Shown piece by piece: positions 1 through 64,000 of a DNA stretch of 64,000 bases. The translations under genes were made by a program, and so were the position numbers. Under the pieces are notes generated by a model that was not told the origin of the DNA, made no database searches, and was given only the letters and a program-made list of their open reading frames with translations. Every line of letters begins with the position of its first letter. Within the stretch, counting starts at the first letter, position 1. Source of the DNA: Balneolaceae bacterium. GTDB lineage: Bacteria; Bacteroidota; Rhodothermia; Balneolales; Balneolaceae. Location: positions 2,628,976-2,692,975 of the forward strand of contig CP051242.1 of NCBI GenBank assembly GCA_017795005.1, read 5' to 3'.

Positions 1-86
1 CAATCGAAATCCAAAAAATGATTTCTCAACACTACGGAGTAAAAAACTCAGAACTTCCTGAATTGTTAAACAGCCTTAGTTTTTAA
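1..86 (+). CDS. C-terminal end of an unidentified protein (partial)
   Basis: An open frame runs in from the left edge and ends at TAA 84-86. It gives 27 residues (IEIQKMISQHYGVKNSELPE and a short tail ending NSLSF). The family is not recognisable from this fragment. Its stop lies inside the 3' end of the convergent MerC-like gene, so the two genes overlap by 11 bp. It could be a chance open frame, but the amphipathic composition and tight convergence favour a real gene end. Confidence 0.45.
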   Translation, partial: IEIQKMISQHYGVKNSELPELLNSLSF

Positions 87-471
87 ACTCAGGGTTCGTT
101 TTGAACTTATAGTTCAACCAATGACCTCGTATAAGCATTAAACTACCAATCAAAGTTATTCCTGCCTCTCCATAATCTCCGAGAGTTTCATTAAAAAACC
201 AGGCAAGGAAAATGATAAAAACACCAACAATCAAATAAATTGTTGTTGAAAGTGATTCATGTTTCCTTCTTAAAGACAAAACTACTGTTGGAGCTATTGC
301 AAGAAAGAAAATAAGATGAGTGTATTCATGAAACTCTTCAAAAGCGGGCCATAAAGGAATTAATGAAACGATTACCGGAACAAGCAAACAATGGATAGCA
401 CAAATACCCGATAGTCCAATTCCGATTCGATCCCAAAATCCAGGTTTTGCTTGTTCTTTGTTATTAATCAA
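76..471 (-). CDS. MerC domain-containing membrane protein
   Basis: A 131-residue protein with about four hydrophobic segments. Near the N-terminus is a GICAIHCLLVP motif, whose Cys/His pair in the first membrane helix is typical of the MerC family (mercuric-ion transport proteins and their many uncharacterised relatives). There are no other mer genes nearby, so a role in mercury resistance is not supported; a general metal-related membrane role is all that can be inferred. The only in-frame start is TTG at 471, without a strong ribosome binding site. The end overlaps the convergent partial gene at the window edge. Confidence 0.8.
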   Translation of the reverse strand: MINNKEQAKPGFWDRIGIGLSGICAIHCLLVPVIVSLIPLWPAFEEFHEYTHLIFFLAIAPTVVLSLRRKHESLSTTIYLIVGVFIIFLAWFFNETLGDYGEAGITLIGSLMLIRGHWLNYKFKTNPEFKN

Positions 472-549
472 TGCTTTTAAAAATAAATTTAATGATACCC
501 CTATTCCGAATCGGGGTCAACCTTAACCTTTTTGTTTTTCTCTACCAGC

Positions 550-1242
550 TTAATCGATAAAAGAGTTCAACGCTATATTGGCTTTTTTCCAATCCGGCAA
601 AAATTGATCCATCAATCCATAAAACCTCTTATTGTGTAATCGTTCTAATAAATGTACCATTTCATGTACTACGACCATTTCCAGACACTTAATATCTTTT
701 TCTACAAGTTTTAGGTTTAACCATATTTTCTGATCTCTGATATTACACGTCCCCCATCTTGTTTTCATTTTTCTAATTCTGAATTCTTTCACATGCACGT
801 TCATTTTGGGCTCGTAATGTCTTACAAATTTCTCTATCAGAATACTTAATCTGTCTCTATACCAACTCTCCAACAGCTTTTCTCTTTTTTTGTGATCTGA
901 TTTTCCCCTTAATTTCATAACTAAGTTATTCTCATGTAGTAGTATCTCTGATTTTGCAGCTCCTTCTTCCACTTTTAGTTCATAGGCTTTTCCAAAGAAA
1001 TAATGTTTCTCTCCGGATTGGTAGGAAAAAACGATTTCAGGCTTCAGGTCTGCTACTTTAGCTTTTTGAGCTTTAATCCATGTGAGTTTATTATGAATAA
1101 ACCGAATTAGATTTTTCTCTGAAATGTGAGCAGGGCAAGAAACACGAACTTTTCCATTTCTTCGGTTAACTCTTAGATATAGATTTTTTATTCGTTTTCG
1201 GTGAACCTTAATCTCTACTCCTTCTACTTCGATAGAGTACAT
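550..1242 (-). CDS. YgjP-like (M48/SprT-like) zinc metallopeptidase domain protein
   Basis: The protein carries VVVHEMVHLLERLHNKRF near the C-terminus: an HExxH zinc site, with a third His in the following LHN, as in the YgjP/DUF45 family. The N-terminal half is the usual basic beta-rich region, and the RKMKTRWGTCN segment before the active site is also a family hallmark. I chose ATG at 1242 (MYSIEVEG) over the upstream in-frame GTG at 1266; both are possible, and neither has a strong Shine-Dalgarno sequence. It is cytoplasmic, with no signal peptide. The substrates of this family are unknown. It stands alone, divergent from the alpha/beta hydrolase. Confidence 0.85.
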   Translation of the reverse strand: MYSIEVEGVEIKVHRKRIKNLYLRVNRRNGKVRVSCPAHISEKNLIRFIHNKLTWIKAQKAKVADLKPEIVFSYQSGEKHYFFGKAYELKVEEGAAKSEILLHENNLVMKLRGKSDHKKREKLLESWYRDRLSILIEKFVRHYEPKMNVHVKEFRIRKMKTRWGTCNIRDQKIWLNLKLVEKDIKCLEMVVVHEMVHLLERLHNKRFYGLMDQFLPDWKKANIALNSFID

Positions 1243-1370
1243 ACTTTGTCTGAAATTTCTGAACACTTTGAACGATAAGAACTTTCTGAGTTATTTATAA
1301 AAGTATTGTGAAAACTATTCATTCATCTTCCCATAATGATTCTTTTATTTCTATGTTGTAGTATATAATT

Positions 1371-2246
1371 ATGAAATATTTTAAGCGCATTTTAAAATGG
1401 CTATTAGCAATTATTCTTTTGGGTTTCATAGGAATAGTGACTTTCATTCATACGGTAGACTTTTCAGTGAGTGAAGAACAAATTGAAGCGGCATTTGAAG
1501 ACGTGCATTACTCGCCTGAGTTTAGAAATTTCAGCTTTGAGGGCAGAGAAATGTTTTATGTTTCGATTGGAGATACTTCCAAACAAGCCCTTTTATTTGT
1601 GCATGGATCTCCCGGTAGCTGGGACAACTTCCTTTATTTTCTTAACGACAAAACACTCTTAGAAAAATACCAATTGATTTCGGTAGACAGACCCGGCTTT
1701 GGCAAAAGTGGTAATGGTATACCCGAGCGATCACTAGCTAAACAAGCTGAATTAATAAATGAAGTATTGGTTTTAGAGAATACTTCAGCAATTCTTATTG
1801 GTCATTCCTACGGTGGTCCTGTTATTGTAAGAATGGCTATTGATTATCCCGAATATGCTGATGGGTTGGTATTGGTTGCCGGATCTGTAGACCCTGAACT
1901 CGAAGAAACAAAATGGTATCAGATCCCTGTGCATTATAAAATTCTCTCATGGATACTTCCCGATATAATTTATTCTACAAATGAAGAAATTCTGGCTTTA
2001 AAAAATGAACTCATTGAAATGAAACCGGGTTGGGAGAAAATCAATCAACCTGTCTCAATTATTCAAGGAGGAAAGGATAATCTTGTTCCAAAAGAAAACG
2101 CTGATTTCGCTCAGAAAATGCTTGTTAATGCCAATGTATACATGGCTATAGATTTTGAAATGAATCACTTTGTACCGTGGAATCGACCTCAGCTAATTAA
2201 AAATGAAATTCATCGAATCGACTCTGTTATAAATAAAAAGCCTTGA
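1371..2246 (+). CDS. Membrane-anchored alpha/beta hydrolase
   Basis: A 291-residue protein with one N-terminal transmembrane helix (about residues 8-28) followed by an alpha/beta-hydrolase fold. The oxyanion-loop motif HGSPGSWDNF lies around residue 78, the nucleophile is S146 in GHSYGG, and the acid and base candidates are D in GGKDNLVP and H in MNHFVPW. It is therefore a serine hydrolase of unknown substrate, probably facing the periplasm. It is a single gene and ends in a bidirectional terminator hairpin shared with the convergent Bax-inhibitor gene. Confidence 0.85.
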   Translation: MKYFKRILKWLLAIILLGFIGIVTFIHTVDFSVSEEQIEAAFEDVHYSPEFRNFSFEGREMFYVSIGDTSKQALLFVHGSPGSWDNFLYFLNDKTLLEKYQLISVDRPGFGKSGNGIPERSLAKQAELINEVLVLENTSAILIGHSYGGPVIVRMAIDYPEYADGLVLVAGSVDPELEETKWYQIPVHYKILSWILPDIIYSTNEEILALKNELIEMKPGWEKINQPVSIIQGGKDNLVPKENADFAQKMLVNANVYMAIDFEMNHFVPWNRPQLIKNEIHRIDSVINKKP

Positions 2247-2265
2247 TCAGAAAGACCAAGGCTTT
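2237..2265. terminator. Bidirectional intrinsic terminator
   Basis: The inverted repeat AAAGCCTTG ... CAAGGCTTT has 9-bp arms at 2237-2245 and 2257-2265. It is flanked by A-rich sequence on the left and a T/A run on the right. It overlaps the hydrolase stop codon and precedes the convergent Bax-inhibitor stop at 2288, so it could serve both genes. Confidence 0.75.
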
Positions 2266-2287
2266 GAAAATTTTAAAAAATTAGGCT

Positions 2288-2980
2288 TTACCTTCTGTTT
2301 CCAAATATTCTTAACAAGAATATGAACAGATTTATAAAATCTAAGTAAAGTGCTAACGCTCCCATAATCGCACCCTTTCTTCCCTCTTCACTTTCAACAT
2401 CCATTTCGAGGCTCATTTTTTTAATCCTTTGAGTATCATATGCTGTAAGACCAATAAAAATTAAAACTCCAGCATAGGAGATGATCAAATCGAATAAAGT
2501 ATTCTGCCAGAAGAAACTAACAAAAAGTGCTATTAATAAGCCTATAAGAGCCATGAATAGGAGGTTCCCCCAAGATGTAAGATCCTTTTTAGTGAAATAT
2601 CCGAATGCACTCATTGCACCGAAAGTACCCGCTGTAACAAAGAATGTAGAAGCAATGGAAGCAGTCGTGTATACATAAAATAATGATGATAAGATTAATC
2701 CATTTAAAGCGGAATAGAGCATAAATAAACCTATTGCCATATTAGATGACATTCTGTCAATTGCCGAACTAATCCAATAAACAAGCCCGAGCAAAGCCAC
2801 AAAAAGCACCATAATAATTATCGGCGACCCGAAAAGCATACTCATGAGTGCTTCTGAAGATGCTGTTCTAAGTGCTACAAAACCTGTAACTGTCAAAGCA
2901 AGACACATCCAGGCATATACTTTGTTAATGAATGAAGTTTGTAGGCTTTTAACCTGATCTGCAGTTAATTGTGTATACAT
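2288..2980 (-). CDS. Bax inhibitor-1/YccA family membrane protein
   Basis: A 230-residue integral membrane protein with seven hydrophobic segments spread along its length. The C-terminal region has the family pattern LTAYDTQRIK followed by GALALYLDFINLFIFLLR. The length and topology match bacterial BI-1/YccA/YbhL proteins, which are pH-sensitive calcium-leak channels or modulators of membrane proteases in characterised members. It is monocistronic and converges on the hydrolase gene. Confidence 0.92.
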   Translation of the reverse strand: MYTQLTADQVKSLQTSFINKVYAWMCLALTVTGFVALRTASSEALMSMLFGSPIIIMVLFVALLGLVYWISSAIDRMSSNMAIGLFMLYSALNGLILSSLFYVYTTASIASTFFVTAGTFGAMSAFGYFTKKDLTSWGNLLFMALIGLLIALFVSFFWQNTLFDLIISYAGVLIFIGLTAYDTQRIKKMSLEMDVESEEGRKGAIMGALALYLDFINLFIFLLRIFGNRR

Positions 2981-3057
2981 TTTAGTAATGATTTAAAATT
3001 CTTTTTGTTACAGAAGATAATGATCTGACACCAGATATATTGCAAATCTTATGCCAT

Positions 3058-5694
3058 CTAGCTACCGAACCAGTAGCTGAATTTTATTAGAAAGATATTA
3101 AGCGGTTTATCTTTAAAAATGTCGATAGTATTATCGAAAGGCATAAACGAACTTTGACCTTGAACTACATTTTGTCGGTCTTGTTGCCAAACCAGAAAAA
3201 TGGTTGAACCCGGTCGGTACTCATATCTTAAAACAGCATTCCCTTGAATTGTTCGGTAATCGAAATCAAAACCAGAATTAAATGCAGCTACATTTTCAGG
3301 AGTAGTTACTTCATCAAGTGGAGTAAAATTATACGTCTTACTTTCACTAAAGAACTTAAAGTTGTAGAAATCAGCTGAGTAAATTAACGGACGTGCATAT
3401 GTTTGGAGACTAAGCTTTGATGAAAAAGTCCAGTTAAGTCTGAATTCAGTATAAAAGATATCCAGATCAGCCTCAGAGAATAGAGTCCCTAAAGCTTCGC
3501 TTTCATATCCATCAAAACTCTCCGGCTTCTCATTCGTTGATTTTTCGAAGTAGAAGGTTGGAGAAATGCTTAATTGAATAAAGCTTGCCGGACGGTAGTA
3601 AATATTAGAATAAATGCTGGATGTAAACTCACCTGAAGTATCTCTTCTGTAAGAGCCTCCAACTGATGCATAAAAGTTTTTGGTAGCGTTAGATGTAACT
3701 TCTAACGAAGTACTCCAATCCCTTGGTCTTTTAAGTACAGCTCCTCCTCTTGAGCTTCTATCGTCGTAAAATGTACCTGTAAAACCTGCAGTTCCTAAAA
3801 TAGTCCACAGATTATTTAACTGGAAATAAGCTCCCGAAGAATAGAAGTTCATAATCAAATCCCCATCAAAGTTCCAGGCATACCCGCCATAAGCCCAGAG
3901 TAAATAAAACCGGAACATTTCGGAGCTGACATTTAAATATTCAGCATACAAATGTGGAGCCCGATAGTCTGATCTTGTTTGAAAACCAATGTCATTAATT
4001 TCATAACCAGGGCTCATTTCTGAATAGGTAAATGAATATCTCAAACCTGCACCGCTATATTTCCCTATACTGAATTCACCAAAATATCCATTTAAATTAG
4101 TTTTAGTAGAATCTACTGAGAGATAATCAGAGTCAACTCGATTATAGTACCTGACTGATCTGGTTTGTGTATTAATGATTGAATTCTGGGTGCCATTTAC
4201 CTGACTAAATGCCAAAACTGCACCAGCACCCCAGTTTCGATTCCCCCAAAAATACTGCCCATCAATTCCACCCTGATAGGCAGACTCGTGAAGATAATTT
4301 TCAAGATAGGAACCACTCATTGAACGGTTGACTGAACTTAAAAAGCCCCCAACCTGAGCATCACCTTCTTTTAAATCCTGTTTAACTCTGGCTACTAAAT
4401 AATTTGTAGCAGGTTCAATTTTATATTCTCCTCGGGAATCATCTCCTGTATGGAAATAATTAGATTCTTCATCTAAGGTATATGCATTTAATACACCGAC
4501 AGATAGCCCACCTTCCGTTTTTCCACTCACTTTTGCCGCTCCTGCAATTGTAGTTTCAGAAGGACGGTCTTCAAATGAAAAAGAGGTGTCTGTTTCCAGC
4601 CCAACCATACCGGGCTGTCCAAATGGCTCTTTACCTATTCTTCTACTATAAAAGTTCGAATGAGTGCTAAAAGTATTTTGTGAAGTTGTTGAACCAAACG
4701 AAAAGATGTCACCTCCTTCCAGAAAGAATGGACGTTGCTCAGCGAAAAAATCTTCGAAAACTGTAAGGTTAATAGTAGCTGGGTCTGCTTCAACCTGTCC
4801 AAAATCAGGGTTTATTGTACCTGTAAGAGTAAAATCAGATGTAATTCCATATTTAAAATCAGCACCGGCTTTTGCTGAAAATTCGTTTTCATCATAAAAT
4901 GGATTACCATTGTTTAAATCTGGCTCTCTTTTTAATTCACCTGAAACGTATGGAACTACTTCCAATCTTAGAGGTCGGGGTAGATTTTCTATTCCTTCTA
5001 AATCACCAAAAAAAGAGACCTGCCCGTATTCTTCCCGTGGAATTCTGGACCAATAATTAAATTCATCATAGCGGGCAATTTGACGTTCAAAATTAATTCC
5101 CCAGTTTTGTTGCTCCCTTGTTGAGTTAAATCTAAGTTGAGATAGTGGAATTCTGAATTCAGCAATCCACCCTTCCGAATTTATTGAAGTCTCAGCATCC
5201 CAAACTGCATCCCATAAAATATCTTCTTCCACATCATTAAAGAACATGATGTCTTTCTGAACCCCTTTAGGATTTACTCCAAATGTAAACGCAGTTCGAT
5301 TGTCATTATAACTGTCGATACTTACAAAAATCCAGTCACTTAATTCATCCCCATCTCTTCTGAATAAGGTGGAAGTTATAGAGTCCGGAGCTGTGTCGTA
5401 ATTAAACACTCCTACGTAAAGATATTTATCAGAGTACAAGATTTTAACTTCGGTCCTTTGGCTAGGTTTTCCTCCATCTTTTGGAAAGTTTTGAATAAAA
5501 TCTCTTGCCGGTTCTGCTGAATTCCAAAAAGCTTCGTTCAGAATGCCATCAATATAAATTTCGCTGTCTGAAGTTACTTTTTCTGCTTTTAAGGTAGGTC
5601 TGATTGAAGAAGATTGGGCTATTGTATTTGTTGAAAACACAAAGAGAAATGCAATAATAACCGCACCAACATAAACACATTGCGTGTTTTTCAT
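3058..5694 (-). CDS. DUF5916 outer-membrane protein with CBM9-like N-terminal domain
   Basis: An 878-residue protein starting at ATG 5694 (MKNTQCVYVG...), which has a signal peptide ending at TIAQ and AGGA upstream. The open frame extends 40 codons further upstream, but that part has no signal or SD and I rejected it. After the signal is a CBM9-like beta-sandwich (about residues 30-210: EIYIDGILNEAFWNSA, DKYLYVGVF, GWIAEFRIPLSQLRF). A long strand-rich region follows that is typical of DUF5916 and probably forms an outer-membrane barrel; the segment with FFAEQRPFFLEGGDIF is highly conserved in the family. It is a tandem paralogue of the next gene upstream and ends in FSYWFGS, as that one ends in FSYWLGS. 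The ligand is unknown. Confidence 0.9.
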   Translation of the reverse strand: MKNTQCVYVGAVIIAFLFVFSTNTIAQSSSIRPTLKAEKVTSDSEIYIDGILNEAFWNSAEPARDFIQNFPKDGGKPSQRTEVKILYSDKYLYVGVFNYDTAPDSITSTLFRRDGDELSDWIFVSIDSYNDNRTAFTFGVNPKGVQKDIMFFNDVEEDILWDAVWDAETSINSEGWIAEFRIPLSQLRFNSTREQQNWGINFERQIARYDEFNYWSRIPREEYGQVSFFGDLEGIENLPRPLRLEVVPYVSGELKREPDLNNGNPFYDENEFSAKAGADFKYGITSDFTLTGTINPDFGQVEADPATINLTVFEDFFAEQRPFFLEGGDIFSFGSTTSQNTFSTHSNFYSRRIGKEPFGQPGMVGLETDTSFSFEDRPSETTIAGAAKVSGKTEGGLSVGVLNAYTLDEESNYFHTGDDSRGEYKIEPATNYLVARVKQDLKEGDAQVGGFLSSVNRSMSGSYLENYLHESAYQGGIDGQYFWGNRNWGAGAVLAFSQVNGTQNSIINTQTRSVRYYNRVDSDYLSVDSTKTNLNGYFGEFSIGKYSGAGLRYSFTYSEMSPGYEINDIGFQTRSDYRAPHLYAEYLNVSSEMFRFYLLWAYGGYAWNFDGDLIMNFYSSGAYFQLNNLWTILGTAGFTGTFYDDRSSRGGAVLKRPRDWSTSLEVTSNATKNFYASVGGSYRRDTSGEFTSSIYSNIYYRPASFIQLSISPTFYFEKSTNEKPESFDGYESEALGTLFSEADLDIFYTEFRLNWTFSSKLSLQTYARPLIYSADFYNFKFFSESKTYNFTPLDEVTTPENVAAFNSGFDFDYRTIQGNAVLRYEYRPGSTIFLVWQQDRQNVVQGQSSFMPFDNTIDIFKDKPLNIFLIKFSYWFGS

Positions 5695-5795
5695 TCGTAT
5701 TCCTGTAGCTGATTTCTTAATTCTGCAGAGCCCCTTTTGGGAAATATGCCCGTATTGCCAATTAAGAGAATAATACTCAGCTATTGTTACAAATA

Positions 5796-5823
5796 AAAAA
5801 AGGGATGCAAGCACCCCTTTTTA
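5796..5823 (-). terminator. Intrinsic terminator after the second DUF5916 gene
   Basis: Read on the minus strand, the sequence is AAAAAGGGGTGC, a short TT loop, GCATCCC, then a run of T. It starts directly after the stop of the 5829-8660 gene and lies in the gap before the 3058-5694 gene. The downstream DUF5916 gene may therefore need its own promoter or depend on read-through. Confidence 0.75.
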
Positions 5824-5828
5824 TAGTA

Positions 5829-8660
5829 TCAACTACCTAACCAGTAGCTGAATTTGACTAAGAAAATATTGGTGGGCTCAGGGTCAAATAGCTCTCTGGT
5901 ATTGTCCCAGAAATTGAAATTACCGTCTCCTCTTCCGCCGGCTCTTTGTTGTTGCCAAACAAGGAAGAAAGTTGAACCAGGTTTGTATTCCCATCTGAAC
6001 ACAGCGCTACCTTGGAGATTCAAACTGGTAAAATCGCTTGCACTCCCTCTGCTGAAATAGAAATCACGATCACCGTTCTCGTCTACATCTACCTCATAAC
6101 AAGAGCCTATTGCATCGCCTTCGTCATTCAAACACGAGTTATTAAGGGTAAGTTGATCTTCAGTAAACTCATTGAATTCGAAACCGCCGGGCTTGGTAAA
6201 CTGCTTGATTCGGGAATATTTACCTGAATAAATAAATGGTCTGAAATACGTTTCTAATGACATTCTGGGGTTGAATGTCCAATTTAATCTAATTGGAATA
6301 GATAAATTTGTGTTACGGAAATCAGCAAATATATATCGGTTTCCAAAAGTATAATCAGGGTCAACAGCTGGGTTGTCACTGTCGTAATCAACAGTAGTAA
6401 TATACTGATCTTCATCCAGTTCCAGCCCTAATTCAGGTTCTACTGAAACCTGAATAAAAGTTGTTGGACGATACGTAAACCATATCCAGTAATAATCATC
6501 GAATTCGTTGCCGATATCTCTCCTATGGAATTGCCCAAATCCTCCAGCAAAAATTTTAGAACGATCTGATCCAACATTGAAATTAAAGTTCAGGTCATCA
6601 TTGTATTTCATTAACGGACCACCTCTTGTTAATCGATCTGACACTCTCCCTGTTGATCCGTTAAAATTCATATTGAAAGTCCATTGGTTTTTGAATCTTG
6701 TAAAACCACCAAGGTTATAGTTTTGGAATAAACGGTCGCCATCATAGTTCCACCCATGAAGGTGATAGCTCCACAATTCCCAGTATTGTACATTTTTTGG
6801 CGATGTTTCCTGCCACTGGAAGGCAAACGCAAGAGCCCGATAGTCTGCTCTGTTTTGAAATCCAAGATCATTGGTTTCGTATCCCGGACTTACTTCAGAA
6901 TATGTTACTGAACCAGTAAAATGATCTCCGGATGACTTTCGAAGACTAAGTTCTGTCGCAAAACCTTCCAAACTGGTTTTGGTTGGGTCAACGCTTAATT
7001 CATCGGAATCTACTCTATGTAAATATCTTTGAGGTGCAATTTGTGCAGCAGTGATTGTCTCTCTACTTCCATTTATCTGACTAACCGAAAAAGTACCACT
7101 TACAACGTATTGACGATCATTCCAGTTATGTTCGAAATCCAGACCCGTTACATAAGCTGAATTTCTTAAATAAGTTTCAAAGTATGTGTCGTTAATATTT
7201 CGATTTACCGCACTAAAGAACCCACCTGCAACGGTATTTCCTTCATTGATATCTTTTTTTACTCTTGTAACAAGATAGTTTGTAGCAGGTTCTACACGGT
7301 AACTTCCGGTAGTTTGTCCCAGTACATTACCCTGATTCAGAGTATAAGATGCATTTTCTTCTAATGTATAAGCATTTAGAAGACCAATTGACCATCCTGA
7401 TTTGGTTTTACCACTAATTTTTGCAGCAGCAGCAATGTTTGTTTGATTTGGTACATCCTGATAAGCTGATCTTAAACTGTCGGGATTAAATACCGATCCA
7501 CCATTGTAAGCATTATACCTACCTAATGAACCCTGAGGTGATCGTCCTATTCTTCTGGAATAAAAAGTATTTGGGTTTCCGAACGTATTATAGGTCCTTG
7601 TACTTCCAAATCTGAAAATATCATTTCCTTCAAGAAAGAAAGGTCTTCTTTCCTGAAAAAATATCTCGAACTGGGATAAATTTATAGTTGCCGGATCAGC
7701 CTCTACCTGCCCAAAATCAGGGTTTATAGTGGCTGTTAGTGTGAGATCAGAAGTAAGACCGTATTTAACATCTCCACCCACACCAAAGTTTAGATCATTT
7801 TTATTGTAATATGGATTATTTGGATCTCCCTCTGGCTCTCGTGTTAACTGAGACGATACATAAGGAGTAACTTCTAACCGGCGAGGCTCATCCAGGTTTG
7901 AGATCCCATTTAACCTTCCAAACTTTGATACAGCTCCCGCTTCTGTTTGAGGAGTTGGAGCCCAATAATTAAATTCATTATGGCGGGCTATTCGGCGTTG
8001 AAAATTTACACCCCAGCTTTGTGTAGCATCTTTGGAACTAAACCGAAGCTGAGATAATGGGATTTTCATTTCTACCGACCATCCATTTGCCTGAGTAAAC
8101 GCCTCCGCTTCCCAAACGGCATCCCAAAGTACATCTTCCCCATTATCATCGAAGTAAAGAATATCTTTTTGTACACCCCGGGGATTTACTGCAAAGGTAA
8201 AAGCTGTTCTTTTATCATTGTAACTATCAAAACTTACATATACCCAGTCACTGGCAAAATTCCCATCTCTTCTGAATAACGGGCTTGTTGTAGAATCGAT
8301 ATTTGTCTCAAATGCCATGATACCTACAAAAATGTATTTATTGGTATACACAATTCTGGCTTCCGTTCTTTGAGAAGGTTCACCACCATCTACAGGAAAA
8401 CGCTGGGTAAATCCGGTAGCTATGGGAGCTGTTTGCCAGATCAATTCATCTAATTTCCCATCCAAGACAACTTCATTACCTGAAATTCTTATTGCATCCA
8501 TGGTAGGAAAGTCAACACTTCCTTCCCGGTAATCTTTTGTTGGGTTAGCGATTCCTGACGTAGAGCTTCTTACTATTTGTTCACCCGGAGTTTGTGATTG
8601 CGCATTTGCTTTACTCCCAAAGGTAAGACATACTATTAGCAGGGGTAGTAGTTTTTTCAT
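5829..8660 (-). CDS. DUF5916 outer-membrane protein with CBM9-like domain (paralogue)
   Basis: A 943-residue paralogue of the 3058-5694 product. The signal peptide is MKKLLPLLIVCLTFGSKANA; a CBM9-like sandwich spans about residues 55-240 (EVVLDGKLDELIWQTA, NKYIFVGIM, GWSVEMKIPLSQLRF). The DUF5916 barrel-like region follows, with FFQERRPFFLEGNDIF. It is longer mainly through an insert near the C-terminus rich in Asp/Glu and containing two Cys (CLNDEGDAIGSCYE), possibly a disulphide loop or metal-binding turn. It is the first of the tandem pair, 124 bp downstream of the DUF4097 genes, with a strong hairpin in between. Confidence 0.9.
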   Translation of the reverse strand: MKKLLPLLIVCLTFGSKANAQSQTPGEQIVRSSTSGIANPTKDYREGSVDFPTMDAIRISGNEVVLDGKLDELIWQTAPIATGFTQRFPVDGGEPSQRTEARIVYTNKYIFVGIMAFETNIDSTTSPLFRRDGNFASDWVYVSFDSYNDKRTAFTFAVNPRGVQKDILYFDDNGEDVLWDAVWEAEAFTQANGWSVEMKIPLSQLRFSSKDATQSWGVNFQRRIARHNEFNYWAPTPQTEAGAVSKFGRLNGISNLDEPRRLEVTPYVSSQLTREPEGDPNNPYYNKNDLNFGVGGDVKYGLTSDLTLTATINPDFGQVEADPATINLSQFEIFFQERRPFFLEGNDIFRFGSTRTYNTFGNPNTFYSRRIGRSPQGSLGRYNAYNGGSVFNPDSLRSAYQDVPNQTNIAAAAKISGKTKSGWSIGLLNAYTLEENASYTLNQGNVLGQTTGSYRVEPATNYLVTRVKKDINEGNTVAGGFFSAVNRNINDTYFETYLRNSAYVTGLDFEHNWNDRQYVVSGTFSVSQINGSRETITAAQIAPQRYLHRVDSDELSVDPTKTSLEGFATELSLRKSSGDHFTGSVTYSEVSPGYETNDLGFQNRADYRALAFAFQWQETSPKNVQYWELWSYHLHGWNYDGDRLFQNYNLGGFTRFKNQWTFNMNFNGSTGRVSDRLTRGGPLMKYNDDLNFNFNVGSDRSKIFAGGFGQFHRRDIGNEFDDYYWIWFTYRPTTFIQVSVEPELGLELDEDQYITTVDYDSDNPAVDPDYTFGNRYIFADFRNTNLSIPIRLNWTFNPRMSLETYFRPFIYSGKYSRIKQFTKPGGFEFNEFTEDQLTLNNSCLNDEGDAIGSCYEVDVDENGDRDFYFSRGSASDFTSLNLQGSAVFRWEYKPGSTFFLVWQQQRAGGRGDGNFNFWDNTRELFDPEPTNIFLVKFSYWLGS

Positions 8661-8684
8661 GATGTACTCTGGCTGGGTTTCTGC

Positions 8685-8722
8685 TCCGGCAGTTCAGTTT
8701 TTACATCTGATTTACTGCCGGA
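8685..8722. other. 9-bp perfect hairpin between DUF4097 and DUF5916 genes
   Basis: The arms TCCGGCAGT (8685-8693) and ACTGCCGGA (8714-8722) are exact reverse complements around a 20-base AT-rich loop. There is no T run on the minus-strand side, so it is not a classical terminator. It may be an mRNA-processing or attenuation structure within the operon. Confidence 0.5.
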
Positions 8723-8784
8723 AAAGCGATTTTTATTTTCTCGTAAGTTTGACGGGCAGAAACAGTTAACGTTTCTTCGATTTA

Positions 8785-9588
8785 CTAGTTTTTACTTATT
8801 TCAATATCTCCATGGAGCGTCTTGAAAAGGAACTCAGGTCCGCCTCCATTCACTGTACCAGTAATCCATTTATTTACGGTTACCGTGTACTTTCCATCTC
8901 CACTTGATACTTCTGAAGCACTGGATGACCGATCAATATTCATATCGAAATTGGTGTATACATCACCATAATCGGTTTTCATTTTTCCAGTAAATTTGGT
9001 GTTACCCGGAAATGAAACTTCAATATCTCCATTGAGGCCGGTAAATGACATTGGAGTGTTTGGAGTAACTGATACCATAGAAACTTCAATATCACCGTTC
9101 ACACTGTTCACAACTACAGATCCGCCGACTCTCATCATTTCTACATCACCATTGGTGGCTTTTACTTCATGTTCTCCAACAACTCCTTCAATCATAAGAT
9201 CTCCGTGAGTTACCTGAATATTTAAAGAAAAGTTTTTAGGAACCCACACTTCCAGATCCATATCATGTGAATTCGGAGCTGTTTTGATTCTAACTTCATT
9301 ATTGTCTTCTGTGACTTCCAGACCAGCTCCATTCGTAGAGATTCGACGGAGACCGTTTCGGCTGTAGTCTCTTTTATCGTCATCGTCTTCTCCATCGAAA
9401 ACGACTACAATATCCTGCCCATCATGAGCTTTGATTACGATATCGTCTGCATAAACTGCATTAAGACTTAGTTTTCCGGGGCCGCCAGGATTTGTTAAAG
9501 GAACCCTCAGGTCGTTCTGACCAAAAACGACTCCGCTGGTAATTGCCAACATGCCCAATACGTAGATAATTGATTTTACTCTTTTCAT
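8785..9588 (-). CDS. Secreted DUF4097 family beta-strand-repeat protein
   Basis: A 267-residue protein starting at ATG 9588 (MKRVKSIIYVLG..., signal peptide ending at VVFGQ, AGAAG upstream). An in-frame start at 9636 would run into the upstream coding region and lacks a signal. The mature part is a repeating beta-helix-like pattern of short strands with Gly-Asp turns (THGDLMIEG, TNGDVEMMRV, VNGDIEVSMV, LNGDIEVSFPG, DYGDVYTNF, LHGDIEIS), the DUF4097/adhesin-like fold. It is 19 bp downstream of a longer paralogue and part of the sigma-factor locus. In characterised Firmicutes the fold occurs in cell-envelope stress systems; the function here is inferred only. Confidence 0.85.
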   Translation of the reverse strand: MKRVKSIIYVLGMLAITSGVVFGQNDLRVPLTNPGGPGKLSLNAVYADDIVIKAHDGQDIVVVFDGEDDDDKRDYSRNGLRRISTNGAGLEVTEDNNEVRIKTAPNSHDMDLEVWVPKNFSLNIQVTHGDLMIEGVVGEHEVKATNGDVEMMRVGGSVVVNSVNGDIEVSMVSVTPNTPMSFTGLNGDIEVSFPGNTKFTGKMKTDYGDVYTNFDMNIDRSSSASEVSSGDGKYTVTVNKWITGTVNGGGPEFLFKTLHGDIEISKN

Positions 9589-9607
9589 TGTTCTTCTGTG
9601 TGAATTA

Positions 9608-10720
9608 TTATTTTCTTGTTCGGATGTACACATCACCGTTAACCATCTTGAAACCCATTTCTATTTTCCCATCTCCAAATTGGATAGGAGAAGTGTTATT
9701 GATTTTGTATCGGTTGCGATTTCCATCCTGTTCCTTGTTCAATCGGTTTGGGAGGCGTTTTACTTGCTCAAAGTCTGTATATAATTCACCGTGTAAACTT
9801 TCAAAGGTTACAACGGCTGATAAATCTTCCGGAGAATAAATTTCTATAGTCCCATTCACGGTTTTAAAATAGGTGTCTTCGGTAGGACTTTCGAGGTACC
9901 AAACTTCAATATCTCCGTTTACTGTGTTCGCGCCTATATATCCCTTTACATCTTTAACCATTACAGATCCGTTCACATTATTTGCTTTCACTCCATTTAG
10001 CATATCGCTTACCTGCACTTCCCCGGAGTTTACCGTAGAAGCGTCCAATGCGAGATTCTTAGGTACTTTTATTTCAAGATCATAATGAGCATTTATACTG
10101 TTTCTGTCACGATCATCCCAATTCCAGTAATATTGAATCTTGCCTTTTTTGAATTCGATATGTGCATTTGGAGATTCGATATAGATGTAAAGCTTTCCTT
10201 CATAAAAATTTGATTTGAGTTCAAACTCAGCGGCTTCTTCATCCGAAATTTTACCTCTCTTTTTCCAAAGTTCTTTTGTTCCTTCTATAATGATTTCATC
10301 GCCATCGTAACCGGTTACTATAACATCTCCATTGATATTTTTGATGACTACTTCTGAATCTGAATCGTATTCATCACTGCCAATCACCATTCTTATATTT
10401 TCTTTGAGAGGATCTTCTGCTTCAGATTTCCAATCGTCACTCCAAGTACTACTTCTATAGTCATTCAAATGATCCAGACCGCTAAAATCAAAGCTTGGAA
10501 TCTCGAAATTGAAATCTATTGAAGGCATTTCAAAATTAAAGCTGAAATCGAAGTCGTGATCAAAATTAAAGTCGTATTCGAAATCATGTTCGAAAGACAT
10601 ATGAACATTCGTTTCGATGTGGTCTTTTACCTGGTCTTTAATTTCCACTTTTAATGATTGTGCAAAGCCCGTTACAGATAAAAGCAGAATGGATAAAATT
10701 GTTGCTAACGAGGTTTTCAT
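9608..10720 (-). CDS. Secreted DUF4097 family beta-strand-repeat protein (longer paralogue)
   Basis: A 370-residue protein with signal peptide MKTSLATILSILLLSVTGFA. After it comes a very unusual Phe/Asp/Glu-rich segment (about residues 35-80) with repeated F-x-F-x-H/D units such as FEHDFEYDFNFDHDFDFS, then the DUF4097 beta-strand repeats (NINGDVIVTGYDG, TVNSGEVQVSD, VNGSVMVKDVKG, TVNGDIEVWY, LHGELYTDF, VNGDVYIRTRK). It overlaps the anti-sigma gene by 4 bp (ATGA), indicating translational coupling. The acidic-aromatic stretch is absent from the shorter paralogue. Confidence 0.87.
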   Translation of the reverse strand: MKTSLATILSILLLSVTGFAQSLKVEIKDQVKDHIETNVHMSFEHDFEYDFNFDHDFDFSFNFEMPSIDFNFEIPSFDFSGLDHLNDYRSSTWSDDWKSEAEDPLKENIRMVIGSDEYDSDSEVVIKNINGDVIVTGYDGDEIIIEGTKELWKKRGKISDEEAAEFELKSNFYEGKLYIYIESPNAHIEFKKGKIQYYWNWDDRDRNSINAHYDLEIKVPKNLALDASTVNSGEVQVSDMLNGVKANNVNGSVMVKDVKGYIGANTVNGDIEVWYLESPTEDTYFKTVNGTIEIYSPEDLSAVVTFESLHGELYTDFEQVKRLPNRLNKEQDGNRNRYKINNTSPIQFGDGKIEMGFKMVNGDVYIRTRK

Positions 10721-11505
10721 AGTAATACCGCAATTGTGTTTTCAACTTTCTTTTTGGTAGCGCCGGCAAGGTCTTTTTCATTAATAAGGCGCTGGAATTC
10801 ATTGGCAGAGTTTTTAACTCCAAGTTCAACCATCGCATCCGCTAACGTGACGATTACGATGTCGTTATCCTGATTCGCGATGGATTTAACGAAACCTTCA
10901 CGAACTAAAGGGTTATCTCCCCATCGGGTTAAAGCCTCAATGGTTTGAACTCGTACGTTTACGCTTTCATCATTATTTAAGGTAAAGAGTAGTGCCCGAA
11001 CCGCTTTCTGATCCGCCATTGGTAACTGAGCACTTATATTTACAGCCCTTAAACGATCGGTGGTACTTGGACCTTCCAGCATACTTACCATCATCATTTC
11101 GCGCATATTTTGCATTTCAGAAGTGAGTTCCTGAATCTCTGCATCATTGCTTCCAAGCTGATTACCGATGAAACCTCCAACAATAAGCAGCACAAAAGCA
11201 TATGCAAGCCTTGGCATAGTTAGGTATGAGAAAAACTCATTTAATTTTGCCCTGATTATTTCGCCTAATGATGATTTCACCTGCTCCTTTTCTGCTTCCA
11301 GCATGGTATAGAAGCGACTACTCATTTCTTTGGAAGGCTCAGGTACCTGGATCATATCCAGTTCATCATGAAGCTGTTCCATTGCCCGGAAATCGATAAA
11401 ATCGATATCCCCTTTTGCAATCAGCTCCTCGACTTCTCTTTTGCCTGCCTCATCCAGAGTACCCTGGAGATATTCGGCGATTAATTGTTGATTCTTTTCA
11501 CTCAT
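10717..11505 (-). CDS. Anti-sigma-factor-like membrane protein with HEAT repeats
   Basis: A 262-residue protein with a cytoplasmic N-terminal region (residues 1-98) like the helical part of anti-sigma factors but without a zinc-binding His/Cys set. A transmembrane helix follows (about 100-118), then a short coiled coil and HEAT-like helical repeats (about 145-262: RALLFTLNNDESVNVRVQTIEALTRWGDNPLVREGF). I chose ATG 11505 because GAGGAA lies at the right distance; the GTG at 11520 overlaps that site. It overlaps the sigma gene by 8 bp and the DUF4097 gene by 4 bp. Regulation of the adjacent sigma factor is inferred from position and topology. Confidence 0.75.
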   Translation of the reverse strand: MSEKNQQLIAEYLQGTLDEAGKREVEELIAKGDIDFIDFRAMEQLHDELDMIQVPEPSKEMSSRFYTMLEAEKEQVKSSLGEIIRAKLNEFFSYLTMPRLAYAFVLLIVGGFIGNQLGSNDAEIQELTSEMQNMREMMMVSMLEGPSTTDRLRAVNISAQLPMADQKAVRALLFTLNNDESVNVRVQTIEALTRWGDNPLVREGFVKSIANQDNDIVIVTLADAMVELGVKNSANEFQRLINEKDLAGATKKKVENTIAVLL

Positions 11506-12064
11506 GGCTGTATTCCTCACTAAGTGTGGTTACAATCTGTTTTAATTCTTTCATTGCTCTGAACATCCGGACTTTAATAGCGCTTTCTGTTACGCCCTGG
11601 ATATCAGCGATTTCGTGATATTTGAGTCCTTCAAAACGACTCAGGATCACTACTTCCCGCTTGTCATCGTCCAGCTGTTCGATCGCTTTTTCCAATAAGA
11701 CTTTCTTTTGATTTCGCTCATCCATTTCCGCATATCCGGCAGGAACCTCACCCGGGATTTGTTCTTCGTCAAGAATCTCATCCTCCCTTCGCCGCTTTTC
11801 TTTACGATAGTGGTCGATGTGGGCATTTCGCGCTATGCTGAACATCCAGGTGGTGAACGATCCCGTACCGGAATACGTGGTTCGATATTTGAGCATTCGC
11901 TCGAACACCGATTGAACAAGATCTTCGCTAAGCTGGGACTCGTAGGTTTTACGATAGAAAAAACTATACAATGGACGATTATATCGCTCAAAAAGCAGAC
12001 CCAGTTTATCCAGGTCCCCATCCTTCACTTTCATCATTAATGCTTTATCTGTCGTAGAATCCAA
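11498..12064 (-). CDS. ECF-type RNA polymerase sigma factor
   Basis: A 188-residue sigma-70 family protein with only region 2 (YNRPLYSFFYRKTYESQLSE, SFTTWMFSIARNAHIDHYRK) and region 4 (LDDDKREVVILSRFEGLKYH, IADIQGVTESAIKVRMFRAM), the extracytoplasmic-function layout. The likely start is TTG at 12064; an ATG 9 codons inside is the alternative. It is the first gene of a minus-strand locus with the anti-sigma-like, DUF4097 and DUF5916 genes, which are its probable targets or partners. Confidence 0.92.
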   Translation of the reverse strand: MDSTTDKALMMKVKDGDLDKLGLLFERYNRPLYSFFYRKTYESQLSEDLVQSVFERMLKYRTTYSGTGSFTTWMFSIARNAHIDHYRKEKRRREDEILDEEQIPGEVPAGYAEMDERNQKKVLLEKAIEQLDDDKREVVILSRFEGLKYHEIADIQGVTESAIKVRMFRAMKELKQIVTTLSEEYSHE

Positions 12065-12123
12065 ACGTTTATTTCTTACCCGAGTTAGCGTTCTCGATCA
12101 TGTACACTGATGAGATTTGGAAA

Positions 12124-12130
12124 GGTTACA
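12124..12130 (-). promoter_or_regulatory. Possible ECF -35-like TGTAACC box upstream of the sigma operon
   Basis: TGTAACCTTTCC reads on the minus strand about 60 bp before the sigma-factor start. TGTAAC also occurs upstream of the Bax-inhibitor gene (3007-3012), the distal DUF5916 gene (5786-5791), the sorting-domain protein (15370-15388, both strands) and the first GH16 gene (20693-20698). A hexamer is expected by chance about 30 times on both strands in 64 kb, and I see no shared -10 element, so this is only a suggestion. Confidence 0.25.
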
Positions 12131-12166
12131 AAATAGTTTTGAGAAAGTATTCATTGAGGATAGTTG

Positions 12167-12310
12167 TGTCTCCCCTTGGAGGAGACAGAGTCCAAACTTG
12201 TTTGGGCTCAGAGGGAGGACTGGATTGGCAACAAAACTCTGAGTCAGTCCCGTCCTCTCCCTGATCATCATGCAAGCGTGCTGATCTGTCCCTCCCCGAG
12301 GAGGGACAGT
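12167..12310. repeat. Multi-hairpin structured repeat, copy A (~144 bp)
   Basis: The element is nested and palindromic: a terminal hairpin (TGTCTCC...GGAGACA), a second hairpin (GAGTCCAAACTTGTTTGGGCTC type), a long-range stem AGAGGGAGGAC pairing with GTCCTCTCCCT, and a closing hairpin (CTGTCCCTCC...GGAGGGACAG). A second copy in the same orientation lies at 32177-32318, with the stems conserved and the loops diverged. It fills much of the 382-bp gene-free gap 12065-12446. The rest of the gap holds the sigma promoter region, a small GTCATCCCGGA...TCCGGG hairpin (12347-12363) and a terminator. Confidence 0.8.
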
Positions 12311-12397
12311 TTTCCGATCTCGTTTGTCTATCTAGGATTAGGTCATCCCGGACTTGATCCGGGATCTTATGATTTGGGTCTATATTTAGTAAATAAA

Positions 12398-12425
12398 AAA
12401 GAGAGAGTCTTTAAAACTCTCCCTT
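12398..12425 (-). terminator. Intrinsic terminator of the sorting-domain gene
   Basis: On the minus strand, GGGAGAGT and ACTCTCTC arms around a 7-base loop are followed by TTTTTTA. It lies 22 bp after the stop codon of the 12447-15301 gene. Confidence 0.7.
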
Positions 12426-12446
12426 TCTAAATCTGAAAAATGTAAA

Positions 12447-13430
12447 CTATTTAATAAGAACCATTCTTTTAGTTAGGGTTCCTGAATTAGTTGTAATCCG
12501 GTAGATATAAATGCCTGAGTTTAGGTTACTAGCATTGAACTTAACATTATGAATACCTTTGGACATTCTTTCGTCAGTTAATACTGATATTCTTTTCCCA
12601 AGCATATCAAAAATCTCAAGTTTCACATCTAATGCTTCATTTAAGGTAAATGAAATATTTGTTGTTGGGTTGAACGGATTTGGATAATTCTGTGCAAGCT
12701 CAAATGGATATACTTTTTCTTCTTTGGTTTCTGTTATACCGGGATTTATTTTAGAAGTATTCCCATCGGTGTCTCCTGAACTAAGACTGGAAAAGTAATA
12801 GGATCCATTGTTTGAAGCTGATTCATTGTACAGAACTATTTCACTTGGAGTATGCTGAGTCTGGTATAGGCTTACCTTTGACTGCCAGTTATCTGCTGAT
12901 GTATACGCCAGCACAAATTCATCGTACCCGTCTCCGTTGTAATCCCCATGGGTCATCGCTGTGACTTTCCAGTAGTTACTGGTCCAAATACCCGTTAATG
13001 CCCCTGATGTGGATGTCTCATCAAGCTTATCCCCCCATTTACTTGCCAAAAGGCCACCAGGAGTTTCATCCTCCATCTTATATCTGTAGTAGTCTCCCGA
13101 TGCATCTTTAATTTTAGTCGCTTGTAACTCATCAAAACCGTCCCCATCGGTGTCTCCTGAACTAAGACTGGAAAAGTAATAGGATCCATTGTTTGAAGCT
13201 GATTCATTGTACAGAACTATTTCACTTGGAGTATGCTGAGTCTGGTATAGGCTTACCTTTGACTGCCAGTTATCTGCTGATGTATACGCCAGCACAAATT
13301 CATCGTACCCGTCTCCGTTGTAATCCCCATGGGTCATCGCTGTGACTTTCCAGTAGTTACTGGTCCAAATACCCGTTAATGCCCCTGATGTGGATGTCTC
13401 ATCAAGCTTATCCCCCCATTTACTTGCCAA
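12447..13430 (-). pseudogene. C-terminal part of frameshifted secreted protein, with type IX sorting domain
   Basis: This frame continues the 13376-15301 gene after a 1-bp loss. It holds the rest of repeat 2, all of repeat 3 and a linker, then a C-terminal domain of about 85 residues with NYPNPFNPTTNISF, FDMLGKRISVL, LNSGIYIYRI and a final KRMVLIK. This is the Por/type IX secretion sorting domain, which directs cargo through the SprA-containing translocon; sprA is encoded at 43916-51184. The reading frame as written starts inside a repeat and has no signal peptide, so it is not an independent gene. Either the deletion is real and the product loses its sorting signal, or it is an assembly error in near-identical repeats. 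Confidence 0.85.
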
Positions 13431-13887
13431 AAGGCCACCAGAGTTTCATCCTCCATCTTATATCTGTAGTAGTCTCCCGATGCATCTTTAATTTTAGTCG
13501 CTTGTAACTCATCAAAACCGTCCCCATCGGTGTCTCCTGAACTAAGACTGGAAAAGTAATAGGATCCATTGTTTGAAGCTGATTCATTGTACAGAACTAT
13601 TTCACTTGGAGTATGCTGAGTCTGGTATAGGCTTACCTTTGACTGCCAGTTATCTGCTGATGTATACGCCAGCACAAATTCATCGTACCCGTCTCCGTTG
13701 TAATCCCCATGGGTCATCGCTGTGACTTTCCAGTAGTTACTGGTCCAAATACCCGTTAATGCCCCTGATGTGGATGTCTCATCAAGCTTATCCCCCCATT
13801 TACTTGCCAAAAGGCCACCAGAAGTTTCATCCTCCATCTTATATCTGTAGTAGTCTCCCGATGCATCTTTAATTTTAGTCGCTTGTA
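12762..13887. repeat. Three tandem copies of a 381-bp coding repeat
   Basis: The same sequence recurs with offset 381 bp (GGCCACCA anchor at 13052 and 13433) and 380 bp (13433 to 13813). Copies are nearly identical at the DNA level, and each encodes about 127 residues with the Asp-rich FG-GAP/VCBS-like motifs GDYNGDGYDEF and GDTDGDGFDE. The shorter spacing reflects one base missing just after 13440 (CCAGAGTTTC, against CCAGGAGTTTC in copy 3 and CCAGAAGTTTC in copy 1). Such identity indicates recent duplication or gene conversion. Confidence 0.92.
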
Positions 13888-15301
13888 GTTCTTCGAATGG
13901 AATTGAAGCATCATCTTCATCCAACTCAAAGAGTTTTACTTCCCAGGGAGCGAAACTTTCTTTTATAATCCCATCCTTTACATCAATTTCATTGTAAGTG
14001 AGTGCTGTTAAACCTGAATTAATAGAAACTTCCTGGGCAATAGTTATAAATTTTAAAGGAGAAAAACTTTGACCTTGAGGGAGTGTTTTTAAACTTATCC
14101 ATCCATCATTAATTGTACTTCCACTTACATTTGCAGCAATTAACAGATACTTACCGTCTTCACCATGGTTAGAGCTTCTTTTTAATATATAATGAATGTC
14201 CTCATGAGCAATACCTGCATTATTATTTACAGATCCCCAGGTAAAAGAACCAATGGTTTCACCTTCTAAATACCCTGCCTTGATAAGACCAAGCTCTCTT
14301 ATAACAGGTTTTACATTATTAGTAATATGGGTAGGAACCGAACCGTAGTTGATATTCCTATTCGTATTACCACTACTATCAAGGCATGGGTAAGCATCTT
14401 TGTAACTATAGTACCATAGACCTGCAGCTTTATGTATCAATGAAGTGTAGGTTTGAAATCGTACTTCTTCAAGATCATTTTTTTTATCTGTACCATCACA
14501 AGACTCACTCTCCGTGTGAATACTTAATACCATTTGGGAATTTGATTTACCATCTATTAAATCATCTATGGTTTCAAGATGATTAGCAAAATCTTCATTG
14601 GTAAACTTATAGGTATCATTAAAAATGATATCAGCCGCATTATCATAATTATAAGTTGATGAAAAACTATAATTTATTCCATTTTCTAAAAAATTAGTTG
14701 TCAATACTTCAGTGTTATTTCTGAAGTCCCACGTATTATCATTGTGATCACCTAAAGTAATAACAAAAGGATGTTCTGTATCACTATCAATCTCTCTAAG
14801 TTCAGAAACCGCCCAGGCAAGTGAATCAGGGCGTACTGATTTAGACCACATTTTACTAGCAGTAGAAGTATCATGTGGTTCATCAGCAAGATAATAGCCA
14901 TAAAGAGCAGAATGATCCTTCACATACCCTACCACATCTTCTAAACGAGTCAAATCTCCTGAAGAAATATAATTCCTGCCGTCCCCGGGAAAATCATATT
15001 TACTGTTAGTATTATTCTCTGCTGTTCTAGGTAAACTAATAAGGACCTTTAAGGTCTCACTAGCAGCTGTATTAAGATAAATATTCAACCCGGATGAACT
15101 TATAATATCATATTCACTTGAAAACCAATATGACTGTACATGTGTAAATCCAATGTCAGCTATTTCGTCTAACGTAGTCCAAGTAGGCATACCTGTATCC
15201 CGTTGTTCTTGGTTTGCATGAAAAATCCCAATAGGAAACTCTTGTGCTTTGATGGTTAAGGTTAGAAAAAGAAAGCTTAGAATAGATATAAATTTCTTCA
15301 T
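13376..15301 (-). CDS. Secreted TIM-barrel (glycoside-hydrolase-like) protein with FG-GAP-like repeats, truncated by frameshift
   Basis: The signal peptide is MKKFISILSFLFLTLTIKA. Residues about 22-360 look like a (beta/alpha)8 glycoside-hydrolase-like domain: IGFTHVQSYW, then LYGYYLADEPH with a Glu where clan-A glycosidases have their acid/base, MVLSIHTESE and GLWYYSYKDAYPC. A beta domain follows (about 380-480), then the 127-residue FG-GAP-like repeats. Translation leaves the true frame at about 13441 in repeat 2 and ends after 27 unrelated residues. The intact gene would span 12447-15301 (about 950 residues). The substrate is unknown; no polysaccharide-utilisation genes are adjacent. Confidence 0.8.
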   Translation of the reverse strand: MKKFISILSFLFLTLTIKAQEFPIGIFHANQEQRDTGMPTWTTLDEIADIGFTHVQSYWFSSEYDIISSSGLNIYLNTAASETLKVLISLPRTAENNTNSKYDFPGDGRNYISSGDLTRLEDVVGYVKDHSALYGYYLADEPHDTSTASKMWSKSVRPDSLAWAVSELREIDSDTEHPFVITLGDHNDNTWDFRNNTEVLTTNFLENGINYSFSSTYNYDNAADIIFNDTYKFTNEDFANHLETIDDLIDGKSNSQMVLSIHTESESCDGTDKKNDLEEVRFQTYTSLIHKAAGLWYYSYKDAYPCLDSSGNTNRNINYGSVPTHITNNVKPVIRELGLIKAGYLEGETIGSFTWGSVNNNAGIAHEDIHYILKRSSNHGEDGKYLLIAANVSGSTINDGWISLKTLPQGQSFSPLKFITIAQEVSINSGLTALTYNEIDVKDGIIKESFAPWEVKLFELDEDDASIPFEELQATKIKDASGDYYRYKMEDETSGGLLASKWGDKLDETSTSGALTGIWTSNYWKVTAMTHGDYNGDGYDEFVLAYTSADNWQSKVSLYQTQHTPSEIVLYNESASNNGSYYFSSLSSGDTDGDGFDELQATKIKDASGDYYRYKMEDETLVAFWQVNGGISLMRHPHQGH

Positions 15302-15369
15302 GATGATTTTTACTTTAGTTAAAATTTCTTGACCAATGAATGTTGCTATTCACTACAGACAGGAAGGTT

Positions 15370-15388
15370 TGTAACAAAGATTGTTACA
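15370..15388. promoter_or_regulatory. TGTAAC-N7-GTTACA palindrome
   Basis: A perfect 6-bp inverted repeat (TGTAACAAAGATTGTTACA) lies 68 bp upstream of the secreted TIM-barrel gene. Its size and symmetry resemble a dimeric-regulator operator. It shares the TGTAAC half-site seen upstream of the sigma-factor operon. Confidence 0.4.
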
Positions 15389-15449
15389 TAGTTAACTAAG
15401 AGTTTTACAAAGATTTAATATTCAACGACTTTGGAAAAAGCAACTATAA

Positions 15450-15971
15450 CTAAACCAACTCCACCTTCTCACCTATACATTCCTCCAGAAAGCGGTGGAT
15501 ATCTACAATTTGCTGGTGACCGAATTTTTGTCCGAGATAAGCAACCAAATATAAAGACATAAAGACCAGAGTAAGAACCGGGACCGACCAATAAATCAGG
15601 CTTTCTTTTCCCAGCGACCAATAGGACAAACTCACCATTGCAGCAATCATAGTTATAAAACCAATTAGCGAATAGAAAAACATAAACATGGTCCAAACCG
15701 TCGGCTGAGGACCGTATAATCCCCGAATTAAACTTCCGTGATCTGTTTTCTCAAAATGAATAGTTAATTGAGGTGACCAGTAGTGTTGATCCGCTTTGAG
15801 TGGAGAAAAAGTGGCAAACCCCGGAAGCACCTGCCCATCACATTTGATATCGGGTTCAGCTAACTTTTCTTTAATAATTCGATGAAGTTTTTCGGGGGTT
15901 AGCTCTGTCTCAAACCTAATCCTTGGTCGAATTCTTTTAAAATTGATATGATCGATTGAATTGATACTCAT
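15450..15971 (-). CDS. Uncharacterised two-helix membrane protein, last gene of the Rieske operon
   Basis: A 173-residue protein whose N-terminal half is soluble and beta-rich (IRPRIRFETELTPEKLHRII, ADQHYWSPQLTIHFEKTDHG). Two transmembrane helices follow (about residues 92-145), then a short amphipathic tail (HRFLEECIGEKVELV). I chose ATG 15971, which overlaps the upstream stop as ATGA; an upstream in-frame start at 15986 would overlap more. I recognise no family. Its position at the end of five tight overlaps implies a shared role with the redox genes. Confidence 0.75.
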   Translation of the reverse strand: MSINSIDHINFKRIRPRIRFETELTPEKLHRIIKEKLAEPDIKCDGQVLPGFATFSPLKADQHYWSPQLTIHFEKTDHGSLIRGLYGPQPTVWTMFMFFYSLIGFITMIAAMVSLSYWSLGKESLIYWSVPVLTLVFMSLYLVAYLGQKFGHQQIVDIHRFLEECIGEKVELV

Positions 15972-16753
15972 TTGTTCCGATACCAATCTATGCAGATATG
16001 TATAAATCTATCCAACTCATCGTTTGTCTTTTCGATTTCCGTTAAAGGTAAAATTGCTCCCTTAAAACCATTTGTAACTTCCCATCTTCCTGATTCCAAT
16101 TCCGTGACATTTGAATAATCCAGACTTCCTTGATCCGGATAGCCGGACATATAGAAATAAGGAGCGCCGGCCATATCGTCTTCCATGGCTAAACCAAATC
16201 CGATTCCCAGTTTTTCAGAAACCTGGACATAGATTCCGGTATCAAAATGATGGGGCCAGATTCGAATGGGGACTTCTGCATCAAGAATGTGCATCACTTT
16301 CTCGCAAGCTTCATTTGCTAGGGTTCTCCATTGTGTCCATTCGTCCAGATTATGCCGGTTTATCATTTGAAAAGGTTGATTAAGAAACGTGTATTCAGGT
16401 ATTTCAAAATGCATTGGATCAGAAAATCCATCTAGATTTAAACCAGCCTCCTTAATTCCTTTCTTAAGTTGGTTTTCTACTTCTAGCTGTGTTTTCAACA
16501 CAGTAGAGACAACCTGAAAAGCTTCTTCAGTCTCATCCAGCCACAACATGCAGAAATCAGTAATTCGTAATACCAGTTTTATCTTCCCTTTTGGGGATTT
16601 AATCCAGTGTGTTTCCAGCCAGTTCTTTGCTGGGACAAATCCCAGGTTGTTATGACTGTCATCATCTTTCTTCTCGACGTACGTTCTTCCCGCTTTAGCC
16701 AGTATCTGAGCTAAATAATGTATTCTCTGATCTGTTTGGGTGTATTTATTCAT
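15968..16753 (-). CDS. Uncharacterised soluble protein of the Rieske operon
   Basis: A 261-residue protein without signal peptide or membrane helices. It begins with an amphipathic helix (TDQRIHYLAQILAKAGRTYV). Near residue 165 is IRIWPHHFDTGIYV, followed by GIGFGLAMEDDMAGAPYFYM. The paired His and acidic residues in these motifs could bind a metal or cofactor, but I cannot assign a family. It overlaps both neighbours by ATGA, so translational coupling is likely. Confidence 0.75.
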   Translation of the reverse strand: MNKYTQTDQRIHYLAQILAKAGRTYVEKKDDDSHNNLGFVPAKNWLETHWIKSPKGKIKLVLRITDFCMLWLDETEEAFQVVSTVLKTQLEVENQLKKGIKEAGLNLDGFSDPMHFEIPEYTFLNQPFQMINRHNLDEWTQWRTLANEACEKVMHILDAEVPIRIWPHHFDTGIYVQVSEKLGIGFGLAMEDDMAGAPYFYMSGYPDQGSLDYSNVTELESGRWEVTNGFKGAILPLTEIEKTNDELDRFIHICIDWYRNK

Positions 16754-17523
16754 TTATTCCTTTCAATAGACTCCAAATCTAACTTCAACACTTTCCATCC
16801 ATTCTGATAAAAACTTATTCCCGAAACCGAAATAGTTTCTGCTACATAAGGAAGAACTTCTTTATTAATATTTTCTTCTTCTTTTCCTTTTAAAAGATAG
16901 TACTCATAAGATTCACCATCGTCCTGAAGCACCCGCATTACTGGAGGAATTCCACCGCTTATACACCGAATTGCACAACTTTTGTGAATTTTACCTTCAC
17001 CTGGCTTCATCACGCCGAAATAACATTTTGGGTCAAGGATTTCCCCTGTTAAAGAAACACTTTCGCTGTTATCTAAACCTTCGAATGGTTCAACTTCTTT
17101 ATCCTTTGAACTCACAAAACTCTCTTCCTGATCTGTAAGTTCTAATAAAGTGACCCCATCTCCATAAATCAGAGTACCTCTAAATGTTACTTCCTCACCA
17201 AGAAGTGCACCATGTTCATTTTGAATATCATAGATGATTTCTTCTGCTCCGAACTTTCCAAAACCTACTAACAGGATAAACTCGGTACTGTCTTCATCAG
17301 AAACTTCAAGGATGGGATATGGATCACCATGATAGATTCCAGTCAACTCGGTAAGAGTCCCAAATTCAAAATGATGATGATTGAAAGGTTTTTGAAAAAG
17401 TACTACATACATTAAGAAAAGTGGAATCAGAATAAAAATCCCAATCAATATCCTCTTGATGAACTGTTTATTAGATAGAGGCATTTCGTCCTGCCATCCG
17501 ATATAAAATTCTTCCTGACTCAT
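16750..17523 (-). CDS. Single-pass membrane protein with a conserved Cys-rich CYFGVMKPG...CAIRCISGGIPP motif
   Basis: A 257-residue protein with one transmembrane helix (about residues 23-44) and a large periplasmic domain predicted to contain two OB-like beta regions. The second has CYFGVMKPGEGKIHKSCAIRC followed by ISGGIPP, with three Cys and one His that could bind metal or form a disulphide. I believe this motif recurs in proteins encoded beside ferric-reductase-like genes, but that is from memory. It overlaps the ferric-reductase/Rieske gene by 4 bp. Confidence 0.75.
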   Translation of the reverse strand: MSQEEFYIGWQDEMPLSNKQFIKRILIGIFILIPLFLMYVVLFQKPFNHHHFEFGTLTELTGIYHGDPYPILEVSDEDSTEFILLVGFGKFGAEEIIYDIQNEHGALLGEEVTFRGTLIYGDGVTLLELTDQEESFVSSKDKEVEPFEGLDNSESVSLTGEILDPKCYFGVMKPGEGKIHKSCAIRCISGGIPPVMRVLQDDGESYEYYLLKGKEEENINKEVLPYVAETISVSGISFYQNGWKVLKLDLESIERNK

Positions 17524-18563
17524 GCATCCTCCAGTTTTACAGGTTCTATATAAGTACCTTCTTCATTTGGGTCTGGATTCACCCAGACTTTTCCATCCAG
17601 AACTTTTAACTGGTAGGTTTTCAGTTTTTCGGTAAAGGGTGGCGGTGCCTTTCCGTCTTCTGGTTTGTACTGATAACCGTGCCATGGACAAGTAATACAA
17701 CCATCTACAATTCTTCCTTCTCCAAGTGGACCCATCTGATGTTTGCACACATTATTAACCGCAGAAAGTCTACCATCGTATTTAAAAATGGCAATGTTCT
17801 CTCCTTCCAAAAAAATTGTTTTCGCACAACTTTCCGGAATATCGGAAATGAGACACACCTCATAAAAACCGTCTTTTTTTAATAAGTCACGGTCTTTTTG
17901 TAATCTACGGTTTTCTTTTATTCCGGTAACTAAATGCAGACTCAGAATAGCTATAAAACCACCTAGTAAGAATACCCAATCCACCAGATGATCTTCGTAT
18001 TGAAGAGCTCCCAAAGCTACATGAAGAACTAATAATCCATAGACTACATATACACCCATATGAAGGGTTTTCCAGATTTTTGGAGATAAATTATTTAACC
18101 AGAAATCGTGACTGGTAGCAGCCATCAGAAAAAGAATAAGTAAGGCAAAGAAGCCCAAAGTCTGAAATGGAAATTCACTTATTTCCTGATAATGTTGATT
18201 GGATGTGAAAACACTTACAACGGCGTTGATATCACCAAGCGCATGAAACTGAATAATCGAAAAAACTCCATGGATTAATGCAATAAAGAACATGGATACT
18301 CCAAGATGCCTTCTGTTATAAAGCAGAGGCAGGAATTTGGTATTTAGTCGCGCAAGAGGTCCAATCGAAAGAATGATGTGTAAGAGCAAAAAGGCGGTTA
18401 TTGCCGTCGCTCTGATAATTATCGTTTCGGCTGTAATTTCAGGATGAAACAGGAACTGAAATCCTATAAAGCAGATCAACATAAAAGCAATTCCAAGCCA
18501 AAGGATTTTATCATATCCTTTTTTCTGCTTGTTCCATTGGACTGATGTATAGTTAAGACTCAT
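17520..18563 (-). CDS. Ferric-reductase-like membrane domain fused to a Rieske [2Fe-2S] domain
   Basis: A 347-residue protein with about six transmembrane helices (residues 20-212). His residues at 62, 98, 168 and 181 lie in or near the helices, as expected of a YedZ/ferric-reductase-like di-haem core. A C-terminal Rieske domain follows (about 232-335) with C273-x-H275 and C292-x-x-H295. It would pass electrons between haem and the cluster across the membrane. There is no flavin/NAD(P)H domain as in classical ferric reductases. It starts 1 bp after the 27-residue membrane peptide gene and overlaps the next gene by ATGA. Confidence 0.88.
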   Translation of the reverse strand: MSLNYTSVQWNKQKKGYDKILWLGIAFMLICFIGFQFLFHPEITAETIIIRATAITAFLLLHIILSIGPLARLNTKFLPLLYNRRHLGVSMFFIALIHGVFSIIQFHALGDINAVVSVFTSNQHYQEISEFPFQTLGFFALLILFLMAATSHDFWLNNLSPKIWKTLHMGVYVVYGLLVLHVALGALQYEDHLVDWVFLLGGFIAILSLHLVTGIKENRRLQKDRDLLKKDGFYEVCLISDIPESCAKTIFLEGENIAIFKYDGRLSAVNNVCKHQMGPLGEGRIVDGCITCPWHGYQYKPEDGKAPPPFTEKLKTYQLKVLDGKVWVNPDPNEEGTYIEPVKLEDA

Positions 18564-18564
18564 A

Positions 18565-18648
18565 TTAGAGAAGAATCAGGATTGTAATTACAATGACAGA
18601 AACTAACACCCAGATTCTGAGATGTGCTTTTCTTAAAGATGCTTTCAT
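18565..18648 (-). CDS. 27-residue single-helix membrane peptide
   Basis: A short open frame encodes MKASLRKAHLRIWVLVSVIV and seven further hydrophobic residues: a basic N-terminus then one membrane helix. Support for its being a gene: GGAGG lies just upstream, its ATG overlaps the upstream stop as ATGA, and its TAA is 1 bp before the next ATG. It therefore fills the gap between two operon genes exactly. Small hydrophobic subunits of respiratory complexes look like this. The positive residues before the helix predict a cytoplasmic N-terminus. Confidence 0.7.
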   Translation of the reverse strand: MKASLRKAHLRIWVLVSVIVITILILL

Positions 18649-18848
18649 ATGTTCCTCCATCTGGCAAAAAATAACGGCCAGAATACCACCAGTCCGGGAA
18701 AGATTAATACCTTGAAAAGCTTGCCGCTGTCTTTTGTACCCTGATCTACTTTGATGAGGCCTTTCCAGGTAAAGATCAAAGAAAAAACAATGCCAATGGT
18801 AATGTATACCAAGGCAATTGTGAGGATAAGTGTGATGATTTGCCCCAT
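18645..18848 (-). CDS. 67-residue two-helix membrane protein
   Basis: It has two transmembrane helices (about residues 5-28 and 45-60) separated by a short polar loop (KGLIKVDQGTKDSGK), ending FWPLFFARWRNI. The FWPL-x-x-RW ending is distinctive. It is translationally coupled (ATGA) to the 27-residue peptide. It is probably a small structural subunit of the membrane redox assembly; I know of no experimental function. Confidence 0.75.
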   Translation of the reverse strand: MGQIITLILTIALVYITIGIVFSLIFTWKGLIKVDQGTKDSGKLFKVLIFPGLVVFWPLFFARWRNI

Positions 18849-18862
18849 AGCTATTAATTAGT

Positions 18863-18977
18863 CCTCCCTTGAGGGAGGTGTCTGAAAATGCGAAAGCGAT
18901 TGAAAACGGAGGGTGTTCTCAAACCCAGGGTTAAGACACCCCTCCCAGCCTCCGGCTGTACTCCCCTCAAGGGGGAG
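18863..18977. repeat. Nested palindromic repeat inside the Rieske operon
   Basis: It contains CCTCCCTTGAGGGAGG (18863-18878), a stem GGAGGGTGT pairing with ACACCCCTCC around a smaller hairpin, AGCCTCCGGCT, and CTCCCCTCAAGGGGGAG at the end. The architecture resembles the 12167 and 32177 repeats but the sequence differs. It separates the flavoprotein gene from the six downstream genes and could terminate or stabilise the transcript. Confidence 0.7.
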
Positions 18978-19015
18978 ATTTAATGAATTGGTTTTTAATC
19001 TAAGATGATTATCCA

Positions 19016-20632
19016 TCACTTAACTGGTAAAACTCCTGCGTAATTAATTCCTGTTAATCGATGGATATCATAATCGAAAGTACTTAAATCGTTGTGATTG
19101 AACTTTGAAACAGCATCATGTCCACATGAACGGGCTATAACTCTGACTAACTCGGTACTCGCTTCAAAGAAATTCTGAAGTTGTTTAGCAGATGCATCAA
19201 TAATTAACCTGCTTCGGAGTCCTTCTTTCTGAGTGGCAATTCCAACCGGACAATTATTGCTGTTACAAGCCCGCATCCCCAAACATCCGATTGCCTGAAG
19301 CGCTGAATTTGATACCGCAATTGCATCGGCTCCCAACATCATGGCTTTGGCAAAATCTTCTGCTACTCTAAGTCCACCCGTAATTATAAGTGTCACATCA
19401 TCAGCACCTACTTTGTCAAGGTGTCTGCGTGCTCTTGCTAATGCGGGTATGGTTGGTACATTAATATTATTCCTTAGTACGGTTGGTGCAGACCCAGTTC
19501 CTCCTCCTCTTCCATCTAAAATGATGTAATCTACTCCAACCCGTAGAGCAAAATCGATATCTGCTTCCACGTGACTTGCCGCTATTTTAAACCCAACAGG
19601 AATCCCTCCGGTCTTTTCACGAACTTCTTCTGCGACTTTTTTGAAATCATCTGCAGTCTTTAAATCAGGAAAAGCAGCAGGTGATATAGCAGTTTCCCCT
19701 TCTTCAAGTCCACGTACTTCCGCAATTTCTTTGGTTACTTTATTTCCGGGAAGATGACCTCCCGTTCCGGTTTTCGCTCCTTGCCCCCCTTTAAAATGAA
19801 ATGCCTGCGCTTTCATCACTTTCTCCATTGAAAAGCCAAATTTACCCGAGGCCAACTCGTAGAAATATTTCGAATTATTTTCCTGTTCGGCAGGCAGCAT
19901 CCCTCCTTCGCCACTGCAAATACCTGTCCCTGCAAGTTCTGCTCCTTTCGATAGTGCGATTTTAGCTTCTCTTGATAGTGCACCAAAACTCATATCCGAT
20001 ACGAAAACAGGAATATCCAAAACCAAAGGTTTTTTAGCTTTCGGACCAATGGTCACCTTTGTGGAAACTTTTTCTTCATCCAGTAAAGGCCTTGTTGCAA
20101 GCTGGGCTGGCAGAAATTGAATACTTTCCCATTTCGGAAGAGTGTTTCGGTCAACCCCCATTGCTTCTGAAGGCCCATGATGCCCGTAATTCTTTAATCC
20201 GTTCTGAGCTAGTTCCTTAATGTAGTTCGTGTAAGGCTCGGTTTCTTCAGGATGAGTATCTGCATAAGCACCGAGGTATTCGTCCCGGTTAAAAGGCTGT
20301 GGATTATCAACCAGGTATTCGTTGACTTCCTCTTCATCCACCCAGACAAAACCATCTTCAATCCACGCATTAAATTTGTGCAGAACTTCGTCGTTGTTGT
20401 ATTCACTTACTCCGGTATCATAACGATAATCCCAACCATGAACACCACAAATCAGATTTTGCCCGTCTATATATCCATCTCCAAGAAGAGCTCCCCTGTG
20501 ATGACACCGACCGTATAGTACGGAAACGTTTTCCCCGTATTTTATAACTACAAGATCCAGTCCATTAATTAGCTTATGTTTTGGCTCCTTTTCATCCAGT
20601 TCCCATACTTTACATAATTGTACTTCTTTCAT
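19016..20632 (-). CDS. Rieske-FMN glutamate-synthase-like protein
   Basis: A 538-residue fusion. Residues about 1-105 are a Rieske domain (C43-x-H45 and C62-x-x-H65). Residues about 160-530 match the FMN-binding synthase domain of glutamate synthase (FVSDMSFGALSREAKIALSK, GQGAKTGTGGHLPG, DYIILDGRGGGTGSAP). A C-x5-C-x4-C set (C in GCLGMRAC and NSNNC) would hold a [3Fe-4S] cluster. It lacks the glutaminase domain, so it is not a complete glutamate synthase; an oxidoreductase role is inferred. ATG 20632 is preferred over an in-frame TTG at 20641. It is the first gene of the minus-strand redox operon, divergent from the GH16 pair. Confidence 0.9.
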   Translation of the reverse strand: MKEVQLCKVWELDEKEPKHKLINGLDLVVIKYGENVSVLYGRCHHRGALLGDGYIDGQNLICGVHGWDYRYDTGVSEYNNDEVLHKFNAWIEDGFVWVDEEEVNEYLVDNPQPFNRDEYLGAYADTHPEETEPYTNYIKELAQNGLKNYGHHGPSEAMGVDRNTLPKWESIQFLPAQLATRPLLDEEKVSTKVTIGPKAKKPLVLDIPVFVSDMSFGALSREAKIALSKGAELAGTGICSGEGGMLPAEQENNSKYFYELASGKFGFSMEKVMKAQAFHFKGGQGAKTGTGGHLPGNKVTKEIAEVRGLEEGETAISPAAFPDLKTADDFKKVAEEVREKTGGIPVGFKIAASHVEADIDFALRVGVDYIILDGRGGGTGSAPTVLRNNINVPTIPALARARRHLDKVGADDVTLIITGGLRVAEDFAKAMMLGADAIAVSNSALQAIGCLGMRACNSNNCPVGIATQKEGLRSRLIIDASAKQLQNFFEASTELVRVIARSCGHDAVSKFNHNDLSTFDYDIHRLTGINYAGVLPVK

Positions 20633-20781
20633 TAATCCCAAAAGCTTACTTAATAATACCCAGTCAATAAATGAAAAAAGGAAATCAATATCTGTAACGA
20701 AAGTATAATGCTGAAGACTTAGTAAAAACCGTGAGAAATCTTCTCAATTGACTCTCTATCATATAGTATTGATCTTGCTTC

Positions 20782-21630
20782 ATGATTCAGAAGCGACCTT
20801 TTTTACAATTTATCATCCTACTTTTATCCACATTTGCCTGTACTTCGTCACAAACACAGAAGTACAATTTTTCCCAATGGGAGAATGCTGAACTTATTTG
20901 GGCAGATGAATTTGATGGAAATGAAGTAGATACTACAAAATGGCGCTTTCAAACTGGAGCGCATGGTTGGGGAAATCGTGAATGGCAGGATTATCAACCC
21001 TTTGGATCTGATAATGCAATAGTAGAAGATGGGGTGCTTAAAATTATTGCCCGAAAAACCGGTGAAGGACAAAAAGCCGGAGACTACACTTCTGCCCGGT
21101 TGAACAGCAAAGCTTCTTTTTTGTATGGAAGGATAGAAATAAGAGCAAAAATACCTGATTATAAAGGCCCAGGAATTTGGCCTGCTTTATGGACTCTGGG
21201 CGATAATATCAAAGATATAGGTTGGCCCGAATCAGGTGAAATTGATATAATGGAATATGTAAGCTGGAGACCGGATTCTGTGTTAGCAACCATTCATAGT
21301 GAGGCAAACAATCACATGAATGGAACTCAAATTGGAACCGGCTTTATTCCCTTACCAACTATCGAGGAAGAGTTTCATAATTTTGGAATTCTTTGGGATA
21401 AGGATTTACTTCAATTTTATATTGATGATATTCAAAATGTAATTCTAAGTATTCCAAGACCTACGCAACCAAATCAGAGTAACTGGCCGTTCGCTGACCC
21501 ACATTATTTGTTGATGAATATTGCAATTGGAGGTAATTTAGGAGGCGTGGAAGGCGTTGATGATTCTATATTCCCTGCTACCATGCAGGTTGATTATGTT
21601 AAAGTATGGCAATTAAAAAACAGAGACTAA
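20782..21630 (+). CDS. GH16 family beta-glucanase, lipoprotein
   Basis: A 282-residue protein with a lipoprotein signal (lipobox ending at C20) and one GH16 domain. The catalytic motif is GEIDIMEYV: E153 nucleophile, D155, E158 acid/base. ARLNSKASFLYGRIEIRAK, WPALWTLG and the C-terminal FPATMQVDYVKVWQ are laminarinase-type landmarks. It probably hydrolyses beta-1,3- or mixed-linkage glucans at the cell surface. Its paralogue starts 3 bp downstream. No SusC/SusD pair is nearby, so this is not a standard polysaccharide-utilisation locus. Confidence 0.92.
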   Translation: MIQKRPFLQFIILLLSTFACTSSQTQKYNFSQWENAELIWADEFDGNEVDTTKWRFQTGAHGWGNREWQDYQPFGSDNAIVEDGVLKIIARKTGEGQKAGDYTSARLNSKASFLYGRIEIRAKIPDYKGPGIWPALWTLGDNIKDIGWPESGEIDIMEYVSWRPDSVLATIHSEANNHMNGTQIGTGFIPLPTIEEEFHNFGILWDKDLLQFYIDDIQNVILSIPRPTQPNQSNWPFADPHYLLMNIAIGGNLGGVEGVDDSIFPATMQVDYVKVWQLKNRD

Positions 21631-21633
21631 AAC

Positions 21634-22434
21634 ATGAAGAGACTATTCATTTTATTAATACCAATTTTACTGATTAGCTGTAAAGATTCCGGATCAGGAA
21701 CAGATGAGCTTGAAGGACTGATCTGGAGTGATGAATTCAATGGAACGACGGTCGACCAGACAAAATGGAGGTTTGAAACCGGAGATCATGGTTGGGGAAA
21801 TAATGAATGGCAGAACTATACTACAAATAATACTGAGGTAAGTGATGGGACTCTTAAGATTTTTGCTACAAAAGTTGGTTCCGGACAGCAGGCTCAATAT
21901 TCATCAGCCCGACTCAACTCTTTGGAGAGCTTCACTTATGGAAGAATGGAAATAAGAGCAAAAATTCCTGATCTCGCAGGTAATGGTCTTTGGCCTGCAA
22001 TCTGGATGCTCGGTGAAAATATTTCTGAAGTAGGTTGGCCTGCATGTGGTGAAATCGACATTATGGAATATGTAAGTTACCAGCCTGATACTTTTTATTC
22101 TACCATTCATAGTAACGCTAATAATCATGTGGATGGAACAGCAGTTGGTTCAGGTGATGTTTCACTTCCTGATATTGAAGAAGAGTTCAACATTTTCGGA
22201 GTAATTTGGAGAGAAAACTCCCTTAATTTTTATGTTGAGGATCCCTCAAATATCATTTTCCAGTTTGTAAAGCCACCCGTTGCAAATGCTGATAACTGGC
22301 CATTCGATAAACCTCATTATTTCTTATTGAATATGGCTATTGGAGGTAACTGGGGAGGCGCAAGAGGGGTTGATGACGAAATCTTCCCTTCCGTTTTTGA
22401 AATCGACTATGTAAGGGTTTTCGAACTTGATTGA
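21634..22434 (+). CDS. GH16 family beta-glucanase, lipoprotein (paralogue)
   Basis: A 266-residue paralogue with signal and lipobox LLISC (C16) and catalytic residues E140, D142 and E145 in CGEIDIMEYV. ARLNSLESFTYGRMEIRAK and WPAIWMLG are shared with the preceding gene. It is cotranscribed with it and converges on the MutS-like gene, leaving 5 bp between the stops. The two copies probably arose by tandem duplication and may differ in linkage or chain-length preference. Confidence 0.92.
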   Translation: MKRLFILLIPILLISCKDSGSGTDELEGLIWSDEFNGTTVDQTKWRFETGDHGWGNNEWQNYTTNNTEVSDGTLKIFATKVGSGQQAQYSSARLNSLESFTYGRMEIRAKIPDLAGNGLWPAIWMLGENISEVGWPACGEIDIMEYVSYQPDTFYSTIHSNANNHVDGTAVGSGDVSLPDIEEEFNIFGVIWRENSLNFYVEDPSNIIFQFVKPPVANADNWPFDKPHYFLLNMAIGGNWGGARGVDDEIFPSVFEIDYVRVFELD

Positions 22435-22439
22435 TATTA

Positions 22440-24266
22440 TCAGGTGGGCAACCCTTCCATTTTCATAATTTCTAATGCATTAGTACTTGGGCAGGGTCCG
22501 GGTTTTATTTTATACTCAAAGCTCATTTTTTCATCCTTTATGGATTCCACAAAATGCCAGTTACTGAGTTCAGGAATTTCTGATTCCAGATCAGCAAGTT
22601 CTAGATCATGTGACGATACCAGACCAATTCCATTTTTACCTGCAACTTCCTTAAGAAAAGCAGCACTGCCTGTATATCTTTCCCGATTATTGGTTCCTCG
22701 GTAAATCTCGTCCACAAAAAAGAACAGTGGCTGCTGGTCTTCCTTCAATAGCTCGTCTAAAAGATATCGTAACCGCTTTACTTCGGTATAAAAATGAGAA
22801 AGTCCGTCATCGAGAGAATCAGTAATATTTATGCTTGAGAAAACCCTATAAAACTTTGTCTGGAGGTTGTTAGCACAAACCGGAGCTCCCGAGTAAGCGA
22901 GAATAAGATTAATACCTATTGTTCGTAGGAAGGTACTTTTACCGGACATATTTGAACCAGTAATAAGAAATAAATCCTTGCCTTCTTTCACTTCAAAATT
23001 ATTAGCTACTCTTTGATGGACAGGTATCAATGGATGTCCCATTTTGTTAGCATAGAATAATTGATCTTTATCGGTATTAAAATCCGGATAATTATAATCA
23101 GGATTCAGCATCGCAAAGTTAGCCAAAGAGTTAAGGGCTTCCAATTCATAAAAGCTATCAAGCCATTTAGTTAGCTTTGGCTCCAAATTTTTTTTCAGTT
23201 CCTCAACCCTTATTGCATAAAAATAATCCCAAGGGACAATAAAATTGATAATGAAGTGAAAGATCTCATTCTTTTTCAACGAAGCCCGACTCAGCATACC
23301 TAAGGTTTTTTTGATAAAAACAGAGGGCCTATTATTTGCACTTTGATATTCATCCAATAGCGATTCCAGTTCACTACCCTTTTTAGGTTTAAAATCTTCC
23401 AAATGAAAAAGAATTGCGCTAAGCTGATTAAGCATTATCTCAATCTGATAGCAGGCGTCGAATAAATCGGTAATTTTATGGTCATTCAGTTTGTAGCATA
23501 CCTGATATGCAACTAAGCATATGACTAAAGGAAGTGGATTTAAGATTCCTAGAAAAAGTAACACTCCAAAAGTAATGTTAAGAACAGAAAGTATACTTAG
23601 CGTAATAAAGGGAATTTTGAGTCCTTTTTTTGGAGGTAACCTGAGCCAGGTCAACATATCCTCAGTACTCCAGTTCTTTTTTACTGAATGAGCAGAAGTA
23701 AATAAACTTATCACTCTTAATTTATCTCTGAACCAGGAAAGAGGCGTCAATTCAATTACTTTCTTTTGCCGCTTAAGAATCTCTTCTTCTTTAGGAGATG
23801 GTGTTAATAACCACTCTGAAAGTTTTTTCGCACTTCCTTCATAAATGGAAGTGTCAATAAGATGAAATAATGAATGCTTACCTAAAATATCCAAATCATT
23901 AGCAAAAGGATGATTTCTGGTTTCTAAAGCTACAGGCTTATAGCTGATATTTTGCCAATCCAGCTCCATACGGGCAATATGCTCTCTTTTGATACTCCTT
24001 AGATGCTCAAACTTTTCCTGAGATTGATATACTCGACGATGCCTGTCTATCAAAAAAATAAACCCACCTATCCATGCAATTAAACTGCTTAAATAAGCCC
24101 AATCCGGAAGTAGGCCGTAGCATAGATATATAGCGAGAATAGCAACTATGAAATAGCCCAAACGGATTTTGGAATAGATACTATTTATCTTTTTTCGCTT
24201 CTCAATTGTTGCCTCTATCCTTCCTACATGGTTATGCAGGATCGACTTCAGTTTTTCTTGTGTCAT
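22440..24266 (-). CDS. Membrane-associated MutS-like ATPase
   Basis: A 608-residue protein with two hydrophobic regions (about residues 37-75 and 217-257), a helical MutS-core-like middle and a C-terminal MutS ATPase domain. The Walker A motif is GSNMSGKST (437-445) and Walker B is FFFVDE (515-520), followed by IYRGTNNRER and SSHDLELADLE. It lacks the mismatch-recognition domain of MutS1. The predicted membrane helices separate it from canonical MutS and MutS2. It overlaps the upstream Smr gene by 35 bp; no later in-frame start removes the overlap. The function of this family is not established. Confidence 0.85.
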   Translation of the reverse strand: MTQEKLKSILHNHVGRIEATIEKRKKINSIYSKIRLGYFIVAILAIYLCYGLLPDWAYLSSLIAWIGGFIFLIDRHRRVYQSQEKFEHLRSIKREHIARMELDWQNISYKPVALETRNHPFANDLDILGKHSLFHLIDTSIYEGSAKKLSEWLLTPSPKEEEILKRQKKVIELTPLSWFRDKLRVISLFTSAHSVKKNWSTEDMLTWLRLPPKKGLKIPFITLSILSVLNITFGVLLFLGILNPLPLVICLVAYQVCYKLNDHKITDLFDACYQIEIMLNQLSAILFHLEDFKPKKGSELESLLDEYQSANNRPSVFIKKTLGMLSRASLKKNEIFHFIINFIVPWDYFYAIRVEELKKNLEPKLTKWLDSFYELEALNSLANFAMLNPDYNYPDFNTDKDQLFYANKMGHPLIPVHQRVANNFEVKEGKDLFLITGSNMSGKSTFLRTIGINLILAYSGAPVCANNLQTKFYRVFSSINITDSLDDGLSHFYTEVKRLRYLLDELLKEDQQPLFFFVDEIYRGTNNRERYTGSAAFLKEVAGKNGIGLVSSHDLELADLESEIPELSNWHFVESIKDEKMSFEYKIKPGPCPSTNALEIMKMEGLPT

Positions 24267-24549
24267 TCTTTGGTTTTCTTAATTCTACGAGTGTTGCGCC
24301 CCAGCTACTGCTATCATCCGCTAGCCTATAGGAAATTACGACTTCATTTTTATCCAGAATACCGTGTACTAATCTCCGAAGTACTCCCTTCCCCTTTCCA
24401 TGGATTATCCTAAGAGAATAAATTTCTTTTTCCATACACGCTTCGATGTAATCCGGGACTAGTTCTTTTACTTCTTTTGGACTGAAAAGATGTAAATCCA
24501 GAATTCCGTCAATGGGTAGTTCTATGGGTTCGGGTTCGGGTTCGGTCAA
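24232..24549 (-). CDS. Stand-alone Smr domain protein
   Basis: A 105-residue protein consisting almost only of an Smr domain: LDLHLFSPKEVKELV (the LDLH signature) and IIHGKGKGVLRRLVHGIL (the HGKGxG signature of the nuclease/nucleic-acid-binding loop). In MutS2 this domain is fused to the C-terminus of the MutS ATPase. Here it is a separate gene whose 3' end overlaps the MutS-like membrane ATPase, so the pair looks like a split or alternatively assembled MutS2-like module. Confidence 0.88.
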   Translation of the reverse strand: MTEPEPEPIELPIDGILDLHLFSPKEVKELVPDYIEACMEKEIYSLRIIHGKGKGVLRRLVHGILDKNEVVISYRLADDSSSWGATLVELRKPKNDTRKTEVDPA

Positions 24550-24608
24550 TTTGTTGTTCGTTAATCGTTAATAAGAAATTTTATTCTTAATTGAATTATT
24601 CCTAATTC

Positions 24609-24917
24609 TTAATTTACCTCATAGTCCACTACTCTTCGCTCCTCAACAATGCTTCCAGCAAATTCAACTACTTTCTGATGTTCCGAGTGTACTGCGTATT
24701 CTTTAAGTTTTTCTTTTGACTCATGTGTTGTTGTAAGTACCATATCAAAAACAGGTCCTTCCGCAGGCTGATAGCCAATTCCTACTTCCATGGAAAGTAT
24801 AGCGTCGATTTTTGGAACTAGAGACTCTAGCTTTTCCTTGAATTCAACCGCGTTCTCTTCTTTTGATTTTCCATTCGCCTCATCCCTAAGCTTCCACATT
24901 ACAATATGTTTGATCAT
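24609..24917 (-). CDS. Dabb (stress-responsive alpha/beta barrel) family protein
   Basis: A 102-residue protein starting MIKHIVMWKLRDEA, the Dabb signature with a His early in strand 1, and VFDMVLTTTHESKEKLKEYAVHSEH in the middle. These dimeric ferredoxin-like barrels act in varied small-molecule reactions or remain uncharacterised. It is a single gene bounded by AT-rich inverted repeats; the substrate is unknown. Confidence 0.87.
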   Translation of the reverse strand: MIKHIVMWKLRDEANGKSKEENAVEFKEKLESLVPKIDAILSMEVGIGYQPAEGPVFDMVLTTTHESKEKLKEYAVHSEHQKVVEFAGSIVEERRVVDYEVN

Positions 24918-24923
24918 ATTTTT

Positions 24924-24982
24924 GTTAATAGTTAATGGTTATTGGTATTCCGACAAATATCCAATAACCATTAACTAATAAC
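24924..24982. repeat. Long AT-rich inverted repeat
   Basis: The 22-bp arms at 24924-24945 and 24961-24982 (core GTTAATGGTTATTGG / CCAATAACCATTAAC) are perfect apart from one position, around a 15-base loop. A related element occurs at 29366-29410. It may be a dispersed miniature repeat or a transcription stop. Confidence 0.7.
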
Positions 24983-25067
24983 CAGCCTTATTGACTATTA
25001 ATTGATCTCAGGAACTCTTATTTTTATAGTTCTGTTTTAAAATCGAATCAGGACATCCTGTTTCCCC

Positions 25068-25769
25068 ATGAAAGAAAATAATCCCATATTGGAAAACGTA
25101 GACATAGAACAAATTACTGCAGACGAAGTAGGCGATGCTCATTTTGGTTCTTCAGAACTGACACCAATCAGAAAAGATGCATTCGATCTCTCTGATTCAG
25201 AGAAAATTGAAACCATTCAAGAGCATTTTGCGAAAATTATGGAAACTCTTGGGCTTGATCTTACCGACGACAGCCTCAGGGGTACACCATACCGTGTTGC
25301 CAAGATGTATGTGAAAGAAATTTTCCATGGATTAGATCCTAAAAACAGACCTGAAGCGCGAACTTTTAGCAACGGATACGATTACAGTGACATGGTAATC
25401 GAGAAGAATATTCAGGTTACTTCTTTTTGTGAACATCACTTTCTTCCATTTATTGGGAAAGCACACGTAGCATATATTTCAAAAGGAAAAGTAATCGGTC
25501 TTTCTAAAATCAATCGACTCGTAGATTATTTTTCGCGCAGACCTCAGGTTCAGGAGCGACTAACGCTTCAAATTGCAGATGCATTATCAGAAGCAATGGA
25601 AACGGAAGACGTTGCTGTATTTATCGACAGCAAGCATTTATGTGTTTCTACCAGGGGAATAAAAGATACCACAAGTAGTACGATCACTTCTGAATTCAGA
25701 GGTGCCTTTAGAGAAAAGGAAACACAACAAAAATTTATTGATTTTATTAAAGCTGAAACTCAGTTCTAA
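25068..25769 (+). CDS. folE: GTP cyclohydrolase I (type IA)
   Basis: A 233-residue enzyme converting GTP to 7,8-dihydroneopterin triphosphate, the first step of tetrahydrofolate synthesis. Zinc ligands C121 and H124 (TSFCEHHFLPF) and C192 (HLCVSTRGIKD) are present, with GKVIGLSKINRLVDYFSRRPQ for substrate binding. The N-terminal 40 residues are an unconserved acidic extension. It precedes a Tat-exported glycosylasparaginase and cutC on the same strand, but the 36-bp gap does not prove an operon. Confidence 0.95.
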   Translation: MKENNPILENVDIEQITADEVGDAHFGSSELTPIRKDAFDLSDSEKIETIQEHFAKIMETLGLDLTDDSLRGTPYRVAKMYVKEIFHGLDPKNRPEARTFSNGYDYSDMVIEKNIQVTSFCEHHFLPFIGKAHVAYISKGKVIGLSKINRLVDYFSRRPQVQERLTLQIADALSEAMETEDVAVFIDSKHLCVSTRGIKDTTSSTITSEFRGAFREKETQQKFIDFIKAETQF

Positions 25770-25805
25770 TAATGTAAATCTTTACTAATCATCTAAATTA
25801 AAAGG

Positions 25806-26768
25806 ATGGGAACACGTAGAGACTTTTTAAAACTGACGGGATTGGCTGGTACTTCAGCTATGGTTCCATCAGTATTTTCGGGGATAAAAAAAACAACTAA
25901 ACCAATTGTACTTTCCACCTGGGATCATGGTGTTACTGCGAATAAGGTTTCCTGGGACATTCTAAGTAAAAATGGAACTGCCTTAGATGCTGTGGAACAA
26001 GGTGTTCGAAAAGTAGAATCAAATCCCAAAGGAACAACCGTAGGGATTGGTGGAAGTCCTGACAGAGATGGCTTTGTTACCCTCGATGCCTGCATCATGA
26101 ATCATAAAAATGAATGCGGTTCCGTGGCATTTCTCCAAAATATTGAACATCCCATTTCCGTAGCCCGAAAAGTGATGGAAGAAACTCAACATGTTATGCT
26201 TGTTGGCGAAGGTGCTTCTCAATTTGCTCAGGAACAGGGATTTAAAAGCAAGGATCTACTCACTGAAGAATCAAAGAAAGCCTGGGAAAAGTGGCTTGAA
26301 ACCTCAGAATATGAGCCAGTGGTAAATATCGAAAACCACGATACCATAGCTTCGATTGCACTAGATGCCCAGGGAAATTTAGCCGGTGCCTGCACAACCA
26401 GTGGAATGGCGTATAAAATGCACGGCAGAGTCGGGGACTCCCCTATTATCGGAGCCGGACTTTTTGTGGATAATGAAGTTGGAGCAGCATGTGGAACCGG
26501 ACTTGGTGAAGCAATAATCCGCACTGCCGGAAGCACCATTATTGTTGAAATGATGCGAAACGGTATTTCTCCTCAGGATGCATGTAAAGCTGCTGTAGAA
26601 CGAATCATCGAAAAGCATGATGACTTAACTAATGTTCAGGTTGGATATCTCGCAATAAACAAAAATGGCGAGTATGGTGGCTACAGTGTGTATGATGGGT
26701 TTACCTATGCCATTCGCTCTGATGAAGAAAACGAATACCTGTCATCTGAATTTAAAATTAGTCAGTAA
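25806..26768 (+). CDS. N4-(beta-N-acetylglucosaminyl)-L-asparaginase (glycosylasparaginase)
   Basis: A 320-residue Ntn-hydrolase. The N-terminus MGTRRDFLKLTGLAGTSAM is a twin-arginine signal, so it is probably exported folded. The precursor should self-cleave before T180 in ENHDTIASIALD, exposing the nucleophilic Thr. GRVGDSPIIGAGLFVDNEVG and GTGLGEAIIRTAGS are the substrate-binding motifs. It splits the GlcNAc-Asn linkage of N-glycopeptides. The stop overlaps the cutC start (TAATG). Confidence 0.93.
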   Translation: MGTRRDFLKLTGLAGTSAMVPSVFSGIKKTTKPIVLSTWDHGVTANKVSWDILSKNGTALDAVEQGVRKVESNPKGTTVGIGGSPDRDGFVTLDACIMNHKNECGSVAFLQNIEHPISVARKVMEETQHVMLVGEGASQFAQEQGFKSKDLLTEESKKAWEKWLETSEYEPVVNIENHDTIASIALDAQGNLAGACTTSGMAYKMHGRVGDSPIIGAGLFVDNEVGAACGTGLGEAIIRTAGSTIIVEMMRNGISPQDACKAAVERIIEKHDDLTNVQVGYLAINKNGEYGGYSVYDGFTYAIRSDEENEYLSSEFKISQ

Positions 26769-27466
26769 TGATCCTGGAATGGTCGATTGAATCGATCGAA
26801 GAAATGGAGTATGCCTCTCAACTCGGAATTAAAAGAGTTGAATTATGTTCTTCTCTTGAATATGGTGGGTTAACTCCTGCTTATGGAGTTATTAAAAAAT
26901 GCGCTCAAATTAAAGAGGTTGAATTACATGTAATGATCCGTCCCCGCCCCGGTGATTTCGAATATTCTGAAAAAGAAATCGAAATCATGTGTTCAGATAT
27001 ACAAAATGCTGCTGATCTTGGAGCAAAAGGAGTTGTGTTTGGAGTTCTGGATCAACAATTCAATATTCAAAAAGAGCAACTTAAGCGCTTAACTGAACTA
27101 AGCTCTTCCCTTGGACTTGAAATTACTTTTCACAGAGCTTTTGATTTTATTTCCTCTCCTTTTGAAGCATTGGAAGAGCTAATCGAAGCAGGTGTTCATA
27201 GACTTTTAACGTCCGGACAACAATCAAAGGCTATAGATGGACTTCCTTTAATCAAAAAATTAATCGCCAAAGCAAACGGAAGAATTGAAATTATGGCGGG
27301 GGCAGGAATAAATGCAATAAACGCACAACATTTTCAGGGGATCGGACTTAGCGCGATCCATTGTACTGCCCGCAGGAAAGTAGCTCAAATGGATAACTTT
27401 TACATGGGTTCTGTGTATGCACCATATGTAGAAAAAATAAAATCAATCCTAGCTATTTTGAACTGA
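26768..27466 (+). CDS. cutC: Copper homeostasis protein CutC
   Basis: A 232-residue TIM-barrel protein of the CutC family: KRVELCSSLEYGGLTPAYGV, VHVMIRPRPGDFEYS-like HVMIRPRPGDF, ITFHRAFD, and RLLTSGQ near the C-terminal half. It is cytoplasmic. The family is linked to copper tolerance, but its biochemical role is unsettled. It is translationally coupled to the glycosylasparaginase gene by a 1-base stop/start overlap, an association that does not itself suggest a copper function. Confidence 0.92.
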   Translation: MILEWSIESIEEMEYASQLGIKRVELCSSLEYGGLTPAYGVIKKCAQIKEVELHVMIRPRPGDFEYSEKEIEIMCSDIQNAADLGAKGVVFGVLDQQFNIQKEQLKRLTELSSSLGLEITFHRAFDFISSPFEALEELIEAGVHRLLTSGQQSKAIDGLPLIKKLIAKANGRIEIMAGAGINAINAQHFQGIGLSAIHCTARRKVAQMDNFYMGSVYAPYVEKIKSILAILN

Positions 27467-27550
27467 ATCTGAACGAAATATCATTCAGATTTATTCCACT
27501 TTTAACCGTATTTTAAGGCTCTTTGCCGGAAATTTTAAAACCGTGATTAC

Positions 27551-29017
27551 GTGTCGGAAAAGAATTCTTCAACACTACAGATTTACAACACACTTTCAAG
27601 AAGTAAAGAAACTTTTGAACCTATAAATGCCCCACATGTTGGGATGTATGTATGCGGACCAACTGTGTATGGTGATGCGCATTTAGGACATGCTAAAAGT
27701 TATGTTTCTTTTGATGTTGTGCTCCGTTATCTCCGCTATCTTGGATATAAAGTGCGGTATGTCCAGAATATCACCGATGTGGGACATTTGGTTGGGGATG
27801 GAGAAGAAGGTGAAGACAAACTCGCTAAGAAAGCCAGATTGGAACAGGTTGATCCCATGCAAGTTGCTGAAAAGTATACCTACACGTATTTCAGGGATAT
27901 GGATGCACTGAATGTACTTCGCCCTGATATTGCTCCGCGTGCTACCGGTCATATTCCCGAACAAATCGCTATGATTAAGAAACTCATTGAAAAAGGTCAT
28001 GCCTATAATGTGGATGGCAATGTGTATTTCGATGTGAGTTCAAATCCTGATTACGGAAAGTTGAGCGGCCGGAATGTAGAGGAGTCCGAAGCGGGAACCA
28101 GAGTTGAAACCGCATCCGACAAAAAAGATCCGAAGGATTTCGCTCTTTGGAAGAAAGCCGATGACAATCACCTGATGAAATGGGATTCACCCTGGGGAGT
28201 CGGGTATCCGGGTTGGCATATCGAATGTTCGGTGATGAGTACTAAATACCTTGGCGAAAGTTTTGATATTCACGGCGGCGGACTGGAAAATCAGTTTCCG
28301 CATCATGAATGTGAAATTGCACAATCAGAATGTGCCCATGATGCTCAGTTTGTGAAATACTGGATGCATAACAACATGGTAACTCTGGAAGGCCAGAAAA
28401 TGGGGAAATCGCTTGGCAATGCGATTAATCTGGAAGAGTTCTTTACAGGGAATCATAAGCTGTTAACCCGTGCATGGGATCCACAGGTAATTCGATTCTT
28501 CCTTCTTCAAAGTCATTACAGAAGTACAACCGATTTCTCTGAAGAAGCCTTGGAAGCCGCCGAAAATGGGTTAAAGAACCTCCATTCGATGATTACCACC
28601 ATTGAAAAAGCAGAACCCGGAACCGGTGATGCTTTTGATATTGAGCAATTTAAAGCTTCGTTTGAGGAAGTGATGAACGATGATTTCAACTCGGCAATGG
28701 CGATTGCGGTTCTCTTTGAAAACCTGAAGGAAATCAGAAAACAGATCAATGCAAATCAGGCTCCGTCTAATCTGGGCATGCTGAAAGTATATCTGCACAC
28801 AGTAGTGGAAGAAGTGTTGGGAATCTGGCCAAATAATGCTGGTGGTTCCGGCAATGGCGAACTGACTTCCGGTCTGGTTGAATTGCTGATTGAAATCAGA
28901 AAGGATGCACGGACAAATAAAGATTTTCCTCTCTCGGATAAAATCCGGGACGATTTAAAGGAACTGGGTGTGCAGTTGATGGACGGAAAAGACGGCACTA
29001 CCTTCAGTATTGACTGA
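27551..29017 (+). CDS. cysS: Cysteinyl-tRNA synthetase
   Basis: A 488-residue class I synthetase charging tRNA-Cys. It has [20 protein letters not shown] (zinc Cys and HIGH-type motif), [11 protein letters not shown], the zinc-ligand region [12 protein letters not shown], and KMGKSLGN as the KMSKS loop. The C-terminal DALR-like anticodon region ends about residue 480. The start is GTG at 27551 ([17 protein letters not shown]). Its stop overlaps the yidD start (TGATG). Confidence 0.96.
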
Positions 29018-29277
29018 TGAACGCGTTGAAATTCATATTCAGCAAATTGATTATTGGACTCGTACGATTTTACCAGTTGGCGATTTCCCCATGGTTGGGA
29101 AGCAGCTGCAGGTACTCCCCCACTTGTTCGCACTACATGATTGAAGCGGTGAACGAATGGGGACCATTAAAAGGATTCTGGTTGGGAATCAAACGGATTG
29201 GCCGGTGTCACCCCTGGGGCGGCGATGGGTATGATCCTGTTCCTGAGAATCCTGATAGGAAGAAATTGAAATCATGA
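29017..29277 (+). CDS. yidD: Membrane protein insertion efficiency factor YidD
   Basis: An 86-residue protein with an amphipathic N-terminal helix and the family core [40 protein letters not shown] and [17 protein letters not shown]. It assists YidC-dependent insertion of inner-membrane proteins. It is coupled to cysS by a 1-base stop/start overlap rather than sitting in the usual rnpA-yidC region. Confidence 0.95.
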
Positions 29278-29278
29278 A

Positions 29279-29354
29279 GTCATTTTGAGCGAAAGCGAAG
29301 AATCTACACAGCTTAGTAATTGTGCAGATCCTTAGGAAGTATCCTCAGGATGAC
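29279..29354. repeat. Intergenic repeat bounded by GTCAT...ATGAC
   Basis: The unit begins GTCATTTTGAGCGAAAGCGA and ends CCTCAGGATGAC. Inside are hairpins CACA...TGTG and ATCCTTAGGA...TCCTCAGGAT. Partial relatives with GTCATTCCTGCGAAG or GTCATTGCGAGCTGAGCGAA begin at about 29945, 32346 and 55349. Confidence 0.6.
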
Positions 29355-29365
29355 AATAAAAAAAC

Positions 29366-29410
29366 ACAATTAACGAATAACGATTCACGAAAATGTTATT
29401 CGTTAATTGT
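29366..29410. repeat. Perfect 16-bp inverted repeat
   Basis: ACAATTAACGAATAAC (29366-29381) is the exact reverse complement of GTTATTCGTTAATTGT (29395-29410). It lies immediately upstream of hisI and resembles the 24924-24982 element. Confidence 0.7.
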
Positions 29411-29426
29411 TATTCGTAAGCTATTA

Positions 29427-29912
29427 ATGATGAAAGAAATAAATTTTAAGAAAAGAACCTCCATCTATCAGGTAGAAGAAGAAAAAGACCTAGCGCCTAA
29501 ATTTCAGGAAGACGGATTAATTCCTGTAGTCACTACCGATTACACCTCTGGTGAACTACTTATGCACGGCTACATGAATGAAGAAGCTCTAAAGAAAACC
29601 ATTGAGCTGGGCGAAGCCGTGTATTACAGTCGCAGCCGAGAAACTCTATGGCACAAAGGAGCGACTTCAGGATTAACTCAGATCGTAAAAGAAATGCGCA
29701 TCGACGACGACCAGGATTGTGTGTGGCTTCGTGTGGAAGTACAAGGTAATGGAGCCAGTTGTCATGTAGGCTACCGCTCCTGCTTCTACCGTAGCGTACC
29801 TACAGGTAAAGACTTCTTTGAAAAAGACGGCGAACTCGCTTTTGAGGAATCCGAAAAGGTCTTCGATCCTGAAGAAGTCTACGGAGATGCCCCGAATCCT
29901 ACGAAGTTATAG
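29427..29912 (+). CDS. hisI: Phosphoribosyl-AMP cyclohydrolase
   Basis: A 161-residue enzyme of histidine biosynthesis that opens the adenine ring of PR-AMP. It carries [14 protein letters not shown], the [15 protein letters not shown] signature, [13 protein letters not shown], and [11 protein letters not shown], with the metal-binding Asp and Cys residues. It has no HisE (PR-ATP pyrophosphatase) domain. The upstream open frame to 29322 is made of repeat sequence, so I start at the tandem ATGATG 29427/29430. No other his genes are in the window. Confidence 0.93.
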
Positions 29913-30297
29913 GTATTAAATTCCAGACAGCTTTATTACTCCATGTCATTCCTGCGAAGCCTGCCTGTTCGGCAGACAGGGCAGGAATCTTGAGTTTTCT
30001 TCAACAAACTTAAAAGTGAATAATGGAGAAAATGATAAAGTTACATCAGATGAAATCAATCAGGTCAAAGAAACTCTTGCAAATATTGCATTAGATCAGC
30101 TTGAATTGAGTACCGACTTAGGCAAGTTAGAGAACACGGAAGTCGAGTCCCAAACTAGCGCAAGCGTCCGCTTGTGCCTTACATGAATTTGCTCCAAGCG
30201 GACGCTTGAAGTAGCAGCTTGTCTTGAGAATTACTTAAAAAAGGGTATTATCAAAAGCCAACAGAGATAGAAAACCCAATCTGAATTTTGACCTATT
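29913..30297. other. Intergenic region with repeats and a possible gene remnant
   Basis: This 385-bp gap starts with a GTCATTCCTGCGAAG-type repeat containing the hairpin CTGCCTGTTCGGCAGACAGGGCAG. From about 30003 to 30183 a plus-strand frame reads like degraded protein (NNGENDKVTSDEINQVKETL and a further acidic helix) but has no good start. The 30161-30208 palindrome follows. I see no complete gene. Confidence 0.5.
30161..30208. repeat. REP-like palindrome pair
   Basis: CAAGCGTCCGCTTG (30161-30174) and CAAGCGGACGCTTG (30195-30208) are exact reverse complements, and each is itself nearly palindromic. This is the form of extragenic repeats mobilised by REP-associated tyrosine transposases, a remnant of which lies at 55349-55560. 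Confidence 0.7.
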
Positions 30298-30600
30298 ATG
30301 ATAGCACGAGTCTGGAAAGGAAGAACAAAAGTTGAAGATGCGAACAGATATGCTGAATTCATGAAATCGAGGGCAGTACCGGATTATAAATCAACGGAAG
30401 GATTCATAAAACTGACCTTTCTGAAGCGTACGGATAGCGAGCACGCTTACTTTGATCTGATTACTTTCTGGGAAAGTCTGGATGTGATAAGAAACTTTGC
30501 AGGAGACGACATAGAAAAGGCTAAGTACTATCCCGAAGACAAAGATTTTCTCATTGAATTCCCGGAAAAAGTTACCCACTTCAAAGTATTTGCTGAGTGA
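30298..30600 (+). CDS. Antibiotic-biosynthesis-monooxygenase (ABM) fold protein
   Basis: A 100-residue protein: MIARVWKGRTKVEDANRYAEFM, then FIKLTFLKRTDSEHAYFDLI and TFWESLDVIRNFAGDDIEKA. This is the dimeric alpha/beta ferredoxin-like ABM fold. Members range from haem-degrading enzymes to proteins of no known activity; this one lacks an assignable active site. It is monocistronic. Confidence 0.8.
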   Translation: MIARVWKGRTKVEDANRYAEFMKSRAVPDYKSTEGFIKLTFLKRTDSEHAYFDLITFWESLDVIRNFAGDDIEKAKYYPEDKDFLIEFPEKVTHFKVFAE

Positions 30601-30702
30601 TCTCAAAAAGTACCCGCAATTTTTAACCCTTCTAAATTACCCTATTCCGGGTATTGCTATGATCTTTCTCAGAAACTAGATTATCATCAAAATCAAGGTG
30701 GT

Positions 30703-31626
30703 ATGTTCAAAATTCTACAAACTCTTCTGGTTCTTTTCCTAATATCGGGTACAGTTTTATCTCAGGAAATCAATTGGCTGACTAAAGACGATATCAGAAA
30801 CATCGGAAATTCGAAAAATTTTTTATTTCTGATTGAACTTGATCACGACAATTATGCAAAAAGAGTGGTCGAAGAAATGAATGAAAAGAGCAAAGTTGTC
30901 GAATATATCAATTCTAATTATTTCGCGGTAAGACTACAAATGAACGAAGCTTTTACGGTGAACCATAATGAATATCCGAATGCAATGAGGTTGGCAACTA
31001 TGTTTGATCCTGATGTAAAAAGTGCAAGTCCAATTCTGATCTTTGTTGGGGCAACAGCCAGTGAATCTGATGTTCTTCAGGGATATGGTGAAATAAAAGC
31101 TTACATGGATGAGAACTTCTATCAGCCACTTGCTGCCGAAAGAGAACGACAAGCCAATGCCCAAAGAGAGAAGATTGCTCAACAAAAAGCCGAATGGGAA
31201 GCTGAAAAACGTAAAGCTCGTAGTTCCATGAATAACTATAGGGTTTCTATACAAAATGAAGCAGATCGATCTTTCTATGAAATGGCTTCCAGCCGGGGAT
31301 TTACTGTGGTTGGGACCGTTCTTCTTGATTTCGAGACAACCGAAAAGGCACTTATTGCAAATGCAGATTATTATAAAGCAGCAGAGTATATGTTTATCAT
31401 ACTTGGTTTAAATGATGCTGCAGGCTCCCCCCGAGTTGACCTGTGGAATCCTGATTCTGAATTTCATTATGCTAAAATCAATGGAGAAACGAGATACGTG
31501 GATGATAAACGAACTATAACTCTTTATTCTTATAACCCATCTTCAAATCACAAAGCTGAAACGTATGTATGGGGAAACCACAGAGGACAGTACAAAGTAT
31601 ACATGACCATGAAAATAAAAGAGTAA
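30703..31626 (+). CDS. Secreted thioredoxin-fold-like protein of unknown function
   Basis: A 307-residue protein with signal peptide MFKILQTLLVLFLISGTVLS. Residues about 25-145 resemble a thioredoxin-like domain (NFLFLIELDHDNYAKRVVEE, SPILIFVG) but have no CxxC, so it would not be a disulphide oxidoreductase. A charged Arg/Gln/Glu-rich coiled coil follows (about 145-175, ERERQANAQREKIAQQKAEW), then a C-terminal beta domain. I recognise no family for the last part. Confidence 0.7.
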   Translation: MFKILQTLLVLFLISGTVLSQEINWLTKDDIRNIGNSKNFLFLIELDHDNYAKRVVEEMNEKSKVVEYINSNYFAVRLQMNEAFTVNHNEYPNAMRLATMFDPDVKSASPILIFVGATASESDVLQGYGEIKAYMDENFYQPLAAERERQANAQREKIAQQKAEWEAEKRKARSSMNNYRVSIQNEADRSFYEMASSRGFTVVGTVLLDFETTEKALIANADYYKAAEYMFIILGLNDAAGSPRVDLWNPDSEFHYAKINGETRYVDDKRTITLYSYNPSSNHKAETYVWGNHRGQYKVYMTMKIKE

Positions 31627-31689
31627 TGAAAGTTATTTTTTCGTGATACTTTCCCCCTTGTTTTAAGGCTATCTTGAAATAAAAAAATC

Positions 31690-32142
31690 ATGAAACTATT
31701 TTTTATTTCACTTTTCGCTTTGCTACCTGTTCTTGGATTCAGCCAAACCAATGAATCTGAATATTTCAATCTTGGAAAAGAAAACCTGGCCATTAAAGGC
31801 TACGATCCTGTCAGCTATTTTGTAAACGAAGAACCTCTGGAAGGACAACAGACTCTCTCCTACGAGTACAATGGAGCAACTTATAGATTTTCTTCTCAGG
31901 AAAATATGGAAACGTTTAAAACCGATCCTGCAAAATACGAACCTGCTTATGGCGGATGGTGTGCGTATGCCATGGGAAAAGGTTACACAGCAGATATCAA
32001 CCCTAAAACCTATAAAATTGTGAATGGGAAGCTTCTGCTGTTCTACAATAAACTATTTACTAACACATTACCAAAGTGGAGTAAAGACGAAGCCTCCCTT
32101 TACCCTGCTGCTGAGAAGAACTGGAAAGAGAAGAGTTTTTGA
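31690..32142 (+). CDS. Secreted YHS domain protein
   Basis: A 150-residue protein with signal peptide MKLFFISLFALLPVLGFS and one YHS-type domain: LAIKGYDPVSYF, YEYNGATYRFSSQENMETFK, PAKYEPAYGGWCAYAMGKG. YHS domains often bind metal and occur with metal ATPases or cytochromes; none is adjacent. It is a single gene followed by a structured repeat. Confidence 0.9.
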   Translation: MKLFFISLFALLPVLGFSQTNESEYFNLGKENLAIKGYDPVSYFVNEEPLEGQQTLSYEYNGATYRFSSQENMETFKTDPAKYEPAYGGWCAYAMGKGYTADINPKTYKIVNGKLLLFYNKLFTNTLPKWSKDEASLYPAAEKNWKEKSF

Positions 32143-32176
32143 TAAAGCCGAATAGCTTTAGTGGGCGTTAGAGAAA

Positions 32177-32318
32177 TGTCTCCCCTCGGGGGGAGACAGA
32201 GTTCAAACTTGTTTGGACTCAGAGGGAGGACCGAGGTGGCAACCAACTTTGACATCACACTGTCCTCTCCCTGACTTGCTCAATATTCGCAAGTCTGTCC
32301 CTCCCCAAGGAGGGACAG
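32177..32318. repeat. Multi-hairpin structured repeat, copy B (~142 bp)
   Basis: This is the same order of stems as copy A at 12167-12310: TGTCTCCCC...GGGGAGACA, GAGTTCAAAC...GTTTGGACTC, AGAGGGAGGAC pairing with GTCCTCTCCCT, CTTGC...GCAAG, and CTGTCCCTCC...GGAGGGACAG. Stems are better conserved than loops. It sits in the gap between two convergent genes. Confidence 0.8.
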
Positions 32319-32376
32319 GTCTATCCTTAATTGTGAATTTAATAAGTCATTCCTGCGAAGGCGAGAGGATATACCT

Positions 32377-33273
32377 TCAAAGAGTATTTTTGATTACAGT
32401 AGCCAATTTCTCCGCAGCTTCCTTATTCCTCCGAAACCACAATTCCGGTTCAATCAATTCTACTTCTGAGACAGAGAGTTCGCCTTCATTATCCCACATC
32501 ACATCCACTCGGGCATAAGCAGGGAGCGGCTCACAGGCTTCGGCAACTTCTTCAGCAAAGGTTGTTTCTTCTGGAGTAGGATTGTATTCATGAAGTGTTC
32601 CTCCGAAATCATCCTGTACCCTAAAGTCACCGGCTTTTCCTTTCTTTAACACGGAGTGCGTGTACTTCCCTCCAATCACCATAAAAGAGACTTCACCTTT
32701 GGTCATGATGTTCTTCTGAAAAGGTTGAATCATCATATCCTCTTTTGCAATCAGCTCTACAAAAAGTTCTTCATGATCTGAAGTATTCCCGGGATTCAAT
32801 CGGTAGGTATGTCTTGCAGCTCCGGCAATGGTAGGTTTAAGAATCACTTCTTGCCAGCCAGATTCTTCTACGATTTGTGTTAAGGATTTCTGTGCTCCCT
32901 TTTTGATGTACCTGGTCTCGACAACTTTGATTCCTTTATCTTTCAAATCATTTAAGTACCACTTGTCCATATTCCAGCGAATCTGAGATATTGGATTGAT
33001 AAACTGAGTGAGTGGTTCAACTTTATCCAACCAAAACTTAAATTCATCTAAGCGATCGAAATAATCCCAGGTAGTTCGGAATATGGCGCATTTGGTAGAT
33101 GACCAATCAAAATCAGGGTCTGCCCAGTCTTTTCGGGTGACTTTTAATCCCAAAGCTTCCAATGCTTCCTGCAGGAGCCCATCTTCGGTAAGTACATTTT
33201 GAATGTAGTCATTAATCTTCTTCGGGTTTACATACCTCGATTCCGTTAAAATGACTACATCAAAATCCTTCAT
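32377..33273 (-). CDS. ATP-grasp family protein (DcsG-like)
   Basis: A 298-residue protein resembling the ATP-grasp ligase group of D-cycloserine cyclo-ligase DcsG and its many uncharacterised relatives: CAIFRTTWDYFDR, the ligand region INPISQIRWNMDKWYLNDLK, VILKPTIAGAARHTYR, MIQPFQKNIMTKGEVSFMVI and SEVELIEPELWFR. It would form an amide-like bond using ATP; the substrate is unknown. Its ATG overlaps the helicase stop by one base (TAATG), so the two are coupled. Confidence 0.85.
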   Translation of the reverse strand: MKDFDVVILTESRYVNPKKINDYIQNVLTEDGLLQEALEALGLKVTRKDWADPDFDWSSTKCAIFRTTWDYFDRLDEFKFWLDKVEPLTQFINPISQIRWNMDKWYLNDLKDKGIKVVETRYIKKGAQKSLTQIVEESGWQEVILKPTIAGAARHTYRLNPGNTSDHEELFVELIAKEDMMIQPFQKNIMTKGEVSFMVIGGKYTHSVLKKGKAGDFRVQDDFGGTLHEYNPTPEETTFAEEVAEACEPLPAYARVDVMWDNEGELSVSEVELIEPELWFRRNKEAAEKLATVIKNTL

Positions 33274-34997
33274 TACTTTCTTCTGCGGTTACGATTGCCT
33301 TTACCTTTCTTTTTACCGGATGAACGACGTCCACCGCCCCCTTTTTTACCGGGATCTTTATCAGAAGGCTCTACAGCTACATCCCGACCTTCAAATTTTA
33401 CGCCTTTCACACTTTCAATCAAGCTGTTTTGGTAACCCGGTTCTACTTCAAAGAAAGAGAAATTATTCTGAATATCGATTTTACCGAAATCGGGTTTAGA
33501 TCCATTCAGGGTTTCATTCAGTAGCCCCATCAGACGAACAGGATTTAGTCCATCTCTTCGACCGATATTGATAAAATAACGATCAAATGAACCAGCATCA
33601 TCATACTTTCTGTTACTTCCACCAGAATCACGGCCGCTATCTCTTCCACCACGATCACGACCTCCTTTTGCGGCTGCGTTCAGATCTCTGGAATCTTTGT
33701 AGTAATCCAGGAACTGGTTGAATTCGACGGATAGGAAATGCTTGATAAGTTCTTCTCTTTCAAGGTCGGCCAGTTTTTCCAACGCCTGAGGTAGAAACTT
33801 CTGAAGCTGCTCTTCATTTACCTTGGTTTCTTTTACGGTATCAATTAAATCCAGCATTCTGATGGCACATATTTCCTCTCCGGTAGGCATCTCTTTTTTG
33901 ATAAACTTTTTGCCTACCATATTCTCAAGTGATTTGATTCTTCTCATCTCACGAGTATGAACAATAGAAATTGAAATACCACTGTTTCCAGCTCGACCTG
34001 TTCTACCACTTCTGTGCACATATACTTCCAGATCATCCGGGAGATTGAAGTTGATTACATGGCTTAGGTTATCAACATCGAGTCCACGGGCAGCCACATC
34101 TGTTGCTACTAATAACTGAAGTTCTTTGGTTCTGAACCGGTTCATCACTTCATCACGCTGAGCCTGAGAAAGATCACCATTCAATAAATCCACATCGTAA
34201 CCGTCTTTGGTCAGCTTATTAGAAATTTCCTGAGTCTCACGACGAGTACGGCAGAATATAATGCCATAAATATCCGGATTCATGTCGACTGTTCTCTTGA
34301 GCGCTTCAAATCGGTCTTTGGCATGCACCATATAAAAATGATGTTCCACGTTCTTAGCGCCGGAATTTCGCTCACCTACTTCTATTTCCTGAGCATTTTC
34401 CATGTACTTCTTAGCAATCTTGGAAATGCCTTTTGGCATAGTTGCAGAGAAAAGAAGTGTTTGCTTTTCTTTTGGAGTATCTTCAAGAATTGCATCCAAA
34501 TCATCCTGAAAACCCATATTTAACATTTCATCTGCTTCATCCAGTACCAGTGTCTGAATGTGTCTTACATCCAACTTTCTTCTTTTGATGAGGTCAAGGG
34601 TTCTGCCAGGAGTTCCAATAACAATCTGAGCTCCGTTATTTAATGCTTTAATTTGTGTGGTGATATTCGCTCCACCATATACTGCAACTGAAGTCAGCCC
34701 TTTTACTTTCTTAGCATAAGACTTTATGTCTTTGGCTATTTGAATAGCAAGTTCTCTGGTTGGTGAAAGCACCAAAACCTGAACGGTTTTTAGTTCAGGA
34801 TCTACTTTTTGAACACTTGGCAAACCAAATGCTCCGGTTTTCCCGGTTCCTGTTTGAGCCAGAGCTACCAAGTCTCGTTGAGACTCCAGTATAATAGGTA
34901 TAGCTTCCTGTTGAATTTGAGTTGGGGTTTCAAAACCCAAAAGTTCCACGGCTTCAAGCAGTTCCTGCCTTAGCCCAAGTTCTTTAAACGTTGACAA
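33273..34997 (-). CDS. DEAD-box ATP-dependent RNA helicase (DeaD/CsdA type)
   Basis: The helicase core has the Q motif (FETPTQIQQEAIP), AQTGTGKT, PTRELA, DEAD, SAT and HRSGRTGRAG. After it comes a Gly/Arg/Asp-rich linker (GGRDRGGRDSGRDSGG), a DbpA-type RNA-binding domain (YFINIGRRDGLNPVRLMGLL) and a basic tail. The best start is TTG 34997 (TTG-TCA-ACG, homologous to the usual MSTFKELGL), giving 574 residues; the open frame extends to 35090 without a better start. The 5' region is long, as in cold-induced helicases. Confidence 0.92.
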   Translation of the reverse strand: MSTFKELGLRQELLEAVELLGFETPTQIQQEAIPIILESQRDLVALAQTGTGKTGAFGLPSVQKVDPELKTVQVLVLSPTRELAIQIAKDIKSYAKKVKGLTSVAVYGGANITTQIKALNNGAQIVIGTPGRTLDLIKRRKLDVRHIQTLVLDEADEMLNMGFQDDLDAILEDTPKEKQTLLFSATMPKGISKIAKKYMENAQEIEVGERNSGAKNVEHHFYMVHAKDRFEALKRTVDMNPDIYGIIFCRTRRETQEISNKLTKDGYDVDLLNGDLSQAQRDEVMNRFRTKELQLLVATDVAARGLDVDNLSHVINFNLPDDLEVYVHRSGRTGRAGNSGISISIVHTREMRRIKSLENMVGKKFIKKEMPTGEEICAIRMLDLIDTVKETKVNEEQLQKFLPQALEKLADLEREELIKHFLSVEFNQFLDYYKDSRDLNAAAKGGRDRGGRDSGRDSGGSNRKYDDAGSFDRYFINIGRRDGLNPVRLMGLLNETLNGSKPDFGKIDIQNNFSFFEVEPGYQNSLIESVKGVKFEGRDVAVEPSDKDPGKKGGGGRRSSGKKKGKGNRNRRRK

Positions 34998-35272
34998 TTT
35001 TTTATCCGTTTTTATCCCGTAATAAACCTGTGCTGTGAGATTCTTGTCCGGAATGATTATTAAAAAAGGTGAGCTTTGGACAAGAGGCAAGCGCGACTGC
35101 TTGTATTTATAATGCCAGCTGAATATAAACCTGAAAGGCTTTTATCTCACTTTGGAGATTCCAATGTTCCAGTCTTATCGCGAACTCACAGTAAATTATG
35201 CCCCAAAGATACGGATAATTAATTCCGAATCCTTCAGGCGATCAAAAAAAGAACATTATCTTCTGTTAATAT

Positions 35273-36718
35273 TCAAAAAAGCTCAATGGTTTTACCAGCA
35301 TCCTCTTCTTTGATAGTAAGTAGCAATTTATTCTTCCAAAGTGGACGAACCAGATATATTTCTGTACCCGCCGGGAAACGTTCTTTTCGGGTTTGAAATC
35401 TTCCGAATGGAGCGCCATATCCAAATCTTGCTTCTTCCGGCCCCATGAACTCTACATTTACTCTGTCTGAGGAATTATTTCTGATTTTAACATTGATGTA
35501 GACTACCTCTTTTGCCGGTGCATTATTTTCTTCAATGGATAAAACCTTACCCCCTTTTTCGGTTTTAGTTTTCAATACCTCCGGTTCTTTCATGTAAACG
35601 ACTTTTCCATTGCTGGATACATCTGCATCAATTCTTTCTATGGCGTTGACTTTGATCGTACCCCAGCTCCAAATTTTCAGTCTTGCCGTTTCTACTTCAA
35701 GATTGGTTGCATCTATTGTTCCTACCTCTGTCCCAACATTTAACTCTTTTGATTTTCCTGACAGTATTACTTCACCAACCGGTGACATTACTTTAAAAAG
35801 ATCATTATCTATTTCTGAGATTCGGAATATACCATGTGCAGAATTAGTAAATCCGGTAAGCTCGGGGGTGATGATCTCAATTTGAATTTGTTTGGTTGGA
35901 GAAATCCACTCCTTTTGATTGATATCCAGTTCTCCGTCTATCACTTCTATATCCACTAAATCAATCAGGTTTTTATCTGTTGTCAGTCTTACTTCTGTAA
36001 CAGGGCCGTACCTGATATTAATATCGCTTGATAATCCGTTTTTAATAGAAGAAAATGACTCCGGTTCTACTTGAACAGTTTCTATTTGTCCGTTGCCTCT
36101 TACCTGTGCAGTTGAGTTTTGAGTTCCTATACACATCAATAGTAAAATAATACCTGTTACTGACACTGCTTTAACAGGAAGAGCTTTCTTAGTTACTGAT
36201 TTGATTTTTTTGGCAACCAGATAATCCAGACCAAATTTTCCGGAGCCAAATGCAGTGGCATATAAGCCGACCCATAGAAATCCCATAGCAGGAAGCATCC
36301 CCCAAAGTGGTCCGCCCCATTTCTGTAGTAAGATTGCCGTAAGCATCGTACATGATATCAGGAAACCGGAGATTCTGGTTTGTAAGCCAAGTAATAAAAA
36401 CATACCACCGATTGCTTCACTTGCAGCACCCATCCATGCAAAAAACACCGGTGCTACCGAAAATGGAAATCCGAATTTGGCTACATCTTCAGGAAACCAA
36501 TCGACTACTTCAAACCAACCTAATCCTGTATCAGCGATAGACCACGGTACTCCGAATTTATCCCCACCAAACATCGTTGCCAGAAAAAAACCGGCCAGGA
36601 TTCTTGGTAGTGCAAGTACCAGGTTAGTAAAGAAGCCTTCTACTTCTTTGGGTTCTGTAAGCCTGATAAAAGCTGATTTAATCTTATCAGCAAAATTTTG
36701 AGTATTTAAATGTTCCAT
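35273..36718 (-). CDS. DoxX-family membrane domain fused to a head-GIN (DUF2807) domain
   Basis: A 481-residue protein. Residues about 28-165 form a DoxX-like four-helix membrane domain (ALPRILAGFFLATMFGGDKFG, FLLLGLQTRISGF). A further helix (about 185-203) leads to a periplasmic DUF2807/GIN beta-repeat domain (about 210-390) and a C-terminal beta tail. I know DoxX and GIN domains as separate proteins; I do not recall this fusion. It lies downstream of a membrane AraC-type regulator and near a GIN-domain pseudogene. Confidence 0.82.
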   Translation of the reverse strand: MEHLNTQNFADKIKSAFIRLTEPKEVEGFFTNLVLALPRILAGFFLATMFGGDKFGVPWSIADTGLGWFEVVDWFPEDVAKFGFPFSVAPVFFAWMGAASEAIGGMFLLLGLQTRISGFLISCTMLTAILLQKWGGPLWGMLPAMGFLWVGLYATAFGSGKFGLDYLVAKKIKSVTKKALPVKAVSVTGIILLLMCIGTQNSTAQVRGNGQIETVQVEPESFSSIKNGLSSDINIRYGPVTEVRLTTDKNLIDLVDIEVIDGELDINQKEWISPTKQIQIEIITPELTGFTNSAHGIFRISEIDNDLFKVMSPVGEVILSGKSKELNVGTEVGTIDATNLEVETARLKIWSWGTIKVNAIERIDADVSSNGKVVYMKEPEVLKTKTEKGGKVLSIEENNAPAKEVVYINVKIRNNSSDRVNVEFMGPEEARFGYGAPFGRFQTRKERFPAGTEIYLVRPLWKNKLLLTIKEEDAGKTIELF

Positions 36719-36817
36719 TTGATTTTAATTGTGTTTAAGGTTTACACAATAATCGGAACATGCAGTAGCTATTTCGTCTCAGGAGAAAATGAGACGTCTC
36801 AAATCATACTTTTGATA

Positions 36818-37981
36818 CTACTTCTTTTCCAGAGTAACATACTCAGTAGGAGAATGACCTGTTACTTTTTTAAATACACGGTTAAAAGTTGCTTTGCTGT
36901 TAAAGCCACATTCGAAGGCTATACCTAATATCGAAAAATGAGAAAATGAAGGGTCTGATAATGCATTTTTTACTTCTTCTACTCTATACCCATTTACAAA
37001 ATCATTAAAATTTTTACCAAATCCTGCATTTATAACTTTCGATAACTGATTGGTTGGAATTGAAAGTTCTTTAGAAAGCTCGGCCAGAGTTAAATCAGGA
37101 TTTAGAAATACTTTCTCTTCTTCCATGTATTCTGAAACGATTTCCTTTAAAGGATTAAGCTCTTCCATTTCAGAAGTAGGACCAGAATCTTTCGTCTCTA
37201 TAAATTCTAGTTCCGAAAGTTTACCCAGATCAGCAAATAACCCCATCATTCCCAGATATACCAGTACAATGGAAGCAATCAGATACCACCACCAGTTTTG
37301 AGTCCAGCTCATTTGAACGAATAACTGATTGGTTGCAATAAATCCAATTCTAAGGATGAATAATCCGAGATAGACTACTAAAAAATTGCGGAGCCAGTTT
37401 AGTTCAACTTTATAGGTATTCGAGAAAAACTGTTTGATCTTATTCCTGAATACATAGAATAACTTAGCTGCATGGTAGAAATATACTGAGCGTGAAATCA
37501 CACCCAATATCACCATATAAATACCAATGTTATAGTTTATTTTTTTATAGAGTACCCCATCCTGATCATCATAAAATCCGGGTTGTTGTGCATCATAGAT
37601 ATAGATAAAAGCTTGTAATAAAGCATAAATGAGCCATGGTACAGCATGCCAGATATCTTTCTTCATGAATCTGAAATCAGGTTGAGTAATGCTTTTGACA
37701 TAAAAATAGACTATGGGGCCCAGAATGAGCGAAAAATCAATGAGGAGATAGTTAATCTTGGTATTGGGGAAATCATCGTACCAACCCATAAAACCTATCA
37801 TGTATGCTGTACATCTTATCCCTGTAATAATTAGGAAAACAGCGAGAATGACATCCGAAGTTTTCTTTCTGGTGAAATATCTGAATAGTAAAATGAGCGC
37901 AAACAAATACCCCTGACCAACTAAAATGAGCAGGGGCATGCTATACTGATTGAAATTTGGGAACGTTTGCAAAAAAGCCAT
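36818..37981 (-). CDS. AraC-family transcriptional regulator with seven-helix membrane domain
   Basis: A 387-residue protein. About seven transmembrane helices occupy residues 12-255, and an AraC-type DNA-binding domain lies at the C-terminus (about 285-383: LSKELSIPTNQLSKVINAGF, FSILGIAFECGFNSKATFNR, PTEYV). It is probably a membrane-embedded sensor whose cytoplasmic domain controls nearby genes; the DoxX-GIN gene 99 bp downstream and the GIN pseudogene upstream are the obvious candidates. Confidence 0.88.
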   Translation of the reverse strand: MAFLQTFPNFNQYSMPLLILVGQGYLFALILLFRYFTRKKTSDVILAVFLIITGIRCTAYMIGFMGWYDDFPNTKINYLLIDFSLILGPIVYFYVKSITQPDFRFMKKDIWHAVPWLIYALLQAFIYIYDAQQPGFYDDQDGVLYKKINYNIGIYMVILGVISRSVYFYHAAKLFYVFRNKIKQFFSNTYKVELNWLRNFLVVYLGLFILRIGFIATNQLFVQMSWTQNWWWYLIASIVLVYLGMMGLFADLGKLSELEFIETKDSGPTSEMEELNPLKEIVSEYMEEEKVFLNPDLTLAELSKELSIPTNQLSKVINAGFGKNFNDFVNGYRVEEVKNALSDPSFSHFSILGIAFECGFNSKATFNRVFKKVTGHSPTEYVTLEKK

Positions 37982-38002
37982 GTAGAATGATCGTATCTAT
38001 TT

Positions 38003-38034
38003 AAGAAAAATCAAATTGAAAAGTTTGATTTCTT
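38003..38034 (-). terminator. Terminator-like hairpin after the GIN pseudogene
   Basis: On the minus strand, AAGAAATCAAA and TTTGATTTTTCTT form an AT-rich stem around an 8-base loop, with the second arm running into a T run. It overlaps the last codons of the pseudogene. Confidence 0.5.
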
Positions 38035-38590
38035 AGTCTGCTTTTTTGGCAAGTAAATTTTGTCCTGAGTATTTACTTTCTATATAACTTGCATTCTGGT
38101 AAAGACTAATCCACTCGTTATTTGTATGAACATTACTTAAATCAGTATGTCCATTTATTGATGTAAGATAAATGTTATCCAGTGTTCCTGACACTGTTAC
38201 CTTTGCAGCTGGATTCAATATTCTAAAATTTTTCTGATCTAATCAAACGATATAATAGTTTCCTTTTCCTCCACTTATCAATGAATTAAATCCAGTTGTT
38301 TCTACTACAATTCTTGTAGGGATTTCATTGGATGCCTCATCACTATAAGAAAATGAAAGTCTGTTTTCTTCTTCCTGAATTGTGAAAGCATGCTGAGCTT
38401 CTTTACTACCCTGAACCAATATATTATTACGGTTACTTTGAATAATGATTACTTCGGTATTAATCTGAGACTGGAGCTCAGTAAATTCAGAAATAGTATA
38501 ATTTTTGAGTATATCTGTTGTTTGAGCACCGGCATTTAAAGAAAGTAAAACTGCAAAAACAGTGAGAGTGATTTTGGTAAGATATTTCAT
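38033..38590 (-). pseudogene. Secreted head-GIN (DUF2807) protein interrupted by an in-frame TGA
   Basis: Start at ATG 38590 (MKYLTKITLTVFAVLLSLNAGA signal, GAGG upstream). The frame reads as a GIN-domain protein until TGA at 38243-38245, then continues in the same frame with no other stop for 69 codons (NPAAKVTVSGTLDNIYLTS, NASYIESKYSGQNL) to TAA at 38033. A single point mutation would restore it. Its beta-strand pattern resembles the GIN half of the DoxX fusion. It is either a recent pseudogene, a sequencing error or, less likely, a read-through. Confidence 0.75.
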
Positions 38591-38739
38591 AGCGAACCTC
38601 ATTATTTGATTTTGATTACCCACAAATATCTACTCAAATCAAACGGAAATCGGCTCAGTTTAATTTGAGACGTATCGAATCAGCATTTTGAGACCACTAT
38701 GAACTCCCTTACGGGATTAAGAAGAAAAGTTTAGGTTCA

Positions 38740-39042
38740 CTAAATATATTTATCCCCTCTTACCACTTTAACAGGATATGCATATGCGATAACTGAGTAG
38801 TTTTCAAAGTAAACATCTGCTATAAAGTCAATGATAGCATTACCAACATCTTTACTGACTACCACTTCTATCTTAACATTTTTCCCTTCAAAATCACTGG
38901 CTCTTAGTCCTCGAGATCCTTCCCCGGTAGTATCGGTTAAGGTATACCCTTTAGCTCCGAGCTCTTTTAGTTTTTCAATTATATCATCCCTGAAATATCG
39001 TTCCGTGATGATAGTAACCAAGAATAATTCTGTTAATTTCAT
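38740..39042 (-). CDS. sbtB: PII-like regulator of bicarbonate transporter (SbtB-type)
   Basis: A 100-residue PII-fold protein starting MKLTELFLVTIITERYFRDD, with a flexible loop TTGEGSRGLRASDFEGK at the T-loop position and VIAYAYPVKVV near the end. It starts 1 bp after the sbtA-type gene, the pairing known from cyanobacteria, where SbtB binds adenine nucleotides and c-di-AMP and controls SbtA. It lacks the Cys-containing C-terminal extension of cyanobacterial SbtB. It is not GlnB/GlnK: there is no ammonium transporter nearby and no Tyr in the canonical T-loop uridylylation site. Confidence 0.85.
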   Translation of the reverse strand: MKLTELFLVTIITERYFRDDIIEKLKELGAKGYTLTDTTGEGSRGLRASDFEGKNVKIEVVVSKDVGNAIIDFIADVYFENYSVIAYAYPVKVVRGDKYI

Positions 39043-39043
39043 G

Positions 39044-40000
39044 TCAACCTCCCATCCATTGTGCCATTATATAATAAAGCGGAATTCCGAGTGTAATGTT
39101 AAAAGGAAATGTAATTCCCAGTGATGCCGTCAGATACAGTGAAGGACTTGCTTTCGGAAGAGCAATCCTAACTGCGGCGGGAGCAGCGATATAGGATCCA
39201 CTGGAAACCATTGCTGCTAATACTGTTGCGCCTGCTATACTTAACCCGGATAATAATCCCAGCCAAACTGCCAGAAAACCGTGGAAAATTGGGATAATTA
39301 TTGCAAAGCCAAATAGGAAGAACCCTACTTTCTTTAAATCCTGTAGTCTTCGAGCTGTTACCATTCCCAATTCGAGTAGGAATAAAACTAAAGCTCCTTT
39401 AAACCCACTTACAAAAAATGGAGAAACCGCCTCAAATTTCACCGGTCCGGCGATATACCCAATAATCAATCCTCCAAGTAACAGAACGATACTACTACCA
39501 GTTACTACTTCGTGTAATGCTTTTTTGAAAGATCCCCCTCCATCACTTAGTAATTGAGGAATCATAAGTGCTACTATAATACCAGGAACTTCTAATAGAG
39601 CAACAAGGGTTGGCATAAAACCTTCCGATTCAATATTCAGTGATTCCAGATAACTAATCGCTGCTATGAAAGTAACTGCCGAAACAGACCCATAATGTGC
39701 CGCTATTGCAGAAGAATTGATCAAATCCATTTTGCCTAAATATCTGAGAACAGCAAATGCAATTAATGGTGTTATACAGCCTAAAAGAAGAGTCGCACCG
39801 GCAGGTAGCACAAACTCATTCATTGGTGTTTTACTTAATTCAACCCCACCTTTTAATCCTATAGCCAATAATAAATAGATAGAAAGTCCCTGATAGAGAG
39901 GTTTGGGAATTTCAAGGTCACTTTTTACAGCTTTGGCTAAAATACCGAGAACGAAAGCAAGTACTACCGGAGATGCAAAATTTGAGAGTAATGATTCCAT
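39044..40000 (-). CDS. sbtA: Sodium-dependent bicarbonate transporter, SbtA family
   Basis: A 318-residue membrane protein with about ten helices in two related halves, matching the SbtA (Sbt_1) family: LSIYLLLAIGLKGGVELS, AIAAHYGSVSAVTFIAAISY and MPTLVALLEVPGIIVALM in the first half, and AAMVSSGSYIAAPAAVRIAL in the second. SbtA imports bicarbonate with sodium across the inner membrane. It is transcribed with sbtB and diverges from the LCIB-like gene across 112 bp. I infer bicarbonate as substrate from the family and context. Confidence 0.88.
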   Translation of the reverse strand: MESLLSNFASPVVLAFVLGILAKAVKSDLEIPKPLYQGLSIYLLLAIGLKGGVELSKTPMNEFVLPAGATLLLGCITPLIAFAVLRYLGKMDLINSSAIAAHYGSVSAVTFIAAISYLESLNIESEGFMPTLVALLEVPGIIVALMIPQLLSDGGGSFKKALHEVVTGSSIVLLLGGLIIGYIAGPVKFEAVSPFFVSGFKGALVLFLLELGMVTARRLQDLKKVGFFLFGFAIIIPIFHGFLAVWLGLLSGLSIAGATVLAAMVSSGSYIAAPAAVRIALPKASPSLYLTASLGITFPFNITLGIPLYYIMAQWMGG

Positions 40001-40112
40001 TTAAATAAGATTAATTAAAAATCTGATAATTCCCGTTGTTTTGTATTTTCAAGATAGCATTAATTCGATTATACAGTTTTCTTCCGGAAAGATTTTTACG
40101 AAAAAATAAACT

Positions 40113-40808
40113 ATGTATCAAACAATCCAGAAACATTATCCTGACGCAGTCAGGATTACCGAACTAGAAACCAAAATTATTATTGATCTCGTTCAGAAAA
40201 AACTGGATTTAAAATCCACGATTTGGGCAACCTCATTTTGCAGCGACGAAGTAAATAATCTTTTCTCTCCATTCTATGATTTATTTGCTGGTCCCGGACC
40301 TTTTATGCTGGGTGGAATTTCGGGCCTTCCTTTTTCGGGTATCACCGGAATGAAAGCTTTTCTTAGTCATGCACCTTCGCATGGAGCTGTACTTATTTTA
40401 TATGGTCCGCATATTGGTATTTCTGAAGATGGACAGATTGGCAAAGTGAATCGCCAGAACCAATTTGCCTCTTCTACTTGTTGTGGATCCTTAGTTGCAG
40501 CAGTAGAGTCTCTGAAGAAAGAAGAACATTTACCTATGAATAATCCATTGGATTATCAGCAGGCACGAGTGATAGAGCATTTGTACAATAAAAGAGAATC
40601 CATCATAGAAAGCGATTTCCCTTTAAAAGAAGCTACTGATGTTGCCTATCAGGAAATACATGATAAGCTGTATAATATTCTGAGAGCTATCAAACCACAG
40701 CTTACCGATTTAAAGCTGTATTTGATTGGCGGGATTGTAATTAATACAGATTGGGCAATAGAAGATTATTTTGAAATAAAAAACATTGAGTTTATTGAAC
40801 TTACTTAG
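40113..40808 (+). CDS. LCIB-like (theta-type) carbonic anhydrase
   Basis: A 231-residue soluble protein with the motifs of the limiting-CO2-inducible protein B family: WATSFCSDEVNNL, GPFMLGGISGLPFSGITG, FLSHAPSHGAVLILYGPHIGIS and SSTCCGSLVAAVES. In characterised LCIB proteins zinc is held by two Cys and one His; C43, H100 and C123 or C124 are the candidates here, with D45 and R114 as possible active-site partners. These enzymes interconvert CO2 and bicarbonate. It is divergent from sbtA-sbtB, so imported bicarbonate could be converted in the cytoplasm. It overlaps the convergent next gene by 4 bp. Confidence 0.87.
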   Translation: MYQTIQKHYPDAVRITELETKIIIDLVQKKLDLKSTIWATSFCSDEVNNLFSPFYDLFAGPGPFMLGGISGLPFSGITGMKAFLSHAPSHGAVLILYGPHIGISEDGQIGKVNRQNQFASSTCCGSLVAAVESLKKEEHLPMNNPLDYQQARVIEHLYNKRESIIESDFPLKEATDVAYQEIHDKLYNILRAIKPQLTDLKLYLIGGIVINTDWAIEDYFEIKNIEFIELT

Positions 40809-41191
40809 CTCATAAACCGCGTGAACTTGTCCAGCAGATAATCCAGAACAGTTTTCCTGGTGAATAAACTCCCAAATGCAGCTATCCAAAATAGTACCTG
40901 TACTAACCGAACATACGTCCCGTAGTTGATGGTAATCCCAAAGAAAAACTGAAAAAAGATTTTAACTTTAAATAGAATTATAAAATATAAAGCATATAAA
41001 ATGCCGAGTGTTCCAAAGAAATTCAAGGAGTGTAATACATACGGGTTTTTCCCTTCTCTCAACCTTTCATAATTATCAATGACCCGGAAGCTCTGACTTA
41101 ACTCCCTACCAAGCTCGAATTCCATTTCTTTTCGAGCTTGCTCTCTTTTTCGAATTTCTATTAACTCTTCCCTGCTAATTTTTTTCTTCAT
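40805..41191 (-). CDS. Two-helix membrane protein of unknown function
   Basis: A 128-residue protein: a charged helical N-terminal half (EELIEIRKREQARKEMEFEL), then two transmembrane helices (about residues 55-78 and 95-112) and a short basic tail. It resembles the broad 2TM-domain proteins of Bacteroidota but I cannot assign a family. It overlaps the upstream VOC gene by 17 bp, suggesting cotranscription. Confidence 0.7.
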   Translation of the reverse strand: MKKKISREELIEIRKREQARKEMEFELGRELSQSFRVIDNYERLREGKNPYVLHSLNFFGTLGILYALYFIILFKVKIFFQFFFGITINYGTYVRLVQVLFWIAAFGSLFTRKTVLDYLLDKFTRFMS

Positions 41192-41561
41192 AGAAAAATT
41201 CGATCATATTTCCGTCCGGATCAGCTACAAACACAAAACGACCTTTTTTTCGATTGGCCGGGCCGCTCATGATGGTAACTTCTTTACCTCTCAGGAACTC
41301 AGCAATTTCATCTACTTCTTTTGGAGTATCCACATAAAAGCCAAAATGATCTACTCTGAAATCACGTGAAGTGGGATCATAACTGGTCTCTGCTTCCACT
41401 ATTACCAGTGTATCTCCATTTCCGACATTATATACTGCCATACTTTGTCCCATCGTCTTAACAAGCTCGAAACCAAGAATATCTCCATAAAATTCTTTAG
41501 AAGCATCGATTCTGTTTACTCTGATGGTGATGTGATTTAGTCCGGTTGGTTTAAAATTCAT
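41175..41561 (-). CDS. VOC family (glyoxalase-like) protein
   Basis: A 128-residue single VOC module with two beta-alpha-beta-beta-beta units: LNHITIRVNRIDASKEFYGDI at the N-terminus, HFGFYVDTPKEVDEIAEFL in the middle and FVFVADPDGNMIEFFYEE at the end. H9, H72 or the next His, and the Glu in MIEFF are the usual metal-ligand positions. It could be a dioxygenase, isomerase or glyoxalase-like enzyme; the substrate is unknown. Confidence 0.9.
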   Translation of the reverse strand: MNFKPTGLNHITIRVNRIDASKEFYGDILGFELVKTMGQSMAVYNVGNGDTLVIVEAETSYDPTSRDFRVDHFGFYVDTPKEVDEIAEFLRGKEVTIMSGPANRKKGRFVFVADPDGNMIEFFYEEKN

Positions 41562-41692
41562 TCTTTATTCTTGATTATTTTGTTTGTGGGATAAACTAAT
41601 ACTTTTAAATGATCATTCTTAGTTAAAGAAAATATGTCATTTACTTTTTTGATAAGAAAATGAGAAGTTAACCCCGAACAAAAAAGAATTCG

Positions 41693-42376
41693 TTGTCTAC
41701 TTTATATATCGTTGCCACCCCTATCGGAAATCTGGGCGATTTTTCTCCCAGAGCTATTGAGATCCTTAAAAAGGTAGACTATATCGCATGTGAGGATACC
41801 CGGACCTCAGGAAAGCTCCTCAAACATTTTGGGATAGATACTCAGACATTTTCGTTTCATTTGCACAACGAACATAAGAAAGTTGGACATTTACTGAATA
41901 TTCTGAATGCAAATCAGGATGTCGCACTTATTAGTGATGCAGGAATGCCCGGTATTTCTGATCCCGGTTTTCTGGCTGTTCGAGCAGTTCAACAAGAAGA
42001 ACATACTGTTTCCGTAATTCCGGGTCCTGATGCAGCTACCACTGCTTTGGTTGCCAGTGGATTACCCTGTGATCGTTATTCTTTCGAAGGATTTCTTCCA
42101 CATAAAAAGGGGCGTCAAAAACGACTTGGTCAACTCGCTGAAGAAGAACGAACTTTGGTAATTTATGAGAGCCCGAATCGTTTGTTAAAACTAATAGATG
42201 AGTTAGAACAGTATTTTGGTAAAGACCGACTTATTACTATAGCACGTGAGCTCACAAAAACTTTTGAAGAAATTCAAAGAGGTACTGTTGAAGAGATGAA
42301 AAATGAGTTTACTTCCAGGGATTCTATTAAAGGTGAAATTGTAGTCGTAGTTGCAGGAAAAAGGTATTCTGAATGA
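41693..42376 (+). CDS. rsmI: 16S rRNA (cytidine1402-2'-O)-methyltransferase
   Basis: A 227-residue SAM-dependent enzyme: LYIVATPIGNLGDFSPRAIE, ACEDTRTSGKLLKHFGI, LISDAGMPGISDPGFLAVRA, VIPGPDAATTALVASGL and FEGFLPHKKGRQKRL. It methylates C1402 of 16S rRNA in the decoding centre. It is shorter than the E. coli enzyme because the C-terminal extension is absent, as is common. The start is TTG at 41693. It overlaps lnt by 4 bp. Confidence 0.95.
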   Translation: MSTLYIVATPIGNLGDFSPRAIEILKKVDYIACEDTRTSGKLLKHFGIDTQTFSFHLHNEHKKVGHLLNILNANQDVALISDAGMPGISDPGFLAVRAVQQEEHTVSVIPGPDAATTALVASGLPCDRYSFEGFLPHKKGRQKRLGQLAEEERTLVIYESPNRLLKLIDELEQYFGKDRLITIARELTKTFEEIQRGTVEEMKNEFTSRDSIKGEIVVVVAGKRYSE

Positions 42377-43932
42377 ACAGATTTCTTGAAAATAAATGGG
42401 CAATATCTATAACAGCAGGTATTCTGTTAGGGCTGAGCTTTCCTCCCGTTAATCTTTCTTTTTTAAGCTTTCCAGCCTTCGTTTTACTATTTATCCTTTT
42501 GGAAAAATGTAATGGGTACAAACAAGTTGCTTATTATAGTTATGCCGGCTTTCTTGTTTGGAATCTAACCACTACCTACTGGTTGATGATGGCGAGTGTG
42601 GTTGCAGGAGTAGCAGCGATACTGGCAAATAGTGTATTAATGACCATCCCACTTTGTCTGGCCTTATACTCCAACAGAAAGTTTTCTTCCCCAATTCTTA
42701 TTGCTTTGCTACAAACATCAGCCTGGGTTGGATATGAATTTCTTCATCATAACTGGGATTTAGCCTGGCCATGGCTTGCCATTGGAAATGCCTGGAGTAA
42801 CCAGATAAGCTTGATCCAGTTTATATCTGTTACCGGACATTTAGGAATCACTTTTTGGGTGGTTTTTACTTCCGCTTTAGCTGTACAAGCGTTTAAACTT
42901 CGAACGAAAAGGCTTTCAGTTTTTACGATTTCATCACTTCTCATTCTTCCTGTAGCTTCTCTTATTTATTTTGGTGCAACCACACCTATTGATAACGACT
43001 CAGATCCTGTTGAAGTGACCGTTATTCAACCAAACCACGATTCTTATGAAAATTATGGAGGAATGAGCGGTATTTCAGAAGTTTTGGATAGTTTATACTC
43101 TATCACAAATAAAATAAGAACAGAAGAAACAGAATTAATTGTTTGGCCTGAAAATGCTATTGATCAGGCGATGAGAATCGGGGGCTATGTTTCTTCAAGA
43201 ATTGCAGATTCTTCAAAGGCCTGGAATACTAATTTATTGGTTGGAACAGGTCTGACTTTAACATATGAGCAAGATAACCTTCCGGTTACTTATAGAACAA
43301 GCAGAAATGGAGTCCCCTATAACATCTTCAATTCAACACTTTTTTCAGATCAGGAAGGAAATCTGAGTTATTATAACAAAGCAAATCTGGTACCTATAGT
43401 AGAACGTACTCCTTTCCTCGACTTCTTTAATAAAATTGATGTATTTGATTTGGTTGATTGGGGAGGAATTCCGAACTATGGAAAAGGAACTAGTCCGGAT
43501 ATGATGACCAATAAAGCCTTTTCAACTCCGGGATTGGTTTGTTATGATTCCGTTTATCCGGGCTGGATCAGAACTTTTGTTAACAATGGAGCTGACTTCA
43601 TTACTATTATAACTAATGATGGTTGGTGGGGAAATTCAAGTGGTCATCATCAACATTTTGCTTATGCCAGACTCAGAGCTATTGAGTTCGACCGCTGGGT
43701 TGTAAGAAGTGCAAATAACGGCACCTCGGGTATAATCAGACCTGATGGAACCATTGAACAAAAAACAGATTATTGGGTTCGGACCGGCTTTAATTCTTCT
43801 ATTCCAAAACGTTCTACTAAAACTATCTATACCCGATTTGGAGACTGGCTGTCTTATCTTTGTTTAATCCTTGTTTCAGGAGGATGGGTGTATGCCAGAT
43901 TTTTTATAAAACCTACTATCTCGAACGAATAG
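42373..43932 (+). CDS. lnt: Apolipoprotein N-acyltransferase
   Basis: A 519-residue inner-membrane enzyme adding the third acyl chain to lipoproteins. About six to eight helices (residues 10-205) precede a nitrilase-like periplasmic domain (about 210-490), with the catalytic Glu in WPENAID, the Lys in YYNKANLVPIVERTPF and the nucleophile in TPGLVCYDSVYP (Cys), then ITNDGWWGNSSGHHQH. It is coupled to rsmI and its end overlaps the convergent sprA gene by 17 bp. Confidence 0.95.
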   Translation: MNRFLENKWAISITAGILLGLSFPPVNLSFLSFPAFVLLFILLEKCNGYKQVAYYSYAGFLVWNLTTTYWLMMASVVAGVAAILANSVLMTIPLCLALYSNRKFSSPILIALLQTSAWVGYEFLHHNWDLAWPWLAIGNAWSNQISLIQFISVTGHLGITFWVVFTSALAVQAFKLRTKRLSVFTISSLLILPVASLIYFGATTPIDNDSDPVEVTVIQPNHDSYENYGGMSGISEVLDSLYSITNKIRTEETELIVWPENAIDQAMRIGGYVSSRIADSSKAWNTNLLVGTGLTLTYEQDNLPVTYRTSRNGVPYNIFNSTLFSDQEGNLSYYNKANLVPIVERTPFLDFFNKIDVFDLVDWGGIPNYGKGTSPDMMTNKAFSTPGLVCYDSVYPGWIRTFVNNGADFITIITNDGWWGNSSGHHQHFAYARLRAIEFDRWVVRSANNGTSGIIRPDGTIEQKTDYWVRTGFNSSIPKRSTKTIYTRFGDWLSYLCLILVSGGWVYARFFIKPTISNE

Positions 43933-46900
43933 CAATCCTGATGTTGAATCGGATATCGTGATTTGTTCTTGTCGGCAGGTTATTAGACTCGATTCTGCTG
44001 AGAGTATATTCAAAATTAGAAGATATATTCCTTGAAATCTGATAACCTAATGTAAACGATCCGTTCATTCTTATTCTTTCCGTAGTTCGTTTTGTCTCCC
44101 TGCTGTCTTTAATTGCCTGACTAATCGTTGGTAAATCGTCTTCGTTTCTTAGCGCATTGTTTAAATCAGTATCTAGCTTAAAGCTATTTTCTATATCACT
44201 ATCAAAACTCCCTCGAATACTCATATCAATATTATTTTTGATTTTAGGGAGGAATGAGATACGTACATTTCGGAAGGTATAATTAACCCCAAAATCGACC
44301 CCCCTTGTCAACGTTTCTGTTACTCTGTTACTATTAATGGCAAATGCCGAAATATTACTTCGATCGTATCCAAGCTCGGTTCTCAAGTTGGATTTCCAGG
44401 TTACATTCAGTTTTGCTAAAGGTGAAAAACGTTGTTCAACCCGAATTGTAGTTGGTTCATATAATCCACGGTTGTCAATCAGAGAGAAATCTCCTAAAGA
44501 TTTTCCGGGTTGTTCACCGGTTACAGCATTTAAGCTCCAATCTACCCGATAACTACCACGGTAAGAATGAGATAAGGTAGCCGTATTCATTCTCTTACCA
44601 AGAAAAGGAATAAATTTATGAAACTGAGTCCAGTTAATTCTCCACTGAGGTAGTGGGAAAGCAAGAAAACCCTTTGCTCCCAGACCATCACTTTCTCCTC
44701 CTAAATAAGCTCTTCTAAAGTCATCCTGAAGAGTTCCTCTGTTTAACACGCTTCTACCGTCATTATTACCCAATGAATCTTTAAGTACTGAACTCCCTTC
44801 GACAATATCCTCATATGCAGTTTCAAGTTGACGCCTCAAAAGATCCTCGTAACCCTCACCAAACACCCAAACAGAAGTATTATAACTCCCGGATTCCGTA
44901 GTTGTTGATGAATATGATCCGTTTGTTGCAGCGATTATATTTTCCGTTTTATTACTGGAAATGGCAAGCGTCCAGTCTAAATCGACGGTAATATTTTGAA
45001 ATGGGGTTATTCTTGTACTTGCAGAAAATTGATCAGAATACCGATTGTTAGCGGGAAACCGAATCTCACTAGTACCATTTACATTACCAACTAATTGCTC
45101 TCTGGGTATCCTTTCTTTCAACCCTGTTCGATACCCAAACGGTGGTGAATAGTTTTCAGAACCGGGACTGTTAAAAGCATAATATATTTGAGATGAACCA
45201 CTATAACCGGGCTGACTTCCACTTTTATTCCTTTTATAACTTGCGGAAATATCTTTCATACTAAATACTGCTAAAAATACTTTTCTACCCAGGTACCTCA
45301 AATCTTTAAGTAATTCAGGTTGTGGTGCCGGAGATCGTAAACTATCGGGTACTGTCTCTGCTTCTTTCCTTCTCGCTTCTCTTTCGGATTTTCTGGTAGA
45401 TGTTTCCTGTTTATCTGATTCCTTGATTTTTGTAAAGAAGCCGATCTTATTAAAAATCCGATCTGTATTTAGTCTGACGGTATTATCAAGTTGAAAACTA
45501 TTACTAACACTAGCACCAAGGTTAGAACCACGCGGACTATTATTCCACTGATATCCACCACCGTAAGAAGCGGAATAAGTCAACCAGTTAAGTCCGTTTA
45601 TTTTCGTTAAATCCGGGCGCCAGGAAGCTGTATAACGTTCTGAATAGGTTGATCTTCTTGCCGTCAAACTATCGGATGTGATCCCTTTGATAACTTCGAA
45701 GGAAGGGATAACCTCAAATGAAGAACTATCAACTCCGGTAATATTTCTATCTCTGATTCCGGCACTTGATAGGTCAAAACTTGTGCTTGTGTTAAAAGAA
45801 ATCGGGATTGAAGGAGTAAGAGAGTAATTCAGTGAAAAATTATTCTGATTGGTAAATGCGTGTTGTTGATTTAATGCGAGAGTAGAGCCGGGATCGGTTA
45901 AGTTTCTTCTTCTGTCTTCACTATAACGTCTGGAAAATGTAGTAGAGGTAGATATTGATGAAGGCAGATAACCTAATCTTAATCCTGATAACACTTTTGC
46001 AATAGGTATGTTTTCTGTAAATCCAAAAGGACGAAACAGTTTTACTCTTCTAAGTCTTAAGTTGTATTGAACTGAGGCTTTATAATCCCATTTATTCTGA
46101 AAAATCAGCTGAGGGTTTTTGGAAAATCCTTTGTTATACACATAACTCAAACGTAGATTATCAATGGTATACTGAGCAAGCTTACTTTTGGACCCTGTCT
46201 TGGAAATATTTGACATGTTGAATGAGAAGTTCTCACTAACCGTCTGTATATCATTGATCTTATCGTCTATTATTTCTCTCTTTTCGCTATTAGATAAATC
46301 CTCATCGGAATTTATACGATCCTGAAAATCCGTAAGTCTGATATCTCCCTGATCTGGCAAATATTTAGGTGTTTGAGTATTTCTACGGGTTGATATACTC
46401 ACTGGGAAATTCCACCCATATCGGTCCGGGACTAGTTTATGCAAATTAATTGTCGAACTAAGACCATATCCAATTTGATCAGTTACTGAACGTTGCCCAA
46501 GCCGCGAATCCAATCCTCCAAACCCATTTGTTCTTCTGGTTAGATTTGCATTTACCGTAGCAAAATCAGCTAGTTTTACAGATGATTTTGCATTAGCAGC
46601 CCAACCGAACTCATTATCAAAACCTGAAACGCGAAGCTCATTAACCCAGAACTCGGCATCCAAACTAGCAATACCTTGAGAAGAGCCTCCGACTTCAAAT
46701 GGGTTTCTAATTCCCAACCCAATTTCAGAGACTCTGTCTAATGAAGGATTTCCTTTAATAGCCAAAACTGCTCCATCAACTACCTCATCGCCTCCCAATC
46801 GTTGTAACAGTGAAGGATCATCATACAACTCCGTTGGATCCGCTCCATTAGCATCCCTTTCCTGCTTCAACACATTAAAAGCAGAAATAATAATGTTCAT

Positions 46901-49900
46901 ACTGTTTTCATCATATCGCCAGATTTCCTGTGCTTCTTCTTCTAAACGGCCACGGTCATTTATATCGTAGCTGAAGTTTCTGGGCTGTGAAGGAGTTACC
47001 GGTTGTCGATATTCATAGAAGTTATTTTCGAGATCGCTTCCAAAACGAACTACTAGCTCTGCATCTCCTGTATTCTCAAAACCCTCACCATGCACAAACA
47101 TCCTTACGTTGGAGTAATTCAATAAATTCAGATTTCCGGGATATACTCTTTTTACCATATGTATTTCCTGAGGACCAAGATTTTCAACACTTAACACCAA
47201 AGATTGTTCATTTTGCAAAGCCTGAACCTGAGCTCCTCGATTTAATGCCCGGATGGAACCATCTGGCTGACGATATGGAAATGGCTCACGACTCGCATTT
47301 TCTTCGATATTGATGGTTGAAATTTTGAAATTGTCCTGATTTGCAGGTGATTCGGTAAGCTCTGTTACTTTTCTCCATTGACTTCCAATAAATTCAAAAG
47401 TGGCAAACCGAAGAGTAAAAGGTCTCTCATACCCTGACATCCATAAACGCATATAGGATATGTTTTGGAAGTTATCTACTTCACCAAATTTTCTTTTGAA
47501 ATCACTGATCGGTAAGCGAACCAAATACCATGATCTACTTTCATCAATATCAACCTTATCAACAATATAACTTCCTTCAGCTCCTATCTGTAGATTTTGC
47601 CGATCTGCAGGGTTAAAATTGATTTCATACTGGTAATACGAATTAGACTGCTCAATAGAAGAAGAACTTACCAAACCTTCTGTATCAGGTTTTAAAGTGA
47701 TTGCGGTCTTATCACTATTGGTTGAGCTTTCAGGGGTATTTCCATCATGATAGCCCAGCATTCTGTGAAAGCGCTCATTTAGGTTTAACTCTCTAACCTT
47801 CGATTCTCCGTAATATACATAATCATCATTTGAAGGATCCGCTTCAACCTGCTGAGCCATCTCGCTCCCTTCCCCATAAGAATCCCGAATTGACTGAATA
47901 AATTCTGCGAATAGAGTTCCTTCATCTCTTTCTTCTGCACCCTGAGTTCCCGGGTTTGGAGCGCCATCCAAACCGACATCTTCCAATTGTCTATTCGAAT
48001 TTGAAAACTGACCCAAAGGAACCGGTGGAGATGGAGGTATATACGAACGGGGATCTCCTTCAGGATCATCTTCCGTTAAATTATTTAACACAGTAGATAA
48101 TCCGTCTTCGGTGTTCAGCCTTACATTTGGAACGATATCCTCTGATAAGATTCCTAAATCCAGATAAATTTTACCTTCATAGAAAGACTCCTGTCCTGTA
48201 GGATCCTGCCCACCAGGTAATACGGGTTGCACCCAGAATTCAAGAAATTCGATATTATTCTGCACCAAATCTTCCTGTCCCGGTGGTATAACAGCAGTCA
48301 TTCCACCCCATGTTCTTTCCGGTTCGTCTTCCAACAACGTTTTTAAATCACGGTTATAATTATAAGGCCCCCTTTGGTTTGGGTTATAGTATATATCCAT
48401 TGGAGTAAGTTGAGCATCACTGGCATTTACAATCTCTCTCCCTCTGAACACTTCATCCACTCTTATTGGTCTCGATTCTTCCGTTATTATCGCATTTCTA
48501 ATTGACTGGATATTTCTGGGGATAGAATACCACGAAAACTGAGAGCGTAAATCTGATCGTGCTTTTCTGTCACTTAAAGATTGTGGTGGTGAAAAATCCG
48601 GGTCCTGAAAGTAGGTTTCATCACTAGAATAACCCGGAACTGCTCCGGGAGCCGCGGCAAGGTTCCATCTTGTAGGGTTTACAAAACTAATACTGTATTC
48701 AGCTCCTTCAAAATCATCAATAAAAACAAGCCCGTTTTCTTCATCTCTGTACAGATCACCCTTATCAATCGCTTCCTGTACCGCATTTGTTTGAGCCACC
48801 CCCGGTCGGATCTGAGCAAATTCACCTGTAAAAGTAAAGTTTGAAGGAGCCCGAGTTTGTAGAAGTGGTATTTTATCGATGAACCTTGTTAACCAGGGAG
48901 TATCGAATTGAGCTGATCCATCAAAGCCAAGCACAGTGTTATTAATGGGTTCATTTCCAATCCTGATTTTATCAGACAAAGGCTGTTCAGACAACCTGAA
49001 AAAAGTACCTCCAAAATTAATATCCTCGTTTACTGTGTACTCAGCTCTAACCCCGGTAAAATTCTTTTGTCCAATTATACTAAACTGATTGTTTTCGTAC
49101 TCTACTTCAATCTCCTGTCCGGAAGCTAGGTATTTGTCATTAAGAATAGTAAGGCTCCCAAATGAATAATCTACTTCATAATCTACTTGTTCTGTCAGTT
49201 CCACATTATTGGCAAATACTTTAACCGAACCCTCAACTAATCCAAAGCCCAATGTAAAGGAACCTGATACACCACCACTGGAAACCCCCGAGATAGTATA
49301 ATTTCTATTTTTTGAGTTCTCTCTTGCGTCCGATTGCTTAAGGTCGTACAGCTCCGTAAAGGCATAGGTACTAATTACTGTATCAGATTGATTTTGCTCC
49401 ATCAAAATTTCAACAATCCGGTCTCCAAAAGGCTCTAAATAAGGAAACATTAGCCTTCCTGAACCTGCATCAAGTGTAATACCTGTAAAATCAATAATGT
49501 TATCAGCACCAATGGCTCCTTCCGAATCAACCCTGTCTAACCCTAAATCTTCTAATAAATCCTTATTTCTACCAGGAAGGGTAAAAATGGGTTGGTTTCC
49601 TCTTGTATCTGAAATCTGAAGTTCAAAGCCTTCCGGAGTTATACCAGAAACTCCAAGTGAATAGATATTCCTCATAGTAAGAGGCCAGGCGTTATCCTGA
49701 GTTGTCATTCCTCCAGGTCGGAGTAATTTTAAATACATTCTGTTCCCTTCGGTTGTATTTAATTCACCAACCTGAATAGGAGTCCCGTTTGCAGGATCTG
49801 TATAAACAAAAGCAACAGCTATCGCGTCGCCAGAGTTTATATTGGTTCTCATACTAATAAAACCCAGAGCCCTGTTAAAATTATAGTCTACTCCTTCTTC

Positions 49901-51184
49901 AAGTAGTTCAAAGCTTGCATCTACATATTCCTGAGAAGCAGCACCAAAATCATCATTCGTAGCTCCACTATTTGTAAGTCTTAGCGAATCCAGCCTTGCT
50001 TCATTATCAAATCTATCGAACTGATTTCCCGGTCTGCCACCGTTAACATTCACTCCAAAATCAAGTAGTGCAATTGCCTGTACTGCTTGGTCTCCTACAT
50101 TGGTTTCGCTTTTTCTTCGAATGTATACATATAACTCAGAAACCTGGTACGGTTGGAGGATATTTTGCGGATCTGCCAGAGATTCTTCAAATACATCTCT
50201 GTTATAAAAATCTAAAAAGAAGTTTCCTTCATCATAATCAGAAGGAGTTAGATCAATTTGTGTTTCCTGAGATCCACCCGTTATTTTTTGTGAGTTGTTT
50301 TTCCCTTTTTGTTGAGAAACCACCGAAGTGACTTTAAGCGGTCCAAGTTCAGAAACAGCTTTAATTCCGAACAAAGATTTACCGCCACTTACTAATGAGT
50401 TTCCGGTTTCCATTGAAACGTTTCCCATTTCAATGCTTTTGATAATTTCGTCTTCGTATCCTTTATAGACGATACTTAAGCGGTTTTCGAAATCAAACTG
50501 ACGTTCTGTATCCCAGTCAGTTGCAATGGTAAGTTTATCCCCTATTGTACCCTGAATATTAAGCTGCAAGTTTTGATTGAAGGTAGGATCAACCTGAGTT
50601 CGAAGATCAGGCGGTAGAGTTCCATCATCCAGTTTTTGGATGGAAGCTCCAACATTCATATTTGCAGAACCATTAACCCTTAGGTTAACTTCATTAGTGC
50701 CAAAGATTGTAGTAAACGCAGAGTTTTCTCCACCCGGCACACTGATTTTAAAATCCAATAACCCTCTTCCTTCTGACTCCTGTGATTTTGATTCTTCAAC
50801 TAGTAATAAACGGATATCTTGCTTTTGCTGTTTTTTCTTGAGTTCGGAATACTGATCAAAATCAACGATAGTTGGGAAATAGTAGTTACGACCGAATACT
50901 TTTTTTGAAATTCTGAAAGTCGATAATGTATCCCAACTTATGCTTGTATTTTCATACGATGGATTTGAACCATACAACCTGCTTCTTCTAACACCCGAAA
51001 GATTACTTATCCTGTTTTTGGGTTGATGATTATAAAATTTTATCCCTTTGAGTGAACTATCAGGTGTAGCTTCAACACTTAAAGAATCAGCATTATCCTG
51101 AGCACGGAGTGTACAGATTCCAACTATAACATTGCTCAGCAACGTCAACAGAAATAAATTAAGTAGCTTATAAAAAATACTCAC
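43916..51184 (-). CDS. sprA: Type IX secretion system translocon SprA
   Basis: A 2,422-residue outer-membrane protein, the size expected for SprA, the giant single-chain barrel through which type IX cargo leaves the cell. It begins with a signal-like N-terminus (MSIFYKLLNLFLLTLLSNVI), followed by repeated beta-strand-rich regions and segments such as GLVFIDDFEGAEYSISF and AEFWVNELRVSGFDN that are highly conserved in SprA. The C-terminal end (FRNVRISFLPKIK ... RFNIRIAIRSR) is strand-like. The T9SS sorting domain at 12447-13430 supplies a candidate cargo. Other gld/por genes are not in this window. Confidence 0.95.
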   Translation of the reverse strand: MSIFYKLLNLFLLTLLSNVIVGICTLRAQDNADSLSVEATPDSSLKGIKFYNHQPKNRISNLSGVRRSRLYGSNPSYENTSISWDTLSTFRISKKVFGRNYYFPTIVDFDQYSELKKKQQKQDIRLLLVEESKSQESEGRGLLDFKISVPGGENSAFTTIFGTNEVNLRVNGSANMNVGASIQKLDDGTLPPDLRTQVDPTFNQNLQLNIQGTIGDKLTIATDWDTERQFDFENRLSIVYKGYEDEIIKSIEMGNVSMETGNSLVSGGKSLFGIKAVSELGPLKVTSVVSQQKGKNNSQKITGGSQETQIDLTPSDYDEGNFFLDFYNRDVFEESLADPQNILQPYQVSELYVYIRRKSETNVGDQAVQAIALLDFGVNVNGGRPGNQFDRFDNEARLDSLRLTNSGATNDDFGAASQEYVDASFELLEEGVDYNFNRALGFISMRTNINSGDAIAVAFVYTDPANGTPIQVGELNTTEGNRMYLKLLRPGGMTTQDNAWPLTMRNIYSLGVSGITPEGFELQISDTRGNQPIFTLPGRNKDLLEDLGLDRVDSEGAIGADNIIDFTGITLDAGSGRLMFPYLEPFGDRIVEILMEQNQSDTVISTYAFTELYDLKQSDARENSKNRNYTISGVSSGGVSGSFTLGFGLVEGSVKVFANNVELTEQVDYEVDYSFGSLTILNDKYLASGQEIEVEYENNQFSIIGQKNFTGVRAEYTVNEDINFGGTFFRLSEQPLSDKIRIGNEPINNTVLGFDGSAQFDTPWLTRFIDKIPLLQTRAPSNFTFTGEFAQIRPGVAQTNAVQEAIDKGDLYRDEENGLVFIDDFEGAEYSISFVNPTRWNLAAAPGAVPGYSSDETYFQDPDFSPPQSLSDRKARSDLRSQFSWYSIPRNIQSIRNAIITEESRPIRVDEVFRGREIVNASDAQLTPMDIYYNPNQRGPYNYNRDLKTLLEDEPERTWGGMTAVIPPGQEDLVQNNIEFLEFWVQPVLPGGQDPTGQESFYEGKIYLDLGILSEDIVPNVRLNTEDGLSTVLNNLTEDDPEGDPRSYIPPSPPVPLGQFSNSNRQLEDVGLDGAPNPGTQGAEERDEGTLFAEFIQSIRDSYGEGSEMAQQVEADPSNDDYVYYGESKVRELNLNERFHRMLGYHDGNTPESSTNSDKTAITLKPDTEGLVSSSSIEQSNSYYQYEINFNPADRQNLQIGAEGSYIVDKVDIDESRSWYLVRLPISDFKRKFGEVDNFQNISYMRLWMSGYERPFTLRFATFEFIGSQWRKVTELTESPANQDNFKISTINIEENASREPFPYRQPDGSIRALNRGAQVQALQNEQSLVLSVENLGPQEIHMVKRVYPGNLNLLNYSNVRMFVHGEGFENTGDAELVVRFGSDLENNFYEYRQPVTPSQPRNFSYDINDRGRLEEEAQEIWRYDENSMNIIISAFNVLKQERDANGADPTELYDDPSLLQRLGGDEVVDGAVLAIKGNPSLDRVSEIGLGIRNPFEVGGSSQGIASLDAEFWVNELRVSGFDNEFGWAANAKSSVKLADFATVNANLTRRTNGFGGLDSRLGQRSVTDQIGYGLSSTINLHKLVPDRYGWNFPVSISTRRNTQTPKYLPDQGDIRLTDFQDRINSDEDLSNSEKREIIDDKINDIQTVSENFSFNMSNISKTGSKSKLAQYTIDNLRLSYVYNKGFSKNPQLIFQNKWDYKASVQYNLRLRRVKLFRPFGFTENIPIAKVLSGLRLGYLPSSISTSTTFSRRYSEDRRRNLTDPGSTLALNQQHAFTNQNNFSLNYSLTPSIPISFNTSTSFDLSSAGIRDRNITGVDSSSFEVIPSFEVIKGITSDSLTARRSTYSERYTASWRPDLTKINGLNWLTYSASYGGGYQWNNSPRGSNLGASVSNSFQLDNTVRLNTDRIFNKIGFFTKIKESDKQETSTRKSEREARRKEAETVPDSLRSPAPQPELLKDLRYLGRKVFLAVFSMKDISASYKRNKSGSQPGYSGSSQIYYAFNSPGSENYSPPFGYRTGLKERIPREQLVGNVNGTSEIRFPANNRYSDQFSASTRITPFQNITVDLDWTLAISSNKTENIIAATNGSYSSTTTESGSYNTSVWVFGEGYEDLLRRQLETAYEDIVEGSSVLKDSLGNNDGRSVLNRGTLQDDFRRAYLGGESDGLGAKGFLAFPLPQWRINWTQFHKFIPFLGKRMNTATLSHSYRGSYRVDWSLNAVTGEQPGKSLGDFSLIDNRGLYEPTTIRVEQRFSPLAKLNVTWKSNLRTELGYDRSNISAFAINSNRVTETLTRGVDFGVNYTFRNVRISFLPKIKNNIDMSIRGSFDSDIENSFKLDTDLNNALRNEDDLPTISQAIKDSRETKRTTERIRMNGSFTLGYQISRNISSNFEYTLSRIESNNLPTRTNHDIRFNIRIAIRSR

Positions 51185-51410
51185 CGAAGCTGTTTAAATT
51201 TCGGTTTTTGAATGTTTTAGTAGCTGTTTACGATAGGCTGATTTTCTGTAGTGATAGTTTTAGTACAAATGAGCACCGATAATACCATATATTTGAGTAT
51301 GTTGAAAGTGAAACGAGCCCTATTGAATCTGAATTTTTGTACTCCGAATTTCCCAATAAATACGATCTTAACTCATTATTAGTGTGCACAACTAGAAAGA
51401 ATTTTTAATA

Positions 51411-52850
51411 ATGAATTTCTGGAAAAATAAAATACAGCTCGATTTACTTAAAAGGCATGTTGGTCCCTTCCTGTTTTGCTTTTTTACATTGATGTTTTTG
51501 CTATTGATGCAGTTTTTAATTCTCCATGTAGATAAGCTGATCGGTAAAGATATTCCGGTGTTGATCATCATAGAACTAATACTTACCAACCTGGCTTACA
51601 TGGTTGTTCTGGCTGCGCCAATGGCTGTATTAGTGGCTACTTTGATGGCTTTTGGAAAGTTTTCAGAACTCAATGAACTCACAGCGCTTAGGTCGTCGGG
51701 AGTAAATCCTATATCTATTATGAAACCTGTTTTGATTGCTTCTACCATTATGTTTGTTGGACTAGTATGGTTTTCAAATAGTGTATTACCAGAAGCAAAC
51801 AACAAAGCCAGATCGCTTTTTATTGATATTAGACTAAAAAAACCCGGTTTTGAACTACAACCCAATGTATTCTATGATGGCATTGAAGGATATACCTTCC
51901 TTGTAAAGCACATAGATAATGAAACTGACAGCCTTTTTGATATCACTTTATTTCAAAATCCTACTAACGCACGGAACCGCGCATATATAAAAGCAGAAAG
52001 AGGGTTTCTAACCAGTGAAGGAACCCAGGGCTTAACCCTTTTTCTGGAAGATGGTGAAATGCTGCGCTACCTCACACGTTCCCGCGGAGCTGCATTAGAT
52101 AATCTGGAAAGAACGGTTTTTTCCAAATACCGGCTCTCTTTTGATCTTTCAGATCTGGCTTTTTCAAGATCTGATCCAAACCGAAGAAACAGAAGTGACC
52201 GCACTATGAGTATTCAGGCTATGGCCGTTGTAGTGGATACCTTAGAGAAAGAAATTAATGAATACGCTAAAGATTTGACGGTTTCCAGTAGCCTGACCTC
52301 TCTCGATCTTCTTGAAAGCAGTCCGGAACAAGTAAGAAGGTCTGTATATACCCGTTTTTCACCTGCAGACACTGCTACAAAGACTTTAGAGAGTTCTTTT
52401 CTGATCCTTAATGAAATTTCTGAGTCTTCATATCGCCAACGATTAACGAGTGTCAGCTCCAGCAGGCTGGAAGAGCATAAATCCAATTTTGAAAATACAA
52501 AGTCAAACATGCTCTGGCGTTTGAAAAGAGTGAATAAATTTTTGGTAGAAATCTATAAGAAGTTCTCAATTCCATTCGCCTGTATAGTATTTGTGTTGAT
52601 TGGCGCCCCTATTGGAATTATGACAAAACGTGGAAACTTCGGCTATGCTGCTATTATCAGTTCGGTAATCCTGACCATTTACTGGATTTCAATTATTCAG
52701 GGAGAGAAGCTTGCCGACCGACTTTTTATTACTCCATTCTGGGGTATGTGGAGCTTCAACATCGTTTTTTCTATTATTGGGATTATTATGATTATTCATC
52801 TGACTACCGAGTTATCGGTATCAAAGCTTTGGAAAAAGAGCAGTGATTAA
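51411..52850 (+). CDS. LptF/LptG family lipopolysaccharide-export permease
   Basis: A 479-residue permease with three N-terminal helices (about residues 17-115), a large periplasmic domain (about 130-370) with an extended Ser/Arg-rich coiled insert, and three C-terminal helices (about 385-465: FACIVFVLIGAPIGIMTKRG). LptF and LptG form the membrane part of the LptB2FG exporter that moves LPS to the outer membrane. It is about 110 residues longer than E. coli LptF/G. It is cotranscribed with, and overlaps, the next permease. Which of the two is LptF cannot be decided here. Confidence 0.9.
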   Translation: MNFWKNKIQLDLLKRHVGPFLFCFFTLMFLLLMQFLILHVDKLIGKDIPVLIIIELILTNLAYMVVLAAPMAVLVATLMAFGKFSELNELTALRSSGVNPISIMKPVLIASTIMFVGLVWFSNSVLPEANNKARSLFIDIRLKKPGFELQPNVFYDGIEGYTFLVKHIDNETDSLFDITLFQNPTNARNRAYIKAERGFLTSEGTQGLTLFLEDGEMLRYLTRSRGAALDNLERTVFSKYRLSFDLSDLAFSRSDPNRRNRSDRTMSIQAMAVVVDTLEKEINEYAKDLTVSSSLTSLDLLESSPEQVRRSVYTRFSPADTATKTLESSFLILNEISESSYRQRLTSVSSSRLEEHKSNFENTKSNMLWRLKRVNKFLVEIYKKFSIPFACIVFVLIGAPIGIMTKRGNFGYAAIISSVILTIYWISIIQGEKLADRLFITPFWGMWSFNIVFSIIGIIMIIHLTTELSVSKLWKKSSD

Positions 52851-53925
52851 ACACTTCGATAAATACGTTTTTTTCCGACTTCTTGGGATTACTTTCTTTG
52901 TGCTTCTGTTATTAATCTTCATTTTCATAATGATCGATTTTTCAGAGAACAGCGACGATTTCACAGACCGTGGCGCTACTTTGGCTGAAATCTGGGGAGA
53001 TTATTATCTGAATTACATCCCCGAGATGATTCGACTTGTTATTCCAGTTGCAGTGTTTTCAGCTTGCCTTTTTTTAACGGGACAGCTTTCCGAGAGATTA
53101 GAAATAACTGCACTTAAAGCTGCCGGAGTTAGTCTGTACAGGCTCCTCTTTCCCTATCTCGCATTTGCTATTGTTGCAGCTGGAACAATAAGTGTGCTCG
53201 ATGCCTATGTTATTCCTACGTCCAATAAAACCCGAATAGCGTTTGAAGAAGAATACATTAAACAGAAAAATGAGCGCATAGATCGCAATGATATTTACAG
53301 AGAGCTTTCCGAAAATACCATTCTGCAAATCAATTATTTTGATGACGACCAAAACACTGCTTACACCGTACGTTTATCAAAATTTGATAGCCTTAGATTA
53401 ACAAAGACGGTAACAGCAACCAATATGAGCTGGAGAGAAGACACCGAAAAATGGAGATTTATTTCCGTTCGCGAAAGAACCTACACGGATACCGGTTATG
53501 TAGAACAGTCAATGGCAGGAATGGACACCACACTTTCTATTCTTCCTCAGGATTTGTCCAGAACAACATCTGACGTGTACCAGCTAACGTATCCTGAAGC
53601 GCAACAATACATTGCTTCTATTGAGCGAAGTGGAGCCGGAGGAGTTAATATCCCAAAAGTCCATTATTACGGTCGTCTTGCTTATCCCCTATCAATTATT
53701 GTGGTAATAATAATTGGGTTTTCTGTAGCATCTGTTCGCCGCAGAGGAGGTAAAGGGCTTTATATCGCTTCCGGACTTGTGACCAGCTTTCTTTACCTGG
53801 CTTTTATGAAAATTGCTGAACCATTCGGAGCCCATGGAACTATAACTCCGGAAATTGCAGCTACCCTCCCTCATGCTTTCTTTTTTGTGATTGGGATTGG
53901 TCTTTTGATAAACGCCCGGAAATAA
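52843..53925 (+). CDS. LptF/LptG family lipopolysaccharide-export permease (partner)
   Basis: A 360-residue permease of the usual family length, with helices at about residues 10-30, 55-80, 98-120 and, at the C-terminus, 275-358. The periplasmic beta domain lies between. It starts at GTG 52843 and overlaps the previous gene by 8 bp. It should heterodimerise with the preceding product; the ATPase LptB and periplasmic LptC/A are not in the window. Confidence 0.9.
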   Translation: MIKHFDKYVFFRLLGITFFVLLLLIFIFIMIDFSENSDDFTDRGATLAEIWGDYYLNYIPEMIRLVIPVAVFSACLFLTGQLSERLEITALKAAGVSLYRLLFPYLAFAIVAAGTISVLDAYVIPTSNKTRIAFEEEYIKQKNERIDRNDIYRELSENTILQINYFDDDQNTAYTVRLSKFDSLRLTKTVTATNMSWREDTEKWRFISVRERTYTDTGYVEQSMAGMDTTLSILPQDLSRTTSDVYQLTYPEAQQYIASIERSGAGGVNIPKVHYYGRLAYPLSIIVVIIIGFSVASVRRRGGKGLYIASGLVTSFLYLAFMKIAEPFGAHGTITPEIAATLPHAFFFVIGIGLLINARK

Positions 53926-53927
53926 AA

Positions 53928-54245
53928 TCAGGCTTCCGGTTGTGGTCCCCTATACATAGGAATTTCCACTTTCTCGCGGGTATTAATTACACCATGCTCA
54001 TCTTCATATCGCTTCACATTATCATTTAATGCAGTCGCTAATCTTTTAGCGTGGTCGGGAGTGAGGATCATACGTTTTGCAACTTTTGCCTTTGGAACGC
54101 CGGGCATTACTGCAATAAAATCCAGAATAAATTCTGAAGGCGAATGCGTAATCATTACCAGATTTGAATATGTACCGTTAGCTTCCTGTTCCGGGAGTTC
54201 AATTTCCATCTTTCCCGGGTTTCCTGTTTGATTATTCTGTGCCAT
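53928..54245 (-). CDS. DUF3467 domain protein
   Basis: A 105-residue protein: MEIELPEQEANGTYSNLVMI, FILDFIAVMPGVPKAKVAKR and MILTPDHAKRLATALNDNVKRYE are the DUF3467 landmarks. The family is widespread and small, with no known biochemical role. It is 6 bp downstream of the cysteine-synthase-like gene and probably cotranscribed with it; convergent with the LptF/G pair. Confidence 0.9.
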   Translation of the reverse strand: MAQNNQTGNPGKMEIELPEQEANGTYSNLVMITHSPSEFILDFIAVMPGVPKAKVAKRMILTPDHAKRLATALNDNVKRYEDEHGVINTREKVEIPMYRGPQPEA

Positions 54246-54251
54246 AATTTA

Positions 54252-55235
54252 TTAATCTAAAAATCCTTGTTCTTTCATCCACTCATCATTATACACTTTC
54301 CCAATGTAACGGGTTCCGCTATCAGGTAGTATAATCACCATTACATCGTCCTCACCAAGTGGATTATCCTGCATATATTTAATTGCACCTTCTACTGCTG
54401 CGCCACATGACCAGCCTACAAATAATCCTTCTTCCTTTGCTAGTCTTCGGGTTGTAAGTGCCGAATCTTTATCGTTAACCTGAAGAACTTCATCGATATA
54501 TTCGAACTCGATAGTTCCGGGAATAATATCTTCACCAATTCCTTCGGTCATGTAGGGTTTAATTTCATTTTTATCAAATTCACCCGTTTCGAAATACTTT
54601 TTATATACAGAACCAACAGAATCAATCCCAATCACTTTGATATCCTGATTTTGCTCTTTCAGATATTTCCCTACTCCTGAGATAGTTCCTCCGGTTCCCA
54701 TTCCGGCCACATAATGGGTGATCTTTCCTTCTGTCTGCTTCCAGATTTCCGGTCCTGTAGTTTCATAATGAGCCTGAAGATTACTTTTGTTATCATACTG
54801 ATTAGGATAATATGAATTTGGTGTTTCTTTGCTTAACCGTTTTGCTACCGAGTAATAACTTTCTGGATCTTCGGGCTCGACGTTTGTAGGGCACACAATT
54901 ACCTCTGCACCTACCGCTTTCAAAATGTCAATCTTAGACTGGCTTTGTTTATCCGTTGTTGTAAAAACACATTTGTACCCTTTTGCGATTGCAGCTAGTG
55001 CTAAGCCCATCCCAGTGTTTCCAGATGTACCTTCGATAATGGTGCCACCTGGAGTAATCAATCCGGCCTTCTCTGCATCTTCAATCATTTTAATTCCGAT
55101 ACGGTCTTTAATACTATTTCCGGGATTGAAATATTCAACTTTAGCCAGCACGGTTCCCGCCGATCCGCCATTTACTTTCTGAAGTTTTACTAAGGGTGTA
55201 TTCCCGGTAGCTTCAATAATTGAATTAAGGTACAT
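54252..55235 (-). CDS. PLP-dependent cysteine synthase/cystathionine beta-synthase core
   Basis: A 327-residue fold-type II PLP enzyme. The PLP Lys is in NPGNSIKDRIGIKMI, the substrate loop is EGTSGNTGMGLALAA, the phosphate loop is GMGTGGTISGVGKYL, and YMTEGIGEDIIPGTIEFEYI with GWSCGAAVEGA favour the cystathionine beta-synthase branch over CysK. It has no C-terminal CBS pair, so it is probably not regulated by SAM. It would make cysteine or cystathionine from activated serine or serine plus homocysteine. Confidence 0.9.
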   Translation of the reverse strand: MYLNSIIEATGNTPLVKLQKVNGGSAGTVLAKVEYFNPGNSIKDRIGIKMIEDAEKAGLITPGGTIIEGTSGNTGMGLALAAIAKGYKCVFTTTDKQSQSKIDILKAVGAEVIVCPTNVEPEDPESYYSVAKRLSKETPNSYYPNQYDNKSNLQAHYETTGPEIWKQTEGKITHYVAGMGTGGTISGVGKYLKEQNQDIKVIGIDSVGSVYKKYFETGEFDKNEIKPYMTEGIGEDIIPGTIEFEYIDEVLQVNDKDSALTTRRLAKEEGLFVGWSCGAAVEGAIKYMQDNPLGEDDVMVIILPDSGTRYIGKVYNDEWMKEQGFLD

Positions 55236-55348
55236 GTACTATTTTTAATGGTTAGTTAGATAGGTCAAAACTACGAAATAAATCACCGAGGGGCATTAAG
55301 AGATTGGGAAGAATTGGTATTAAAAGAAACTACCTCAATAACAGATAG

Positions 55349-55560
55349 TCATTGCGAGCTGAGCGAAGCAATCTCTCTGTTTGACCTTAATCTCGTTCCC
55401 AAGCTCCAGCTTCCTGTTAGTTTAACATTACCCATAAACAAGCTAACCTCAATCAGACCGGATAAACCCAGATAATTCCTTGCCAAGGAATATCTCCAAT
55501 GAACCGGATCATCAACATATCCTGCTTTTTTCTGGTTACGTAGCTCTGCTGCAGAACCTT
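55349..55560 (-). pseudogene. C-terminal remnant of a REP-associated tyrosine transposase (RAYT)
   Basis: On the minus strand the frame reads ELRNQKKAGYVDDPVHWRYS, LARNYLGLSGLIEVSLFM and NVKLTGSW before a TGA at 55349. The pattern of a Pro-Val-x-Trp-(R/K)-Tyr-Ser block followed by AR-x-Y-x-G and LIEV matches the C-terminal end of IS200-like RAYT proteins, where it follows the catalytic Tyr region. The N-terminal catalytic part is absent; hairpin repeats occupy its place at 55541-55639. This is a decayed, immobile remnant in the 523-bp gene-free gap 55236-55758. Confidence 0.65.
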
Positions 55561-55639
55561 CTTTTCAGGCTCAGCCTGCAACTTACTTCTCTACTTGAGG
55601 CAGAGCCTCATGATTTCATTCCATAGCAGAGCTATGGAA
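55541..55639. repeat. Cluster of four REP-like hairpins
   Basis: In order: GCTCTGCTGCAGAAC (imperfect), CAGGCTCAGCCTG (55566-55578), TGAGGCAGAGCCTCA (55596-55610) and CCATAGCAGAGCTATGG (55621-55637, extended by one or two pairs on each side). They share the CAGAGC/GCTCTG theme and lie directly beside the transposase remnant, as expected of RAYT target repeats. The rest of the gap up to 55758 is AT-rich with nothing recognisable. Confidence 0.75.
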
Positions 55640-55758
55640 CGAGGTTAAGTAATTAGATTTATTGATAATTTATTTAAAGGTGCTGATAAATAAATGCCAC
55701 CTTCCAACTTAATCATATTCCCTGTATCTTCAACTCGAATTTAAAAGAAAGGCATTTC

Positions 55759-56034
55759 ATGTTCATAGAGCAACAAAAACCAAAAGATTTCGATTGCGGT
55801 TACAACCTGGATTTAATGATCGCTGCTATTCCCAGACTTCCTGAAGGGGAAGAGCGCATTAATTACGCAAAACGCGTTGTTGGTCTCATTAAGCAAAGTC
55901 ATCCAAACTGGGTTTCAGAAGATGGCAGCAGTCAGGCTGCATGGGATTATTTATATGAACTCGCAGACTTCGACCTTGAGGCATTGGGCATTCATAACCC
56001 ATTTAAAACCGGACAGCAAGACGACGCTAAATAG
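55759..56034 (+). CDS. DUF4290-like small protein
   Basis: A 91-residue soluble protein: FDCGYNLDLMIAAIPRLPEG, INYAKRVVGLIKQSHPNW, AAWDYLYELADFDLEALGIH. The pattern resembles DUF4290, a Bacteroidota protein family of unknown role, but is shorter than usual. It lies 86 bp upstream of menF on the same strand; cotranscription is possible. Confidence 0.7.
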   Translation: MFIEQQKPKDFDCGYNLDLMIAAIPRLPEGEERINYAKRVVGLIKQSHPNWVSEDGSSQAAWDYLYELADFDLEALGIHNPFKTGQQDDAK

Positions 56035-56120
56035 TCTTCAAATCCTGTAAAAAAGTGCCTTAAATACTTTATTATTGCCAATTTTCAATTTATATTGAAA
56101 GTTAGTAATACATAAAGCAG

Positions 56121-57587
56121 ATGCCTTACAACTCTACTACAGAATCGGCTCTTTTTACTTCCTTTAAGCAGCAAATAGCTGACAAGGAACTTGAAGATTT
56201 TCTATCCGGCATCGCTCCAGATAATAGAACTCTTCCAAAATATTTAGCTTTCTCAATTTCAATTTCTTCTGTTGATCCGCTTGCAGTAGTTGAGCAGGAT
56301 CATTTAAAAGATAGTTTCCAGTATTATTGGGAAAAGCCCGTAGATGATTTCGCAATTGCAGCCTCAGGGGAATTAGAAAGAGTTACCGCCCACGGTGAAT
56401 CCAGATTCAGAGATTCTTCTACAAAGGGTAAAGAAGTATTAAGTCGGGTCCATCATGTTTCAGGAATCAATCATCAGAATGCAGTGGTTCATTTATTTGG
56501 AGGATTTTCTTTTTTTGATGAAAATGATTCTGATTTCTGGTCTTCTTTCGATTCATCGTCTTTTACCCTTCCCGAATGGATGATTATTAAAGAAGGGAAA
56601 TGTTGTATTCTTACTTTTTTGATTGAATACGATGCTGAAGCATCAAATGAGGAGCTTGAAATTGCTATTCAAAATAAACTTTCGGAACTGGATCATATCA
56701 CTAAAGCAGACCAGTATTCTTTAAGCCCGGTTTTAGACAAGAATTTTTCAATCGAAAATCCGGGAGCAGATTCAAAGGAATACCTTCAATGGATTGAAAA
56801 CATAAAAAAAGCAAAATCAGCGATTGAAGAAGGTCGATTCGAAAAAGTAGTATTAGCCCGCCAGCTCAACATTAAGCTGGATCAGAAAATTAAAGATACG
56901 TACATACTTAACCGGCTTAGATTTCAATATCCTGATTGCTATTCATTTTTGATTCGTCAGGACGGTGAGTCCAGCTTTATTGGCTGCACCCCTGAAAGAC
57001 TGGCTTCTTTTAACTCAAAATTTGTATTGACGGAAGGTTTGGCCGGAAGTACTTCCCGTGGAAAAACAGCTTCTGAAGACGCCGTTTTGGAATATAATCT
57101 TCTTCACAGCTCAAAAGATCTCCATGAACATGAAATCGTACTTGAAGCAATTGAAGAAAATCTTGGCCACTATTCTGATAATGTGCAGCATCCGAGAGAG
57201 CCTCAGATCAAGAAACTTTCAAACGTTCAGCATCTGTATACACCGATTACAGCAACTATAAAAAAGGGTGTTTCAAGAACTGAAGTATTAAAAACCCTCC
57301 ACCCCACTCCTGCGGTTGGTGGATTTCCGAAAGACAAAGCGGTAAAGTTCATCAGAGAGCACGAAGATTTTAAACGCGGTTGGTATGCTGCTCCAATTGG
57401 TTGGATCAATGCTCATGGCAATGGTGAATTCATTGTAGCGATTCGAAGTGGTTTAATAAAAAATGATGAAGTGCGATTCTTCGCAGGATGTGGTATTGTT
57501 GGAGATTCCGATCCTGAAAAAGAATGGGAAGAAACGAATCTCAAATTTATACCGATGCTTTCAGCACTAGAATATGCCGGAACGTGA
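56121..57587 (+). CDS. menF: Isochorismate synthase
   Basis: A 488-residue chorismate-utilising enzyme. The C-terminal domain has FEKVVLARQLNIKLD, SFIGCTPERLASF, LAGSTSRGKTASEDAVLEYN, LHPTPAVGGFPKDKA and FAGCGIVGDSDPEKEWEE, including the Mg-binding Glu residues. It converts chorismate to isochorismate, the first step of menaquinone synthesis. It overlaps menD by 14 bp and heads the menF-menD-menH-menB operon. Confidence 0.94.
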   Translation: MPYNSTTESALFTSFKQQIADKELEDFLSGIAPDNRTLPKYLAFSISISSVDPLAVVEQDHLKDSFQYYWEKPVDDFAIAASGELERVTAHGESRFRDSSTKGKEVLSRVHHVSGINHQNAVVHLFGGFSFFDENDSDFWSSFDSSSFTLPEWMIIKEGKCCILTFLIEYDAEASNEELEIAIQNKLSELDHITKADQYSLSPVLDKNFSIENPGADSKEYLQWIENIKKAKSAIEEGRFEKVVLARQLNIKLDQKIKDTYILNRLRFQYPDCYSFLIRQDGESSFIGCTPERLASFNSKFVLTEGLAGSTSRGKTASEDAVLEYNLLHSSKDLHEHEIVLEAIEENLGHYSDNVQHPREPQIKKLSNVQHLYTPITATIKKGVSRTEVLKTLHPTPAVGGFPKDKAVKFIREHEDFKRGWYAAPIGWINAHGNGEFIVAIRSGLIKNDEVRFFAGCGIVGDSDPEKEWEETNLKFIPMLSALEYAGT

Positions 57588-59286
57588 CCCACAAAACCTG
57601 AATTTTTACTGGAGTACCCTTTTTGTAAGATCTCTATTTGAACAGGGAGTCCGGCATGTTGTTATTTCTCCGGGTTCCAGATCAACACCTCTCACTCTTG
57701 CTTTTGCAGCACACCCGGGTTTTGAAAAACATCTGATTATTGATGAACGATCTGCTGCTTTTACTGCCCTAGGAATTGGAAAAGGTTCAGGAATCCCGGC
57801 ATGTCTGGTTTGTACTTCCGGAACGGCAGTTGCTAATTATTATCCTGCTGTGATCGAAGCAACACAATCAGGAGTACCTTTGATTATTGCCAGTGCAGAC
57901 CGACCTCCTCATTTACGTGGCATTGGATCTTCTCAGACAATTGATCAGCTTAAAATTTTCGGAGATTATCCTGTTTTCTTTCATGAAGTGGGTGAACCCA
58001 AAGAAAGTAATGTGAGTGCTCTGCGTCTTGAAAAAGCTGCTTTACAAGCTTTTGAAAGTGTTATAAATCAAGGAGGAGTAGCTCATCTTAATTTTCCATT
58101 TTCAAAACCTTTTGAACCAACAAAGGAATATCTTGATAAAATTGAAAGTGAAAATGAGAAACATGCTAAGCAAAGCTTCAACAAATTTAAAACTAAGTCA
58201 GCTACTACCGAAGTAAATGAACCATTCTGGTCGGAACTAGTTTCCTCAGAAAAACCGGTTTTAATTGTCGGGCCTTCTGCCACAAATGACGACCATTACA
58301 ATATAGCCGAACTTGCAAAAACGCTTAATGCCCCAATTTTGGCAGAACCCGGTTCTCTGATGCCTTCATCAAAATATACCATTACTGGTTATGATGGGTT
58401 TTTAAGAAATTCGAGTATTAAAGAACGTTTTAAGCCTGATTTAATCCTTCGCTTTGGAGAAGAGCCGGTTAGCAAAGCTTTGAGTACATTTATTTCTGAA
58501 AACAAAGCTAATACACAAATCCGTTTTCTGAATCATACTTCACTTCAGGACGAATCTTTGGCTTCAACTAAAACAATTCGATTAACAGGAATACTTGAGA
58601 TACCTGAAATATCCGGATCTGCTGAAAAATCCTGGTTACGTGACTGGCGTAGACTTCAAAAAGACTTCGATGCTTTTAAAGATGAGCAGGTTCATCCAAC
58701 TTCTCCATTAACGGATGGATATATCTTCCATACTTTAAGTACTCTTATCCCTAAGAAGTCTTTCATGATGCTTTCCAATTCTTTTCCAGTAAGAGATCTT
58801 TCTCTATTCGGAGAGTTTGATGGGAAAGAAATTTATGTGAATCGTGGTGCAGCCGGAATTGATGGGATAACTTCTACTGCTATCGGATTGAATGCAGGAT
58901 TGAAGAAACCAGGCACCCTTTTTATTGGAGATATTGCATTTTTACATGATTCCAATGCACTTCTGAATATTAAAAATATTACCGAGCCTTTAATCATTAT
59001 CGTTTTAAATAATGGTGGTGGCACCATTTTCAGAATGCTTCCAATAAATGATTTTGGAAAAGCATATCATGAATACTTCGAAACTCCTCAAACAATATCT
59101 ATAGCCGCTTTATGCAGGGCACACAAAATAGATCACGAGTTAATCTCTAAACCCGAACAACTCGTACCTGCTTATGAAAAAAGACTCGACAAACCGGGTA
59201 TTCATATACTTGAATGTATTACAGATGCAGATGATTCTATGGCTCAACGAAAGTTGTTGTGGAATTATGAACCAAAGGATTCATGA
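57574..59286 (+). CDS. menD: SEPHCHC synthase MenD
   Basis: A 570-residue thiamine-diphosphate enzyme joining isochorismate and 2-oxoglutarate. Landmarks are VVISPGSRSTPLTLAFA, LVCTSGTAVANYYPAVIEA, PPHLRGIGSSQTIDQLKIFG and, in the ThDP-binding part, FIGDIAFLHDSNALL and NNGGGTIFRMLP. The Glu before TSAT-type loops (IIDERSAAFTALG) is the expected cofactor-activating residue. It overlaps menH by 4 bp (ATGA). Confidence 0.95.
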   Translation: MPERDPQNLNFYWSTLFVRSLFEQGVRHVVISPGSRSTPLTLAFAAHPGFEKHLIIDERSAAFTALGIGKGSGIPACLVCTSGTAVANYYPAVIEATQSGVPLIIASADRPPHLRGIGSSQTIDQLKIFGDYPVFFHEVGEPKESNVSALRLEKAALQAFESVINQGGVAHLNFPFSKPFEPTKEYLDKIESENEKHAKQSFNKFKTKSATTEVNEPFWSELVSSEKPVLIVGPSATNDDHYNIAELAKTLNAPILAEPGSLMPSSKYTITGYDGFLRNSSIKERFKPDLILRFGEEPVSKALSTFISENKANTQIRFLNHTSLQDESLASTKTIRLTGILEIPEISGSAEKSWLRDWRRLQKDFDAFKDEQVHPTSPLTDGYIFHTLSTLIPKKSFMMLSNSFPVRDLSLFGEFDGKEIYVNRGAAGIDGITSTAIGLNAGLKKPGTLFIGDIAFLHDSNALLNIKNITEPLIIIVLNNGGGTIFRMLPINDFGKAYHEYFETPQTISIAALCRAHKIDHELISKPEQLVPAYEKRLDKPGIHILECITDADDSMAQRKLLWNYEPKDS

Positions 59287-60101
59287 ACATAAGAATCCGT
59301 GGTATATCGTATCATATTGATCGACATCAGGAAGACCAGCAATTACCTGATTTGGTTTTACTTCATGGTTTTTTAGGTTCTGGTGAAATTTTCGAACCAT
59401 TACTACAGTATCTCAAATCATTTTCGAATCCAATTACTATTGATCTTCTGGGTCATGGAAAAACGGAAGGCGCTGAACTCCATTATCGCTTCTCAACTCA
59501 GGAACAAGTTGCTGATCTATCAAAACTGATAAGTGAACAAATAACTAACCCAGTGTTTCTTTATGGGTACAGCATGGGAGCAAGGCTTGCTTTACAAATT
59601 GCTTTAATTAAGACGGATTTAATTCAGGGATTGATTTTAGAAAGTGGCACTTTTGGAATTGAAGATGAAACTGAACGACAAGTCAGACAGGCATTAGATG
59701 CATCCAGAGCGGATCAGATTATGGGTAATTATAATGGCTTTTTGAATGATTGGGGAAAAACTCCATTATTTAAGGATGATCTTTCTGAGAATAAAGGATC
59801 AAAAATTTCTGACATTCAAAAAAAACAGAATAACATTTGGATGGCAAATAGTTTATTGGGATTTGGAACAGGTACGATGCCTTGTATAAGAGAAAAGTTA
59901 GGCACTTTAAGATGTCCGGTTCATCTGATTGTTGGCGAAAAGGACTCTAAATTTGTCAGAATCAATCAAACCATGAATAGAGAAATTTTGCAATCGGACC
60001 TTTCCATTGTTAAAACTGCAAATCATAGAGTACATTCAGATCAGCCTGAAAAATGTGCCGAAATCATTAATACATTTATTACTAAGCACCACATATCATG
60101 A
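59283..60101 (+). CDS. menH: SHCHC synthase MenH (alpha/beta fold)
   Basis: A 272-residue alpha/beta-fold protein. LLHGFLGSGEIFEP gives the oxyanion loop, LLGHGKTEGAE is a MenH hallmark, and GYSMGARLALQIAL holds the nucleophilic Ser. HLIVGEKDSKF and NHRVHSDQPEKCAEII supply the Asp and His. It eliminates pyruvate from SEPHCHC. Assigned from both the motifs and the position between menD and menB, which it overlaps by 4 bp at each end. Confidence 0.92.
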   Translation: MNIRIRGISYHIDRHQEDQQLPDLVLLHGFLGSGEIFEPLLQYLKSFSNPITIDLLGHGKTEGAELHYRFSTQEQVADLSKLISEQITNPVFLYGYSMGARLALQIALIKTDLIQGLILESGTFGIEDETERQVRQALDASRADQIMGNYNGFLNDWGKTPLFKDDLSENKGSKISDIQKKQNNIWMANSLLGFGTGTMPCIREKLGTLRCPVHLIVGEKDSKFVRINQTMNREILQSDLSIVKTANHRVHSDQPEKCAEIINTFITKHHIS

Positions 60102-60934
60102 ACTGGAATACCGTAAAAGAATACCAGGATATCACTTATAAAAAAGCTGAAGGGATTGCACGGATAGCTTTCAACCGACCTGAAGTTCGTAATGCTTTCC
60201 GCCCAAAAACCGTATTTGAATTATATGAAGCCTTGCTTGATGCAAAAGAAGATAATGATATTGGCGTTGTGCTTATCTCCGGAGAAGGACCTTCTTCTAA
60301 AGACGGGAAATGGGCTTTTTGTTCGGGTGGAGATCAAAATGTTCGTAGTAAAACCGGTTATAAGGCTGACGATGGAATACCCAGATTGAATATCCTTGAA
60401 GTACAGCGATTGATTAGGTTCATGCCAAAAGTTGTTATAGCGGTAGTTCCGGGATGGGCTGTCGGGGGTGGTCATAGTTTGCATGTAACCTGCGATCTTA
60501 CGCTTGCAAGTAAAGAACATGCCATCTTCAAACAAACCGATGCAGATGTGGCTAGTTTTGATGGAGGATTCGGTTCTGCATTACTAGCACGCCAAACCGG
60601 TCAGAAGCGTGCCCGGGAAATCTTCTTTCTTGGAAGAAATTATTCTGCTCAGGAAGCTTTCGAAATGGGAATGGTTAATGCTGTTATTCCTCATGTTGAA
60701 CTCGAAGACACTGCCATAGAGTGGGCAAAAGAAATTCTGGGTAAAAGTCCTACCGCTATTAAAATGATTAAATTCGCATTTAATCTTATTGATGATGGAT
60801 TGGTGGGGCAACAAGTCTTTGCAGGAGAAGCAACAAGATTGGCTTATATGACCGATGAAGCTGAAGAAGGTAAAAAGGCTTTTCTGGAAAAAAGAAAACC
60901 CGATTGGAGTAAGTTTGGTCGTTCACCTTCATAG
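60098..60934 (+). CDS. menB: 1,4-dihydroxy-2-naphthoyl-CoA synthase
   Basis: A 278-residue crotonase-fold enzyme closing the naphthoquinone ring. It has FNRPEVRNAFRPKTVFEL, WAFCSGGDQNVRSKTGY (oxyanion hole), PGWAVGGGHSLHVTCDLTLAS and TDADVASFDGGFGSALLA, the MenB-specific active-site segment. It is the last identified men gene here; menC, menE and menA are outside the window. Confidence 0.95.
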   Translation: MNWNTVKEYQDITYKKAEGIARIAFNRPEVRNAFRPKTVFELYEALLDAKEDNDIGVVLISGEGPSSKDGKWAFCSGGDQNVRSKTGYKADDGIPRLNILEVQRLIRFMPKVVIAVVPGWAVGGGHSLHVTCDLTLASKEHAIFKQTDADVASFDGGFGSALLARQTGQKRAREIFFLGRNYSAQEAFEMGMVNAVIPHVELEDTAIEWAKEILGKSPTAIKMIKFAFNLIDDGLVGQQVFAGEATRLAYMTDEAEEGKKAFLEKRKPDWSKFGRSPS

Positions 60935-60943
60935 TATTTTGAC

Positions 60944-61414
60944 ATGAATCAATCTGATTTTTTTAAGAAGATTAACATGTTTTACTTCGTTTTTTTGACG
61001 AGTATAATTCCAATAACTGCTATAGCGTACTTTTATAAAGATTTTTTAAACCTACAATTCAATGAAGCAACCATCTTCATTTTGGTATTACTCCCCGTAA
61101 TCATTGGGGTATCCAATATTAGCTTGGGTTTCATCCTGTTCAATTATTTGACCGGAAAAGCATCCAATTCAGAATCTTTAGAAAAAAAATTACAAGCCTA
61201 TCAAAACGCATTTATTATACGATCAGCCTGTATTGAAGGAGTTGCTTTATTAACAGCAGTATGCTTTGCTTTAACTTCTCAGGATTGGCTTTTAATATTT
61301 TCCGCTTCTCTTTTTGGACTGCTTGTTCTGTTGAAGCCATCAATTAAAGAGATCAAGATGAGGCTTAAATTAACACCCGAAGATTTGAATAGATTAGAAA
61401 CTTTTTCTAACTAA
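60944..61414 (+). CDS. Four-helix membrane protein of unknown function
   Basis: A 156-residue protein with four transmembrane helices (about residues 12-30, 42-66, 90-108, 113-130) and a charged C-terminal tail. It starts 9 bp after menB and is probably cotranscribed. I recognise no family. The position suggests, but does not show, a link to quinone metabolism. It converges tightly on the next gene (3 bp between stops). Confidence 0.7.
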   Translation: MNQSDFFKKINMFYFVFLTSIIPITAIAYFYKDFLNLQFNEATIFILVLLPVIIGVSNISLGFILFNYLTGKASNSESLEKKLQAYQNAFIIRSACIEGVALLTAVCFALTSQDWLLIFSASLFGLLVLLKPSIKEIKMRLKLTPEDLNRLETFSN

Positions 61415-61417
61415 CTA

Positions 61418-62302
61418 TTATTGAACCTTTGGTATTTTAGCTACTTCAACCCTGTATAAATCCCCATTCTCTTCAGCAATAATTAAATCTTCACCTGAAA
61501 AAGTAATAGACTCAACCTGCTTTACACCTCTGATTGGTTGCCAGTAAGTGTTCCCTCCAAAAAAAGTTTGACCTTCTTTCAGGTCAAATAACCAAATGCT
61601 CCTGTAAGTGAGAACAGCAAGTTTTGATTCATCAGGAGAAATATCGGCAGCAGTTACCTGGCCTTTGAATTTAAACGAAGAAATTTCGGTAAGAGTATTA
61701 ACTTCATCTTCTACCGGGTTATCTAATCGCAATAGTTTCGCTTCTCCCCCGCTTTCATTCTTAGTAATAACATAAATCTTCCCAGACTTCATAAATACCG
61801 CTTCAGCATTGTAATTGTCTTCTAAGAATAAGCTTAGAATTCCTTCTCGCTCTGGATATTTAATTCGATATTCGGCTAGCACCTTTGCTTCATCCGCATC
61901 CGGATCCGGTTCTTCAATAATCAAAATTTTAAGATTATCTCTGCAATGGCAGTTATTGCCAAAGTCTGCAAGGATTAACGTCCCATTTTCACCTAAAGCG
62001 ATATCTTCCCAGTCTTCGTTTTTTACCCCTTTAATTTCAGCTCCCTTATAGTCCTTTTTCTCTGATTTGATTTCCCCTTTTTCATTGATTGCATAAATAT
62101 GATCTTTGGTTCCAGAATCTCCATGCACCCAATAGGTATCATCATATATTCTGCTTTTTACAATACCTGAAACCTCTTCCCGGGCAGGTTCATCAATCCG
62201 TTTATAAGCCTCTAACTTTAATGGCTTATCAGAAGATGATTGGGCGTAAACATGAAAATCATGAACAAAAAACAGTACAATCAGCCAAACGATTAATTTC
62301 AA
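61418..62302 (-). CDS. Secreted beta-propeller-like protein of unknown function
   Basis: A 294-residue protein with signal peptide MKLIVWLIVLFFVHDFHVYA. Repeating blade-like segments include SGIVKSRIYDDTYWVHGDSG, DWEDIALGENGTLILADFGN, GKIYVITKNESGGEAKLLRL and DESKLAVLTYRSIWLFDLKE, which fit a six- or seven-bladed propeller. One NCHCRD motif might bind metal. Similar proteins are annotated as hypothetical or phytase/esterase-like; I make no functional assignment. Confidence 0.72.
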   Translation of the reverse strand: MKLIVWLIVLFFVHDFHVYAQSSSDKPLKLEAYKRIDEPAREEVSGIVKSRIYDDTYWVHGDSGTKDHIYAINEKGEIKSEKKDYKGAEIKGVKNEDWEDIALGENGTLILADFGNNCHCRDNLKILIIEEPDPDADEAKVLAEYRIKYPEREGILSLFLEDNYNAEAVFMKSGKIYVITKNESGGEAKLLRLDNPVEDEVNTLTEISSFKFKGQVTAADISPDESKLAVLTYRSIWLFDLKEGQTFFGGNTYWQPIRGVKQVESITFSGEDLIIAEENGDLYRVEVAKIPKVQ

Positions 62303-62340
62303 AATGATGTATTCTTTAGTAATCTAAATTTGAGGATAAA

Positions 62341-62622
62341 ATGGACATTCAACACGAAGAATCAAACACTAAAGGCGCATTCTTTATTGAAAAAGATGGT
62401 AACCGAATTGCTGAAATGACCTACTCTAAAAACGGAGACTACAGAATTATTATTGATCATACCGAAGTTTCTGATGCTCATAAAGGAGAAGGACTTGGAA
62501 AAGCCCTGGTTTTTCGTGGAGTTGAATATGCCAGAGAACATAATCTTAAAGTCCTGCCTCTTTGCCCGTATGCCAGAGTTGTATTCAGAAGGCATAAAGA
62601 TGAATTTTCAGACGTCACCTGA
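62341..62622 (+). CDS. GNAT-family N-acetyltransferase (YjdJ-like)
   Basis: A 93-residue minimal GNAT domain: FIEKDGNRIAEMTYSKNGDY, HTEVSDAHKGEGLGKALVFR (acetyl-CoA loop) and AREHNLKVLPLCPYARVVFRRH. Proteins of this YjdJ/GNAT subgroup act on unknown small substrates. It is divergent from the beta-propeller gene across only 38 bp, so their promoters overlap. Confidence 0.9.
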   Translation: MDIQHEESNTKGAFFIEKDGNRIAEMTYSKNGDYRIIIDHTEVSDAHKGEGLGKALVFRGVEYAREHNLKVLPLCPYARVVFRRHKDEFSDVT

Positions 62623-62623
62623 A

Positions 62624-62681
62624 GAACACCGAACTCTGAATAAGGAACGTTGAATCTTCGAAGTTCAACGGTTCGATGTTC
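62624..62681. terminator. Composite hairpin between convergent GNAT and dnaJ genes
   Basis: An outer stem (GAACACCGAAC with GTTCGATGTTC, one mismatch) surrounds an inner perfect stem (CGTTGAA with TTCAACG). It lies between the two convergent stop codons and may act in both directions, although the T runs are weak; it may instead be a dispersed repeat. Confidence 0.5.
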
Positions 62682-62690
62682 TCATGTTCA

Positions 62691-63857
62691 TCAGCCAAAT
62701 ACATCTTTCATCTTAGAAAAGAAGCCTTTTTCCTCCTTTGTTTGATTGGAAGCATCAAAATTTTCTGCACCCTTTAAACTTTCTATTGCTTTCTTTTCTG
62801 AATCACTAAGTTCTCTCGGGATATATACATTCACCCGCACAAACTGGTCTCCTTCCCCTGAATTATTTAAACCAATGATTCCTTTTCCTCGCATTCGAAG
62901 TAATTTTCCGGGTTGTGTACCCGATTCAATTCTTAGCTTTGCCTTACCTTTCAGTGTAGGAACCTGTACTTCTGTTCCAAGAACAGCATCAGGAATACTC
63001 AGAGCTAAATCATAATAAATATTATTGCCTTCTCTGATGAAATGTTCATGCTCTTTTTCTTCAATAAGAACAATCAAATCACCAGCCTGACCTCCTCTTC
63101 GACCCGCATTCCCTTGTCCACGAAGAGTTATATAATTTCCATTTGATACTCCTGAAGGGATATTCACCTTAATGGTTTCCTCTCCTTTCATTCTGCCTTC
63201 GCCGGAGCAAGTTTTACATTTATTCTTAATAACGCGTCCATCACCCTGGCAAGTTGGGCAAGGCTGTTCGCTAACCATTTGGCCTAACATAGTACGTGTA
63301 ACTTGCCGAACTGCTCCCATTCCATTACAAGTACCACAGGTTTCAAAATCAGAATCGGTTGCAGCGCCGGTTCCTGAACAGGTTTCACAACGTACCTGCT
63401 TTTTGACTTTTAGCTTTTTTTCGACTCCAAATGCAATTTCTTCCAGAGTCAAAGGCATCCTTATTTTCATATCAGAACCGGGAGTACCGGGCTGGCGTCT
63501 GCCTCTTGATCGGCTTCTTCCTCCACCAAAGATATCATCACCAAAAAATCCGCCTCCAAAAATATCTCCAAACCGACTGAAGATATCTTCCATATCAAAT
63601 TCGACGCCACCGCCGCCGAATCCACCCTGGTTATTCAAACCAGCATGTCCATATTGATCATATCTTGCTCGTTTTTGAGGATCACGGAGTATTTCGTAAG
63701 CCTCAGCTGCTTCTTTAAACTTTTGCTCTGCATCAGCATCCCCTTTGTTTCTATCGGGATGATATTTCATGGCCTGCTTACGATAAGCCTTCTTTAATTC
63801 AGCTTCGCTTACACCTTTATCAACGCCAAGTATTTCGTAGTAATCTCTTTTACTCAT
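62691..63857 (-). CDS. dnaJ: Chaperone DnaJ (Hsp40)
   Basis: A 388-residue type I DnaJ. The J domain is at residues 4-70 with HPD at 33-35. A Gly/Phe-rich segment follows (about 75-125), then four CxxCxGxG zinc repeats ([32 protein letters not shown]) and the C-terminal substrate domains ([39 protein letters not shown]). It delivers unfolded proteins to DnaK. It starts 8 bp after the grpE stop, so the two form an operon. Confidence 0.96.
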
Positions 63858-63865
63858 GGATGACC

Positions 63866-64000
63866 TTATTCGCTTACAATTACTTTTGCGTGCTTAATCA
63901 CTTTATTTCCAATTCTATATCCGTTTTCCAGTACTTGAAGTACTGTATCACTTTTAGTTTTCTTTTCCGGGGCTGGTTGACGAAGCATTGCATCGTGTAA
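63866..64000 (-). CDS. grpE: Nucleotide exchange factor GrpE (C-terminal part)
   Basis: The gene continues past the right edge. The last 44 residues are visible: [14 protein letters not shown], then [20 protein letters not shown] and KVIVSE. The beta-domain pattern V-x-Q-V-x-E-x-GY-x-x-x-x-(K/R)-V-I-(K/R)-x-A-x-V is diagnostic of GrpE. It precedes dnaJ by 8 bp. Confidence 0.93.

Follow-up and report, generated by a model that had tools for sequence, protein, structure and literature searches.

The window, by which is meant the whole 64,000-nucleotide stretch of Balneolaceae bacterium DNA that was analysed, contains a compact locus of three genes (Table 1) in which the gene for an SbtA-family transporter is followed after 1 bp by that for its PII-like partner SbtB, and from which a gene for an LCIB-family carbonic anhydrase (CA) diverges. 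An ORF check found the genes at the positions, spacing and orientation given in the earlier note, and the family assignments made there agree with Pfam scores that are all far above the cut-off. The protein had also been called a 'theta' carbonic anhydrase; its membership of the LCIB family stands, but 'theta' is a loose label, fold and Pfam placing LCIB beside the beta-CAs. The region between the divergent genes is AT-rich and in part similar to the same region of the closest relative, G040, and no Zur-like box was found in it.

Table 1. Features of the SbtA, SbtB and LCIB locus, with positions counted from the first letter of the window.
Feature	Position	Strand	Length	Basis
SbtB, PII-like regulator of SbtA	38740-39042	-	100 aa	P-II 63 bits, PDB matches
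SbtA, predicted Na+/HCO3- symporter	39044-40000	-	318 aa	Sbt_1 385 bits
Intergenic region, divergent SbtA/LCIB genes	40001-40112	no strand	112 bp	
LCIB-family carbonic anhydrase	40113-40808	+	231 aa	LCIB_C_CA 172 bits

A number of other features of the window deserve mention. Downstream of SbtB a DUF2807 gene (38033-38623) looks broken, with pieces of 126 aa and 61 aa compared to 174-188 aa in relatives, and a MerC-family gene lies at the window start (76-471). FolE (25068), CutC, CysS (27551) and HisI (29322) are found upstream of the module within 25068-29912, and a similar order also occurs beside LCIB in other Balneolaceae; the idea that FolE, CysS and HisI near Balneolaceae LCIB represent a Zur paralog set was set aside, and the arrangement is kept as a remark on synteny only. 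At 12447-15301 there are two overlapping ORFs with a common long near-identical repeat (DGFDELQATKIKDASGDYYRY...), and together they have the look of one secreted protein that a frameshift inside the repeats has cut in two.

The Sbt_1 profile match of SbtA covers model positions 1-308 of 308, and the only solid match in the PDB is Slr1512, at 31% identity. The HCO3- pocket of Slr1512 has been described as V113, S114, S324 and I326 (PMC12093963), to which V106, S107, S269 and I271 correspond, and docking has given S114, Y140, S324 and S327 as HCO3- ligands (PMC8352866), two of the four being kept and Y140 and S327 being replaced by V133 and A272. SbtA homologues have worked as HCO3- transporters in E. 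coli (PMC4275256), SbtA-like proteins at 24% identity were apparently no substitute for SbtA in cyanobacteria (PMC11890772), and SbtA has been reported before in a heterotroph, SAR11, with an anaplerotic suggestion (PMC10030771). SbtB finds its best PDB matches in the SbtB-type TTHA0516 (E 2.6e-26) and in cyanobacterial SbtBs. Judged by the published definitions of the R-loop and of R43xxR46 (PMC10117731), it retains the arginines at the base of the T-loop (SRGLR motif) and is without the C-terminal redox R-loop CGPxGC, the protein ending in VVRGDKYI, although this absence is not strictly defining because CGPxGC is kept in only some SbtB homologues. It is plausible from these residues that HCO3- is the substrate of SbtA and that SbtB gates it.

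The best PDB relatives of the LCIB protein are 6kfs/PtLCIB4. Its AlphaFold model (pLDDT 93.5) compares with PtLCIB4 (5b5y) at a TM of 0.90 and with algal LCIB/LCIC at ~0.68, the beta-CAs coming next. Catalytic positions were taken from the names of the PDB mutants S47R and H88A together with alignments, by which S44 and H86 correspond to S47 and H88 of PtLCIB4; the Cys, Asp, His88 and Cys of PtLCIB4, which we take to be the catalytic residues, have as counterparts C43, D45, H86 and C124, all invariant or nearly so across 19 aligned relatives. The serine at position 44 agrees with active PtLCIB4 and not with the S47R mutant. A signal peptide was not seen in the protein, which is predicted to be cytosolic.

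The genome that contains the window is complete (3.75 Mb) and has one SbtA and one LCIB. A heterotrophic setting had been proposed from the window, and it holds for the genome as a whole, in which there is no PF00016 match that would indicate RuBisCO or a RuBisCO-like protein, no DabA, alpha-CA, beta-CA or pyruvate carboxylase was found, and one PEP carboxylase, a bicarbonate-using enzyme, is present. The genome also encodes a hexapeptide protein that resembles gamma-CA and has its three histidines at the expected places, so that LCIB may not be the sole CA. RuBisCO matches in relatives are nearly all weak (RuBisCO-like), with strong ones only in G148 and G016; they were set aside as bearing on the window, there being none in its genome.

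In a sample of 245 genomes of the class, which includes incomplete MAGs in which absences are soft, LCIB was found in 47 and SbtA in 70. The two occur together in 12 genomes, and in the comparison of neighbourhoods that the earlier note had named as its check, where a lack of conserved linkage would have spoken against the module, they proved to be divergent neighbours in 11 of these, separated by 0.1-2.7 kb and either adjacent or with one or two genes in between. Co-occurrence was rejected as evidence since it is not above chance within the family (12 genomes, p 0.82), and for this reason it is linkage when both genes are present that counts, and this is well above chance. SbtA is lacking from 34 of the 46 Balneolaceae genomes that have LCIB. 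Maximum-likelihood analysis puts nine linked LCIBs, drawn from seven genera, into one group (95/87) that also holds two unlinked ones. In the same tree the LCIB of G003 clusters with linked LCIBs and apart from those of its genus-mates, and at least three changes of label are forced. A second, separate pairing is seen in G041 and G042 at another chromosomal site (cysS-yidD), and the pairing of SbtA and LCIB arose at least twice. At the same chromosomal site as in the window, genus g2 has LCIB alone and G034 has SbtAB without LCIB. No description of SbtA linked to LCIB was found in the open-access literature.

LCIB is not the only CA to accompany SbtA, some CA being found within ~3 kb of it in 20 of the 70 SbtA genomes. 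Nine further genomes, from the window's family and from other families of the class, have a beta-CA within that distance. It is of cytosolic type in G068, G097 and G164. The exported type, recognised by a signal peptide or lipoprotein start, occurs in G178, G217, G222 and G231 and as one of the two beta-CAs of G181, and that of G179 was classed as exported by similarity of position; the two types were split by score and length, and eight f1-type proteins were read directly. Exported beta-CAs near SbtA belong to genomes of the class that are more remote from the window's (L130, L132, L133, L134, L135). Among 92 genomes of family f1, LCIB (46 genomes) and cytosolic beta-CA (20 genomes) overlap in one genome where ~10 would be expected (Fisher p 4.7e-6, shared ancestry ignored), and exported beta-CA and LCIB do not exclude each other there (p 0.50, shared ancestry ignored). 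It appears that LCIB took over from the cytosolic beta-CA in Balneolaceae. Several small genomes of genus g19 (G080-G088), some of them incomplete MAGs, have SbtA with neither LCIB nor cytosolic beta-CA, as if SbtA alone were their bicarbonate supplier.

Between SbtA and LCIB, four genomes (G032, G036, G041, G042) carry a LysR regulator together with a Thermus-type isocitrate dehydrogenase and in G087 only the LysR is in between; this LysR is also found close to SbtA, with LCIB absent, in G019, G031, G045 and G068. Nine Balneolales loci have the LysR near SbtA (L065, L066, L068, L069, L070, L075, L076, L077, L080), and the isocitrate dehydrogenase is present in six of the nine. The closest PDB entry to the LysR is 5y2v, a 'Rubisco operon transcriptional regulator' (E 5.6e-73), followed by CmpR, and the isocitrate dehydrogenase is closest to 2d1c. 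The LysR is accordingly of the CcmR/CmpR type, which controls carbon uptake genes in cyanobacteria. An orthologue of it is absent from the window genome (best 26%). Our guess is that regulator and dehydrogenase are connected via 2-oxoglutarate sensing.

A rather different context was encountered when LCIB loci were collected from bacterial and archaeal genomes with one peptide pattern and the best 80 of 217 were used, these being mostly from Flavobacteriales, Cytophagales and Saprospiria. In these groups LCIB is accompanied by COG0523 GTPases, a regulator of the FUR family, MerC, DUF1826 and an FtsX permease rich in His. A search for shared palindromes brought out TGCAACNNNGTTGCA, which with at most one mismatch accompanies the LCIB operon at 26 of 56 non-Balneolota Bacteroidota loci among the best 80 of 217 and at none of 23 Balneolota loci, counts to which related species contribute non-independently; 40 palindromes with shuffled arms gave a mean of 0.05 and a maximum of 1 such locus. 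The same box also precedes the neighbouring COG0523, FUR and MerC genes. We infer that it is a putative Zur box and that LCIB belongs to a Zur-like zinc-scarcity regulon in most other Bacteroidota. An unknown protein of 165 aa is encoded downstream of LCIB at 19 of the loci L169-L229 (non-Balneolota Bacteroidota, within the best 80 of 217). Alternative CAs regulated by Zur are known, namely a gamma-CA in proteobacteria and YtiB in Bacillus (PMC2770081, PMC6103462), and no report of a Zur-regulated LCIB was found in the literature. A Zur box in the window was considered and rejected, TGCAACNNNGTTGCA having no match there beyond chance. The COG0523 cluster of the window genome sits elsewhere, without LCIB and without the box, and the idea that it might reveal some other box in common with LCIB was likewise discarded, no palindrome being found.

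An important consideration is what purpose such a locus would serve, and the probable answer is that SbtAB and LCIB supply dissolved inorganic carbon in a heterotroph and do not form a CO2-concentrating mechanism. Transport by SbtA, its inward direction, gating by SbtB, catalysis by LCIB and the physiological purpose are put forward here as predictions. SbtA would bring in HCO3- together with Na+ under the control of SbtB, acting through adenine-nucleotide binding, and the cytosolic LCIB-type enzyme would equilibrate the imported HCO3- with respiratory CO2; HCO3- would in this way be kept sufficient for PEP carboxylase and other carboxylases at low external CO2, and CO2 would likewise be kept available for the carboxylases that use it. 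A CO2-concentrating mechanism is argued against because RuBisCO is missing and a cytosolic CA would dissipate the bicarbonate pool; the HCO3- pool of such a mechanism is held in a CA-free cytosol, and here LCIB, by its predicted location, shares the cytosol beside SbtA. We count in favour of carbon supply the families and fold, the conserved residues, the linkage in 11 of 12 genomes, the repeated pairing, the beta-CA neighbours, the mutual exclusion of LCIB and cytosolic beta-CA, the CcmR/CmpR-type LysR, and a PEP carboxylase in a genome without RuBisCO, DabA, alpha-CA, beta-CA or pyruvate carboxylase. Against it we count the modest identity of SbtA to Slr1512, its two changed ligands and the precedent at 24% identity, as well as the many LCIB genomes without SbtA, the unremarkable co-occurrence and the gamma-CA-like protein. 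Precedents exist as well: non-autotrophs have a need for inorganic carbon of this kind, and in S. aureus and E. coli MpsAB and CA can each stand in for the other (PMC6689103, PMC8552792, PMC8567241), to which the activity of SbtA homologues in E. coli may be added (PMC4275256).

The same facts can be read in other ways. LCIB might be a mere housekeeping cytosolic CA with SbtAB as an independent neighbour at a favoured insertion site, which would explain why most Balneolaceae LCIB genomes have no SbtA, why either partner can occupy the site alone (LCIB in g2, SbtAB in G034) and why LCIB has seemingly replaced the cytosolic beta-CA; nevertheless the linkage in all but one of the co-occurring genomes, the pairing formed at cysS-yidD in G041 and G042 and the pairing of unrelated CAs with SbtA make this unlikely. 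There is slightly less reason to expect a role in pH or ion homeostasis, in which SbtA would import HCO3- with Na+ and LCIB would dehydrate it with consumption of protons, buffering the cytoplasm and not feeding carboxylases. A cytosolic CA next to an importer could be thought to suit fast HCO3-/CO2 exchange, but the LysR of the sister cassettes is of a type that regulates according to carbon status, PEP carboxylase is present and pyruvate carboxylase absent in the window genome, and in alkaline water such a flow would push an already high pH higher.

Zinc economy offers a further explanation, namely that the LCIB of the window serves mainly at times of zinc scarcity, as seems to be so in other Bacteroidota, where the Zur-like box and the COG0523, FUR, MerC and DUF1826 neighbours are found; with the box absent from the window LCIB and the 23 Balneolota loci and the COG0523 cluster situated apart from LCIB, we regard this as very unlikely for the window. 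Finally, SbtA could export HCO3- or formate and so clear respiratory CO2 hydrated by LCIB. The Sbt protein SO_3758 of the heterotroph Shewanella influences tolerance of formate, and efflux is the reading preferred by the authors of that study (PMC12093963), but Na+ symport on an inward Na+ gradient implies import and the exported beta-CAs beside SbtA elsewhere fit uptake, leaving export highly improbable. It is thus the supply of inorganic carbon that we prefer. A broader reading joins it to the zinc data: LCIB of Bacteroidota would be a Zur-controlled zinc-scarcity CA that in Balneolaceae escaped Zur control, took the place of the cytosolic beta-CA and repeatedly joined SbtAB, yielding a mobile carbon-supply cassette for heterotrophs that consists of SbtAB and LCIB with or without the CcmR-type LysR and isocitrate dehydrogenase. 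This is offered tentatively, at a little under even chances.

Comparison with known systems is instructive. The locus resembles cyanobacterial Slr1512/Slr1513 in that a single operon encodes both the transporter and its PII-like regulator, in the pocket serines and T-loop arginines and, in sister cassettes, in an adjoining CcmR/CmpR-type LysR; it differs in the sequence of SbtA, at 31% identity, in an SbtB without the R-loop, in two altered docked ligands, and in that a cytosolic CA adjoins and RuBisCO is absent. With algal and diatom LCIB/LCIC and PtLCIB4 it shares the fold, the catalytic residues and S44, but it is bacterial, has no plastid or pyrenoid and is adjoined by a bicarbonate transporter. 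The purpose proposed for MpsAB/DabAB with CA (PMC8567241, PMC8552792, PMC6689103) is the same, HCO3- for carboxylations in non-autotrophs, whereas the proteins are different, DabA is absent, and transporter and CA here share one locus. As for the Zur-regulated alternative CAs, the likeness lies in a CA gene under a zinc-scarcity regulator with COG0523 and DUF1826, applies to LCIB loci outside Balneolota only, and concerns LCIB rather than the gamma/beta class of gamma-CA and YtiB; it is not encountered at the window locus.

SbtAB and LCIB have been studied almost only within photosynthetic carbon concentration, and here they recur as a unit in bacteria without RuBisCO CO2 fixation. In marine Bacteroidota, where LCIB seems to be under Zur control, the enzyme hints at a class of CA linked to zinc, one that could be of importance in seawater poor in this metal. 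In the Balneolaceae, a cytosolic CA placed where a CO2-concentrating mechanism could not tolerate one points to a wider role for these proteins, that of feeding the carboxylations of heterotrophs, and such a role is testable in E. coli.
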